Below, one piece after another: positions 1-64,000 of a stretch of DNA of 64,000 nt. The notes under the pieces were generated by a model. That model did not search any database. It saw nothing but the letters and a program-made list of their open reading frames with translations, and was not told where the DNA came from. How positions within the stretch are numbered: the stretch's first letter is position 1; each line of letters starts with the position of its first letter. This DNA is from Marchantia polymorpha subsp. ruderalis. Its lineage: Eukaryota > Streptophyta > Marchantiopsida > Marchantiales > Marchantiaceae. The stretch lies in assembly GCA_037833965.1 (NCBI GenBank), contig AP031352.1, positions 8,970,501 through 9,034,500 on the forward strand, given 5' to 3'. A program made the position numbers and the translations under genes.

Positions 1-111
1 AGGCAAGGAACGCAAAAATAACGAAAATATCTACAGTGTTCACACTCCCCGCATTCTACTGATCAAATTTGATACTGTCTCTTCAGCTGTGTCCGAATTT
101 CTCATATAGAG

Positions 112-3100
112 TTATGAGAAATGAAGTGTAAAGTTACTCCTCGGAACTGCAATCGCCTTGAGTGACTTTACAGAAAGATGGAAGGGGTAAGACAGTACAG
201 AGTTGGCTCCAGATCCGCGTGGACCGTATGAAGGCGCCACTATGGTCACGTTCACATCTAGCTCTCCAGGAACTGTAATGCGGGCTCCTCGAGCTGAACG
301 GTGTACTGTAAGTCCATCTTTCGTAGACACATATCCATTTTCGGCTATCTCAACCTGTGTCAAGTCCAGCATTGTGCGTCAGATAAGGTCACGGTGTAAT
401 CTTTGAAACATAACAGCAGTGCCGAAGGTGACAGTTCATGAGCCCATAATTTACTGGCCATTTACAATCTTCGATCTCATAGCGTTGTTAGACTGAAGCC
501 TCGTTAGCACATAACCTCCAACCATATGTACAGTGGAACACTTCGTGACTGGTTTGATAGAATGTCGCTTCTGACGTGAAAAGTTTAGTGTCTTACATCG
601 TCCACCAACATCGACCATTGCTTAGAAAAGTAGCTGGCATTCGTACGCGCATGTGCGTCAATGAAGATCTCTGAGTCTTTATACAAAAACCCGATCTCTG
701 ATATAAACTGCAACATCACAGACAACCCCATGAGTGAACGGGTTGCAGGTTAAGCTCGTCTTCAGTATGCAAGTGTTTTCGCCCTATGATTCATATTATG
801 TTGTGGCCTTGCAACCTAACTGATACTGACTACTGAATTGATGAGAATTTACTGCAGCTGAGAAGAAGGTTGTTCTTTCTAATCTGCCAATGCCGACCTA
901 CAGGCTGATATTCATTACTAACTGCTACATACTCCTGAACAACAGGTTCTAGAAACGAAGCATACTTTGACGGAATTTTGAACTCTTTACAAAGGTCTCG
1001 CATGTAGGTCAGGACAAGACATGAAATTATCTAAATCGTGGAACTCTAGAGTCAGGTCAGGAATATGATTAACAGGTCAGGAAGATTTATTCGGGCGTAC
1101 GATCGACTCACGAACGCACTGTACAGTTCTCTAGTCCTGTATACTACTACTGCTGATTGTAAGATTTACACTTAAAAAATCTGACGCCAAGAAACAAGGG
1201 CGAGAAAAGGCCTGGCAAGGAGCTTTACCGTTGTTCCTCTTTTGATTCCTGGGAAGACATGCATGTTGACGTGAATGTTCCTGTCAGAGACCACACAGTA
1301 ATCATGGCCGCTACTACCCTGGAAGTCGAAACGCTCTCCATGTTTACCGATGAAATGGGGATCGCCCTTGATGCTACCTTTGTGAGGTCGTCTGGCCGGA
1401 CAAGGAGGACATTGGCCATTGATGCACGGACGGAAAGGTGGAGGCGGAGGTGGTGATGGAGGAGGGGGAGGTGGGGGACTGGGTGGAGGAGGAGGACTGG
1501 GAGGTGGAGGACTCGGTGGCGGAGGGCTGGGAGGTGGAGGACTCGGAGGTGGAGGGCTGGGAGGTGGAGGACTCGGAGGTGGAGGGGAATGTGGAGGAGG
1601 AGGACTGGGCGGCGGTGGTGAATGTGGAGGGGGAGGGCTCGGAGGTGGTGGACTTGGAGGCGGTGGGCTGGGTGGAGGAGGAGATGGAGGAGGAGGAGGA
1701 GGAGGACTTGGTGGAGGGGGAGGCGATGGTGGAGGAGGCGACCTTGTGTGATAGTGAGGCGGAGGTGGTGATGGCGGAGGAGGACTGGGCGGAGGTGGTG
1801 ACGGTGGCGGAGGACTGGGTGGTGGGGGTGATGGAGGAGGGGGTGACGGCGGCGGGGGAGGGCTAGGCGGCGGAGGTGGAGAGGCCAGGCACTCTTGCGG
1901 TGTCCAACCGCAGAGTCCAGATGGAGGAACTGGACACTCCGTATCCAAATGACCCAGCGGCGCATACGATCGCTTCACAATTTTGCCTGCATTGAGAGCC
2001 AAGCAGCTCTGTCGGTTATGAATGTCCCCATGGTTAGATGCATCAGATATGACATATCTCGTTGTCCAGCTTCGAATATCTTTGATAAAAACCACCCATG
2101 CTTTAGACCAAAGGTAATCTCGATTCCAGGAGCAACGTAGAAATCATACTTCTTAATTTTCAGCCACAGGCGGCGCAGGCGCCATTTCAATATAGGTATT
2201 AACAATTTTGTTATCTACTTAGCCCCCACTTTCCTTTCGATGAAGGTATGCAATGTGCTTTCGGTTGAGGGGGTTTGTTACATCTACTTCTGAGGCTCAT
2301 ACCTTCCTGTAGTGAAATCTCGTATTTTAAAGACCCTGGCAGGGCTACATGGGCCTTTGCGCCCGCAGGCATCGGCCCTCCTGGCTCTGGAAATGGGATA
2401 AACTCTTCCATTGGCATGGGTTCCATTGCGGGTCCCATTGCTGGAGGACTCATCTGTAATTATATAAGTGAATCAGTCATTGTGCTTTCCTTCACTTGAT
2501 CACCGGACCTCCGTAATTAATTAGTGGTAGGCTTGCTAAAGGTTCCAAAGGGAAGAGTTCTTTATTGATTGCCAGTGATGATTAGTTGGTATGTTTCTTC
2601 AGGTTTTGTCATCGATTGAAGGTCAACGTTCCAGCTTACCATGCCACCTTTGCTGGGGCAGAAGTCACATGAGCTACCTCCGCACAGAACTGGGTTCTTG
2701 GCCGTCTGCAGGATAGTGAGTCAAAGTTTCAAAATCACATTCTCCTATTTTCAACGAGGCTAAGCAAGAAAAATTTTATATTTAGTTTCTGCCAACTCCT
2801 TACGTTTTTCAGAAAATAAACATTTTCGCAGACGAGCATTTTGATGCTAAGAGGTTTGCAATCAAGTCATACCGGGAAAGAGCAGCGACTGAAAGTGGCA
2901 TTTGCGAGTGCTTGGACATCCACAGATTGAGAAACCTATCAATTACACCATACGGATTTTACAGTATTAGTTTGAGAAGTTCCAACTCTGGTATGCGAAA
3001 TCTCTAGGAACTCAAAATCCCCTGTAAGAATTATATGGGCATTTTGAGCACAGTGAATTTGTTGGGTTGTAGCATCAAAATGCACTGTGGAGTAATCTCG

Positions 3101-6100
3101 ACTCTTGAAGGACAGGCCATTGATGCAGTTTCAACTTATATTGAGTCTGTCCTAAATGAAAATGCATTCGTCGTAGTTCTTATTGCTGATTTGATGTGGT
3201 GTCATTCCGCCTTGTAGGTCGAAGTAGGTTTGAGATAAACTTACTGGTTCTCCATCCGGGCCCAACACCATTCCTGAAAATTGGGTGTCATAAGCCAGAA
3301 GTTCAACTCCCCTAGTGTCATTGAACAGGGCCTTGTCCAACGTAATGTCTCCTCCAGCATCCTGCACAGTTGCACGACAGTTTAAGCATAACGATTTGCC
3401 GAGTCATAAAAATCACTTCCTAACCTTCCTATCAGCCTTCCGAGTGACTCATTAGTTTGTTTTTGTATGCGCTAGATGTATCCCATTCCAGCAAACACCG
3501 ACTCTCTCATCAGCATTCGTTCCTGGGACCTGATAACAGCGTAGAGCTTAATAGATTGTTTATCTTATCTCCTTCATACAGCTGCTTGATACAGGGATCC
3601 TGCAATGAACAGTCTGGCGCAGTCAGCAAGCTCTTTTCAGCACATGACTAAGGAATTTTATCGAAAGCCCACCGTAGCAGTGTTGTTCACGAAGTCCGAG
3701 CTCTTTATGTGTCCGACGGCACCAGCAGTACGCCAACCAAGGAAAACCGCTCCTCCAGATTCCTGAGAGCGCACGCTTCCGCGTCAGTGATAACACAAAA
3801 TCTGTCGGGGAAAGTATCGTCCCGAATGACAGCGTCATTTTCATAAGAATATGGAAAAGCTTATTCTTTGATCAGCTGCACGTCCCTTCCAGTATATCAA
3901 AGTCAACCATTTTTTTTCTCAAGTCCGTGTAGGGACTGGTTAGCGTACTTTTGTCGTAAGCTACGACTACACGAAAGGGTTGTATTTCTACCAAACTCGT
4001 TGAGTAAAGTCAGTGCTAGTCGGTAAAAGCTCAAACACACACTCTGCTGGGTCCTAACGAAGCTCCAGCTCTTTTTTTTAATAAAGTTCAAACTGGAATT
4101 TGTCGTATGTTGGAACACGTAGCAGCTCAGGAAAATAGTTTGCTAATCTGGAAAAGAGATTCACACTACTTGCGTGAAGAGAGAGAGAAAATGCGATTGA
4201 TTTGATTCCAGAATCCGAGTTCCTTGAAACCAACGCATCGTCAATATCTCGTTCCAACAGTGCTTCCCGAACTTTAAACTTGTAAGGTAGGGCCATGGAA
4301 AGGGGATAGAGTACCACGGCTGAGTTGTTTTCGAAGCGCGTGTTCAGAACATCGATCTTCGCGCCACCGGTGGCATCATCTTCGCAGCTCTGAGAAGTGT
4401 CATCCACATATATAGCACCTCCTCTATTGGCAAAGTTCATCAAGAATATGTTGTCGACGGATGAAGCGCAACTGCTGAGGCTGCATCCCGGCATAGCTTC
4501 CTCCATGGGAGCTGGCGCAGGAGCTGGTACAGTTTGCCAAGGCATCACTGCGGGCATGGGGACCATCATTGGCGTCATGGGCGTGGGAGCTGGCGTCATA
4601 GCGTTCATGGCTGGTGAGTCCGCCATTGGGCTCATCATTTGCGGCTCCTTCATCATCATGGTGGATGGCGCTGGTGCCAACAATTTCACAGCAGATGGAC
4701 CTGGTGTCATCATTGGGATGACGTCCATCGGCACCACTTCCATCTCTCTGCTTGCTGCCATCGGGAAACTGTCGGAAGATCCTATGTATATCGCTCCTCC
4801 TAAAGGAGCCTGTAAGGCAAACCATCGAATCAATGTCAAAATATTTGACATTGACGCACTCGACTTTACGACGTGCATGTTCTCTTGTGTATCGAATAGA
4901 ATAAACGTCAAAGAGAAGAACACCGTTGACTTTATATCTATATTCTTCTCATGTTTCTCTCAATTAAAGCCTGAAACTTATGAGTAGATCTTGTGCCACA
5001 TCTCATGGATCTGTTTCAACATGCACGTGTTGTTAGCAATGTCCGTCGGTGAAAAGCAGTTCTCAAATCAACTTATGCATCTGAGTTTCTTCCTTGTGGT
5101 AGTACTTGGACGATACACTTCCAAAACTCGCTACCAGAAAACTTCAAAGAACGAATTTCCTACCGTATTCATCAAAAACAGACTGCTGTGGAAGTAAGCT
5201 AAGCCACCAGTTTCAACAGCAACAGCTCCTCCGGCTTCCTGGTACGACAAGAGCAGCTTTTTGGTCAAATATTTGTATTGACTGTGTACATACAAGTGCA
5301 TTTTAGCCTCATAAATAAGGATAAGGTGAGTATCCCCGCACAGATGTTGTCTTTTCTTTCATAGTATTATGACATGTTTGAATATCAGGTGACCAACGCA
5401 TGCTGGTTCATGTCCATGAGGCCCCTTTCTAACTGGGCTGCGCAACCATCAGTTTGAAGGACTCCGGCCCTCGAAATCGCAGAAATGTAAGTGGGGATCT
5501 TGAAGTCCTTCGAACAACAGCTGCTTATGCCTTACCACTGTTGTATTTAATTGAGGACTCTTTTTTTTTCTTCCGAAGAGTTCTCATTATGATAAAAAAA
5601 AAACTACTGATTTATTTAAGATTCAAATGTGGACTGAAGGAGGCAAAAGCTTCATTCTTTAACTTCGTAAGGAGTTCCAAAGCCAGTTGGCGAGCTTTGT
5701 TTGGGCATGAGAAACATAAGGGATGCCAAAAGTATCAAGGAAAAATTGCAATACGGCTTTCAGCTACTTACAGTAGCTGTATTGTTGAAGAAGTGAACAT
5801 GGAAGGCCACGAACTTCCCGCCGGCACCAAATTGATTTGCACCGATACCAGACACAAGAACAGCTCCTCCATGTGTGCAATATCCATTACGAAGCTCGAT
5901 ATCTTTGAGAGTCAGGTACCCACTTAATCCCACGACGAAGTGGTTTGCTACCCACCTAGCATCCAACTCGCAAGGTTCCCCTCCCAAGCAGTTGCCCATG
6001 ATCGTAACTTTGCTCGTGATTTCTGGCAGAGGCACTGAATCTGGATTCATGAATCAACAAGGTGAACGAACAAGAGTTAGAGCTGCATAATCCACGACGT

Positions 6101-8623
6101 ATCAATAACAGTATAAATTCTTTTTACAGCTTAAAGTGGATTGCACACCCACAGAGCATACAGTTTCAGGAATGCCAATCTCACTTGCAAATTTGAATAT
6201 TAATTCCCTCAAGTGCTAGCCAGCTGGCAATGAAGAGTGAAGCTCAAGGTGATGTACGAACCGGAAACGTCAATATCTCTTGCAACAACGATCGTTGGGT
6301 TGCCAGCCAGCAGTGCTTGCACAAGCTCGAGCGCAGTCCATACCAATACTGTACTCAGAGGGGTTGGTGGGCTATCTGGATCGATATCTGCCACATCATG
6401 AGACCGTACGAATTACTCAGATCAGTTCACTGACATCGAACTCTATGAACCCTGGAATGAGTATGTCAGTGCTGTTTCAATTGTACTTCTTTACTTTGCT
6501 GAATAGTCCTGTAGTATATCCATGCAGTAAATCAGGTTGAGTACAGTGCAAACGATAATTTTCGTGTAAACGAATTTGTCAACATCAATTCTCTCTTCCA
6601 ACATACGATTAGTAAGTTCACATCAACGAAATTGATATCATTTTAACTTGAAACAGAGACTGTGGGACCAAATTTGAGTAGCTATCGACAATCAATTCTG
6701 AGCCTCTTCTGTGTACGTTATAACTTATTATAATTTACTCCAAATGATGTTCTCACTAGTTCGCTTCCCTTATTTTCAGTTTTGTAAATTGATGTACATA
6801 AGATGCTCCTTACGTCTGGGACTGAAACGTGTGAGCAAGATAGTAAAGTAAAACTAGAAGTGTGCTCAACTTGGAAGGATCGATTGAACCTTCACTTTGC
6901 TAATCAGGACCTACTACAGATTCCTGATGACTTTTGAAGCTAGAGGCCTGGCTGCTAGGTCCTGTTAAGCGATGTTGTTGCCGCTAATAACTTCTGGAGA
7001 GGAGTTGGAAGTGTTCCTGCAAGAAAGGTTTCAAGTCGAGATGCAAACCATGAAGATAAGGTTCGGGTCTGGTCGTGAGAGAACCGCCCGAGTTAGCGGA
7101 TACATGACACTGGCCTGTAGAGCCCAGAGGTAACATGGTATGGTTGGTTCGGGTACGAGTCCCGCTCTTGATGCTGGTAAAGGGTGACATGAAGTACTGC
7201 ACAGCCGGTCAGACATTCTGTCAGAGATTTTGAGCGCCAAGTTGGGCACTCACTGTAATTGCACGTTCTAGTTTCTAGTTTGTAGCTTTGCAGCCAGCTA
7301 CAGGCCTTATCTCTTCGGATCTACTACGTTTCGTGGAAGGCTTCTTCAACTAAACGTGCACAAAACTGACGAATGGAAAAGCTCCATTTTTGTCCAAGAT
7401 TCTGACCTGTCTGCGCAGCTCTGTAAAATAGGTCTCTTCGCCGTAGCCTTCATTTTCTGCAGGCAAATCAATTTCCAACTTGCTCAGAAAAAAGTAACCT
7501 CGTTTTGCATTTTAGAGCTGATAGAACTGTTCCTTAAGGCATTGACTAATGTTCCAGTAATTATTAATCCGGCTTCGATCCGCTGGAGGTGTGATCGTCA
7601 CACCAGTCGGAACAGAAGATTTTCAAACGCTCAAGCAGTGTAGCGAACAACGGGAAGCTCAATCTGGCGAGGTCCTCAAGGTGTTGGCTTCCCGTGCAAG
7701 GTTGACCATTGCCAGCCATGAGTGCTTAGCTCGCAAACTCCGAGGTCTTTAAAGTCCGGAACGCTGATTAGCGAAATGTGCCTCCGAAAGTGAGCGATGT
7801 TCGCTAGCAAGCGCCACGCGGACATCACGAAGCACAGCTCCGAGATTGTTACCAACAGTTCCCAAAGCTCAGTAGTTTGCATGGTTCGAGCGAGCAGCGA
7901 GCAACTCGCATCACGTCGTACTTTGCCTTTAGTTTAGAGGATTGCACAGTGCCCAAATGGACACACGTTCTGCCTTTCGCAATGTGTCAGAGCTTTAATG
8001 GCTGGATGACCGGATAACGATACAATCAAAAGCTGTATCGCAAACAGCTGCGATGGACCACGCAATCACTGACCCGCTGGTCACTGAAAGTTGTGGACAG
8101 AGCCCTTTAGCATTCAGAAGGGTCCTGTCTCGAAAGTGACCTCACATGCACAATGTGATGCACAGCTTTTTCTCGATTCACTGAATTTCATGGCTCCGTT
8201 CCGCATCGAAGGGACGTGCTGATTATTTTTCTCACACTACGAATTTTTTAGTCTTTCCCGAACGAGTAAGACGACCCGAGATCCAACTCACGGATGACTT
8301 CGATTTTGAGAATTTCGGTCGGCGAGTGTAGGTTCGGCAGGCCAGGTTCAGCTCGAGAGTCTCGACCGATCGATACGCGCACCTATCCGTAGATAGGTGC
8401 GCACCTATCAATGAAAGATTTAGTTGGGAGTGTTGATTGACCAGCCAGCAGTGGCAGGTGGTCGTTTTAGCATTCGATCGCAAATTCTATTTTAGATCGG
8501 TCGACTGGCCGAGGAAGCTGATGACGAACCAGAAACGGTGGATTGCGGCAGCAGCAGGAGAATTTGTAATACGATCAGAATGACCGCATTGAAGGTCTTT
8601 CTGGATCCCATGATCCTCATCAT
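112..8623 (-). CDS. Secreted chimeric wall protein: beta-helix + Met/Pro-rich + (SPPPP)n + root-cap/VWD-like domain
   Basis: Hand-assembled model of about 864 residues. Exons in transcription order: 8623-8530, 6387-6262, 6040-5772, 5238-5164, 4809-4315, 3762-3673, 3361-3245, 2705-2640, 2453-2303, 1986-1229, 707-597, 354-112. All junctions are GT-AG and all phases agree. Residues 1-31 look like a signal peptide (hydrophobic core FNAVILIVLQILLLLP). Residues 33-400 carry right-handed beta-helix repeats of the Pmp type (GGAV/GGAIY followed by F.NNTA). Residues 205-294 are Met/Pro-rich, 423-444 Cys-rich, 445-480 Met/Pro-rich again, 530-678 an SPPPP rod, and 702-864 a GDPHFIG...FDFQG domain resembling plant root-cap proteins. 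The role is inferred to be extracellular and structural. Uncertain points: exon 1 is joined by phase fit over a 2.1-kb intron; the 4315 donor could be 3 bases earlier; the 3' end could splice near 125-160 and continue past the left edge. Confidence 0.6.
1436..1882 (-). repeat. (SPPPP)n hydroxyproline-rich repeat tract
   Basis: About 149 codons of almost pure Ser-Pro(3-7) repeats inside the tenth model exon of the chimeric wall gene. Short breaks occur, such as PHYHTRSPPPP and several PPPPHSPPPP units. Extensin-type SPPPP units are normally hydroxylated and arabinosylated, so a rigid glycosylated rod joining the beta-helix to the C-terminal domain is expected. The plus strand of this stretch reads as glycine-rich and glutamate-rich frames, which are antisense artefacts of the repeat. 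Confidence 0.85.
4492..4761 (-). repeat. Met/Pro-rich low-complexity insert inside the beta-helix region
   Basis: About 90 residues inside the fifth model exon contain some 20 methionines together with many prolines (for example MTPAPTPMTPMMVPMPAVMP). The block interrupts two GGAI(Y) beta-helix strands and is followed by CSLSSC. A second Met/Pro block (about 7 Met in 30 residues) occurs at about 2365-2453. Spaced Met motifs can bind soft metals such as Cu(I) in other families; here that is only a speculation. Confidence 0.7.
6388..8529 (-). other. Putative long first intron of the chimeric wall gene
   Basis: About 2.1 kb separates the signal-peptide exon from the next exon. I recognise no gene here. 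The short open frames in it lack family features. It holds the nested palindromes at 8377-8409. If exon 1 is wrongly assigned, this stretch is instead upstream sequence. Confidence 0.45.
8377..8409. repeat. Nested perfect palindromes
   Basis: GCGCACCTATC (8377-8387) is followed after 4 bases by its reverse complement (8392-8402). The second arm is also the left half of a perfect 18-bp palindrome at 8392-8409. The three arms can form alternative hairpins or a cruciform. Function is unknown. Confidence 0.75.
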
Positions 8624-9850
8624 CTTTGTAACAATTCACCACCGGCTACGCTGCATTCTTCTCTTCGGTCCGAAAGTGGTGGAGAAATAGATCACACAAT
8701 CGTGTTCGAGTCACGTGCTGCTGTTGCTGTTAGCTCGGCATGTGCTCAGTCAGAGCCCTGAACAACGAACGTGCACAGCTCAGTTAGAAATTCCAGCATC
8801 TGCTCTGCTGCAGTCAAATTTTAAACCTTCAATCAGACAGTCAGCAGAAATCAGTCTCCTCCCGACGCTCCTACTAACAATTTATTCTTCAAAGAGAAGC
8901 GTGTTGTTCAAAAAAGGAACTCGAATTCTTCTTCTCGAACCTTAGCCTCCAGTTTGTGCCCGGACTCTCAGGTCGAGTATCAGATTATACTCCACGGGCG
9001 AAGCTCTCGAGCCTCTCTCTTGTCGGACTCAGACTTTGTCGGTTTCAAAATCGGAACAAATCAACGCGAAGAAGGGACCGAGCTGCTGCGGACGCACGGA
9101 GATGAATGGGAGTCCACACTCGGTGCATGGACTCGTCGCGGGTCCGTCGAGTCCACAGCAGCAGACTGCGGAGGAGGAGGGTGAGAACGAGGAGGCGACG
9201 AGAGAAGAAGATGACAAGGCCGAGAGGAGAAGCGCAGACTTGAGGGAAGGACAATAGGGACCGGAGCAGCAGAGTGAAGGAAAACCCGTGCGGCGGGAGG
9301 GCCGAGGTGAGGAAAATGGTAACCGTAGTTCGTAGGGGCGGTTACAGTTGCGTTAACAGGCGGCTCCAGATGCTGATCGAAGGGTCCGTATCGTCTTCCT
9401 CGATAACGGTATGGTAAGTTGTCGCCTGATTAGAAAATCAGACCAAACCGAATCTCGGACCAAAGACCCCCACCGACGGTTAGTCAAGCAGAAGTTTCCC
9501 CATGCGTGCGTGGGTCTATGCACTAGAGCACAGTATATCTGTTCTTCTGTCCAGTGTAAGGCACACTCTGTCCTACAATCAATTCTTGTTAACCCTTATT
9601 CTGTACTCTGTACTCGCTGTTTATGGTCGTAAGTCATAATTCATGTTGCTCTCGACGCATGCTAGACCCTCCAGTAGCTACATGTGGCACAGCTTGCTAC
9701 GTGTTTGAGTCGAGAATCACTGTGTTTGAGCCGTACAAGAATACCTCTTCTTCCGTAACATGCGGTCATTATATTATGGAGGCTATAAAAACCAAACTTA
9801 CTCTACCTAATCAAGTTAGATTAATCGCTGTTAAAATAACATGCGGTGTG
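8624..9850. promoter_or_regulatory. GC-richer upstream region of the wall-protein gene; no gene recognised
   Basis: This lies directly upstream (minus-strand sense) of the putative signal-peptide exon. It is GC-richer than the DNA to the right, especially at 8950-9320 with GAG/GGA-rich runs. Several overlapping open frames of 60-76 codons on both strands cover 8954-9257 but none resembles a known family. It is probably promoter and 5' untranslated sequence; no firm TATA box is assigned. Confidence 0.3.
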
Positions 9851-12800
9851 TGAGAATGGAAGGTCAGATGCCTACGTGAAATTGTTGTATAAAATATTTA
9901 GTATTATAACTATGAAATCCATTGGAATATACAGTTGGTTTTATCATCATATGTACTGCATCTGGTTCAAGTGATTGCACGTAAAACCTTTGACATCAGC
10001 TCGCTCTTTGATTGAACAGCTTTGTTTTTACTTCAATTGTCAAAAAGCACACATAGATCTTTGACTTCAACCTCTTCAACAAAAGCATGCATGGAAAGCG
10101 AATAAACACTAGCAGAACAAAAGAGTGCATCCCAAATACAATCACCTCGTGATTCTTACAGAAGTTAAAATGCCAAAGGTAAATTTGAATAACGCTGACT
10201 ACAAAGTGAAGGTGTATTTTAAATAAAATAAAATTCTCATACGTCTGAATAGACGTTTGCAAATATTGTTATAAATCAACTGAAAATACTTAATCTGATA
10301 AGAAAACAATAACCCAAATCAACGGAATCAATCTAATTTCACTTTATGAATTTCATGATAAATTTTTCGTTTTCTACTTAAATAATTATGAGAAATATCA
10401 TATATATATAATTAATAATTTGATTATTTAACATTACAATTATATAAATATTTTTAAAATTTCAAGATCAGCAAAAACTCAGATACCACTCAATAATTCA
10501 ATCATCAATTATTTAAGGTATTTCTACTTTCATCAATCATCTCAATGTACAACAATACCCATCATCCAAACAGAGTCATTAAGAAATAAAGTAGAAATTC
10601 TTTAGTCATGAAACAAAGTTTCTTGTATTTTTAAAAAATTAATTAGTAAATATCTGTTAAGTATATAAAACATTGTGTAATGACAAAACCTGTTCATAAC
10701 TTTTCTTTTGTAAAAAATAATAATAAGTTTCATTATGAAATAAATCATATTATTAAATCATATTATTTTTGAAATATTAATAGATAAAGTCATTTATAAA
10801 TGTTAACGAATAATAATTTTAAATAAATAATAGAAAAATATATAACAATTATTGTAATTAGTATAGGTTTCAGTATTATTTCAAATTTGAAGAGAAAATG
10901 ATCAAAATTTAAATTCTAGACAAGATACAACATGCTTCAATTTTATAGAAATATCAATGTAAAAGATTATTTAAAAATTTAAAAATTATAAATGCTAATT
11001 TATGTCTTTATATAAAATTTATCTTGATTATAAATCTATTTACTGTTTTTACATATAATTAAAGTTGAAATTATACTTGACATCGTACCCAAATTACACT
11101 TGTTTGTTTTTTAATTTAAAAAAAACACAATATATTTTTTGTTTATGTATGTATCTTCTTAATTAGATGAGCATGCATATGGAAAAAGACTAAAATTTTA
11201 ATACTCTAGTTAAAAGTTAATCAGCAATGTTGGCAAATAAATAATGTGGATTGAAAAACTTATGACGATTTGGGTTTAGTTTGAATTAGTGGTTTTTGAT
11301 GTGCAGATTTTGAAATTAAACCTTGTGATTGTAATTTATACAATCACGGTATAATTCAAAGTGAGTTTTTTCAAAACATATTATTCTTATCATATAAATT
11401 GATTATATTATTTTTTATAAAAAAAGTACACAAGACAATATATTATGAATTTGTGGACATTTTTATATAGAAGTTGTTCATGTAACATTTGATACATTAT
11501 AACTTTGACTTTTTTTATCTCGAATTGGTATGTAAAATATATATGAAATATAAAGAAGTTGTATCATTATATAATAAAAATTTTATGCTTAATGTTTATG
11601 TAAATTTTTAATATTTTAATTAAAATAGATAGAAATTTATCTAAGCAATTGGAAAAAATATTCTAGTTTTGTAAGATAAATAATGAATTTCAAAAAATAA
11701 TTTAATATGTTTCATAATAGAAAATTGCTATTTAAATTTATATATACACGCAGACAAATATAATAATGTGAATTGGATATAGTTTCATGTTATGAAGTGT
11801 GAAATAAAACATACATTAACATCAAGTATTAACTACTCCAGTTAATAAGAGAACACTATCATACAAAAGTATTTTATTGAAAGTCTAGGATATTGGTCAT
11901 TTCTAACATTTCATCTCCTTTGAAAAAACATGAAATTTAGTTTTACAAGTATTTTTCATAGAGTGTGGTTATCTTAATTCAGCAATTGTAATCAAAGTAA
12001 TGAGACTTTATCAAAGAATTTATTTTCACACAAAATTTATATTTTATTAAATTATATAAAAAATTCAAATATGTATTTTTATATTATAAAGTATTTGGTA
12101 AAGTAACAAATGCTAGCTCAATGGTCATCATCAGCTCATAGATTTTAAAAAATTGATTCATATTGACTTGAAAAGCATAATGTTTTTGCTATGACATTTT
12201 AAGTAAAAATATTCATTTTATTTTGCAAGTATTTAAAATTTAAAATTAATTGCGTTTTATTGAGATATGTTTGGTATTATTCTTATAACATCAAATGTTA
12301 CATTTTAATTATCATGTTTTTTTATTTGAATTTTTGTTGTCGTGCAAATCAATATTTATACGGTCCCATGTTATTAGTCATATCGAATGATATTGCAAAT
12401 TAGAACGGTTTATGTTAATCTATCAATTTTTTATAAATATGATTAACTTGATGTATGTTGTAAGATTGATATTTTCTTATTCACATGATGTACTTTGTGA
12501 TATAATTTTCCAATGTTTAATCTTAATTTTTTCATGTTCGAAAATTTCAGATTATATATTTGAAAAAATTATATGTGTGTTCTATATTTATTAAGATTTA
12601 ATATAATATAATGAAAATTATATTATATTATAATATTAAATTTTTTTAAAAAATCCTATGACAATTGTAAATAAAATTTTATAACAAGTTATGTGATTTA
12701 TGTTGATGTGAAATTTTTTTGATAGAATTTGAGACTAGGAAACATTTTATTTAATCTAATATTAGATTATGATAAATATAAGACTATTCATATTGAACAT

Positions 12801-14149
12801 TGTTGTTAGTTTTAGAATTACATCTTTTGATAGCTCACATTATCTAGATTATGATTTATCTAAACCTTACAACTGAAACTCTATAACACTTTCACTATAT
12901 AAGAGAGTTAGGAGAATCTCTCGAAGAGTACCGGTGTAGTCAATGACATTGATTGTGCTAAGTTTGTTTATAGTATGTTTTGTTTCGTGACAGAGTAATG
13001 ACGAGGGGTAGGAGCAGGCAACTTGAAAGGTAGATCCGGTGCGAATCGTTTGTTGTCTTATATGTATGTAGATGAAGTGTTCTCTATGTGAAAACCTAGA
13101 TTACATGTTTTGCTTTGTGCAAAAATTAAAGCATAATAAATAATTATAGGATGGTGTTATTTTTTTGATAGATATTAGGATGCATTCAAACATGTTTTTT
13201 TTACATTGTAATTTTTGTCAAAGCAATTGTCTAAATAATTTTAATTCATTGTGTTCACAAAGTTCATGAATTTTTTTTTATTTCCAACTAGTGAAGTACA
13301 TCAAAATGAACATATTCAAGAAAAATACCAACACAAGAGAAGCTTTACAAGCTAGCAAAATTTTTGAATAAAAATCAAAGCATTTCAACCAAAGGAGTAG
13401 AAACTTATTTACAAAATTAACAACATAGTAAAGATTAGAATTGAAATGAATTAAGATATTAACATAATAGCGATCAAGATATTGATAGAACAATGAATAC
13501 ACCTTTGTTAATAGATTTTGCAATTTCAAAAGAAACTTTAAAGGTTAGGTTACTTGTATTATCATGGCGTCGAACTTTGAGACATTAATAATAGAAGGCG
13601 ATGGTTGTTGATTTTGATTACGGATCAAGTATTATTTATTGTAACAATGTTTGTCGGAAAGACACATTTGGATAAGTTGAATTGAAGCTCTTGATCCTTT
13701 TCCAACTTGTTCAAAAGGAAAAAAGTAGGATGTGAAGTCAAAACAACTAAGCTTCAGCAATGATTAGAGAGAATTGAAGACATTTATTTGCATTTAGCCT
13801 TATTATCATACAATCTCTAATTTCTTCTTAGATATACGAAGCAGCTATTCCATTGAACAAATTTTTGATTTTAGTATTAGTAGTTCTGCTGAATTGTTCC
13901 AACTAGTATCATAATGGAACCATGGTCGGAAAAAAAGAGAAAAGAAAGTAAGAAATGACATAGATCTTGAAGCAGTTTTATGACTATCATTCAAAAAATT
14001 TGTTCAATTTATCAAACCTTTTGCCAAATCTTGGTTGTTCTTAACTTTCTGAGTTGGAGTTGTGAGTATTGTTTTAAAATCTGACTATCTAACTTGGTTG
14101 TTGATAATGAATTGGAATATTGGAACGTGTTGGTTATTTTTTCTTGCAA

Positions 14150-15345
14150 GAGAGTTTACTTTTGATTCAAAGTAAATTGACGTTAAAAGCTCCTCGTGAA
14201 AGACAAATTCAAGGATTATTAGCTGTTCAAGATTTCATGTGATGATATTTCAACACTGAGTAAGCTAATATCACAGATGTCAAGTGAAAGACAAAGGTAA
14301 AAATTGTCAACTGTCTTAAGGTTCTATGTGAGAATAGTCCATCAATGACAGATTATATAAATCATGATCTTGATCATTTTTTTATCATTTTGATTAAGGT
14401 GCTACCTTCTTGCATTATGGTTGAAGATGTCGCTGTTACATTTTTAGAGTAAGATCGTACTACTTTGCTCTGATTTGAACACTACATTGTCTCATTGTTT
14501 GAATTTACCACAAGTTAGAAAAAGCTCGTATGTATAATTTGCAATATTTCATTAGTTTAAATTTTAAAAAGTGAGAAAATCTAAAACCTATAATTTGCAA
14601 TTCACATATTGATAGCTATTCGATTATCCAAAAGTAAGTCCAACTTTGATCTTTGAAAAAACCAAATAAAGTCTGAGTTTAACATGAAAGATTTTATTAA
14701 ATGCAAGAGTATATAGATGAATGTTTATAGGAGTTTGAAGACAAAAATAGTATGGTTAAATCAAAGAAAGTATTCAATATGTGCTTGACAGATTAAACAT
14801 GGTATTTTTAAAGTAATTGGAATTTTTGACAACAGATTTCAAATTTTTTGCAATTAATTCACAATCAAAGTCATAAATATTATATGCACAAGACATAGTA
14901 TTGCTTTACCTATAAATATTGGAAAATTTTAAATTTGGTTCTTAGATATATCAAAATTAGTAAGTATTATGGTATTTTATTTCATGGCTAAGTAGACAAT
15001 GAAAACTCCTTTGGCAACAAACATTAAACTTTTTGCAACTGAATGTCCAATCAATGTGATTAAAAAAGAAGAAATGTCATCAATTTAAATATGACAAAAT
15101 TGTGAGGCGTCTCATGTATTTTATGTTATGCATAAGACCTACTATTTGTTTAATTATGAGCATTGAAAAGTTATAAAATTGGTTTTTAGATATCTCAAAA
15201 GTAATAAGGATTATGGTATTTTTTGTGTCTAATTAGAGATTGATAAATTCAATATCAACGTCACTCGTCTACATTGATTAATGTTGAAAATGAGCAAGAT
15301 ATGGACAAAAAAAAATATACAATTGGTTATGTATATTCACTTGAT
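14150..15345 (+). pseudogene. Decayed Ty1/copia gag-pol fragments
   Basis: Translated with stops, 14300-14560 matches copia gag around the 'edvavtfLesLPPSYEh' region (MTDYIN, EDVAVTFLE, then an EHYIVSL-like stretch). 14850-14990 and 15090-15345 each match the reverse-transcriptase/RNase H junction: CTR..IA, then a W.FRYLK...YGI-like stretch. The second also keeps traces of the DADFAGD..KRKSTTGYVF motif (KNIQLVMYIH in the shifted frame). Both copies share near-identical DNA over about 65 bp, about 245 bp apart, indicating duplication or nesting. A degenerate primer-binding-like site (CTAGTATCATAATGGAACC) lies near 13903-13921. Stops and frameshifts make it non-functional. Confidence 0.6.
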
Positions 15346-16808
15346 GTAACCTTAATCTTAAAAACATTATTTGAATTTATACTGTATACAAATATGTAAT
15401 GGCAGTAGAAGCAACAAAGATTTACAGTTGACAGAATTATCTGTTGACTTAGATGTACTAAAATATGAGTCGTCAATCTTCAATGTAATAATTAGAATCC
15501 ATAACATCTTCTTGCAAATCAAAATATGGAAAGCAATGTGAAACACATTGACATTTACTACCAATCTATCATAGATCCAGTTTTTTTTTTAATAAATTGA
15601 GCAAATACATTGACCAAATGCATTGACTTTGTAGATCTTGCATGAGTAAAACAAGTAGATTTTACTAGAAATTTTGTTTTATTTATTTATTTATCTTACC
15701 TGATTTTTCTACGACTTAGATTTATGTTCTTCTAAAAAAGTAATTATGTTAGACTTTTTTTTGAATTTCATGATTCTCATAACAAAAAATATAAGAGAAT
15801 ATTATTATAAATTAATTCATGTCTTCTAACAAGTTACATTAGCTAGTTCGTGATTTAAATCTAGGTTTTAGCTAAAACATATTAAATCTTGGAATTCTAT
15901 ATCTCCGTCACTATATGAATTAGCTAGTAGAAGCTCTCTATAACACTTTTAGATTTCTCAATAAAGCCTAAGTTGTATACATGGACAACACTAGGTACAT
16001 GTGCTTCCCGTTATCAAACACATATTTTTAATGTAGTTGTGTAAATTTTTGTCTATGATGATCTCATGACTTCAAAGTTTAAAATCCTACAAATGTGTAC
16101 TTACATCAATATTGATAACAAAACTATTTTTTTTGGTATCTGAAAATTATATTAATATTTGAACTCCATATAAAATTATAAGTATTGATAAATTTACAAT
16201 GTATGTGTTATTTTATGTTAGTTATGTGTATATGGCTAGGTATTTATCAATTATACATCTCTAAACAACGTAAATGCATATTGGATTAAATATGTTGATA
16301 ATTGAGATGAAGACATAGTTTATATATACATCTAATTGTAGACTGAAATAATTTTAAAGTTTATGCATAAACTGAAAAATTGAAGTTATTGATATTGATA
16401 ATTTTTTGACAGTTGAAGTGAAATTATGAGCATATATTTATGAAATAAATTTACCTAACATTTAAAGTGATCTTAAAACTGTTTAATTTTGATATAAAAC
16501 TCCAAAAAAATACGTAAAGTTAAAGTTGTCATCAGACTATTTTAGGTTGATCTTTCAAATCAATTGAGCCAGATAAGTATAAAGAAAAGAAATTAAGTTT
16601 ATTTTAAAATAAATAATTGAAATTATGTTAGAAATCTATTTTATCATAAAAATTGAACAAATTGATGATAATATTATTTGTATTCAGAGTTTTATGAAAG
16701 AGATAATTTGAAAGAATAAAATTATGACAATAATGCAAAACAACCATATAATTAGAATGTAATATCTCTTGATTAAAAAAATTTGGTTCATTGAAATATA
16801 TACTTTGT

Positions 16809-16843
16809 GAGAATTGATCAATGTTTCAGATTGATCAATTCTC
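16809..16843. repeat. Perfect 14-bp inverted repeat, 7-nt loop
   Basis: GAGAATTGATCAAT at 16809-16822 and its exact reverse complement at 16830-16843. A short direct duplication of CCATATCAA(C/T)TTCAGAT follows. It sits in the AT-rich island; role unknown. Confidence 0.8.
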
Positions 16844-18370
16844 CATATCAACTTCAGATCCATATCAATTTCAGATTATTTTTAATTTATGTACAAACTG
16901 TGTTTATCTTTTCATTGTAATTCATTGTAGATATCGTAAGCACATTATTAATTAATTAAATTATGAAAAAATAAATAATTCAAAACATATCTATTTAAGA
17001 TCTTCTATGTTTTTAATTTCAAATTTATGTGATCAAATTTGCCAATCAAAAGATTTTATAGAATCCAAATTACAATTTACAAGTTAAGCCATAAAAATGC
17101 CTAATATTGGAAAAAAATGTCATTCATAAGTTGTTAATTTATCACTTCTATTTTGAATTTTGCACTTTAAATCGTTCGAAATTTTTTAAATCAAATTCTT
17201 TAACAGATTAAGCAAGAATACAAGGAAAAAATATTATAGAAACACATGATTATTTTGATTTTAGCATTTGGTTTATGAAAAAAATTCTTTGGTTTTTGAA
17301 TTTCCAAAAATAATTTTAACAAAGTCAATTTTGAAAATTAAGTTTCAAAAAATTGTTTTAATGCCGAATTTCAAATGAATTTTTTTGTCGTCACTTGATG
17401 CAGTGCAGAAAAACACAATTGGTATAATAGACTTTTAAAAAAAAAAATTGTTGGTAAAACCTCAGAAAAATGATTCAGGTGTGAATTCTGAACAAGGTAT
17501 AATGGTTCAAATTTTTAATAAAACTGTATTCAGAAAATGTAATATGCAAAACCTTGTTTTACAAACATATGAAAAGAAAAATTCATTCATTCATATACAG
17601 ATCATAAAAGTTGTCCTATATTTTAACTTTAATATCGTAGTTTAACTTTAATATGCTTTAAGCTTGAAACCATAGGTATGCAATGTGAAGAATAAAATTT
17701 CTGAAATATAGATATTTTTCATTTTTTTCAAAATTATACATTTTAGCCTTATGAAATTATTACAAAAAAACCTTTGAAAATATTCATTAAACTATAATCA
17801 ATATAATAATAATATTATATGTTATTCTTTGAAAAGAGTTACGAATTTATACATAATCAAATATTGGATATTATGCACTGCGAATATATGTCGCATGAAA
17901 TTTTTTAACTGATTGAAGTTATCTTACAAGTTGGGTTAATTTAAATCATATATGTATTAGTCGTTGTTCGAACCGATAGAGAATGATTTTTATATATTCT
18001 ACTAAGAAAAATGAATATTAAGTTTTACGTCTTTGGAACTTTTTTCTATACTTTTTGCTTGTTGATTTAATGTTATTTCTTGAAAGTTTCATTTTTATCA
18101 TAGATTTTTATCACAATAAAATTATTTTGGTCATATTTTATTACTAAAAAAATATATATTTATTTTATGTTTTCATTAAAAATAATTTTCTAAAAAATAT
18201 ATTGCATTTTCAAATATAATGTACTTATATGATCTAGTATAACATACAATGAAAATTTTATTGATAGATTATAAATATTTAACATACTATTATCTGTTAA
18301 AATACGTTCATTTACACTTGCCAATTATTTGAATAAGTCAGATTGTAAAATAACTTTGAGAGGAATGTGA

Positions 18371-18382
18371 TAAATAAACAAA

Positions 18383-18419
<37 letters not shown>

Positions 18420-18422
18420 ATA
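18371..18422. repeat. (AAAT)n microsatellite
   Basis: Nearly pure tetranucleotide run, imperfect at its left end and perfect over about the last 35 bases. Confidence 0.9.
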
Positions 18423-19729
18423 TTTGATCTCATTTTCAGATTAGAACATGAAGATAGGACATCATCATTACATTTGCGATCACAGGTTTACTAGCCTATG
18501 TTTTATCCTGATAAATAACTGACTACTCTTTGCATGACAATCCAAGATTAATAAATTTCTAAATTTGAATAACGCTGGTTGAGTATCTTACTTCATAGGT
18601 CACAAATGAAAGATAATAGTCATAGGTTTTAAGTGTAAGTAAATACATTGAGGTGTTTTTGTATTTCAGCATTGAACTTGTATAAATATTTCTAAAAATT
18701 TGAGCATGTTTGTGGATGCAACATATTTATCATAAATGTTAGCAAATATATGGTTCCATATTTTTTATGTGTATTATCTAGTAATCAACTCGTGTCAATT
18801 TTTTATATTAACATCATCAATTAGTGTCATACATGTCACAATTTTCACGTGGGATGAAATATTTTATCTATAATTATGTTTATTTTGAGGACTTTGAATT
18901 TGATGGTTCGATGAGATGATATATTCTAAGTATATGAGGTGATAGCATATATTTGAAGAATGATAAAACTAGCCCACGGTTGACTGTTAAGTCTCATCCT
19001 TATATTGCTTATAGGGTCTTACTGTCTCTTCTTTCGACCCGTGCTATGCAATAATTGGGAAAATTGTGCATTTTCGCAAGAATGATGACGTACAAAATGA
19101 ACTGCATGTCGGTGTAAATAGAGATTCTCTGCCGAGAGGACGCGTTTACAGAAGTTCTGTGTAGGCAAATACCCAGTGACCAAACTCTGCCCGTCAGGTG
19201 TCTTGTGACTTGCAGAACGCAGTCATGCAACGTATACACAACACATCTCGCATTCGAATTGGATCTGCTAAACTTGAGACATAAGGTAAGACGAAAAGGA
19301 CATTTGTTAAAGTTCATGCAAATAAGGCATCCACCACTCAACGTCAAAGACTTTTCTGGGTCGTGATGCATGGTCCTGAGCCTCAGAATGTCATGTGCAT
19401 CGAACAATCATAAATTTCAATCAGAGAGGCCGTCAGTACTCGCTACAGGCCAAGGGGAAAAGCTTGGCGGGCGTTGTAGAGGCCATCCCGTTGGCATGTG
19501 GATGCTCTTGTCTCCTTTTTCTGCAGTTTGGGAGAGAACCTGGAGGCCGCAGGAAAAGAGGATTTGTGAAAATCCATCCGTCTGTTAGCGAGAGCATTCA
19601 CTTTATTTTCTTGCCGAAAATACGGTATTTTCCCCATCTACGACGTGACTCTCAATAATAGACGTCGTCAGACTTTTTACTGAGACAACGTTGTCCATCT
19701 CTACGTCGTTCGCTTTCGTACTATTTGCC

Positions 19730-20062
19730 TCACCTGCTTCGGAGCGTGCGGAACCGGCTTTGGTTGGATTCGAGAGCAGAGGCACAGACGCTCAGTGAAC
19801 TAGAAGTGGCTGACCTGTCATCAGGGGTTCGTGACAGTGTTGGAGGCCACTCTGCTGCTCCACAGAGGGAGCCCTGCCCATGAGCCTGGCCTACGTACAC
19901 GGCCCGTGGGAGAGGTCGGCCCCAGATGTCGTCGAGCTGTCTCTGAGTCATGTCGTCAATCTCCTCTACCACGAAACCCACATCGATCAGGTAATCCGGA
20001 CCGTCCAGGAGCTCATGGCGTCCGATCGACGTCCCGAACTCATCCAGGATCGCTGTCGTCAT
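19730..20062 (-). CDS. Unrecognised protein-coding candidate divergent from HMG-CoA reductase
   Basis: An ATG-initiated frame of 110 codons (MTTAILDEFGTSIGRHEL...). Over its first 85 codons third positions are mostly G or C, matching the GC-rich genic island and supporting real coding. The N-terminal part is acidic (VEEIDDMTQRQLDDIWGR). Coding likeness drops after PDDR, where GACAG|GTCAGC offers a possible splice donor near 19816, so the annotated C-terminus may be intronic. An overlapping plus-strand frame (19880-20122) also looks protein-like, so strand is not certain. No family recognised. It faces away from the HMG-CoA reductase gene and may share its upstream region. Confidence 0.35.
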   Translation of the reverse strand: MTTAILDEFGTSIGRHELLDGPDYLIDVGFVVEEIDDMTQRQLDDIWGRPLPRAVYVGQAHGQGSLCGAAEWPPTLSRTPDDRSATSSSLSVCASALESNQSRFRTLRSR

Positions 20063-20099
20063 ACAACTCAGGACCGTGAGCGGAGGCGGAGTCGTGACT

Positions 20100-21701
20100 G
20101 TGGTAAGGTGAGGTGGCAGTGAGTGTACCAGTCGGAGAAAGAAAAGCGGGGCCGACGGAATTTGAAGTCATGGCGGACGAGCAGAGAGCGCCAGATTTAG
20201 CGGCGGAAAAGGCGACGCATCTGTGTGCCAGCGGAGCGCCTGAAAAGACCAGGCTGAGTTAAACCCGGATACGGAACGGGAGATCTGCAATACGAACAGA
20301 GTACTGTACAGGGGCGAAGAATCTGCTCATCGTCGGATGATCCCCAGCGTGGGAATCCACATTCACTCAACACGTACCGAACTGTACAGTCGTCCTGTAT
20401 TCTACTGCAGATGAGGCCTCCCACTGCAGTTAGTAAGAAAATGCGCATTCAAAGATGCAATGATGTGGTGAACGAGTTTAGATGGGAAGGTCTTTCCCTT
20501 CGTTGTCGTTATATCGCTGGGCCCACCGGAATTGGGCTATTTAAACGAACTACCATTTCCGAGGAGAAATTGCTTAGTCCCTCGTGCCAGAAAAATCTTG
20601 CAATTTGGACGCATCCGTGCTGTTGACTTTGCATCGGACGGTGAAGGGCGGGGGCTGGACGACTCACTGCTGCGCATTCGAGCACAACCAAGTGGAGGCC
20701 CACACGGCAACTGTGCAGCGCACTGGGGACGACCCCAGTCGACGTCGAAGCGAAGGGAAGGTGTGAGTAGTCGAGACCGCAGTCGAGGGGCCGGCTCGGA
20801 GGAGCTTCGCAGCGGCTCGGAGGCTCGCGGGCAGGCTCGCGCCAGGTGGTGAGGTCGGAGACTGATAGCTGGAGGTGGGCAGTTGGAGGGCGCGCGATGT
20901 GGACCGTGGCACGGCAGCTTCGTCCGGCGGGCTCGAGCGGAACCACGAGAGGAGAGCGAGGGGAGGGTGGAACTGCAGTCCGCGGCCGGAGCGAAGACGG
21001 AGTAGTATTAGGTCTGTGGTCGAGAGGGTACAAAAGCCCGAGCGCTTGCTCTGGCATTTCTTCATTGCAGAGTGTGTGAGCCAAGGAAGGCAAGGAAAGT
21101 TGCTTTCTCTTGGTTCAAAAATTGTCGGAGATCGATCGGGCGGATTCTGCGCTTTTTCCGGTGCTCGCCCATGTTCCAGTGAGTCAAGACGAGTCGAGTC
21201 GAGTCGATCGAGGGTCGGAGGTTGGGGTCATTCTTGGGAGAGCGGAGGAGGAGGAGGAGGCAGTGGAGTCGAGCCGAAGAGGCCGAGGCGACAGAGTGCC
21301 GGAGATTTGTGGTGTAGTGATCGATTGGGGTCTATTGGTGACAGATTTAGAGGGTTTCACGAGCGATTAGAGTGAATCTGGGGTTTGAGGTGGCCAAGTC
21401 GAGGAGATTTGACAGGCTGGATCGAGGACGTAGTCTTGGATCCCAGTCGATTTTGTTCTGCTTTCTTTCAGCATTGTCGTAGATCTGGTTGAGGAGTTGA
21501 GCTTCGGAGCCGTTAGTGCATACCCCACTGCCTGCTGCTGTCCGGGTGGCCCGAGTTGCCTGACATCTCGTGGGCAGCCAGTGGTCGTCTGTCGAGGGCA
21601 TGGCCGCAGCAGCTTAAGTGATCAAGGGCCCAAGAGGCGATACATTCGATTTTGCTCCCGTAGAACGTGTAGTTTTGGTCGATTCGCCTTACAGAGCCAC
21701 G
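20100..21701 (+). promoter_or_regulatory. Promoter and 5' leader region of the HMG-CoA reductase gene
   Basis: GC-rich, purine-biased DNA precedes the HMG-CoA reductase start. A TATA-like CTATTTAAA occurs at 20538-20546 and a weaker TACAAAAG at about 21029. The leader downstream contains GA-rich runs (21180-21300). Several open frames up to 194 codons on both strands overlap here but show no family features. Which element sets the transcription start cannot be decided by eye; an untranslated first exon is possible. Confidence 0.4.
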
Positions 21702-24242
21702 ATGAAGTCGGGAGATGGACTCAAGACTTATGGAGTGCAATCTCCTCCGAATGGGGGCCACAGACACTCCAAAAGGCAAAGGGAGGGCAAGCCTTTGGCC
21801 TCGGATGCGCTTCCTCTTCCCGTCGGCTTGACGAACAAAATTTTCATGGTCCTGTTCTTCTCTGCGTCCTATTACTTAATGCGTCGCTGGAGGGAGAAAA
21901 TCAGGACTTCCACTCCTCTTCATATGCTCAATCTTGGAGAAATTGCGGCTATCATTGCTCAGCTGGCCTCATTCATCTATTTGATTGGTTTCTTCGGTAT
22001 CGATTATGTGCAAACTTTTATAAACAAATCCATTGATGGTTCCTGGGATTCCGAAGATTACAGGGTGGCAGGAGTGAATTGCCAGGCTCAACCCGAGAGC
22101 TGCACTCCCAGCATTTCTCGCTCCCCTGCTCTGCTGAAGGGCAAGTCCCTGAAGGAGCATGAGAATGAGGACATTGCAGAGGCAGTGAGAAATGGTGAAA
22201 CCCCATCGTACTCCCTGGAGGCTGAGTTGGAAGATTGCGAGCGAGCTGCCGGCGTCAGAAGAAGAGCTGTCGAACTCACCACTGGCAGAACTTTGGATGG
22301 TCTGCCTTTGGAAGGAATGGATTACTCCAAGATTCTGGGACAATGCTGCGAGATGGTTATCGGCCACGTTCAAATTCCAGTTGGGGTTGCCGGCCCTCTG
22401 TTGCTTGACGGATTTGAATACACAGTTCCTATGGCTACCACTGAAGGTTGTCTAGTCGCCAGTACCAACAGGGGATGCAAAGCCATCGCGCAATCAGGCG
22501 GCGCTTCAAGCGTCGTTCTCAGAGATGGCATGACCAGAGCTCCCGTCGTTCGTTTTGAAAGCGCCAAGCGTGCCGCAGCACTCAAGTTCTTCGTCGAAGA
22601 TGCCAACAATTTTGATACTCTCTCAGTGGTCTTCAACAGGTATGTCGAAAACATGTGAACCAATACAAGTGGTGGTAACTGCTTTATCATTTTCGTTACT
22701 CCGTGTATGTCGTCGTGTCAGCTCAGAAACTTCCGCGCTTTGTTCTCTTTTGGGCGAATGTTTTGGTGGCTAGACCACTGAATTTCGGATCTAGATTCTC
22801 GGGGCAATTCTTGTCGCTTTTGTGGAACATGATTAGGTAGGTGACGTAGGGTCATGTGTGTGCTGTCGACACGTACGAAACATCCTCAATTTGGGAAAGT
22901 GTCGAAAGAGAATGTCCAATTCAGTTGTTGCAATGGCATGGGAGCTTATCACTGCTGTATTGTTGTTTCCATTTACAGGACCAGTAGGTTCGCACGGTTG
23001 CAGGATGTGTACTGTGTTCTTGCCGGGCGAAATGTGTACCTGCGGTTCAGTGCTTCGACTGGTGACGCCATGGGAATGAACATGATTTCGAAGGGTGTGC
23101 AAAATGTGTTGAACTACTTGCAGAGCGTGTTCCCGGACATGGAGCCCATTAGCATATCTGGTGAGCAAAATTTGGATTGATTCTTAGTCCTCTAGAACGT
23201 CTTAAAATCCTGCAACGCATTTGTGTGTACCAGTCTTAGAACTTGTGCACTCCCAAACGTTTTTGAATTTCTAGCTTGACGAAGAAGAGATTGTGTACTT
23301 ATACGATATACATGACTTGTCCAGGTAATTTCTGCTCCGACAAGAAGGCTACTGCAGTGAACTGGATTGAGGGTCGTGGGAAGTCTGTGGTATGTGAAGC
23401 GGTCCTCAAAGAGGAGGTTGTTCGGAAAGTTCTGAAAACGTCAGTGCCTGCCCTTGTGGAGTTGAACACGATTAAGAATCTCGCGGGTTCTGCTCTAGCT
23501 GGTGCTCTTGGAGGGTTCAATGCACACGCGGCGAATATTGTATCCGCAGTATACATAGCCACAGGTCAAGATCCCGCACAAAATGTCGAGAGCTCGCAGT
23601 GCCTGACAATGATGGAGGCCGTGAATGGAGGACGGGATCTTCACATTTCTGTCACAATGCCATCTATCGAGGTAGCCCTTTCTTTATCAATCTATACGTG
23701 GAAGAGAAACGACTCTTACTAGTGGACTTTGTTGTGAATTGTGGAGACCTGTTTTCGCTTTTTCCAGTGGTACGTTTCCTAAATCATGTTGTCTGCAGGT
23801 CGGAACAATTGGAGGAGGTACTCAGTTGCCATCTCAGGCAGCATGTTTGAATCTCCTTGGAGTGCGGGGTGCCAACGCAGAAATGCCTGGAGCAAATGCC
23901 GAGCAACTTGCCAGAATCGTCGCTGGTTCAGTTTTGGCGGGAGAGATTTCATTGATGTCGGCCTTGGCATCGAATACGCTTGTGAAGAGCCACTTGAAAT
24001 ACAACCGCTCCAGTCAAAACGTCGGTGCCTTGAGTTCGATGGGTTCCAGCCAAAATATCTCCTCGTTGGCTGCGAGCCAATCCAACCAGAATATCGCTGC
24101 TCTGACGGCAAGTTTGTCCAGCCAGAACATCAGTGCCATGCAGACTCCTCCTCTTCCTCCTTCTCTAGCGACGAATTTCAGGCACCGACGAACTGGCAGT
24201 GCTTCCCCTGCAGAGGTGGAGAAATCCCCCAAAGTTGAGTAG
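21702..24242 (+). CDS. HMGR: 3-hydroxy-3-methylglutaryl-CoA reductase (HMGR)
   Basis: Catalyses NADPH-dependent reduction of HMG-CoA to mevalonate, the committed step of cytosolic isoprenoid and sterol synthesis, at the ER membrane. Exons 21702-22639, 22979-23160, 23325-23671, 23799-24242; 636 residues, all GT-AG, phases agree. Two N-terminal spans (about 45-60 and 81-103) carry the plant signature [24 protein letters not shown]...[11 protein letters not shown]. Catalytic domain motifs: [14 protein letters not shown] (220-233), [13 protein letters not shown] (E248), [12 protein letters not shown] (341-352), [16 protein letters not shown] (K380), GQDPAQN (D456), GTIGGGTQL (491-499), [10 protein letters not shown] (H554). 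S560 corresponds to the SnRK1-type regulatory serine of plant enzymes. The ATG at 21702 is chosen as the first in-frame ATG; upstream codons to 21618 lack one. The 76-residue tail carries four 12-residue SSQN repeats, unusual for the family. Confidence 0.96.
24009..24152 (+). repeat. 36-bp coding tandem repeat (4 units) in the HMGR C-terminal tail
   Basis: Residues 560-607 form four 12-residue units: [48 protein letters not shown]. Spacing is exactly 12 residues, with no indels. The first unit begins on the serine of the KYNRS phosphosite. The units are polar and probably disordered or surface exposed. Confidence 0.9.
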
Positions 24243-25264
24243 CTTCTGCACTAGACGAACATTCTTTGGGCCTGTGATCATTCAACGGAACTTTGGTATG
24301 CTCTAAACATAGTAGCAGTAGTAAACTTCTCGAGTAGAGCCTCCTGACCATCAACCTCCTTTATTCAGTGACATCCAGTCGCAACGTGTATGTAAATCGA
24401 ACTCTAAACACTTAGGTAGTTCGTAAAGAAGTCCTAATGATCACTCTGGATCAGTTGAGACAGTAGCTGAATTCGTCTGACCTTGTTGCAAGAGTGTCAT
24501 ACTGGACAGTCTTTCACCATGCCCCGATTCTTTCCGCGCCACGTATATGTTCGCTACTGAGTCGCGCTCTCGACGACGAGCTTGTCCTTTCTGCACTCGG
24601 GGGCCCCTGGTGGCTCTCATGTTTCTCTCAATTTTCTTGTTGCTGCGTCCGGCGATTCAGCGTTAATTTTCGTCCCTGCCATTAATACATAGTTTTTCCG
24701 TGTTTTATTGAGTATCCTTTCTTCCCGGTCTGTGGGACAGCACCCTGCTTTCTCCCATTGTAAAATAAGGATCAAGAGGTGTGATTGGGGCAGTACAAGT
24801 CACCAGTAAAATTAGGCAGGTCTGATGGGATGTGATCGTTGTACTATAAATCTCTTTCATACTAATTTTGCGTTTCTAGATTAAAAGAGACTGTCTAGTT
24901 ACGAAATTCCGTGAAGCTCGTTCTTATCTAGACTGTCACGTAGTCTGCGCTGCTTTGGTGGGTAATAAGCACCTACTTTGTAAGACAACATATTGAAACA
25001 CTCTGTTGTTGACGCGCTTGCTTGTTAAATAACACTCAAAGCAGCCGGGATCATTTTCCTGCTTCCGAAAAGTGGTTACATTCTTTCTGATGAGATGTGT
25101 GTGCACTGTCGACGGATTCACCTCTGGAAATTTCAGTATATTGGGCGCTTTTGATCGAAAATAGTTCTCGAAAGCATTTTACCTGATGGGCAAATGCTTT
25201 TGGATATACGTTTCGTTCAGTGTGTTCTCATTGTACACATTTATCAAAATGCACGTGAAGTGGT
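24243..25264. other. HMGR 3' untranslated and intergenic DNA
   Basis: No gene is visible. The first 400-600 bases probably contain the HMGR 3' untranslated region; no clear AATAAA signal decides its end. Confidence 0.4.
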
Positions 25265-26047
25265 TCACCATCGAATCAATGCATGCAGTTGACAGTTGAC
25301 CAGTGATTTTTTTCTTATTTCTGCCTCTCGACCCACGAATACGGATATTGCATTTGTGTGCACGACGATGCGGAATGTTCCCAGTTTCTTCCTACTGCGT
25401 ATAACAATTTGAAAAGCTGGATGCGTATCAGGCTTGGAAGTGCAATTCCGACAGTCGACTGTACTTGTAAACGAAGATTCTGAAATAGTACAGGCCTCGC
25501 AGAATGTGCACCTGTTGTCTTCGACATGGGGACATATATAAGAAGGAAGTGCAAGGTAGCTTAGTTTGACACCTCGGTGCTTGAGTCTTGGATTCGGTCT
25601 TGGCCTTGGAAGGAGTACAGAAAGGCGAGATTCAAACTGTTGCCCGGCAAAATGCGCGATTATGATGCATCTTCCTTGTCTACTCTGATTGCCCGGCATT
25701 TGATATAATCTTGATGTTCCCGACGATCGGAAGCACGAAAGACTAGTCTTCCCCCAAATAAGCGTCATTAATATAAATTCGACATGAATACTTGCCCGAG
25801 CAATTTGCGTCCCAGGTTGCCAGGTCAAATTCGAACGTAAATAAAGACATGTCGCCGACCATGCACTCCTTTTTCCTTGCAGTAGACGAACGCCACCGGC
25901 AGATGACTCACACCAAGAGGACCGATAATTCGCAAAGCCATGGGTGAAAACATAAACCCTGAGATGACGCATGCCCGTGCTCCCTCCCACTCCCCCACAC
26001 ACAACAGAGTAGCCAGAGGCTCTGCATGAGTTGTACAAGCAGTGCAA
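25265..26047 (-). CDS. Long unrecognised open frame (260 codons)
   Basis: An uninterrupted minus-strand frame of 260 codons starts at ATG 26047. Its length is more than expected by chance at this composition, but it shows no recognised domain, no signal peptide and no clear coding periodicity. It is Ser/Arg/Cys-rich, as random antisense translations often are. A second minus frame (26078-26608, 176 codons, ending in a hydrophobic stretch encoded partly by a poly-T run) lies just upstream and could belong to the same transcript. It may also be non-coding. Confidence 0.2.
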   Translation of the reverse strand: MHCLYNSCRASGYSVVCGGVGGSTGMRHLRVYVFTHGFANYRSSWCESSAGGVRLLQGKRSAWSATCLYLRSNLTWQPGTQIARASIHVEFILMTLIWGKTSLSCFRSSGTSRLYQMPGNQSRQGRCIIIAHFAGQQFESRLSVLLPRPRPNPRLKHRGVKLSYLALPSYICPHVEDNRCTFCEACTISESSFTSTVDCRNCTSKPDTHPAFQIVIRSRKKLGTFRIVVHTNAISVFVGREAEIRKKSLVNCQLHALIRW

Positions 26048-29035
26048 TCTTGTCCCATTGACTCCGATCTTTAGTATTTAACACCAATCAACGGGGTTCG
26101 AAGCTCCTGCACGGAGACTGTATGGTCGACAGCTACTTCCTCGAAAGACAGACCAAAAAAAAAAAAAAACAAATCCAAAAGCAGCGGATATTTCGAGCAT
26201 GCAAGCCACATAACCGAGCGTCATGCCCCCGCCTGCGTTAGCTCTCGAAGCCATGCCTGCGGAGCTCGACGAAGTCCCGTAGGTTCCTACCATGTCCGCG
26301 CACGTGCTCCGTGGGCTATGGCCTGGACGGCATGCCAGGAAGGGGGGCCCCAACCAGGAGTCAAAGAATGGAACCGACGTACGAGAGAAAGAGAAGGTGC
26401 GAGCGTCAATGTGCCTCCACCACGACGCAAGCGTAGGGGGGCTTACGAGGATCGTCGCTCGCAGTCGCTCTACCAAGCTAGCTACCCTACCTTCACGAGG
26501 TTCAGAATCCCTTTGCGCGCCGCCAGGTGTTCGTGACGAATTCGATATGGCTCGCGTGGTGGAGCTTCGCGTTTCGCTCAAAAGCAGTCTGGGCCCGTCC
26601 TCGACCAAATCCTCCTGTCGTTGCGGATAAGTCTCGTGAATCTATCTGCAATGTGTATTTTATGCAGGTGTGCAGACTTTTTTTTCAGAACGCGGCACGA
26701 TCGCAGAGACAGAGGTAAAACATGAGATTGGTCGGATGTGTGACGGACCCGCAGATGTCATAGGCCCATCGGTGCGAGGATGTGATTGAGCTCTAGAACA
26801 TGCAAACGCAAAAGAGATCTGCGATCTGGCCACCGGAGACTCATCGGGACCACGGAACCAGTCTGGACCGATTTCGGTCACGTGTGATTTCTCATTTGCT
26901 GAAATTCGTGGACAGACAACGTGATTCTCCAATCCGTGTCGAGGAGCTGCAAGAATAGTAGGTCGATTCCTTTATGTCCTGCTCAAATCCGCTGTTGACC
27001 CTTCCAGCCAGCGAGGAAACGTCTGAAATCCCTCGAGGCCATCGTCATGCCTGTTTCCGATTTCTCACGAGACCAACGTGCATTGTAACATGGCTTCCTT
27101 CTACGCACGTGCCGTATGTTTCTACCTGGCCGGAAGAATTTGATTTCGCTGCATTTATTGGTAGTTTAATGTGTGTCAACAGGCGTGCAGTTTTGCTCGA
27201 GTCAGCAAAGCAGCGGCTACGAACGAGTAGAGGGACAGGTCTTTATCTGGTGGGGCTGTACACGATTCTCTTAAGGACCCACTGAGGTGCCAAATGATCA
27301 GACCAGACCAGACCCTACGAAGTGGTGGTTTTCTCCATCTCGTCAACCTTGCCTAATTATCACTGAAGTCTTTGATTTGCCTGACACACCTTAATCGTCA
27401 ATGGGTAAATTCGCTAGCCTTGTACGTCCATCTTGCAATGGAGAAATCGTTGGTACACCGACTCCACTCTGACTTGATCTTCAGCTCTAAAATAGGCTGC
27501 ACTCTTCTATAATCGATATGATTGCACATGTTCTTGAAGGCTTTCGTTTCGAATCTACAATTCTTTAGATTTTGTCCTCAATCATCTTGCTTGGAAATAC
27601 AGTCCCTCGCAAGCGTTATGGTGGTTCGATGTTCTTGTTGGTTGCCACTACTTCGAATTTTTAACAATTCTGAAAACGTTTCAAAATCCATGATTAAGAT
27701 GAAGAGTTAAATACAAATATGTGCCCACGTTTTCCAGTACTGAACATAAGTCTTTCTCGAGGACGTTGACGACACAATCACAAACGATTGTCCCAGAGCT
27801 TAAGACTGATCTTAGAGATCAATTTCGACACGACAGACCTGTTTGAGTTGGTTCCCTACGAATTTCAAATCTTTCGATTCTAAGAAAATTACTTCTGCCA
27901 TCTCCGAAACAAATGAATGCGCTTGAACAGGATGCGAGTGCTCCCATTTATGATGTGGGTACTGAATTTCCTCAACAAAGATGCCTGCCCGTTGATATGA
28001 GGCAGATTCCAATTCAGCTCTATCTCTCAACTGAGAGTTTTAAAATGAAAAAGAAATGACTTGTGCTTCTGCTCGATTATTGTTCTATTTATAGTGTCCG
28101 CGACTGGCACTTTCCACTGTCCAATAGGAACGTTACTTCGTTTTGTTACATCGTACTGACTTTTAGTCCGGACTGACTGAAAAAGTCAGAAAATGTCGAT
28201 TCAACAGACATGATTCATTTTCTCAATGTACAGAAGACAATTTCATTCGCGCAGGACAAAAACCCTTTGTTGACCGAAAAGAGCCCGGGGAATAGATACC
28301 ATTGAATCGTTTACCCGATAGAATGGCCGTGTTCGTCAAATCTCGTTCGACACTGCTCACTGGAGTACTGACTTCAGATGGCTCGATTCCTCTGTGCAAA
28401 AGCATCAAGAATCTCAGTCCCATTCAATCCCATTCACAATGTATTGCCCCACTTGCGTTCATGTGGATATCTTCTGACGGGAAGGCGAGCTTCTTTGACG
28501 CTTGTCCTAACTCATGTAAGCCAAAGCCACAAGCAGCTGAGGAAATGCTAGACCAGTCCAGTTTTACACTAGTATGATTCTCTCTTTTGTCTCGGAGGGA
28601 GACGGTTCCAGAGCCCAGAAGATTCTCTCTTCGCATCCCTCCAAGTCGTCAGACTGAATCCGTGAAACTTGTTCCGCCTCCCAGGATCTGGCACTCGTCG
28701 GGTTCTGCTGGCATGCAGAATAACCGAACGAAGGTTTTCACACGGAAAATCCCTTCAGATATGAGTCAGATTGAGTTCCGAAAGCGGATGAGAGGGATTC
28801 GAAACCTCAACACGGAAAGATGAGCAAAGAGCGAAGACTCCAATAATTCGATGAAGAATATAATGCGGACAGTCTCTCACAAGGATTGTAAAGGACGTAA
28901 AATCCCGTGTCATTGTCGGGCGAGCAGGAGTCAAGCAGTCTGGGCTGCCATTGGAACCTGAACAAACTCCTTCCCTCGTTTCACTGCGGTAGGCTCAGAT
29001 ACCTGAGATGGCTTTGGTTGTCACCGTTTCACTTG

Positions 29036-29400
29036 CTTGCATTTGTGAATTGGCACAATTGACGAGACGAGATGACACTAAGCGGAGCGGGCCGGGAATA
29101 TTGCACATGCAGGGCCCGTTGTTTAAGAATTACAGGCTCATTTGAGTCAATGCATGGTTTCTAACGACCTCTTGGGCTCTGAGGAATACAAGAAACAGAC
29201 TGATGAATGTAGGCGAGCATGAGGTCAAGATTAGAACGAGAGATTAGTGTAGACAATTCTTCGCCTGTTCGTCTCGAGCGACCAGCATCATTCCTTGCCT
29301 GTCTCAGTCATCTCCCAGAGCAAGTGGGAGTCCAGCCTTGACAGATTAGAGGCTTCTTATAGTCGTAAGCTCTTTGGTGCTGGAGACTGGGATAACGAAG
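29036..29400. repeat. Dispersed repeat, copy 1
   Basis: Segments match 37340-38080 in the same order. Examples are GGAATATTGCACATGCAGGGCCC versus a related AATATTGCATATGCATAGCCC, TTAGAACGAGAG in both, and CAGCA(T/C)CATTCC(T/A)(T/A)GCCTGTCTC followed by TCATCTCCCA in both. Identity over the best 35-bp block is about 90%. No coding capacity or terminal structure seen. Confidence 0.55.
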
Positions 29401-30176
29401 AATTCTCAGAGGACGAGTGTTCTGACACCTGATATCACAAAAAACCATTATATATCTCTTGGAAAAAAAAGTGTGGATGAAAGAATCGCCATTCTCTGTC
29501 AGCCTGAGAACGAGGACCAAAGCGTGATAGGTGTCGAACAAATCGACTCACGAAGACCGATAACACTGCACTGCACTCACGACTCAACATATTACCACAA
29601 ATCTGAGCTTCTATAGAACTTACTTACCTAAATAGCGTAGCTCGGAACAGCAAGAACGTCGCTGGACTTCGCAAGGCGGATCCTGAATCATGCTTTACAC
29701 GAGTAACTACTGCAGGGTCCAGAATTCGCCTCGCCCGGCAGAGGTTTCAGGTATTAGACTGCAGGAGAGAACTGATGACAGTGAAGTTTGAAGATGGATA
29801 AGGACACAGTGGAGCCCTCTCAATAATTTTGCACAGGTTATTCGTTCGGGAGACCCCGACGCATCCCAGATGACTCTCCCTGACAAAGACCCGATACTTC
29901 ACTCACTTCCATTCCCATCTGAATGCCCACGACTTGGGCAGAAGGATGCCGCAAGCCATGCCCCTACTTCACACTTAATTTGCAAATTTCGCCCCAACAT
30001 CCACCCGATTCGGACACTACAAAACATCCCCCGAAACTGCTCCTAAAATGAGTACGATCCGACGCTGACAAAGGAGAGAGATGAGACTTCTTCATGTGAT
30101 GTGGACTTGAAGATTTTGACCTCGGAAGACGCTGCAGATATGTAACTTCCAAATCTGGCAACGAGAATTTTCTCCG

Positions 30177-30203
30177 AAGAAGACCGAAAATTTCGGTCTT
30201 CTT
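30177..30203. repeat. Perfect 13-bp inverted repeat with 1-nt loop
   Basis: AAGAAGACCGAAA (30177-30189) and its reverse complement (30191-30203), continuing into a short T-run. It would fold into a tight hairpin if transcribed; role unknown. Confidence 0.8.
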
Positions 30204-31284
30204 TTGCGCACTGCTACCGCGAGAAGCATCAGAGTACCATGCTAGACGCCGTCGTATCTTTTGAAATCATGCAAATAACAGACAGATAAATAAAGTCTGA
30301 CGGCGCAAATACAAGGTTCTTTGGAGGCGTTCTACATGATTAAAGACGAATTGATCTTCCGAGAATCCCAAAATGGATAGCAATTTGATTTTGATAAGCA
30401 ATCTTTGTCTCTACGTGCCGCCTCGGATGTATGCGGAAAGCGCAAGTAGACCTCACAATTTATGTGTTACCAGTGTCTCCAGCCGCTCTACGTTGAATGA
30501 CAGAAGCTTGGTTATTACGCAAACTGAACGACGCGGCATGTGATCCTCAGCTTGGGCCTCAAGAATGATTCGCCTTTTATCAGATTGATAGCAACCTTTT
30601 AACTTTGCGATTGGTTATCGTTCCTCGTTCTACTTGGAAACTACTTCAAATATTCCACTCCGCTCCGTTCGTGTCATTAGACTCGAGTCGCAGCAGCTTT
30701 GGAAGCTGCAACTCATGAACAAACCCACGGCCAGCCGTTTGCGCTCCTTCGGCACGGTTCTAACAAAAACCTTTGGGTCTTGTAGTGTTAACCCGAAGCT
30801 ATTCGTTAGGACTGGAGCATAACTACCAAGTACAATGTGCTTATCAGGAGGGACAAATGAAGGAGAATCAATAATATTCCTGGCAGTTGCTTTGCTAGAA
30901 GGCGAGAGAAATGTCACTCAACACAAGGTTGGCAATCTGGTGAAAATAATGTACTGGTCACATCCAAGTTTCACTGTATCTTACACGAATAAAAGGTAGC
31001 AAACCTGGCTTTACCAATCCTCAAACCAATTCATTTGAATTACAGTTTTCCTTCATTCAGTATAAATCATAGATTTGTATAAATTTGGTATATATATTGT
31101 TTCGCAAATTTGTTAGTTTGTATATTATTTAAATTACATGTTCATGATTATATCTAGTAGATTGTATTAAAAATTAAGTCTAGTTTCCTAAGTATGGTTG
31201 ACAATGTTTGACACAAATTTTATATGCATGTGCTGCTACCAAGTAGTGAATTAAGATAACATGAATAGATATCATTTGTCAATC

Positions 31285-31308
31285 AATATATATATATATA
31301 TATATATT
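31285..31308. repeat. (AT)n microsatellite
   Basis: Perfect alternating AT run directly beyond the 3' end of the decayed MULE transposase frame. Confidence 0.9.
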
Positions 31309-31309
31309 G

Positions 31310-33821
31310 ACTCTGCGAACTGTTCACATTCGCATTTTGAGCTCTTTGAAGAGGGCAACTCCTGGTGTTATGCTCTGCAAATTGATGACAACTACCACAT
31401 TTCCTTCTCTTTGGCGGATTGCTTGCAGCCTCTTCTCTTTCAAAGGCAGAGGGATTGCGTTGGATGGAATTTTTGATCCGATTTTTCTTGTTCAGTGCAC
31501 CAGCACGTCGTCTTCTGGGTCGCATGATGGTAGGTTCGAGGGTGACATGTAAGTCGTCGGTATCAAGCATTTCAAGAGCTCGCTTTAAACCATGTTGCTG
31601 ATGAGGAAGCATGTGGTCGTGCCTCCCCTTAAGGTTGCTTATAAGCTGTCCAAAGCTTCTTTCAGGTGCGTCATCTGCAGATCCGGAGATGACGGATGCT
31701 GGGGCCCGTGTCGTGCGAATATATATTGCCATAAATTCTACATCGCTAACATGCTACTCACATACACATATAGGACACGAGAGCGTACACACTCAAATAT
31801 ACCACAACTTGACGTCTATTTTTAATATATAAAAATACATGACACCCAAGTCACAGGTTGGTGAAGCCATCATTGCTGATGAAAATCTTGCAATTGAACT
31901 TGTCGGTTTGAGACAACACCATACTCTTTAAACATATGCGCACATGGGATGCCTTTGATTACGGATAAGATATGCGTACAGTGATTACCTTCGGACAGTG
32001 ACATCGACTTTTAATGCTGTTCCAAAGTCTAAAAATGTAGAAGAGAAGAACAAAGAAAGCAATGTTAAAATCAATCCAACAAGCGCAACAAACAAACAAA
32101 CCAAAAAAAGAACCAACCAACTTGAACTAGCAAACAAATAAAAGAATAGCCAAACAAAAAAACTAAAAACCGAACAAATGAATGATCGGACAGAATTTAC
32201 CAAGTTCAAGGCTTAATGAGAAATTTTATGTGAGACATGTTCGAAAATTGAATTCGTCGACAACTGATTCAATTTCCTTGCATGGTTGGTTGCAATTGTT
32301 TGCTTTATAAGCATTCGTTGTTGAGTGTTGTGCAGTTCAAGCGATTCAAAAAGCGATAGCAAATCCCTATTGGAAACATTAACCCATCCCTTCAAAGTTG
32401 CGTGACCTTCTTTGACATGTGAAGTTACAATATGTTCAAAGCAAGTTACTTTCTTGACCCCGACACTCCAAAATCTCTTTCACTGATATTCAATTGATCT
32501 TGATGTACTCCGCCACTACAACAAGCACGGATGTTTTGATCAACAATCAAATGGCTTCAAATTTTTCCTCTATGTTGGTAAAGTATAACGTTTCCAGGTC
32601 TTCATCAAGGTCTCAAAATCATCACCACAAGGAAAGTGTTTTTAGACATTGGCCGAAATATTAAAAAATAACATATTTCAACTCAAAGACCAAGGCCGGG
32701 GCAAATAATTAGTTTTTGTTGATGTGTTAGCGCAGAGCAGCTAAAAACTTGTTGGTGTGCCAAGTGCAGAGTAATAAACTGGCTTTAGGGAACTCGATCT
32801 CGGATGCATTGATGAGTGCGTTTTCCTTATCGAAGAGAAATATCAATTTCTTTTCTTCTGGAAACGAGCTGAAAAAAATCGTCGGAACTGTCTCATCATC
32901 CAGAGATAGTAGGCTGTTTCTTCACTCTTCATTATGGCATAAAACAACGAGAACGACTGGTATGTTGACGACACATTCAATCCATGCAGCATCGGCATCT
33001 TGTACTTGGGGATTGACAGAATCGTTTACAGATGTTTGCTAATGATGCATGACGGCAATGAACAAATAATCACGTTTCCATATAACTTACTTGTTAACTT
33101 TGTATGTACAATCAAACAAATGAATGGAGTTTGTCGATTCTTTCATCAGATCTTTGGCACTCTTTGGAATCATAAAAAAATGATTCTCTCTTCAGAATCT
33201 CGTTGAATTTCATGATCAATCCTCTTCTTAATCAGCATATCAAGCAGCACCTCAAGTGAAATACGTCCAGCAAGCTTCTCCTTTTTGAGTTTCGCACGTT
33301 CGTTGTTAAGGTCACAACTTGTATGAAGGGCGCCAGAGTTAGATCCAGAACTTGAAGCCGCAACAGCGAGAGCGCTCAAAATCTGCTTCAAAACAACACG
33401 AGCTAGGGTGAGCTAGGGTAAGTTAATCGATCATCAACTTTTGTTCCGGCTCTAACCTTCTGGCCGTTGGGTACGCCAAAATGTCATGAGGTTTGTGGTT
33501 GTGAGATCCGTCTCTCCCTTTGACTTTCCATTGCTCTCTGCCTGTGGTGACTTCATCATTACCGCCATTAGCATCTCCATCTCCCAAGTGCCGTCTGACT
33601 ATAACTTCAAAGAAATAGTATGTTTGTCTAATCGTTGTCCTTCGGATGCGGGTCTCCTTGAGGATAGGCTTCTTGTCGTGAGCACAAAACAAATGGATCA
33701 TCTTTACTTCTCCTCTCTTGCGGATACTAATTTTCACTGATATACCAATCTTCGCCTTGTAGCTTTCACTATGGGCAAAAGCTCTGACGGAGTCAATGAT
33801 TTCCTCGCTTGTTGCAAACAT
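31310..33821 (-). pseudogene. Decayed MULE (Mutator/FAR1-like) transposase
   Basis: The order of family modules is conserved on the minus strand. 33821-33423 holds the FAR1-like N-terminal domain (SEEIIDSVRAFA..., then HNHKPHDILAYPTARRLEPEQK). 33391-33170 holds the linker (DLNNERAKLKKEKLAGRIS...LLD). 33165-32740 holds the MULE DDE region, with LFDCTYKVNK (first Asp near 33111), MPMLHGLNVSSTYQSFS, and LFDKENALINASEIEFPKA...CTWHTNK (second Asp near 32836). 32430-32213 holds HIVTSHVKEGHATLKGWV..SNRDLLSLFESLE. 31732-31310 holds RRRRAGALNKKNR and a zinc knuckle CGSCHQFAEHNTRSCP. Frameshifts and stops separate the modules (for example at 33423 and in the T-run near 33174), and a hydrophobic low-complexity stretch (31985-32209) interrupts it, so it is inactive. 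Terminal inverted repeats were not found. Confidence 0.85.
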
Positions 33822-34179
33822 TCATGTAGGTGTTGCGGTCGAAGGCATCTCTACTCTTTGCTCTTTGCGTTTTGGGATGATCTTACGATTTTACTAGTAG
33901 TAGTGCATTTGATGGCAATTAATTTCTCAAGATTTCTGGCTAGTGGTGTGGCACGGTCATCAAATGCGTGGCGTAGTCACGAGACGAAGGGGATGATGTT
34001 CATATATAAAAAAGGCGATGTCCATTTATTAACTTCTTATAAATTTCTTATAAATAAACTTCTTAATTATGTTATTTCTAGAAGTTTTGAGTGAGTAATA
34101 CTATTTTGTCTCTTATAAAAGTCTTTCAAAGAAAATACTTTTGCTTCCAAGAGAAAATACTTTTGATTATATGGTTTGT

Positions 34180-34600
34180 TTTGATTGGGTATCAACTACA
34201 ACAAAGTTTTATCACATGTAGCAAAGTATACTACAATTTTTATGGAATGTGCACTAGCCGCAATGTTTAATCTTGTTATGGATGATTCATAACATGATTG
34301 AACTAATCAAGATAGACAATAAACTCAATCGAGCTGATGCGTTGATCAAAGTTATTCATTTGGAGAGTTTCATGCGACATTATGCTATTATGCAAGTTCT
34401 GCATAGGAATCACAAGTAGAGTTTGTTAATATAGTATTTTCAATTATATATTTATACAATTACTCTAATATGTGTTAGTTAGTGCTTAGTTCTAGCTAAC
34501 TCTGGTTAACAATAGAGGTATTGTGTTAGGTTTTCTTCTAGAATTTTCCGCGGTATAATTATATAGGTTATAGAGGTTATTATTTCCTCAACATGAGTTA
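34180..34600 (+). pseudogene. Copia RNase H C-terminal remnant
   Basis: With stops, the plus strand reads a VSTTT.FYHM-like segment and then LIKIDNKLNRADALIKVIHLESFMRH...MQVL, matching the end of copia RNase H (ELIKI.TK.NRADALTKV...F). It ends just before a purine tract and an LTR. The rest of the element upstream is missing; the DNA to the left is the MULE, so this copy is truncated. Confidence 0.65.
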
Positions 34601-34610
34601 AGGGGAAGAT

Positions 34611-35033
34611 TGTTGAGGTTAATTCATGTTAAGGAGTAATCTCTGTCGAAAAGCAATGACCTAAATTTTAGAAAAAGTAGAGAGCAGAAAATGGCTGAAT
34701 AGAACTAAATTTTATAGAACTTTACTCAAGCACAACAACTACAATTTATGACTTAAAGGAAGACTCAAACACTTGATGATCACTTGATCACTTGATATCT
34801 AAATGAACTCACAACCTACCTATTTATATACTCATGACAACATTCTAGAAAGATATTCTAGATCTTTCTCAACTACAAGTAATCTAGATTATTCTATAGC
34901 AACCTAGAAGTAAATCTAATTGAAATGTCTTCTTGATAAACTTGGAAATTTCCGGAAGCTTCTATTTCTTGATGAATCTGGAAATTTCTGGAATCTTCTA
35001 TGTTGCAAAGTCGGCGTTGATTATTTTTCAACA
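34611..35033 (+). mobile_element. Copia 3' LTR, 423 bp
   Basis: Begins TGTTGAGG and ends TTTTTCAACA, with terminal 6-bp inverted repeats TGTTGA/TCAACA. It is preceded by a polypurine tract (AAGGGGAAGA, 34600-34609), the normal position for a 3' LTR, and by a copia RNase H end. A roughly 36-bp imperfect duplication (CTTGATAAACTTGGAAATTT / CTTGATGAATCTGGAAATTT) occurs near 34931-35005. No partner LTR was found in the window. Confidence 0.75.
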
Positions 35034-35046
35034 TCCCCTATCCTAA

Positions 35047-35084
35047 CTAAGTTTAGCTAGATCAAGTATATTAGCTAAACTTAG
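35047..35084. repeat. Perfect 13-bp inverted repeat beside the LTR
   Basis: CTAAGTTTAGCTA (35047-35059) and its exact reverse complement (35072-35084), 12-nt spacer, only 14 bases beyond the LTR end. Confidence 0.8.
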
Positions 35085-36560
35085 CTAGAAAGTTTCACAT
35101 GGACTCGAGGTATTTAACACCAATAACTTCTATATTAATAAGATTTTTTTGGTTATTCAGATGCTATGCGATTCCATGCTGTGAATGTAGCCATGAGAAG
35201 AATGAACCACGTTACATCTTTATCAACTCTTGATTTATTCTCTCATTTATCTTTGTGTTGACTTTGGATTTATTATCATTACTTTTATATGATTTTTGTA
35301 AAAACCAACAAAAGTGGCATAAAAATTTTTAATTTTTTGAAATTAAAATATTTTTATCAAATTTATTTAAAAAAATATACATATATATTACAAATCTCAA
35401 TTGATTCTAATTACCTGCTAGAGTTTATCTCAAATATTGATGAGACTATTCTGAGAATTTAATATAATTATCAATTTATACTATACATAGATTTTTATGT
35501 ATTTGAATTTGAAAACTTATTTGAATATGTTTCATTCAACTTACCCTAAATGCAAATCATATTTTTTTTTGGATATTTGATATGTTTCAGGTACGCTTTC
35601 TTGTTTGTAAAAGATATTACAAAAATTAATATCTTATGCAATCACATATTTATTTATAAATGTTAATTATTCTTTTGAGGAAAAAAGTATGTTTGATAAA
35701 AAAATGTATTTAAAGTTTTATAAAGACATGTTTGAATTAAAACTTGATGTAAAATGATTATATTTGAGACATAAGTTTTGAATATCTAACAATGTATTTA
35801 ATTTATGTGAAGCGTTGATGAATATATTCTGAAATACTATTTAAGGTTTTGTTCTCAAGTTATATATGATGCAAATAATAATAGACATGAATCAAATATC
35901 CATGATCACGAAAACTACGTTTGCAACTACTTTTTTCTTAAAGAGTTTGATTTGTTTTGGTTTTGCTTATATTATTTTGATCTAAGAAGTCTAGATTTTT
36001 TGATTTTTTTTTTTATGTATGGATTTTAGATTCTATCAATGTTGTACATCCTGTATGTGATTTGTAGATAACATATTAAATTTTTATCTAAGAGATGTAT
36101 AGAAACATGATATGTTTAATTTTTTTTCCATAATTAGATATCATGAGAATAAGATTTTGATGATTAATATGAAAATTGAAATTTTATAGATTAAATTTTT
36201 TGTAAGATATTATGAAATTATATAAATTAAAATTTATTGTTAAACGAATTCAAATGATATTTAGTAAAACCCAGAATAATTTAGTAATCAAGAATATCTT
36301 TAACAGTATACAGTTCTCATGATATCACATATATAAATATAATATAAATTATATATTAATATAATAAAAAATTCTATAATTTATCCATATCTTAAATATC
36401 CTTTCATTTAACATGATTGCTGTGTGTAACGTTGATTTGTACATGATCATAGGAAGAAAATAATTTGGTCATTAATAAATGTAATAAATTTTTATTTTGA
36501 TTTATCAATGTATACATACGATTCAATAAATGAACGTTGAATTGTGTAAAATATTAATAT
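35085..36560. other. AT-rich gene-free stretch
   Basis: Strongly AT-rich, no open frame of note and no recognisable transposon domain. Probably old transposon debris, judged only by composition. Confidence 0.5.
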
Positions 36561-37339
36561 CTCAAGTCGGAGGTGCGACACGAAACTCTAGGGCGAAAGG
36601 TGGTTTTCAGTACAGAATTCTGCACCGGATGGGTGTGGCTAGTCTCCCGACAAGAAGGCGAAAAATCTCGATTTCATTACTATGTCCTGACCGAGGGAAT
36701 GTTTGACGACATGGCCAGCTTCTCTGACACTTATACATGTACTGTAACTTCTCAGTTTACATCTTACTGAGAGAATGTGAGTTTCCTCTGTAGTTGCACT
36801 CGAAGAGATGTCGGATTCGCTCGGAAGAAGACGTTTTCACGATCGAGAAGATCTCTTCATGCGCACAACGCCAAGGAGTGCGATTGCAACAGATTGCGAG
36901 AAAGATTTCTCTTTGCAACTACTGGAACTCTGGGTTGTGCTTGAGAGCAGGAAAACGATAAAATGTTTGGCCAGAGTAAGGTATCTTTGAACCTAAGCCA
37001 AGTTCGTCCAGCTCTTGATTTGGGCCGACAGCAGACTACAAATGTTTCAAAAATGAAGTACAGACACGGGTACAAAAACTCCCAAACTCCGATGCAGAAC
37101 ATGAAGAGACAGCCGCTACGAACGACTGTTACTGAGCAAAACCGACAGGGGATGTACTTTACAGTTCCGGAATGCAGTGACGGGTTGAGTGAGCAAACCA
37201 AAGAAGAGCATGCTGACGTTGGTACCCAAAGTCGTCCAACAACGATCTCCTTCTATTTGTTATACGAAGAGTGGTGAGGTGCCGTTTGTCGTTTGTTTTA
37301 GATTTTTAGCATGGTTTCTCTTTCTCGTCTGAGATAACA

Positions 37340-38080
37340 GATGAGACGTGCCGAGTCTGATCGGGTTGGAAATATTGCATATGCATAGCCCAAGGGTTAC
37401 ACATATTCTGCTAGGTCTGGATGGGTCGTTGCGGATTGGTACCGAGACGTAAGTCTTTAGAACGAGAGTAGAAAAATAGCGTGGAACAGGTCAAAACATT
37501 CGATTCTCAAGACTGAATCGGAGTAATCTTGACAAGACTGTAATTTTATGGGTCAGATTATACACTAAGGCAGTTCAAGTAATCACTGGATATTGAACTA
37601 CTCGTTTCACGTCTATCAAATTTGAAAACAATAAGATACAGATCTGTACTTTCTTACCTCGAGATTTTGATAAAATGAGGTGTTCTCAGTTTGAAACATG
37701 GACGTACCTCTCAAAAACCATTTCGGATCTGGACGAAACTGCAGCACACAGAATCAGTTAAGAATCAGTTTGTAACAGGTCTCTCAACTTACATCTGCAA
37801 TCGCGTTAAACTTTTCTTCAGAACACGTCACAACACACAAAACACAAGTGAACTTTGAGCATGCTGGCTTCTAGAATGTGGTGTCACACCGAGCATCACA
37901 TTTTGTCTTCAAAGAGCAAGCGAAGGGACGTCTGAATTTAGACCTTGTTAGGTCTGGTAGAGACGAAAGGTCAGCACCATTCCTAGCCTGTCTCGTTCAT
38001 CTCCCATAAGACATCTCTAATCTAGTTCAAGCCTTGACAGCTTTGAATGTTACGACCTTCTTGCGCTATAAAGCCGTCTG
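37340..38080. repeat. Dispersed repeat, copy 2 (with insertions)
   Basis: Matches copy 1 (29036-29400) in the same orientation, but the two conserved blocks are about 500 bp further apart here. The 37460-37950 stretch is therefore a candidate insertion, or the corresponding part was lost from copy 1. A miniature hAT element sits at its right end. Confidence 0.5.
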
Positions 38081-38082
38081 GT

Positions 38083-38146
38083 CAGGGGCGGAGCCAGGAT
38101 TTTTCAGAGGGGGGGGGCATGCCCCCCACTTGTGGCTCAGCCCCTG
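38083..38146. mobile_element. 64-bp hAT-type miniature element (MITE)
   Basis: Terminal inverted repeats CAGGGGCGGAGCC and CAGGGGCTGAGCC (12 of 13 identical) match the common plant hAT end. The element is flanked by a perfect 8-bp duplication CGTCTGGT (38075-38082 and 38147-38154), the length hAT transposases make. The centre is a G7/C6 palindrome around GCATGC. There is no coding capacity, so it must have been mobilised by another element. Confidence 0.9.
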
Positions 38147-38154
38147 CGTCTGGT

Positions 38155-41100
38155 TATGGAGAATGTAGATTCTGAAGCCGAAAGGACTTGTGGTTTGATA
38201 GGCGAAATCATTTAAAGACTGACATGTGCTCGCACGATGCGGGACATTAGCCCATTCGTTTCTTTGACACTAATACTGTTGTACATAGCTTGAGCTTCAA
38301 TGTCCATGTCAAAAGATTATCTCAGAAGAAAGGGCAGCAGGAGGTATTTGTGTTTAACATATCAACTAAAAAGAACGACAAAACTGTAGTGCATTTACGA
38401 CTAACATGACACCTCACACCTGACTGTGGTATATGTGTCTCCAGAAACGTCACTGGACATGAAGGCGGATTAGCCATCCTGAGATCGAACGTCGAACTGT
38501 AACTAAACATTAATCTCATGTTGCAGATCTCTCGATCGGTCATCACGACAGAGTTGACGACTGTGAGCTTATGTAAAGCTTCTGAATTAAATACATTTAT
38601 ATACGATAACATGTTCAGATTATATCTACACAACGCTGGAGTCATAAACAATTCCTTACACAACCGCTGTATTGGATCATTTCAAAATGGAAAAAAGAAA
38701 GCATTTTCTGCCGGGATAATTTTTACTTATAATATTGATCAATTACGCAGTAATTAAATAATGAAGTAGGACATGTATTCAAAAAGTTAGGTCTGTCTAG
38801 TATACTGGAATAACTGTATACTAACTCCGCGTGTCACTCTGTCGTGCGGAATATTGTTCTTGCTCATGGCTGCGTCTGTGACGGCTGACCGGCTGGGTAA
38901 ACAAAAGATAGTGGTAGACAAAGGCTGGGCTGAAGGCGAAGCAGTTCTAGGCCAAAAGTCAAGTTAATCAAGAAGAAGAAGTAGTCGAGTAGTGCATATC
39001 TCAAAATTACTCTACAAAATCAATATCTATCAGCGTGATGATTTATCACGCTGACCCGAATATAGTTAGACAAATTTATCCATGTGTACCTATGTGCATA
39101 CTAATAAATAGTATATTCATTGACTACAAATTTTCAAATATAAAAATAAATTTTTAGTCTAGTTTTTAATTATTTTATTTTCTATCTATGGTATTTTTTT
39201 TAATATTCGAATGTGATGATCTAGAAATATATCCGGGTTTATATTATTCGAAAAATTAAGTGAATTTAATTTTAGAAGTAAAGAAACAAAAAAATAAAAG
39301 ATAAAAGAGAGAAATTGAAAAAAAAGTTATACGCAAGTGGTTATATAATTTATAATTTATTTATTTTTAATAAATTTCGAATTTATATAATTTACTTCCT
39401 TAGTTTTCACATATTACAAATTCATTCGAAAATTTCATTTATTAATTATTTATTTATATTCCAATTTAAAATATATTTGTTTGTAAAATTTGACGATAAT
39501 AAAATTTATTTACTTTAAATTAAGATTTTAATAAAATATAGTTGGGAAATACAAAAAATTAAATTTTACATTTTTAAAAAAAAATTCAAAATATTAAATA
39601 TATGTACTAAGAATTAACAACTGAATATGTGTTTCAATCAGATCTTGATTTGATTTGTTAAATTATAGATATGCACAGATGATAAGAAACACAATGAAAA
39701 TATTTAGGGTTTATGTTATTGTCACAAACTTAAAAGAATGATTTTCTTTATTTTTTAACTATAGATTTAAAAATAAAAATATAGTCAAAATAAATTGAAA
39801 TAAAATTTAGAAATATATAATGATTTTAATCCACATGAATATTTTGAAAAATTTACTGTTTGATGATTTAATGTGTTAGTTCTTGCATTATACACTAAAA
39901 TAATGATAATAATACATTAAATACAAAAAGCTTGTTATTTTATTTCAGTTTGAAATTGGAACAAAGTAGACCATTTCACTTTTAAGAATTTTTTGTTTTT
40001 TTATCCTTACTTTATCAATTTCTATCTCTTTCATTGCAAAATAGTAATGACAAGACAAAGAAAAAGAAAAGAACCCAATGTAAACCCAAGACTATGATCA
40101 AATTGTTTGAATTCAGCTAATATAAACATGTTGTGATACAATATATTGAAATATGATCAACAATCATCGTAAGACATTAGCATTCTTGTTAATTAGTTGA
40201 TTATGATCATAAAAAAATAATTAAAAGAATAATTTATAATATAGTTTGAGTTTAACTTGCTTCATGAAGAATAATAATTTTTTATTTAAGCTTAGGATGA
40301 ATATATAAATTCAAATATTTTTTTCAAGTTCAAGCTTAACATTTGCTCCACAAGCATTTAGAAAAAATAATTATTTGAAGTTTTTTTGTACCAGAAGGTA
40401 AGTAATTGATAAAATACAATTTCAAAACTCAATGTAAGCGTGATTAGATGTATATATTCCTACTTTGATCAAGAACAAAATCTACTTTTAAATACTTTAA
40501 GAGTAAAATACTTCAGTATGATAAATTTGTGTTGGTTTTTGATAAAAAAAATTTACAAACTTAAATTTATGTAAGTTAAAAATCATTTATGTGTATTGAT
40601 TTTAATACTAATACTAAAAAAATTGATGTAATTCCAATATCCATGAATGTAAATGATTTTGCATGGACTATTTTCTCTCAAATTTCGATTATTTAATTAA
40701 AAGACTATTAACAAAAATTTAGAAAATTGGATAGGAACAAATCAAGCATGTTCTCATCCTGAGAGTTTTGTCATAGTGTATGAAACAAGTCCATTTAAAT
40801 CTTTCTATCAACTGCATTTGTCAAGATCAATACATTTCGTATGTTGAAAATGATCGGCCAATGCTAAAAACGTTCATTGCCATCCAATTCATTGAAAAAC
40901 TCAAGAAGATAAGTTCGGTTGTTGTTACATTGAGCTGTGGACACTAAGAAGAAGTACATCCTGTACATTAGTATTTGATCTATCTCTATATCTCTCTGTC
41001 TCGTGATCAAATTAATTATTATATATGACTGCTTTAATCATAATTCTTATGGCGATAATACTCATTAGGTACATTTGTACATAAACGGAAAAGTTTGGAA

Positions 41101-44100
41101 ATCAAAGGAAAAGTATTGTAACGTGGAATTTATGTTCATTCGGTAATCTATACTCATGCCCTTACAAATTTTGTAAAGGCTGATATTGCTTAACTGTCTA
41201 TATCAGATGTAAGCATCAATTTAGCTCTAAAATATGTTGTACGTTACCAAAGAGCAAAGTGAAAGAGCAAAGGTCTCTTCATGAACAAATTCATGCACGA
41301 TTTGTCTCGATGCAAGTCACAGTTGCAATTGGTGAGATACTGGATTATCACAAGAGTGATTAGCTCTTTGTGTTTAGCTTCGTTATAAAATTTGGGATTT
41401 GACTATTTTTTGGGTTTGCGTTTGCCTTTTCAATCTACTTTAGTTATTGTACTTTAAATGATGTTTGTTATTCGACAACCTGAACTACGATCCAATACTA
41501 AACCAATCTCTTGATCAATGGAGTATGCTCACCGAAAGACTAAACCAGCTCAAAATTCAGAGTAATGTAAACGAAACGACAAGCATAAGTCAACTCCATA
41601 TTAACTTTCTGTAAGTCCAAAATTTGTTTCAAATTAAAACCAAACGATATTTAAAGAGAGAGAATTGCGAAGAGAATAACAAGCATAAGTGTGGTAAATG
41701 TCTCCTATCATTATCATCATAAAGGGGACACATTTGTGAATAGGATAATCCATGTGTTGTATTAGTTTTATTTTGCCAGAATCGTGAAATGAGTCTACGG
41801 CTTCGTTATATGCATGGTTAGCTAAACGTATCTACAAGCACTACCCCACATATGACAATCAATTCGTCATAAGCACGTTTGGGCTGACTCATTACTTCTG
41901 GGTTTTCCCCCTCACTCGATACAATTAACATGAGAGTGCCAAAGTGAGGCCCCATTTCTGTTTCCAACGCACACAATTTTGATGACAAGACTTTGAAGGT
42001 AAAGTAACTGCGGATGTAACTCAACCCTACCTTGACCAATGTCGCATGGGCATTATGTCACTATGGAAATGAAAACCCGTTCACACCTGGCTCAAATTTG
42101 TGACTTACTAAAAGAGTGAAATTACACAAGAATCTCTAATGAGAGTACATAGTAGATAGGACTAAAAAGCTGGGGGCCATATATGTAGGTTATGAAGGCT
42201 TTAAATGTTGTTGATCAGGAATGCTTATACTTTGTTAAGCTGACTCCACCGAAGTATGAGTTTTTAGAAGACAGATCCACAGTCAGACTTTGCTCTCAAG
42301 CTTGGTTTTTGTAATCAATATTGCTTGACTAAGACGAGCTTGGTAGAAATGGGTGCATCATCGGTGGTCAGTTTCACCACCCAAGTGATACTCTGTTCTA
42401 TGTCCACGCTTCGTATGATCACTCTCCATTCCAAATTTTAGTGATGCTTAGATCACTCTAAACTTAGAGCGATAATTCCTGGATGAATTCTGTCTTTCAA
42501 ATGGTATCATATATAACACGCTAAGCCACAAACATATATAACACAAAAGCCACAATGTCAGCCTGACCAACCAAACGGGGATTTAAAAGTGTACGGAAGT
42601 TCCACCAAAACTATAAAGTTATCTGAACTTTGTCATTCAATATCTAGGAGATCAATAGTCTTAAAAACACCAGAGACCCGCAAAGTCAGTTGATGAGTCG
42701 GTAGACCCCTCAGCAGCAGGGAGAACACACCGGGATTGGCAACATGTGCACCTCGTTAAGCCACTCAGATGGAAAAGGCACATTACGTAGCTGAAGCACA
42801 TTTCTGATTCCTTGTAGAGGCAGCTGGACTCCTGCTGGAGAAATGAGGACCAAGACGTTCAAGTCACAAGCAGGAGTGCGTGCACCCAGATTTATGATGC
42901 ACTTGGAAAGTGAAGAAAACGAGGGGGCAAACAGCCAGCGCTGTTTCTGGAAGCACGCATGATTTCAGGCATGTCACAACTGTTAAAATTGCTTCATGGG
43001 TTGGCCAAAAAAAATCTGAGCTAGATGGAAAGTCATTTGAGACTTTTCCAGTCTCGACCGACCCTCAACGACAAAACGGCAAACGATAGATCGAGCTCGA
43101 GCCACCGACCAGGGAGCTCATGAACGGCATCAACACAAACAAACACACAAGCAGCAGCAGCAGCAGTTGTTGTTGTTGGATTCCTACCTTAGGACAGCGC
43201 TTTCCAACCAAGTCCTTCAAATTTTAACAAGTACTCGGTGATGCCTAAGGCGAGCTTAGAAGCGTTCTAACAATGCACTAAAGCTCGATAAGCCTCCAGC
43301 AGAAGCAGCCGGAGGGACTTCGCGATGTCCGCTGTCTCGGGCCCTTCATGTGTGTGTATAACTTTTGATCCCACGGGTGTGACATCCGTCTGTAAGACTG
43401 GTAGGCTCCACATGGGCCGAGCCAATAGTGGCGCTACGGAAGCATACTAGCAGACCCTCTGACATTAAGTAATGGCAAGGAGAGGCAGCATTGAACGCTG
43501 TGGAGTTTGAAGGGTCGAGGAACTTGATGTCTCGGTATTTTCTTTATGCCAACCGTGTGTCCAGTTGCTCCGTAGTGCTCAGTGAGGTCCAGAGTCACTC
43601 GGACCTTCAGAGAGTGGGAGCGTTAACGAGGGCGATGAGGCCCATCGGTTGGTGGAGATCTGGGCGCCGTACATGGATTTAGTGCTCATGAGAAGATTTG
43701 AGGAGTTACTTTGCCTCGAAATATGTCCACTACTCAGACCCTGTATCAACCACAGCATTAGAATATGTTTCGCGTTGCTTTCGAGAGCTTCCATGCAACA
43801 AGAATGCTGCACCGCAGTGACCGCACTGATGGAGCGTTTAAGACTGCTATGGCTCTTGTGCAGACCCAGTTGTGCACTTTGTGATTCTCTCTCTCCTCTC
43901 TCGGACTCTCTCCGTGTCTCCCTCCACCCATCAAAACCAACCTCACCAGCTGCCCTACACATCCTTGCTTTCAACTCCAACAATACATTGCTAATAGACC
44001 TCGCCAATCCCTTTTCCCTCCTCCATACTTGGCTGTACTCAACTGTATCATCATCTCCTGTACTCTCGGACCTCCGACTTGCTTCTTCTTACTTTCCACT

Positions 44101-46004
44101 TGCCACGTACTCTCGATCTATCTGTCCAAATGAGTACAATCCCTTCAGCTGCATCTCGGCTGTGGATTGGTGGCAAGGTAAGGAAGGAGCAGAGGAGTTA
44201 AGAGCACGGTTAGAGTTCATATCGTCTCCCGGCACGTCATCGTCCCTGTCAGGTTAGCATGCACTCGCATATGGGCACAGCCAGAAATCCTGACTGCCAG
44301 CCTGCGGATGCTTGAGATGATCTCAAAGAAACAATTGCTGTACAGTAGTCGGACCTGGGTAGAATATCGTTGTGGAATTCCTCAATGTCTCCCATTTATT
44401 CAAAAGCAACAGATGCACCATCTCCGAATAAAGATGCTACTGTTAGTTCTGCGCGTTGAACACCTACTCACAAATAAGAAGCAGTTTCTTCCCAATTGGC
44501 CTTGTGGATCGAACAATTCCAGCACACGCTGGTGAAAAGCCAACTCTGAGCCAATTGTATGACCCAGTTGCAGCAGATACGTTACTGTTGTGTAGAAATG
44601 ATGACAGATAACGGCAATTTAATGAGCATTGCTGAATCCATTCAGTACCGTGAGACATCTACCAAGGTTTGACTTTAGGTTTGTTGCAGGGGCTGCGTAA
44701 TTGCTGTGATCAGATAAATATTTCGAGTCCAACGTGTCCCAGCAAATCCAGAACTTCTCGCTGTTATACGAATTACGAGAGCATTCTCCTCCTGTCTCAA
44801 CAAGTACTTCGCACACCACTTGGCATCTTTGTTCGAGGTAATAACTCTCATTACAGAAACAAAAAACGAGTCTCTGAACGAATCTAGAGAACTGAGCTTT
44901 CTGTAGTGGAGGTAGTTTGAATTCTTGGAGATTGTCAGGCTCTGGTCTCCATCAATTGCTCATATTTTGGGATACCATTGCATGGAAAGTTTCCGTGGGC
45001 CGCCACAATATTTGGAACGGTTGAATGTCACAATTTGGTACCCACATAGATATGCGAAGTCTTAACATTTTAAGTCTTCAACCGCTGTGGGCAAGCCTTG
45101 ACATACTCTTTCTTAGATCTGCGTAGGTCCACATAGCGTGGATTTCAAACTCGTCCTCAGCAACCTCGACCTACTTTGTTCCGGACCTACCCATCCTACC
45201 TATACTATGGACTTGCGATACATTCCACGTTCATGAGGGATACGAGACAATCAAGTACTCATTGGAGCCCATGAGCTTCAGCTACAGAGCTGCATACATT
45301 CCAATAATTGGGTCTACTCTACACAATGAATCAAAGTCCATCATGGCGCAGACTTCACAGCAGATCTCAACTGGCATAAGGCAAGTCAACTGCACAATGA
45401 TATCCGACGTCTAGAGCACATCCTGGTAAGGGACATGTTTCACAAAATAAGTAACACAAGAGGCGATTAAACCGAGTAGAGAAACGACATCAGAAGGTTC
45501 CCTTCTTTGTTTATTTCGCTGTAGGGAAAGCAATACAATGAGCATATCAACGTTTTGAAATATTCAGGAAGCTTTGTTCTTCGTAATCCTCTATCAGTGA
45601 AGAGATCTTTTAATCTATTGCACATTCGTCTTCCTCAGCGTCGTACGAGCAGCACTAGTTGTGAATCTACTGGGGAACAACCCGACCGGCGAGGTATTAT
45701 CCTATTTTACAATCTGTCAAGTATTTAATGGCGTGTTTCGTCCACAGGTTGATAAGATTTGTAGCTGGGTCGCCGGACTGTAATTATTCGCGTTTATTCT
45801 CGTTATTTCCCTATCAGAGGCCTGCTGCTGTCAACTGTTCGTGCCTTATGTTAATCTACATCCTCGCACTAGAGAAATGAATCGTTTTAATCAGGAGAGA
45901 AGGCGAGATAAGCCGTGCTACGCCTCTTCCACCCCGCTCTAGAACAACTACTGTATCGACTAACTAAGCAAAGAATGGTCGCCGTTGGTGCACGGTCGGT
46001 TCGA
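38155..46004. other. Gene-poor interval, no recognised gene
   Basis: 39000-41100 is very AT-rich with no identifiable domain. 41100-46004 has ordinary composition. A 202-codon plus frame (43649-44257) overlaps a 142-codon minus frame and contains a CT-rich stretch (43880-44110) more like an untranslated leader than coding sequence. A CAG5/TTG4 microsatellite lies at about 43158-43180. A minus frame at 41818-42039 is open but unrecognised. Confidence 0.45.
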
Positions 46005-48167
46005 TCATCGCCGGCGACGAGAGAGTCTCCAAGCGACGAAGAAGTAGGACAGCACTCGGTAAGCTAGGACGAAGCCGATCATTATCCCCACGTCCATCCA
46101 TTTTTGCATGTGGTCCACACCAGCGTCTCTCAGCACCTGCTTCCCGGTCCACGCGCAAAACCCTGTCGTGGGGTCGACCGGCACAAAACAGGTGTCCAAC
46201 TGGTTCTCGTACTCGTTGATGAGAAGAGCATCGAATGGATATTTGAACAGCGAAATGTAATGCATCCAAATCCAGTAATCGGGAATCTTGTCCTTCGCGA
46301 TGAAGAATCCAGAGAAGAGGAAAAACGCTCCCATGCACGCGCCAATGAGGGAGTTTCCCATGATAAAGTTCGGCGATATGGCCGCGAAGAACGAGACGAA
46401 GGCATTCGCCATGAGTAGAACGAGCCACATAACCAGGCAGAAGAAGAGGAACGCCGTGGCCGTCGGGTAAAGATAAACCAGCCAATAAGCCGGAATGCTG
46501 TACATGAGTCCCATCGCGAGCAAGAATGGAGCAAAAATGATCTGATTAGACAGCACGTACGACGAAACTCTGTACGCCCCCCGGGAGGTCTCCCGCATGA
46601 GAATGTGTCGTTCTTGCAGGAAAATCGGCAGCCCCTCCGTGGTGCCGGACAGGAAGAAGGTCAGAGTGAAGGCGAGAAATCCCAATCGTTCTGAAGCTCC
46701 TGCTTTATCTTTCTCCACTTTGAGAAAAATCGTCCCCAGGCACACGCCGGCGCACAGAGCCTGCACGGCCCGCGCTGTGAAGAGCTCCTTGGGGCGAAGA
46801 ATATTTTTGAAGAACCGCTGCGCCAGAACCACCACCTCCTGATAGCTGGAGTTGGCATACGTGACCTTCTCCGGCCCGCAGTCGTCTTCCGATCCCCAGG
46901 CGCGCTTCAGATACTCCTGGTATTCCAGATCGTCCCAGGCTTGTACCGAGCTCTCGTCGTTGCCATTCAAGAAGTCTTTCAGTTTGGGCAGATTGACGCC
47001 CGTGGCGTGCTGGGCTTTGATGGCGTCGGCCTCCTTGGAATTGATGGCATCCATGGCGTATTCCAGAACATTGACTTGGGGTGGAATCTCGTGGCCCTGA
47101 GCTTCGAGCCGCACGGCCAGAAGCTCCAGCGATCCGTGGTGCACCACCATCCCGTCGGCGAGGAGGAGAACGGAGTGCATGAGCTGAAGAAGGCGAACGC
47201 TCGGCTGGTGGATGCTGAGAATGACGGTGCGGCTGTGGGACTCCGCCATGAGTCTGAGCATCTCCACGATGTTCACGGCCGCTGCACTGTCGAGCCCCGA
47301 GGTCGGCTCGTCGAGGAAGAGCACGGCGGGATTGTGAATGAGGTCCACCCCGATGGACACCCGCCGCCTCTCTCCGCCCGAGACTCCTCGATTTAGCTCG
47401 TCGCCGATTCTCGTGTTCGCTGCATGGTCCAGCCCCAGCTCGGCCATGATGGTCTTGACTCGGGCAAGCTTTTCCGCATACGGCATCGTCGCCGGGAGCC
47501 TCAGCCTCGCGCTGAAGAGAAGAGTTTCCATTACCGTCAGGCAGGGGAAGAGGGCGTCGTCTTGCATGACATAGCCCGAAACTCGTTGGAATTGGTGCAC
47601 ATTCACCACTTGATTGTTGACGAGGATGCATCCCGGCGGACTCGTGGGTTTCACACGGCCCGCCAACACCTCGAGCAAAGTCGACTTCCCGGCACCGCTG
47701 GGACCTGCCACAGCCAGAAGCTCGCCGGGCTTCGCCTCAAAGTTTATATTCCTCAAAATATAGCGATCGAGTTTATCCTTAGGCGGCGCGTCTTCCTTCG
47801 GGGGGCCGCATCTCAATCTCTGGATGAAATCCCTCACGCCCTCGAACTTCGATTGTCTGCGAGGCGGTAACTTGTAGAACAAATTCTTGACGAAAATCTC
47901 GTACGTTCGGACCCTGTCCGGCGATGGGTCCACCGCGACCTTCGAATTTTTCAGCTGAAAGCTTCTTTCCCCATTGGGCGGGCTCAGTGGTCCAGGCGGG
48001 AACGGCAGCCAGCAGTTGCGCTTGCTCCTGCTCTGGATGCGATCTCCTCGGGAAGTCGGCGGAGCCGTCGTTTGAAATGCGAACGGCAAATCAACGACGA
48101 CTGATCCTTCGGTGTCCTCGGAAGACGAAACAGCGTCTCCCTCCGAGTCCATCTCGCCCGATGACAT
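46005..48167 (-). CDS. ABCG-type half-size ABC transporter (ABCG5/ABCG10-like)
   Basis: Intact single-exon frame of 720 residues. The nucleotide-binding domain comes first: Walker A GPSGAGKST (155-163), Q-loop MQDD (201-204), signature VSGGERRRVSIG (262-273), Walker B LFLDEPTSGLDS (283-294) and H-loop His320. The membrane domain with six predicted spans follows from about 445 and includes the ABCG hallmarks FLSGTTEGLPIFLQER and YWIWMHYISLFKYPFDAL. The NBD-then-TMD order and 720-residue length fit plant half-transporters (WBC), and absence of introns fits the clade of Arabidopsis ABCG5/10. A dimer partner is required. Likely at the plasma membrane, exporting lipids, cuticle precursors or hormones; the substrate cannot be told from sequence. 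The N-terminus (1-85) is Ser/Pro-rich and probably disordered. Ends in a basic LSRRRR tail. Confidence 0.95.
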   Translation of the reverse strand: MSSGEMDSEGDAVSSSEDTEGSVVVDLPFAFQTTAPPTSRGDRIQSRSKRNCWLPFPPGPLSPPNGERSFQLKNSKVAVDPSPDRVRTYEIFVKNLFYKLPPRRQSKFEGVRDFIQRLRCGPPKEDAPPKDKLDRYILRNINFEAKPGELLAVAGPSGAGKSTLLEVLAGRVKPTSPPGCILVNNQVVNVHQFQRVSGYVMQDDALFPCLTVMETLLFSARLRLPATMPYAEKLARVKTIMAELGLDHAANTRIGDELNRGVSGGERRRVSIGVDLIHNPAVLFLDEPTSGLDSAAAVNIVEMLRLMAESHSRTVILSIHQPSVRLLQLMHSVLLLADGMVVHHGSLELLAVRLEAQGHEIPPQVNVLEYAMDAINSKEADAIKAQHATGVNLPKLKDFLNGNDESSVQAWDDLEYQEYLKRAWGSEDDCGPEKVTYANSSYQEVVVLAQRFFKNILRPKELFTARAVQALCAGVCLGTIFLKVEKDKAGASERLGFLAFTLTFFLSGTTEGLPIFLQERHILMRETSRGAYRVSSYVLSNQIIFAPFLLAMGLMYSIPAYWLVYLYPTATAFLFFCLVMWLVLLMANAFVSFFAAISPNFIMGNSLIGACMGAFFLFSGFFIAKDKIPDYWIWMHYISLFKYPFDALLINEYENQLDTCFVPVDPTTGFCAWTGKQVLRDAGVDHMQKWMDVGIMIGFVLAYRVLSYFFVAWRLSRRRR

Positions 48168-49144
48168 GAAACTCGACTCGACAATTTCGATTCAAGCTTA
48201 CCTCAACAAACCCCGTGCTCGGACTGCGCGACGAGCTGCATGGGCTTCGAACTCCGCTCGATCATTCGAGCTTGCCAGGGCCTCGAGGGAGCTGGGCACT
48301 ACGGCACTCGTCGCAGCGCAACGAAGGAATGTAGGCGCGCATTGATCCACTCACCGTCTTCGGAGCTCTGTCGATCTTGCTCGACCCCAGCGGCGGATGC
48401 AAGAAAATGGCGCGGGGACCGTTTTGTCCACCGGGTGACCTTGAACGCCCGCCCGGACGACCGCCGGGAGCCTAATTCTGATACTCGAGTTTCATGGAGC
48501 AGCGAGATCAGATTTTCTAGATTTTTACTTTGTTTTCCGTCAATCATTTCGTTCGCAAGACCTTCGGCTGGACGCTTTCTTAACGCCAAGAAAAGGTCGC
48601 GGAGAATTTCGATCGGAGCTGGGATTGGGTAGACACAATTCTCCAGAAATACAATTGTTTACAGCAGCGACAACGCGTCCTGCATTGACTGCGTACGTTA
48701 TCCCGGCGCGCATGTACTGCGTAGGTGACAAATTTCGACCTGCGCATTTCTCTCAGAGCTAAAGACTATTCCAACATTCCTCGTAGCTCAATTAGTCTAC
48801 GTACTCTACGAGGAAACAAAATTAAACGCCAAAAGGATGGGAAGACCCCATCCAGTCGCATACGGAACAATCCACCGGACTAGGATGGGGCTAGACCCCA
48901 AAGGACCCCAAATGTGTCACGTAGTCTGCTCTACAGCATGCATTATGTTTTCTGTTTGTCGCCTGGAACCTCTTCGTAATCAGAGGTTTTCATTTATTAT
49001 TTTCATTTTCACTTTTTCCAGTATAGTTATTTTTTTGCAATTCATGAAGGATGTTTTTATCGATCAGTCATATCTTCCTTTCATTATTCGGAAGCTCTCG
49101 CCTCCGTGTGAACGAACAGATGCAAGCTGACAAAAATATTTGGA

Positions 49145-49147
<3 letters not shown>
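48168..49147 (-). promoter_or_regulatory. Upstream region of the ABCG gene
   Basis: About 600 bases of GC-rich DNA immediately upstream of the ABCG start, then ordinary intergenic sequence. Overlapping short open frames on both strands have no family features. No TATA box stands out. Confidence 0.3.

Positions 49148-49178
<31 letters not shown>
49148..49178. repeat. (TA)n microsatellite
   Basis: Perfect alternating TA run of about 30 bases. Confidence 0.9.
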
Positions 49179-49179
<1 letters not shown>

Positions 49180-50580
49180 CTACTAACGACGGCCTCATAT
49201 ATTTCGAGCAAAATCTTTCGAAAGAAAATCATTGTGTGAGACTCCGCGAACACGCTTGAAGATACAGTAGTGTAGTTTGAAGCGACACTTGGGCGGTAGG
49301 TAACCTAGTGTGGACGTGAATTTGAATTCAAGTGGGTGATGGCGGGTGGAGTGCATGTTCAATCAAGCGGCGGGCGCGAGCGGGCGGGCAGGAGGTAGAA
49401 AAGGTGCGATGATTTTGTGCACTTCAGGTGGTAGTTGGCGACACAATAGTGTCAAAATTAAGCGGGGAGAAGGCGGGGAGGGGGGTGGGGAGAACAGTGC
49501 AAATTGGACTACTCGAGAGCGTCACAGCTGAGCTTCTGGAGAGTTGGTGTAGGAAGATGGAGCCAACTAACTGCTGTAGGTCACTGGTATGGACAACTCC
49601 GGATCTGACACACGAACGTACGCACACCTTTCATTCAACCGATTCGGATGTCGAACTGAGGAGACTAACCACGGAGAAGTAGTGCGGAGCAAGAGAGGAA
49701 GGAAGGAAGGAAACCTCGTCGTTTTTTTCTCCGAAGTTCCCATCACCTGCTAATCTCATCATCTCATGTGAAAATTTGTCTCGAATTATGGGCTTTGTAC
49801 TTGTGAGTGTCATAATCAGATGAAACCCAAGAGGAGGGAGTCAGATAGCGAAAGAATACGAGTACAGAGTATCATAACAAATGGGAATACCCCACGGAGT
49901 CGTACAGGGCTGATGGCTGCACAAGCTGTCGTGCATTTGTACAACGCCCTCTAGGACATGGGACGCATACTACATGTAATCACGGGACTGAACAGAAGCC
50001 AGAATTCTAAACCTCGCAGATATGGTTCAGACCAGTACGACGGTCCTGTAACCTACCCTACAGCTGTCGGACATTGTAGACAAATCTCGGTCGCAGGAGG
50101 GGGCTTTCGAAGAAGACAGACACTCCGAGACTCTGAGCCTCCGACGATCAAATTCTCAATTCATTCAGCGGACCTACTGTACTCATGGCGTCGCTCAGCG
50201 GATCAGAGCATCTCATGATCATGCACAGTCTACGTTCATTGCCCCTCATTGACCTCACCTCGGACGTACTGTGGATGCAACTTCCTCCTCTTGTAAAGCT
50301 AAACTGATTCATGTCCTTTTCGCATGACGAGAGAACAATCGAGACGACGCGACAAATGTGCAGGCAACTCTGCGCAGCCAGAGCCGTCCGGGATTGGGGT
50401 AACCCGACAGTCAAACGAGCCTCGAAACCAGCCACCTTCCAGCCGTATACCCATATGGATGGATTCCAATAACGACGCAGAGTACAGAGGTGATCACATC
50501 CACTGTTAAAATAATGATCTAAACTCGTGTCTTCGGGATGAGACTCGATAATAAAACACTTTGGGAATCATGTGAAACAC
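49179..50580. other. Intergenic, no gene recognised
   Basis: Ordinary composition, GA-rich at 49380-49500 and a (GGAA)n-like run near 49698-49712. Open frames stay below 96 codons and none is recognisable. Confidence 0.45.
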
Positions 50581-50792
50581 CACCCTAAATTCCCAACCAC
50601 CCAGGTAAATTTCTGTGGAAGAAAATTATTGAGAGAACATGAAGAACTTTTACCCGATTTCGTATACTTGAAAAAAAAAAGCATTCAAAGAAGTAGGCAC
50701 AAAAGTGATTGATGTCTAGTTTTGTCTTCAATGAATGTGAACATGTTGCTAGTTGAGTAAGTAGAGTGATACTACTACTTTGTGATTGAATG

Positions 50793-50825
50793 CGAGAGTT
50801 TATCAACTAGTATGATAAACTCTCG
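50793..50825. repeat. Perfect 13-bp inverted repeat within longer imperfect arms
   Basis: CGAGAGTTTATCA (50793-50805) and its reverse complement (50813-50825). Pairing extends outward with few mismatches (GTGATTGAAT versus GTGAGTGAATT), giving arms of about 24 bases. Possible foldback element. Confidence 0.75.
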
Positions 50826-51413
50826 AATTCACTCACAAACCTATGTTTCAACACCGTGTCTAGTATGTAACTTTTTCCGGAACAATGACACATATAGGAT
50901 AAACAACCAACATGTCTTTCACCATAACTTTGTTGTTTAGTATCAAGCATGGTTATACCACATTTTTATTCTTATGAGATATCCGTTCTCTTGCCATAGA
51001 AAATACCATGTTTTTTTATATGAAATATCCGTTTTCATATGAACAAAGAGTTATATGTATCCTCATTGCATGGAAAATAATAATACTTTCACATTTGAAC
51101 ATTAAAGATGTAGATGCATTGACTTGGGCTAGGATAGTGGTTAGGTAATATTTTTGGTTTGAACAATGAACTAGTTGTAAATTGAAAACATACCTTTTTT
51201 TCCATGGAGAATTATGCTTCAACAAATTTTTTTTGCTTTTTGACACTGAATGCTCCAATTTTATGCTCTGAATTTTTCATGTTCTACATAATTTAGATAT
51301 AACAGTATCTTACAAAAATCTAAATTAGTTTTGTCATGAATTTATTATAATAATAATAATTTATTATGAACTTTTGATCGCATGTTGATTGTATCATATC
51401 ATATATATTTCAG

Positions 51414-51569
51414 AGCGGCTAGTTATCATTCAGTTTGGACTATCTGTTACTCACCCTAGGTTAATGTACAATTCTTCTTCCCTTTTCTATGTGCCGCGAA
51501 ACTTTAGTAAACACATGGACCCATTGAACATAACTCTGTTCAGTCGGGTGGATGATAACTAGCCCCGCT
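51414..51569. mobile_element. Candidate MITE/foldback element
   Basis: Terminal inverted repeats AGCGG--CTAGTTATCAT (51414-51429) and its reverse complement (51552-51569) enclose about 156 bp without coding capacity. AT-repeat sequence lies on both sides (TATCATATCATATATATT left; (TA)n at 51585-51605 right), so insertion into a TA-rich site is plausible. Family not assigned and a clean target duplication is not visible. Confidence 0.5.
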
Positions 51570-51584
51570 GCCCCTCTCTTTATT

Positions 51585-51605
51585 TATATATATATATATA
51601 TATAT
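51585..51605. repeat. (TA)n microsatellite
   Basis: Alternating TA run just right of the candidate foldback element. Confidence 0.9.
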
Positions 51606-54017
51606 TGCCTCAAAACATACATAATTCTGTTTAAAAAAACAATCATCATTAATTTTCAACGTGACACAAGTGCATCATCCTAACAAAATATTGCTCTTAT
51701 CACAAAAAACTAGGAAAATAATTATAATGTACTTTCACTTGGGTCTTGATTCCCTCCATTCTGAGCATCTTGATGCAGCTAAGCTCACTGATTCCAAACC
51801 ATGTTCTTGCTCATGCCAACATGTAGTATCTTCGCCACAATTGCGACTTCCACAACAAAAACTATCGGAACTTTGAACTTGCATGCAGCAGATAGGAAAC
51901 TTTTTATGAGTGTACGAGCCTAAGCCTATGAGCTAGAAATCTCCTTCTAACGGCAGGACTTCCAGAATCCACACGCATGAATTACTGTACACACGACTCT
52001 AGTGGACAAGATGAGGCGTTAATGGGGAGTATCAAGTGGCGATACCTTTCACGTAGTTTGACCACTTGCTTTCCAACTTCAAGCCCAGTATATAAGATTG
52101 TCAAGGAATTCTAATGTGAGCAAGTAATCATGCAAATAAATCCTATTACTAGTGATTCCCAGACCTAGGCTGGATTTCAGTTATTTGCTGTCCTGGTCCT
52201 GGCGGTCAATCTCGAAAAAAATAGAGGCAGCTTTGTGCTTGAGTTTAGACTTCACACACATTTTCCGAGCTGGTGTCTGGTTCTGCGCCGCGCCTGGAAG
52301 TCACATATATCGAACTAATTCTGAACTTGCCGCATCCCTCCGTCGCTGGTTTTAGTAAGCCAAGACAAGTCCGAGGACAGCACTCATGACCACAACCAGC
52401 TCCAAACTGCTGTCAATGTACGAGCATGTTGGAACCTGCAGGGCTACTTACGATATGTGCTAAACTTCGACTGTAACATTCAACGGATTCCTGCACATTG
52501 TACTCGACTGACTGCATTCTGTACAACGAAGGATGTAATAAATCAGATGGCGACAAGTTTAAAATAGTGACAAACGAAAAAATGAATATAATTTTGAAAC
52601 AAAAAATAGATTTTTCTTGAATAGAATTTTCCTTTTTACAAGAAAATTTGATAATTGATTACCCATTTCACGCAATACTATTTTAAAAGTTTCTGTTTTA
52701 AGCTCGATACGTGTTTCTCTTTGACCCATTATACTCGCAAAATTGCAATATGTGAACATTTTACTTCGACGATTGGAGAGTACAATCGAGTTCTAAGAAA
52801 ACTTTGCCAGTCACTTTTAAGGGTATGCACGCAACTCTCGTCGGTAGACTTTAAAATGGCTAGAAGTAGGCTACCGTAGGTGCACAGATTTATGTTATTG
52901 ATTCTTCCTGAGTTTACAATACTAAGGTATCACCCTTTCTTGAATTTTCATCGGATTCGTCAAAGAAATATCTTGTATTTCCTTATTTCAGAATATTAGT
53001 ATGTGGAGAAAAAAGCCAATGGTTTCAATTATGCACAAATGACTAACTTCTACGTGTATGTCCTCATAAAATTTACCATTTCTTCATGTCGTCTGTTCCC
53101 CGACATATATAGCCCGCATGTGATAGACTATCCATATTCAAGTGATATTCTTACACGTGGTTGTTGATTTCTGACATAACAAATACCACATTCAGGGGAG
53201 AAATCAGTCGTAATGCAAAAACGTAATGTTCTTTTTCATAGACAATAATGCACTATCACATGATTTCCGGTTATTCAAGATATAAACCGGTTCCTAGTTT
53301 ATATCTTGTGAAGTTATGTACGTGCCTTCTTTCTGGACTGTTCAATTTTTCAGGGTCATCAATTAGAAATGTATCTATATTTTATGCTAGTAGTTTCAAA
53401 CAATCTCCAATGTATCAGTGGGTTATTACAATCTTCAATTTAACGCACGCTTTTAACTAGAACTGAACGTGAATGTTCAAATTGTAAGATTTCGACTGTT
53501 ATTAAGTTTTGCAATTTCCAGGACATTTTCTCCAGGACACTTTTTCTTCATTCTAAGAATATGTTGCAGAGTCCAGTATTTTCAGATATGGTAATTACGT
53601 AGACTTAGATCAAGGACCCAACTCCAGCATTCGTCTGCATTGAACCGAATGTCAAGGTTTAATGTCAGAAATCATGAAAGATGTATACTTTACAATCGGT
53701 AGCTTCCTTTTCATGTTTCCAATCTCGGAATGCAATATATATGATCCAGCTTTAGACTTCTAGCATCGAAATGACCAGTATATGGATTGCCTTGGGATCT
53801 CATGCTTCAATATAAAGGACAAAAGCGTCTTCTACAATCCTTTTCAAAACGATATTCACTAGGAGAGAAAGGGCGACAAGTGGGTAGCAACAAACAATTG
53901 GAATATCCCCTCATTATTAACTAGAAGGAAGTTCTCACCTGGTCATACAATGCTCTATATATGTTGCTGAATATGAAGCAGAAAAATTCAGACCCTGTAC
54001 CCAAGAAACCTTTGACG
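51606..54017. other. Intergenic, no gene recognised
   Basis: Ordinary to AT-rich DNA with open frames below 75 codons. One hairpin is present at 53276-53308: perfect 12-bp arms CAAGATATAAAC and GTTTATATCTTG, 9-nt loop. Nothing else was identified. Confidence 0.45.
53276..53308. repeat. Perfect 12-bp inverted repeat
   Basis: CAAGATATAAAC at 53276-53287 and its reverse complement at 53297-53308 with a 9-nt spacer. Confidence 0.75.
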
Positions 54018-54345
54018 TGGTAATAATTACACCCTGTCTTGTTATAGTCTATCCATGCAACTCTCTTGGGGGATTTAAAATGTAACGTACTTTGCTGCTG
54101 TAGAAATTGTAGATGTGAGCTGCATCCTTCGAGGTGGGTATTATCATATCCTGTCTTTTATTGCCTATTTTGGGGGAGGACTTGTAACGTACTTTGGTTC
54201 TGTAAAAAATGCAGATGTTGAGCTGCATCCTGCGAAGCCATCAATATCCTGTCTTTTTATTTTGTATCCATGCAACCCTCTTGGTTGTAAGACAGTACCG
54301 TTTTTTGCTGCTGTATAAGTTGTTAATGTTGAGTTGACTCGATTC
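54018..54345. repeat. Three diverged tandem units of about 98-117 bp
   Basis: Each unit contains CCTGTCTT (starts at 54033, 54150, 54248), then a (TATCCATGCAA)/CTCTTG block, a GTAACGTACTTTGCTGCTGTA-like block of up to 20 bases, and TGTTGAGCTGCATCC. Units are diverged by substitutions and small indels, so the array is old. Confidence 0.7.
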
Positions 54346-54449
54346 TACTTAGAAAAAAAGGCCCTTGAGTGAAGGATATGGTTGTTTAGTAGAGTGAGCG
54401 CCAGGGTAGGGCCAAGAGTATGAGGCCGAGAATAGTTTGTCAAATTGTA

Positions 54450-56450
54450 GTGTTGTATCTTGTCAAAAAGGAGAAGGGATGGATTATTCTTAATTTAATT
54501 TCGATGGCATTGATTTGAAATTGCAAATTATGGATATTTCTAGAGAAAAAATTAACTCAATTTCTACTCTCAAAGTTTGATTGACCTTTTTCAAATCGAC
54601 ATATGGATATAGTACTCTCTCAATTTATAGTTTTTTTCATGATTAAAAAGAAAACTGGTTGTAATATTCTGAACTTTGAAAGAAAATAGTTATGAATCTG
54701 AAGATGTGATAAATATTTTTCAAGGATACATAAGCAATGAAAAGTTATTTAACTCACATTAATTTCTAATATCAATCTTGGTTTATATTCAGTATGACAA
54801 ATGTTTCAAACGGAATCAACGTAATAAATAATTGGTTTGCTTCAGTGAGGATGCGTCGACATATTAAACATTAATTTTCTCAAAACTTGCTTCTTCTGGC
54901 TTTCTTAAATAGCATTAGCTAACTAGTCCAACTAATCATTCATAAACCTATCTTAGTCAAACTAACTAGAATTGACTTACAATCGAGTTAATCACTAACA
55001 GAATTATACATCTATTTCATTTTTTGTCCTCACTCATCTATATTAAAAATTTTAAATTTTCTCACAAAATTTTTTAACATCTAGTAATTGGATATAACTG
55101 TTGCAATTTACATAAAAAAATTAGTTAATTTTTTTTTGTTTAAAGTTCAATCTAGTCAAATATAAGACCTCTGTGTGGTCACATAACTATGTCTAAATTT
55201 TTTTTAAAAAATAGTCGATCATTCACATTTTCGATGCATTTAGTTAAAATTCAAAATTATTGGAATTATTTAAATTATACTCCTTAATTTAGAAAATTTA
55301 TAGAAAATTTTCAAATCATTCAATCATTTTAATAATTGAATATTTTTTGTAGCTTGTAGCATTGGGTTTAATTTTATCCCTAGCTTGATTTCAAATAAAA
55401 ATAGTCGGTTTCTTACATGACATAAGTTTGACTTGAAAATTATTTTTTTAATAAAAATTGTACTAAAATGAAAAATTCAAGGGATATCAAATTTTGAAAT
55501 TCAATTCAAAATGACTTTTTTTAAAATTTTAAAGATCTTGATAAAAAAAATTACATAGCTTTTTTTATAGCTTAGATAAGTTCAATTCAAAATGAACTTA
55601 TCAGTTATGAATTTTTGAACAATTCGATTTGAAAAATGAAATAACATTGAAATTTTGAATTATAAGTGTATTATAAGTATAAGTTTTTTATTAAATATAA
55701 TAAAAAATGCAATTTTTTTATCATTTGTGAAGAAATATAAATATTTTATGTTGTGTATGCAACATAAGTGGATAAAAAAATTTTATAAAAAATTATTTCA
55801 GAAAGATGATATCATAGAAATATTTTTTCACAATAATTAAATCACATGTAAATATAAGATATTTAATAAAATATTATCTATTTATCTATATCTTCTTAAC
55901 AATTTGAAAAATTCTCACATGAATTTTTAGTTACATTTGGGCATTACTTCCATTAGTAGTTCTTGCAAACATTTTTTATTCAAACAAGATGCAACTATCA
56001 TGTTTATCGTTTTTACCATGAATCATAGTTCTTTTATCATATAGTAATGAAGTTTTATCTCAGACAAACGATTTTCTGTTTTATGTAATCGATGCACTTA
56101 TATCTTCATAGCATATATGTGAACGTAATTATATCCCAGATGTAGCAGTGGATCATAATACTTATCAATTGAACACTAGTCTCTTAAGAATATGAACAAT
56201 AATCATCATGATTTGATGAAAAATGTGATTATTTGTATGAATCATTGCCATGTCTTACATGGAATATTGGTATGATATGTACTCAATTTGAATAAAGATA
56301 AACATGTATTTGGAAAGAATAAACATTACTTAAAAATTTTTTTTGGTTAAAATTGTCCATGTTTCATTATTCTGTGATCATATTGTAGATCAAAGTATAT
56401 TCATCATGAATCACCAGGATACAATGTGTAAGAGATCATGACTTTGGTAT
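54450..56450. other. AT-rich gene-free stretch
   Basis: Strongly AT-rich, with no recognisable domain; probably transposon debris by composition alone. Confidence 0.5.
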
Positions 56451-58476
56451 GCTTATATGGTAGTAGATAGTTCATATATGTTCACATTGATACACCAGAG
56501 AACCCTAGCCTCATGTTACCCCTCTTTGATTTCAGCCATGCAGTTGATGGCCTATTCCATCCCTTTTGCAATATCTTATATGCACAGAATGTGGAATATA
56601 GAGCATACGGACGGAAGCGGTAATGTTTCTCGTTTGGATTGTCGGGGAATTGAATTGAATACCAAACTAGAACTTTCTAGGGGGTTGTTGAAAGCGCAGG
56701 AAACGGCCGGCAACGGGCTTCCCATTCCTCCAGTCAATGCGAGGCAAGGGTGCATGCCAATTGTCTCTCGAGTCTGACAAGAAGGGTACAAAGTCGTTAA
56801 TGAAGTCACTGAAATCTCCCCCAGCATAGTTCGAAAACAAAGTGTCCCCCATAATGTGCACAACCGTTGCTCATGTCAATATAATGTACACTGTCAAGAG
56901 CAGGAGTTCAGTTCCGGTCCGTGAACCGCGCCGTGTGGCAAAGCGAGAGACAGGCCAGCCAATCACCGGTGACCATGACCCGATGACCTGAAATGCGAAC
57001 TGCGGTAGATTTTGCTCACCGACGGGTAGCTAGTTGGTGGGCGATGTGGAATTCGCACTTTCATCTCAGAGTTGAATGTTCAGTGCTGAGCCCGGGAGGA
57101 GTAGGTGTGCGCTGGTGGACACATTCTGGTAGGTCCTCTACATCAGACAGTTCCATCCTGCACCACTACTCAAAGGAAGGAAATGAAGAATCATCGCAAT
57201 CCCGTGAGCTGGATGCAGTTGGTTGATATGGAAAATAATTCCCAAAGTTACTTGTGGTCTTACACCAAAATACAAAAGAATCTTCAAATCTTTATTCATA
57301 TTTCCTAGTCCTGATAGAACTATCGGGACTAGGAAATCTGAATAAATAAGGGAAATATGAATACGCTCACGAGACCTCAACTCTTGTCGAGGAGTGTCAG
57401 AAACCCATCTGTTCCACTCTCGTTGTTTTCAAAATATCGTCTGATGCTGGACATTTACGGTTTAGATTGTAGGATTCACTCGAGCTAACGAACAGGGATG
57501 ACATGAATGACGGCCTTGTCATGAATTAAAGCTTTCGTGCAAGCCGGCAAAGTTGAAATAATTGTTAAACTACCACAGTGCGAGATACATAGATGTGGAC
57601 TTGAGGTCTGAGCCCAGTTCACCATTACAAGTTCATGGCATGGCGTCAGCTTCAGATCTAGAGTACGAAACAGTATATAGTCACTCAAATCCAGGTTCAG
57701 GAGTTCAGGATTGCTCATCAATGCTTAAAATCAAATTTTCATATCAAGGCAAGTGAGCGTCATGCTTACACCATGCTCACTCGAACACAACACTGCTTTT
57801 GTTTATTTTTTAATGGGAATTCACACTGGACCACTTCGTTGTTCTCAATGTGCTTGCAGCTCTCAATACATAGAGGTAGACAGTTGGGCTTGCTTGGTTC
57901 ATAATCTTCGGACATTTATTTCTTCAATCTTTGCATGTCTACTCACCTTATTCCAGCTTTAAAGTTTCGAACACCAGTCACCACACCGTGTTTCATGGCT
58001 TTTCCACCCTCGGACTCTGTTTTGTATGTGCCTTCCATACGTAATGACTTTCGATTCTTCCGCTACTAGATTCCAGGAATGTCTCAATGAATTCCAGCTT
58101 TCCATTTATTTCTCGTCTACACAAAAACACCAAAAAGTTGGCATCATTTGCTTTTTCGTGTGTGGAGATAGACTAGCACATTTTTCATGCCAAACGAGAA
58201 GCCCGGATCTAAGGTCAATCTAAGCACAGTGATTGCCTGAATCTACTACAATAAAGACATGATGAGAAATGGTTCAGTGCCGATACGCACCAACTCATCA
58301 AGCTCACATCAAACTCTTCATCTCACTTATTTCTAATTCGTGATGGAGAAAGGAGTGTTTTGTGGAAACCACCTCCCAAACCAACCCCAACCCTCCACCA
58401 AGTGGTTTCTTGCTTATATATATATCCTTCCCCTAAAATCCAGGACTCTCGAGATAGATACGGCAAGAGAGCATGT
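56451..58476. other. Intergenic, unrecognised open frames
   Basis: A minus frame at 56667-56861 (MHIMGDTLFSNYAGGDFSDF...) looks protein-like but matches no family I know. An overlapping minus frame (56576-56863) and a plus frame (56457-56777) also exist. The rest is ordinary intergenic sequence apart from the hairpin at 57291-57346. Confidence 0.3.
57291..57346. repeat. 27-bp inverted repeat, 2-nt loop (25/27 paired)
   Basis: Left arm 57291-57317 (TTTATTCATATTTCCTAGTC then CTGATAG) pairs with 57320-57346; the only two mismatches are T/G and T/C. The tiny loop argues against a normal microRNA precursor and for a palindromic insertion. Confidence 0.85.
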
Positions 58477-58532
58477 AGATGTTTACACTAGGAGTGTGCA
58501 GAAAATATTCTGCATTCCTAGTGTAAACATCT
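58477..58532. repeat. Strong 56-nt hairpin (17-bp perfect outer stem)
   Basis: AGATGTTTACACTAGGA (58477-58493) pairs exactly with 58516-58532. After a small internal loop (GTG/T) a further 7 bp pair (TGCAGAA/TTCTGCA) around a 4-nt loop. It lies 16 bases left of the 116-bp tandem array. Confidence 0.85.
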
Positions 58533-58548
58533 TTCGGATCGAGATAAG

Positions 58549-58893
58549 TCGGATACAAAACCATCCTAGCATGGCTCCTTCTAAACATTTACAGCATTTC
58601 CTCTTATGTGTGCAAAACATGTGTCATACAAAGCAAAGCTTGGTTGGTAGAATATTAAGATATCTCGGATACAAAACCATCCTAGCATGGCTCCTTCTAA
58701 ACATTTCCAAAATTTCCTCTTAAATGTCCAAAACATGTTGGATACAAAGCAAAGCTTGGTTGGTAGAATATTGAGATATCTCGGATACAGAACCATCCTA
58801 GCATGGCTCCTTCTAAACATTTCCAACATTTCCTCTTAAATGTCCAAAACATGTTGGATACAAAGCAAAGCTGGGCTGGTAGAGTATTGTGTG
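58549..58893. repeat. Three tandem units of 116 bp
   Basis: Units begin with TCGGATAC at 58549, 58665 and 58781, an exact 116-bp period. They are about 90% identical across CATCCTAGCATGGCTCCTTC and the CAAAGCAAAGCT(T/G)GG(T/C)TGGTAG block. Units 2 and 3 are closest. Open frames across it (58340-58723 plus, 58581-58829 minus) are products of the repeat. Confidence 0.92.
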
Positions 58894-59115
58894 CGTAGTG
58901 CTCTTCTATGCTCCACTTCGGCCCTTTTCCTCAACTCTATTCAAATTGTCATTTGTACCCAGTTCTCTTGAACTCCGTCTAGTGCATGACAAAAATCTGG
59001 CAGTTTGTGTTTCAGCAGGCCCTGTCATCATGAGACATAAATCTAATGTACTCTCCTTCAGCACGAGAATGGGTGCTCCTCCACGTAATTTATGAAGGAA
59101 TTATGAGTAACGAAA

Positions 59116-59248
59116 GAAGTAAACTTGGACGGGTTTAGCTGCACAAACTTATACATAGGCCCTATATAGGGCCTTCATAGGATCCCTGACACCTGGCAGT
59201 ACGGCCGATTGTAAAAGTTTGTGCAACTAAGCGAGTCGAGTAAACTTC
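59116..59248. mobile_element. Candidate foldback/MITE with central palindrome
   Basis: Imperfect inverted arms of about 41 bp (59116-59156 and 59208-59248) share the core TTGCACAAACTT/CTGCACAAACTT. Between them is an 18-bp perfect palindrome AGGCCCTATATAGGGCCT (59157-59174). No coding capacity; no certain target duplication. Confidence 0.5.
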
Positions 59249-60080
59249 ACTCCACTTCACTTATTCTCTTGCTTTGTGGATGGGAGCTGATTGAAAACTA
59301 ATCGAAGGCCCGGAAGGCCGCCGGAATTGAAATCTTTAGCGAAATTCGTGCCATAGCGCGCTCGAGGAACTCCTGAGCAGAGAGACAACTTGGCTTGACG
59401 TTGACACAACGGAGATGCTTGAATGGTATACGCTGTCTCACATATAGAGAGCTCAGATGTACTTGCAGTGTTCTGTTTGTCAAACTTCTGATGTGTAGTA
59501 ATGCATTTTTCGGCATCTCCCTCTAATCCCACTCTATCTTTGATAAAGTATTGTGCCAACAGTCTTCTGTGGTAACTTGATAGTTGGACACTGGTTTGTA
59601 ATATACGTGTCTTCTAGCTTGAGATTGGAGAGTACATTCCGATTTTCACGTTTTGGTAGATCCAAGCTCCATGTTATTTGGCTGACCCCTTGCCTTGCCT
59701 TGCCTTCTAGAACGTCGGTTATTCAGTAAAATCTTAAATTTACGTTGGTTTTCAGTTCTATTCTAGATTACAAATTCTGTGCTTATTTGCTCTCTATTAT
59801 ATTATTTTACCTCTGGTTTTCATATATACGTTTATGCTACATGTATTGTTGCTAGATGTAGGGAGAAACCCTCTTCGGCCATGCTCGGACAGCTTTTTGG
59901 ACGTTTAGTATTTAGACATTTCTCTCATCCCACTCGTTTCATGCATTGCCAGAGTACCATGTTCATGAATTGCCAGAAGAGAAGATATCCTCTGTGTAGC
60001 TGCAAACTCGAAACTAGGTTTAGCATGGAGGTATCTGGAGGATTGAAAACATAACAACATATCTGAAGCTTACTGTAGAG

Positions 60081-60740
60081 GTGAAACATCGTTTGGATTC
60101 GTTTGAAACTTTGCCATATAGCGGAGTCATAGAAGAGGATATGGCGCAACAACCAATCCTGGTTCTGTTTACAAAGGTATCGAAAACCTTGATGGCACTT
60201 GGAGGAGACTTTCCTAAACTGTGCATTCTTCAGTGTTTGTCAGCTATATCTTTTCTTCACCAGTGCAATAAAATACTTCTCATACTTCCAGCTAGAACCT
60301 GCTGCCCAATAAAATGACACGGAATGTCTATGATGATGTTCAGATCTTGCATAAAAGCACTTGGCTGAAGTCTAGTAAAAAGCTACTCACTCATGCGTTT
60401 GTTGGTTTTAACAACATAATGGCAGAGCTGGGAAAAGTATTTGCTGTTTACGTAGTACAGAAGGTAGGAACATTATCACCTGCATTCACGACGTCGAGTA
60501 CAGATGGAATCCAGCACTGTGGTTTTGTGGAAACTCGAAGGAAAAGTAGACAGCCATTTTGAACAGATAATAATCTGGCTGAAAGGGAACGTTGCTTGAA
60601 CTGCCAAGTTAAGAGCTAAGTTTCTGACGAGAGCAAAGGAAAAAGGTACACAATGGACCGGCTTCGAGTTTGAGGAAGATGGATTAATAAGACTTGTAAG
60701 AGGAACTGACAAGGGAAAGACTGCTAAGAGTGAAGCACAT
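60081..60740 (+). pseudogene. Unrecognised exon-like segments
   Basis: Several consecutive plus-strand stretches look protein-like: VIEEDMAQQPILVLFTK (60129-60177, followed by GTATCG), KKLLTHAFVGFNNIMAELGK (about 60378-60440), MESSTVVLWKLEGKVDSHFE (about 60504-60563) and EKGTQWTGFEFEEDGLIRL (about 60640-60696). They are in different frames or separated by stops, consistent with a multi-exon gene or a decayed one. I do not recognise the family. They lie downstream of, and convergent with, the beta-xylosidase gene. Confidence 0.25.
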
Positions 60741-61165
60741 ACTAGAGGGTGATGACAAAAAAAAATAATAGCATATGCAGAAGTATTACTGGAGGGGGTG
60801 TTTGATTTCTACATCTCTTTTATGCATGAAGCTTGAAGACTTTCAAACGTGCAGAAGTGTTGAGATGCATGACCGGAGCGACCACATAGACATCCAGTAT
60901 CATTTTATTGGAGAAAAGGTGCTAGCTGGAACTATGAGAGTATTTAACTCAAGGCAGGTTGATGTTCCAAGATAGCTCCTCACCTTGATTCATTCTTCAA
61001 ATCACCTTGTTCACCTTCGGAGTACCTCGATCGTTCTCAACATCAACTCATGTTGCAGCTTCGGCTGCGCAAAATCGAAGAAAGCAATACGATCCTCGAG
61101 ATCGTGCGTAAACGCAAGAATATATACACCTGCCTCAGTCTTGAAACCAGTTAATAAGCAGTTAT

Positions 61166-64000
61166 TCAACCAACAGAGAAGAGAACTTGGTCATTCTTGC
61201 TCGTGGCTTGAGTTTCGAGAAAATTCTCAGAACCAGCAACAAACATGATAGAATGTTTGTCGTCTCCAACCGAGAGCACATGCTTGCCAATACCCAGTAC
61301 CTTTGTCCCACTGGACGTCACGGTACTCAAGTCACGGCAAGCATTTATAACCAAGTTCCAAGTATGCTGCGACTCAGCCTCAAGATGAACACGCTCAAAG
61401 GCTATAAGTTGTCTTAATGGGACGCCATCCCTGCCACTACCAGGAGGAGTAGAAAAGAGCATGAGGACATGACTTCCGCTCCGGAGCCCTTCATTTTTCA
61501 CTTCGATCTGAATCTCAAAGGACGAATCTTCACATCTATTCAAGTCATGATCTGTGCATTGAATCAGATTGCTCTCAACAAACTTGTGCTCGTGGTAGCA
61601 AGCTTGTTGCTGTAGATTGGGTGCCACAACAACAGCAGGAGCCGACTTCACTGTATGTCTGAAGGTCGTGTACGATAGCCCTGAACCAAAAGGGTAAACA
61701 ACCTCTTCAGTGTAGAAGCGATAGGTCCTCCCAGGATAACCTGATGATTCGTTGGGACGCATGTGCATATCTGTCATATTCACCCGGGTGAAGGACTCTG
61801 GATACCACGTTATTGGAAGGTTTCCTCCTGTAGAAGAAAATAACTCAAGGTGAAGTTCCAAAACTAAAAACAAGACAAACATGATTCTATCCTTTACAGA
61901 TACTAAAAGGATTTCGGTTGCAGATGCAGATTTTGCAAACAAAAAAAAAACATTTGTAAACAGTATTTTAGCTTTCAGAAAAGATTCACGATTATTCCAT
62001 GAAATAACAAAAGCAGAGGCACAAAAGCATTCAATGCCATGCTGTCAGATCAAATGATTAGAGGCATATCTCGTGGCCAGTTCTTCATACCATCAGACTA
62101 CAGAGGAAATTTCATTTACCTGGATTCCGCTCTCCAAAAATGATCTCTGCAAGTGCTTGCCCTCCAGCTTGCCCGGGATAACCTACCCACAAAATGCTGC
62201 CAATGTTTGGATCGTCTTTGGCAAAAGATACATCCACCGGACCACCCGACATGATGACAAGCACAACAGGGCCTTTGGAAGCTCTGGCCACGGAAGAAAC
62301 AAGCTCCTGTTGATGACCAGGTAGCAGCAGACTTGTTCTATCGAGTCCCTCTTTTTCTTCACTCAGACTAAGTCCTACCACGATTACGACGGCATCCGCT
62401 CCAAGTGCCGCTTCGGATGCATCGCTAAAATCGTCTTCCTCGCAGAATATGCTAGAACATCCTGCTTGATAGTCGATGTTGCTGACAAACATACTCAGAC
62501 CTTGAGCTGGTGTGATGTACGTGCAAGGAATGCCTGCAAATCAGAAGACATTAATTTTTCTTAAGAGTGCAAACAACTCAAGAGACATGTTTTTCAGAGA
62601 TAATTTTTCAAAGTGAAGGTGATTCAGTAACCTCACCAGCGTAGCTGCCAAGCATTCGGAACTCTTCATCGGCTGCGCTAGGACCCACAACAGCTAAGGA
62701 CGATACAGTTTCTCTGGAGAGTGGCAAGGTCGTATTATCATTCTTCAGGAGGACGATGCCTTGCAGTGCGGCCTCCAGTGCTAGATCTTGGTGCTCGTGA
62801 GTACAGACATCCTGTGGGCCTATATTTCTGTAAATTTGAGTTTGAGAAAGACCATCAAAAAGTCCCAGTCGCATCCGCACCAACATTAGATTAGTAAGTG
62901 CTCTATCAACCTCCTCCTCCGACAGCTTGCCTTCATCTACAGCCAATCTTCCATGATTGCTGATTGTTATTCCACAGTTGAGATCCATGCCTGATTTGAG
63001 CCAGAAAGTAGACCAAGGAAACTTATCATATTGTATTCACAGGAGATATATGTGTGAGGGTCAACATTCATATAACCAATCAAATCGTCTAGAGACAACG
63101 GCGCAAAAGTCAAAAGCTGTCGATGCAAGTTAAATCTGGTTCTATGATTATCTTGTCCACTTCATCAGAGTAGGCCTTCTTCCAAGTACCTGCCTGCACA
63201 GCGTCTGCAACAGCATCTTCCAGAGTTAATGCGTACTTGGGGTCATTGATCATATCGTAGACAGCATCGCAGTCTGAGACTATGTACCTGAAAGGATACA
63301 TTTGATTGCAGAATTAGATGTCACATGTAACGTCACTCTGTTATAACAACAGCTAGAAACACATCTGCCATACTCTACAAACGGGCAAGTTGTTAACAGC
63401 GCAGAATGAAGCAACAGAGCGAAGTAAAACAAGAACTAACACACTTAGGTGGGACGATGAGTGCACGACTCCTGAGCTCGAGACAGTTTGGTTGTTTCTT
63501 GAGGATTGGTTAGAGATGTTTTACCCATGAAAATCCCACTTTTCTCTGACAGTCTTGGTGAGGAGCTTGTGATGTGCGCACGCCGGCGTCCCATTCACTC
63601 GAGTGTACGCGCACATAAGACTACTAGCTTGTGCTAGTTCGATACAGCTTTGAAAGGGTGGATTGAAAGTATCTTCCATGTCTTGATCTGTCACCTGACA
63701 CAAGTGAGCAGTTCCAACATATTCAAAAAGTTTCAGCTACAAAGCAACCTATAACTCTTATCCGAATGAGACTTACATCTAAGAGTAGACTGCATCACGT
63801 CATACAAGATGTTGAAACCTTCGCAGAGGTACAACATACCAGCGCGTCAAAATGATCACGATCCACGCCTCCCCAACCTTCTAGATCATACGCAGTAAAA
63901 TGCTTGCAGCAACTAGAAGTCTTCAATTTAAAATTTGGATCCTCGTTCCTCTGCGCTTTTAGCTCGTTTCCTTCTTGCATTCCGACTACAAAGTTAGCGG
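61166..64000 (-). CDS. Beta-D-xylosidase, glycoside hydrolase family 3 (3' part; 5' end beyond window)
   Basis: Hydrolyses terminal xylose (often also arabinofuranose) from hemicellulose in the cell wall. Visible exons: >64000-63840, 63694-63525, 63287-63190, 62990-62637, 62533-62120, 61827-61166; GT-AG with agreeing phases, about 619 residues. The GH3 N-terminal barrel is seen in [41 protein letters not shown] and [13 protein letters not shown], with YIVSDCDAV carrying the nucleophile Asp. AGMDLNCG and [10 protein letters not shown] follow. The second domain has [20 protein letters not shown] and [16 protein letters not shown]. The C-terminal fibronectin-III-like part is preceded by [34 protein letters not shown] and GLSYTTF. 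The plant BXL subfamily is about 770 residues, so roughly 150-200 N-terminal residues, including the signal peptide, lie beyond the right edge. Substrate preference cannot be decided from sequence. Confidence 0.93.

Follow-up and report, generated by a model that had tools for sequence, protein, structure and literature searches.

A Marchantia polymorpha gene that appears to join Pmp-type beta-helix repeats, an SPPPP rod and a root-cap domain with GDPH residues

The locus and the gene model

The window, i.e. the whole stretch of 64,000 nucleotides analysed here, corresponds to C3:8970501-9034500 in the coordinates of the assembly. Three groups of open frames in it were assigned by eye: the plus-strand frames at 21618-24242, which we take to be HMG-CoA reductase-like; a minus-strand frame of 728 aa at 46005-48191, presumably ABCG half-transporter-like; and the minus-strand frames at 61166-63036, which we assume to be GH3 beta-xylosidase-like. 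Nothing in these neighbouring genes suggests a functional cluster.

The gene considered below is encoded on the minus strand. Its 12 exons in the window, from 8623 to 172, were joined in silico; the resulting frame is free of stops, the phases are consistent and all introns have the form GT...AG. With two exons to the left of the window the full model comprises 14 exons and 966 aa, or 967 aa if exon 5 uses the donor at 4314. Residue numbers refer to the 966-aa model (donor 4317), later residues being shifted by one with donor 4314. The domain searches were run on the same model, that is, without the extra Val of donor 4314. The features are listed below with window coordinates unless stated otherwise; splice scores are on a generic scale.

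8530..8623, minus strand: exon 1, residues 1-31: the start, with a hydrophobic stretch resembling a signal peptide (joined model; donor score 1.8)
6262..6387, minus strand: exon 2, beta-helix N-cap (both borders in phase 1; donor 0.9)
5772..6040, minus strand: exon 3, beta-helix part in which GGAV and FFNNT occur for the first time (joined model, motif count)
5164..5238, minus strand: exon 4, one coil, GGAV...FLMNT (joined model, motif count)
4315..4809, minus strand: exon 5, coils with GGAI, FLMN, GGAI and FENNS, and the Met/Pro-rich insert (end 4318 in the 966-aa model)
4486..4767, minus strand: Met/Pro-rich insert within the beta-helix, residues 203-296 (composition)
3673..3762, minus strand: exon 6, one coil, GGAV...FVNNT (donor -0.7, acceptor 0.4)
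3245..3361, minus strand: exon 7, last recognisable coil, GGDI (joined model, motif count)
2640..2705, minus strand: exon 8, end of the head with three Cys (joined model)
2303..2453, minus strand: exon 9, second, shorter Met/Pro-rich stretch (joined model, composition)
1229..2100, minus strand: exon 10, Cys-containing linker, SPPPP rod and start of the DPH domain (acceptor -2.5)
1436..1882, minus strand: SPPPP rod, residues 567-715, 26 SP(3+) blocks (motif count)
1352..1366, minus strand: GDPHF, G739-F743, with the proposed cleavage site Asp740-Pro741 (alignments with paralogs and FCGBP)
1319-1321, minus strand: Gln754, D+14 (paralog alignment)
597..707, minus strand: exon 11, DPH domain, aligned to ...TWVQGLGIMF... 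of the paralogs (joined model, paralog alignment)
172..354, minus strand: exon 12, DPH domain, continued to the left of the window (donor -3.5)
C3:8970405-8970459, minus strand: exon 13, left of the window (window -41 to -95, zero counted; acceptor 0.6)
C3:8970054-8970252, minus strand: exon 14, left of the window, then TGA (window -248 to -446, zero counted)

The earlier note on this DNA had described 12 exons with fully consistent phases and had placed the end of the gene at 112. The exons and phases stand, whereas the end does not. The version that terminates at 112 was rejected because its root-cap domain is truncated at the C-terminus and the Pfam match is lost: no domain was found by Pfam in this version, while addition of exons 13 and 14 yields Root_cap (PF06830) with an E-value of 6.3e-8 and 33.1 bits against the cut-off of 27. 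Most likely, exon 12 stops at 172 and two further exons follow outside the window. There, an open stretch ending with SVHGVLG is followed by a good donor (4.2), a 152-base intron and QTYQETKQ...DILTPDCKYTQFEV. Exons 13 and 14 thus restore GVLGQTY across a phase-1 intron, as well as the DC....F end, both characteristic of the family; in the alignment, G[VI]LG[QR]TY is conserved in all six paralogs described below.

Several splice sites are weak: among the donors, those of exon 12 (-3.5), exon 6 (-0.7) and exon 2 (0.9); among the acceptors, those of exon 10 (-2.5), exon 6 (0.4) and exon 13 (0.6). For exon 5, the donor at 4317 proved inferior to that at 4314 upon rescoring (-8.0 vs -1.3), both being in phase. 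The latter adds one Val after residue 352, and the coil end FENNSAV then equals FFNNTAT and FVNNTAT in length.

Codon scores, trained on frames chosen by eye in five stretches of the window, prefer the chosen frame in 12 of the 14 exons, the exceptions being exons 9 and 10; margins may be small, as in exon 12 (0.02 vs 0.01), and in exon 13 the scores are negative in all frames. These data bear on the possibility that the locus is a pseudogene or an untranscribed relic. The weak splice sites would agree with that, as would the single occurrence of the beta-helix in the genome; against it stand 966 codons that remain open across 14 exons, and the frame specificity of the codon scores in 12 of them. 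We consider a relic very unlikely.

The predicted beta-helix head

Residues 32-443 contain five GGA[ILV] and five FxxN motifs, the mean numbers in shuffled sequences being 0.09 and 0.78, respectively. None of 100,000 shuffles reached both counts; the GGA count alone was never reached, and the FxxN count alone was reached in 53 shuffles. The Pmp-type repeats recognised in the earlier note from the letters alone are borne out by profile searches. The match to Pfam Chlam_PMP (PF02415) has an E-value of 6.5e-8, or 1.8e-9 if the Met/Pro-rich insert is left out, and the corresponding scores of 32.5 and 37.3 bits exceed the curated cut-off of 20.6. NCBIfam POMP_repeat (TIGR01376) is matched in four stretches with an E-value of 2.1e-9 and 36.8 bits, the cut-off being 15. 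The likeness to chlamydial Pmp proteins (PF02415, TIGR01376) thus consists in beta-helix repeats with GGA[ILV] and FxxN. The difference is that here the repeats belong to a plant protein with a rod and a root-cap foot; the C-terminal membrane barrel of the Pmp autotransporters was not found, Root_cap being the sole Pfam match at the C-terminus.

The four introns between exon 3 and exon 7 all have phase 0 and are located between coils, after an FxxN-type end and immediately before the next GG. This is the pattern expected if the repeats grew by exon duplication. We read the head as a right-handed beta-helix of the Pmp type in which several coils correspond to one exon each.

The Met/Pro module proposed earlier is present, but it is not a separate one: its main part (residues 203-296) forms a loop inside the beta-helix, predicted to be thrown out from one coil, and a second short stretch is found in exon 9. 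The slice 204-296 (93 residues) contains 20 Met and 22 Pro. It is possible, judging by composition, that the methionines of the insert bind metal or oxidants. Models of single exons were uninformative about the fold (exon 3, pLDDT 37.8; exon 5, pLDDT 41.3 and no strands).

Many polysaccharide lyases and hydrolases fold as right-handed beta-helices. The head might therefore be such an enzyme, attached to the wall and acting on polysaccharides. However, the search for enzyme families in the beta-helix returned only Chlam_PMP from Pfam at E-values up to 10, and the NCBIfam search only POMP_repeat and rhombotarget A, the latter far below its cut-off. Since neither collection yielded an enzyme family, the enzymatic reading was rejected as most improbable. 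The head most likely provides a surface for binding or adhesion. Solved structures contained no match to the beta-helix sequence. In the genome of the plant itself (assembly of 241,466,482 bases in 9 contigs), the beta-helix search returned only the exons of this gene, exon 3 being unique. The genome scan with PF02415 carries no weight, as it gave no match even to the gene itself.

The rod and the continuity of the chain

Between the head and the foot, the extensin-like SPPPP rod, another module of the earlier note, was confirmed by counting: of its 149 residues, 116 are Pro and one is Tyr, and 26 Ser precede runs of at least three Pro. Extensins are secreted proteins with repeated Ser-Pro(3-5); the 26 SP(3+) blocks and the hydrophobic start of exon 1 agree with this, secretion being predicted. 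Classical extensins carry Tyr cross-linking motifs such as YxY; with one Tyr in the 149-residue rod, this protein does not belong to the classical cross-linking type. We expect hydroxylation and arabinosylation of the rod, and a stiff conformation. A search with the 84-aa linker found the linker itself and one match at the chance level (E 0.109, two stops).

The rod and the root-cap domain could belong to a gene of their own (exons 10-14) that was wrongly joined to a beta-helix gene (exons 1-9), the more so as the acceptor of exon 10 is poor (-2.5) and Populus has an extensin with Root_cap as a gene of its own (PMC5073881). In the frame of exon 10, however, there is no Met ahead of the rod: the first Met is at residue 294 of the open frame, and the rod is at 88. 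Moreover, among the 16 ATG starts with at least 20 codons between 3244 and 1900, none has a signal-peptide-like core; the hydrophobic 12-residue mean is at most 1.48 for these starts vs 3.43 for exon 1. A separately secreted rod protein would therefore have no start, which supports the fusion. The intron before exon 10 also has phase 1 on both sides. Two neighbouring genes are thus quite unlikely, and the logic of the sequence agrees with the original view that the exons encode one chain.

Module pairs related to this chain have been published. In AnIBP of Ancylonema nordenskioeldii (PMC10796529), a secreted beta-solenoid head is likewise combined with a C-terminal DPH domain that ends in root cap, and introns are likewise located inside the DPH domain. 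The AnIBP head is a DUF3494 ice-binding solenoid, however, rather than Pmp repeats, and the DPH domain follows directly after the head with no SPPPP rod in between. The Populus chimeric extensin PtEXT30 shares with our protein extensin repeats, Root_cap (PF06830) and a predicted signal peptide; it differs in having 467 aa, repeat counts of 5/0/0/0 and Root_cap as the sole domain listed, with no beta-helix (PMC5073881). Hence, the claim that the combination is undescribed does not extend to the two pairs; the triple of beta-helix, SPPPP and Root_cap was not found in the largely open-access literature searched. No paper in the same literature had 'GDPH' together with 'root cap', and neither root cap nor beta-helix occurs in the main text of the Marchantia cell-wall proteome (PMC8792609).

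The root-cap foot and its GDPH site

The DPH domain has been defined as a predicted beta-sandwich plus root cap, about 280 residues in total, and the survey in the same paper reports only streptophyte hits at E < 1e-10 (Prochazkova et al., PMC10796529). Members carry it at the C-terminus, with DPH or DPR at its start and the root cap at its end. Six further Root_cap loci of the Marchantia genome can be aligned to foot residues 716-966 at 27-35% identity; as the genome was searched exon by exon, six is a lower bound. By comparison with these paralogs the foot is a DPH domain, shorter here (740-966) and without the CRR-type tail. The root-cap-like nature of the GDPHF domain, already suspected in the earlier note, follows from the Root_cap profile, which passes its cut-off once exons 13 and 14 are added. 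In the stretches scanned on the flanks of the six paralogs, no beta-helix or rod repeats comparable to those of this gene were detected by the patterns used. The sole pattern matches were a chance-like GGAI...FVRN at one locus (L046) and PPPPPPPP at another (L045).

Among the seven Root_cap genes compared, only this one starts the domain with GDPH and keeps all of G739, D740, P741, H742 and Q754. The six paralogs start with DPR; of the five positions, all six keep only Asp and Pro, position +2 being Arg, position +14 His and position -1 never Gly. What appears to be new here is therefore a Gly, a His and a Gln (+14) around Asp-Pro in a Root_cap gene, a set unique among the seven aligned sequences.

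In one VWD domain of FCGBP, the GDPH motif cuts itself between Asp and Pro (Yeshaya et al., PMC10880436). The Asp and His changes made in that study prevented the cleavage, and changes of the Gln at +14 had a partial effect (section 2.4 of PMC10880436); ITIH heavy chains are named there as possible overlooked GDPH cases. The corresponding residues, Asp740, His742 and Gln754, are present in our protein, with cleavage itself predicted.

The similarity to VWD extends to a short region. The search with a 74-residue query around GDPH against the FCGBP VWD repeats gave an E-value of 1.7e-11 summed over five repeats, and 1.6e-6 with a 253-residue query, but the alignments cover 19-25 residues each and no single repeat is significant (best i-E-value 2.8). 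Pfam VWD (PF00094) matches none of the seven family members at E up to 1. The VWD-like module of the earlier note is thus retained as a short match of the GDPH region to the FCGBP repeats, and not as a Pfam VWD domain. ITI_HC_C matches four of the seven members, this protein not among them, with a best E-value of 6.6e-5 and scores below the curated cut-off in both of the matches listed. Neither the family-alignment profile nor the single DPR paralog tested matched FCGBP or solved structures. Two genome scans carry no weight: that with PF00094 was silent everywhere including the controls, and that with PF06668 missed paralogs that match PF06668 as proteins. We read these alignments as pointing to a foot that is probably a distant VWD/ITIH-like sandwich, with the cleavage residues retained in this member.

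The Cys that holds the first strand after cleavage usually lies just before GDPH. None is found here, a point against cleavage. In this respect, as well as in the lack of a Pfam VWD match and in cleavage being only predicted, our protein differs from the GDPH-cleaving VWD domains (FCGBP and mucins, as treated in PMC10880436); it resembles these and the ITIH C-terminal domains in the GDPH motif and the extracellular context, and shares Gln at +14 with the FCGBP domain studied.

The family alignment was also used to scan genomes of Bacteria and Archaea for the domain. Of 249 pattern matches, one encodes a relative, found in a Deltaproteobacteria MAG: identity is 24% over the domain, and the score is 39.7 bits, compared to at most 26.2 in 1,000 of 1,000 shuffles. 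Within the phylum of this MAG, the domain occurs in two of 282 genomes, the source genome included (L050:3001-3693 and L052). Both bacterial relatives have GDPHF, Met rather than Gln at +14, and GLLGQTF or GLMGQTF. The best piece of the alignment covers query residues 20-77 only. As the GDPH end carries the score, the alignment across the C-terminal part adds little to the support for exons 13 and 14. These relatives suggest that the DPH-type domain is probably not strictly confined to streptophytes. The relation lies below the E-value cut-off of the survey in PMC10796529 and therefore does not contradict it.

The same fused protein could have a foot that does not cleave, the DPH/root-cap domain serving only for anchoring or oligomerisation, as proposed for AnIBP. 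The spot ascribed to AnIBP lies near 55 kDa, the mass of the full-length protein, although mass spectrometry did not identify the spot (PMC10796529, section 15); this argues against cleavage in AnIBP. All six paralogs keep the domain without the His and the Gln, so its shared role needs no cleavage, and the bacterial relatives also lack the Gln. Against a purely anchoring foot speaks the retention of all five positions in only this member of the seven. We regard the non-cleaving foot as an appreciable but less likely alternative.

The reading we favour, with a little better than even confidence, is a secreted, glycosylated protein of the wall or mucilage with about 966 residues, arranged as head, stalk and foot, the foot probably cleaving itself at Asp740-Pro741. 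The foot, whose distant kinship with VWD/ITIH-type beta-sandwiches is probable, would most likely anchor or oligomerise the protein. Its GDPH and the Gln at +14 make self-cleavage between Asp740 and Pro741 probable, under the mildly acidic conditions of the secretory pathway or the wall. The sequence itself shows the gene structure, the domain matches and the kept cleavage residues, from which secretion, glycosylation, the fold, cleavage and the adhesion role are inferred. The combination of this domain with two further extracellular modules, with the cleavage residues kept, offers a simple testable mechanism for the family.

In a further extension, the GDPH chemistry of animals would have a counterpart in this plant protein: a self-cut at Asp740-Pro741 at mildly acidic pH would provide the head and rod with a new C-terminal Asp. 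They would then come free of the root-cap domain or, by analogy with the heavy chains of inter-alpha-inhibitor, which form an ester with glycosaminoglycan, be covalently tied to a wall or mucilage polysaccharide. The DPR paralogs would have lost this ability. We consider this extension speculative and rather unlikely. If cleavage or the polysaccharide ester is real, it would represent a new way to process or anchor glycoproteins of the plant wall.

The genome contains 282 matches to a GDPHF pattern (36 for the control). Most of the 100 matches listed are the 15-mer GGCGATCCGCATTTT, and the GGNGAYCCNCAYTTY counts, inflated by one repeated 15-mer, were left unused as evidence. Among the matches listed, 33 are located on the 5.6 Mb contig C1 and 16 on the 31.6 Mb contig C2; because of this distribution, GGCGATCCGCATTTT is probably a repeat element.
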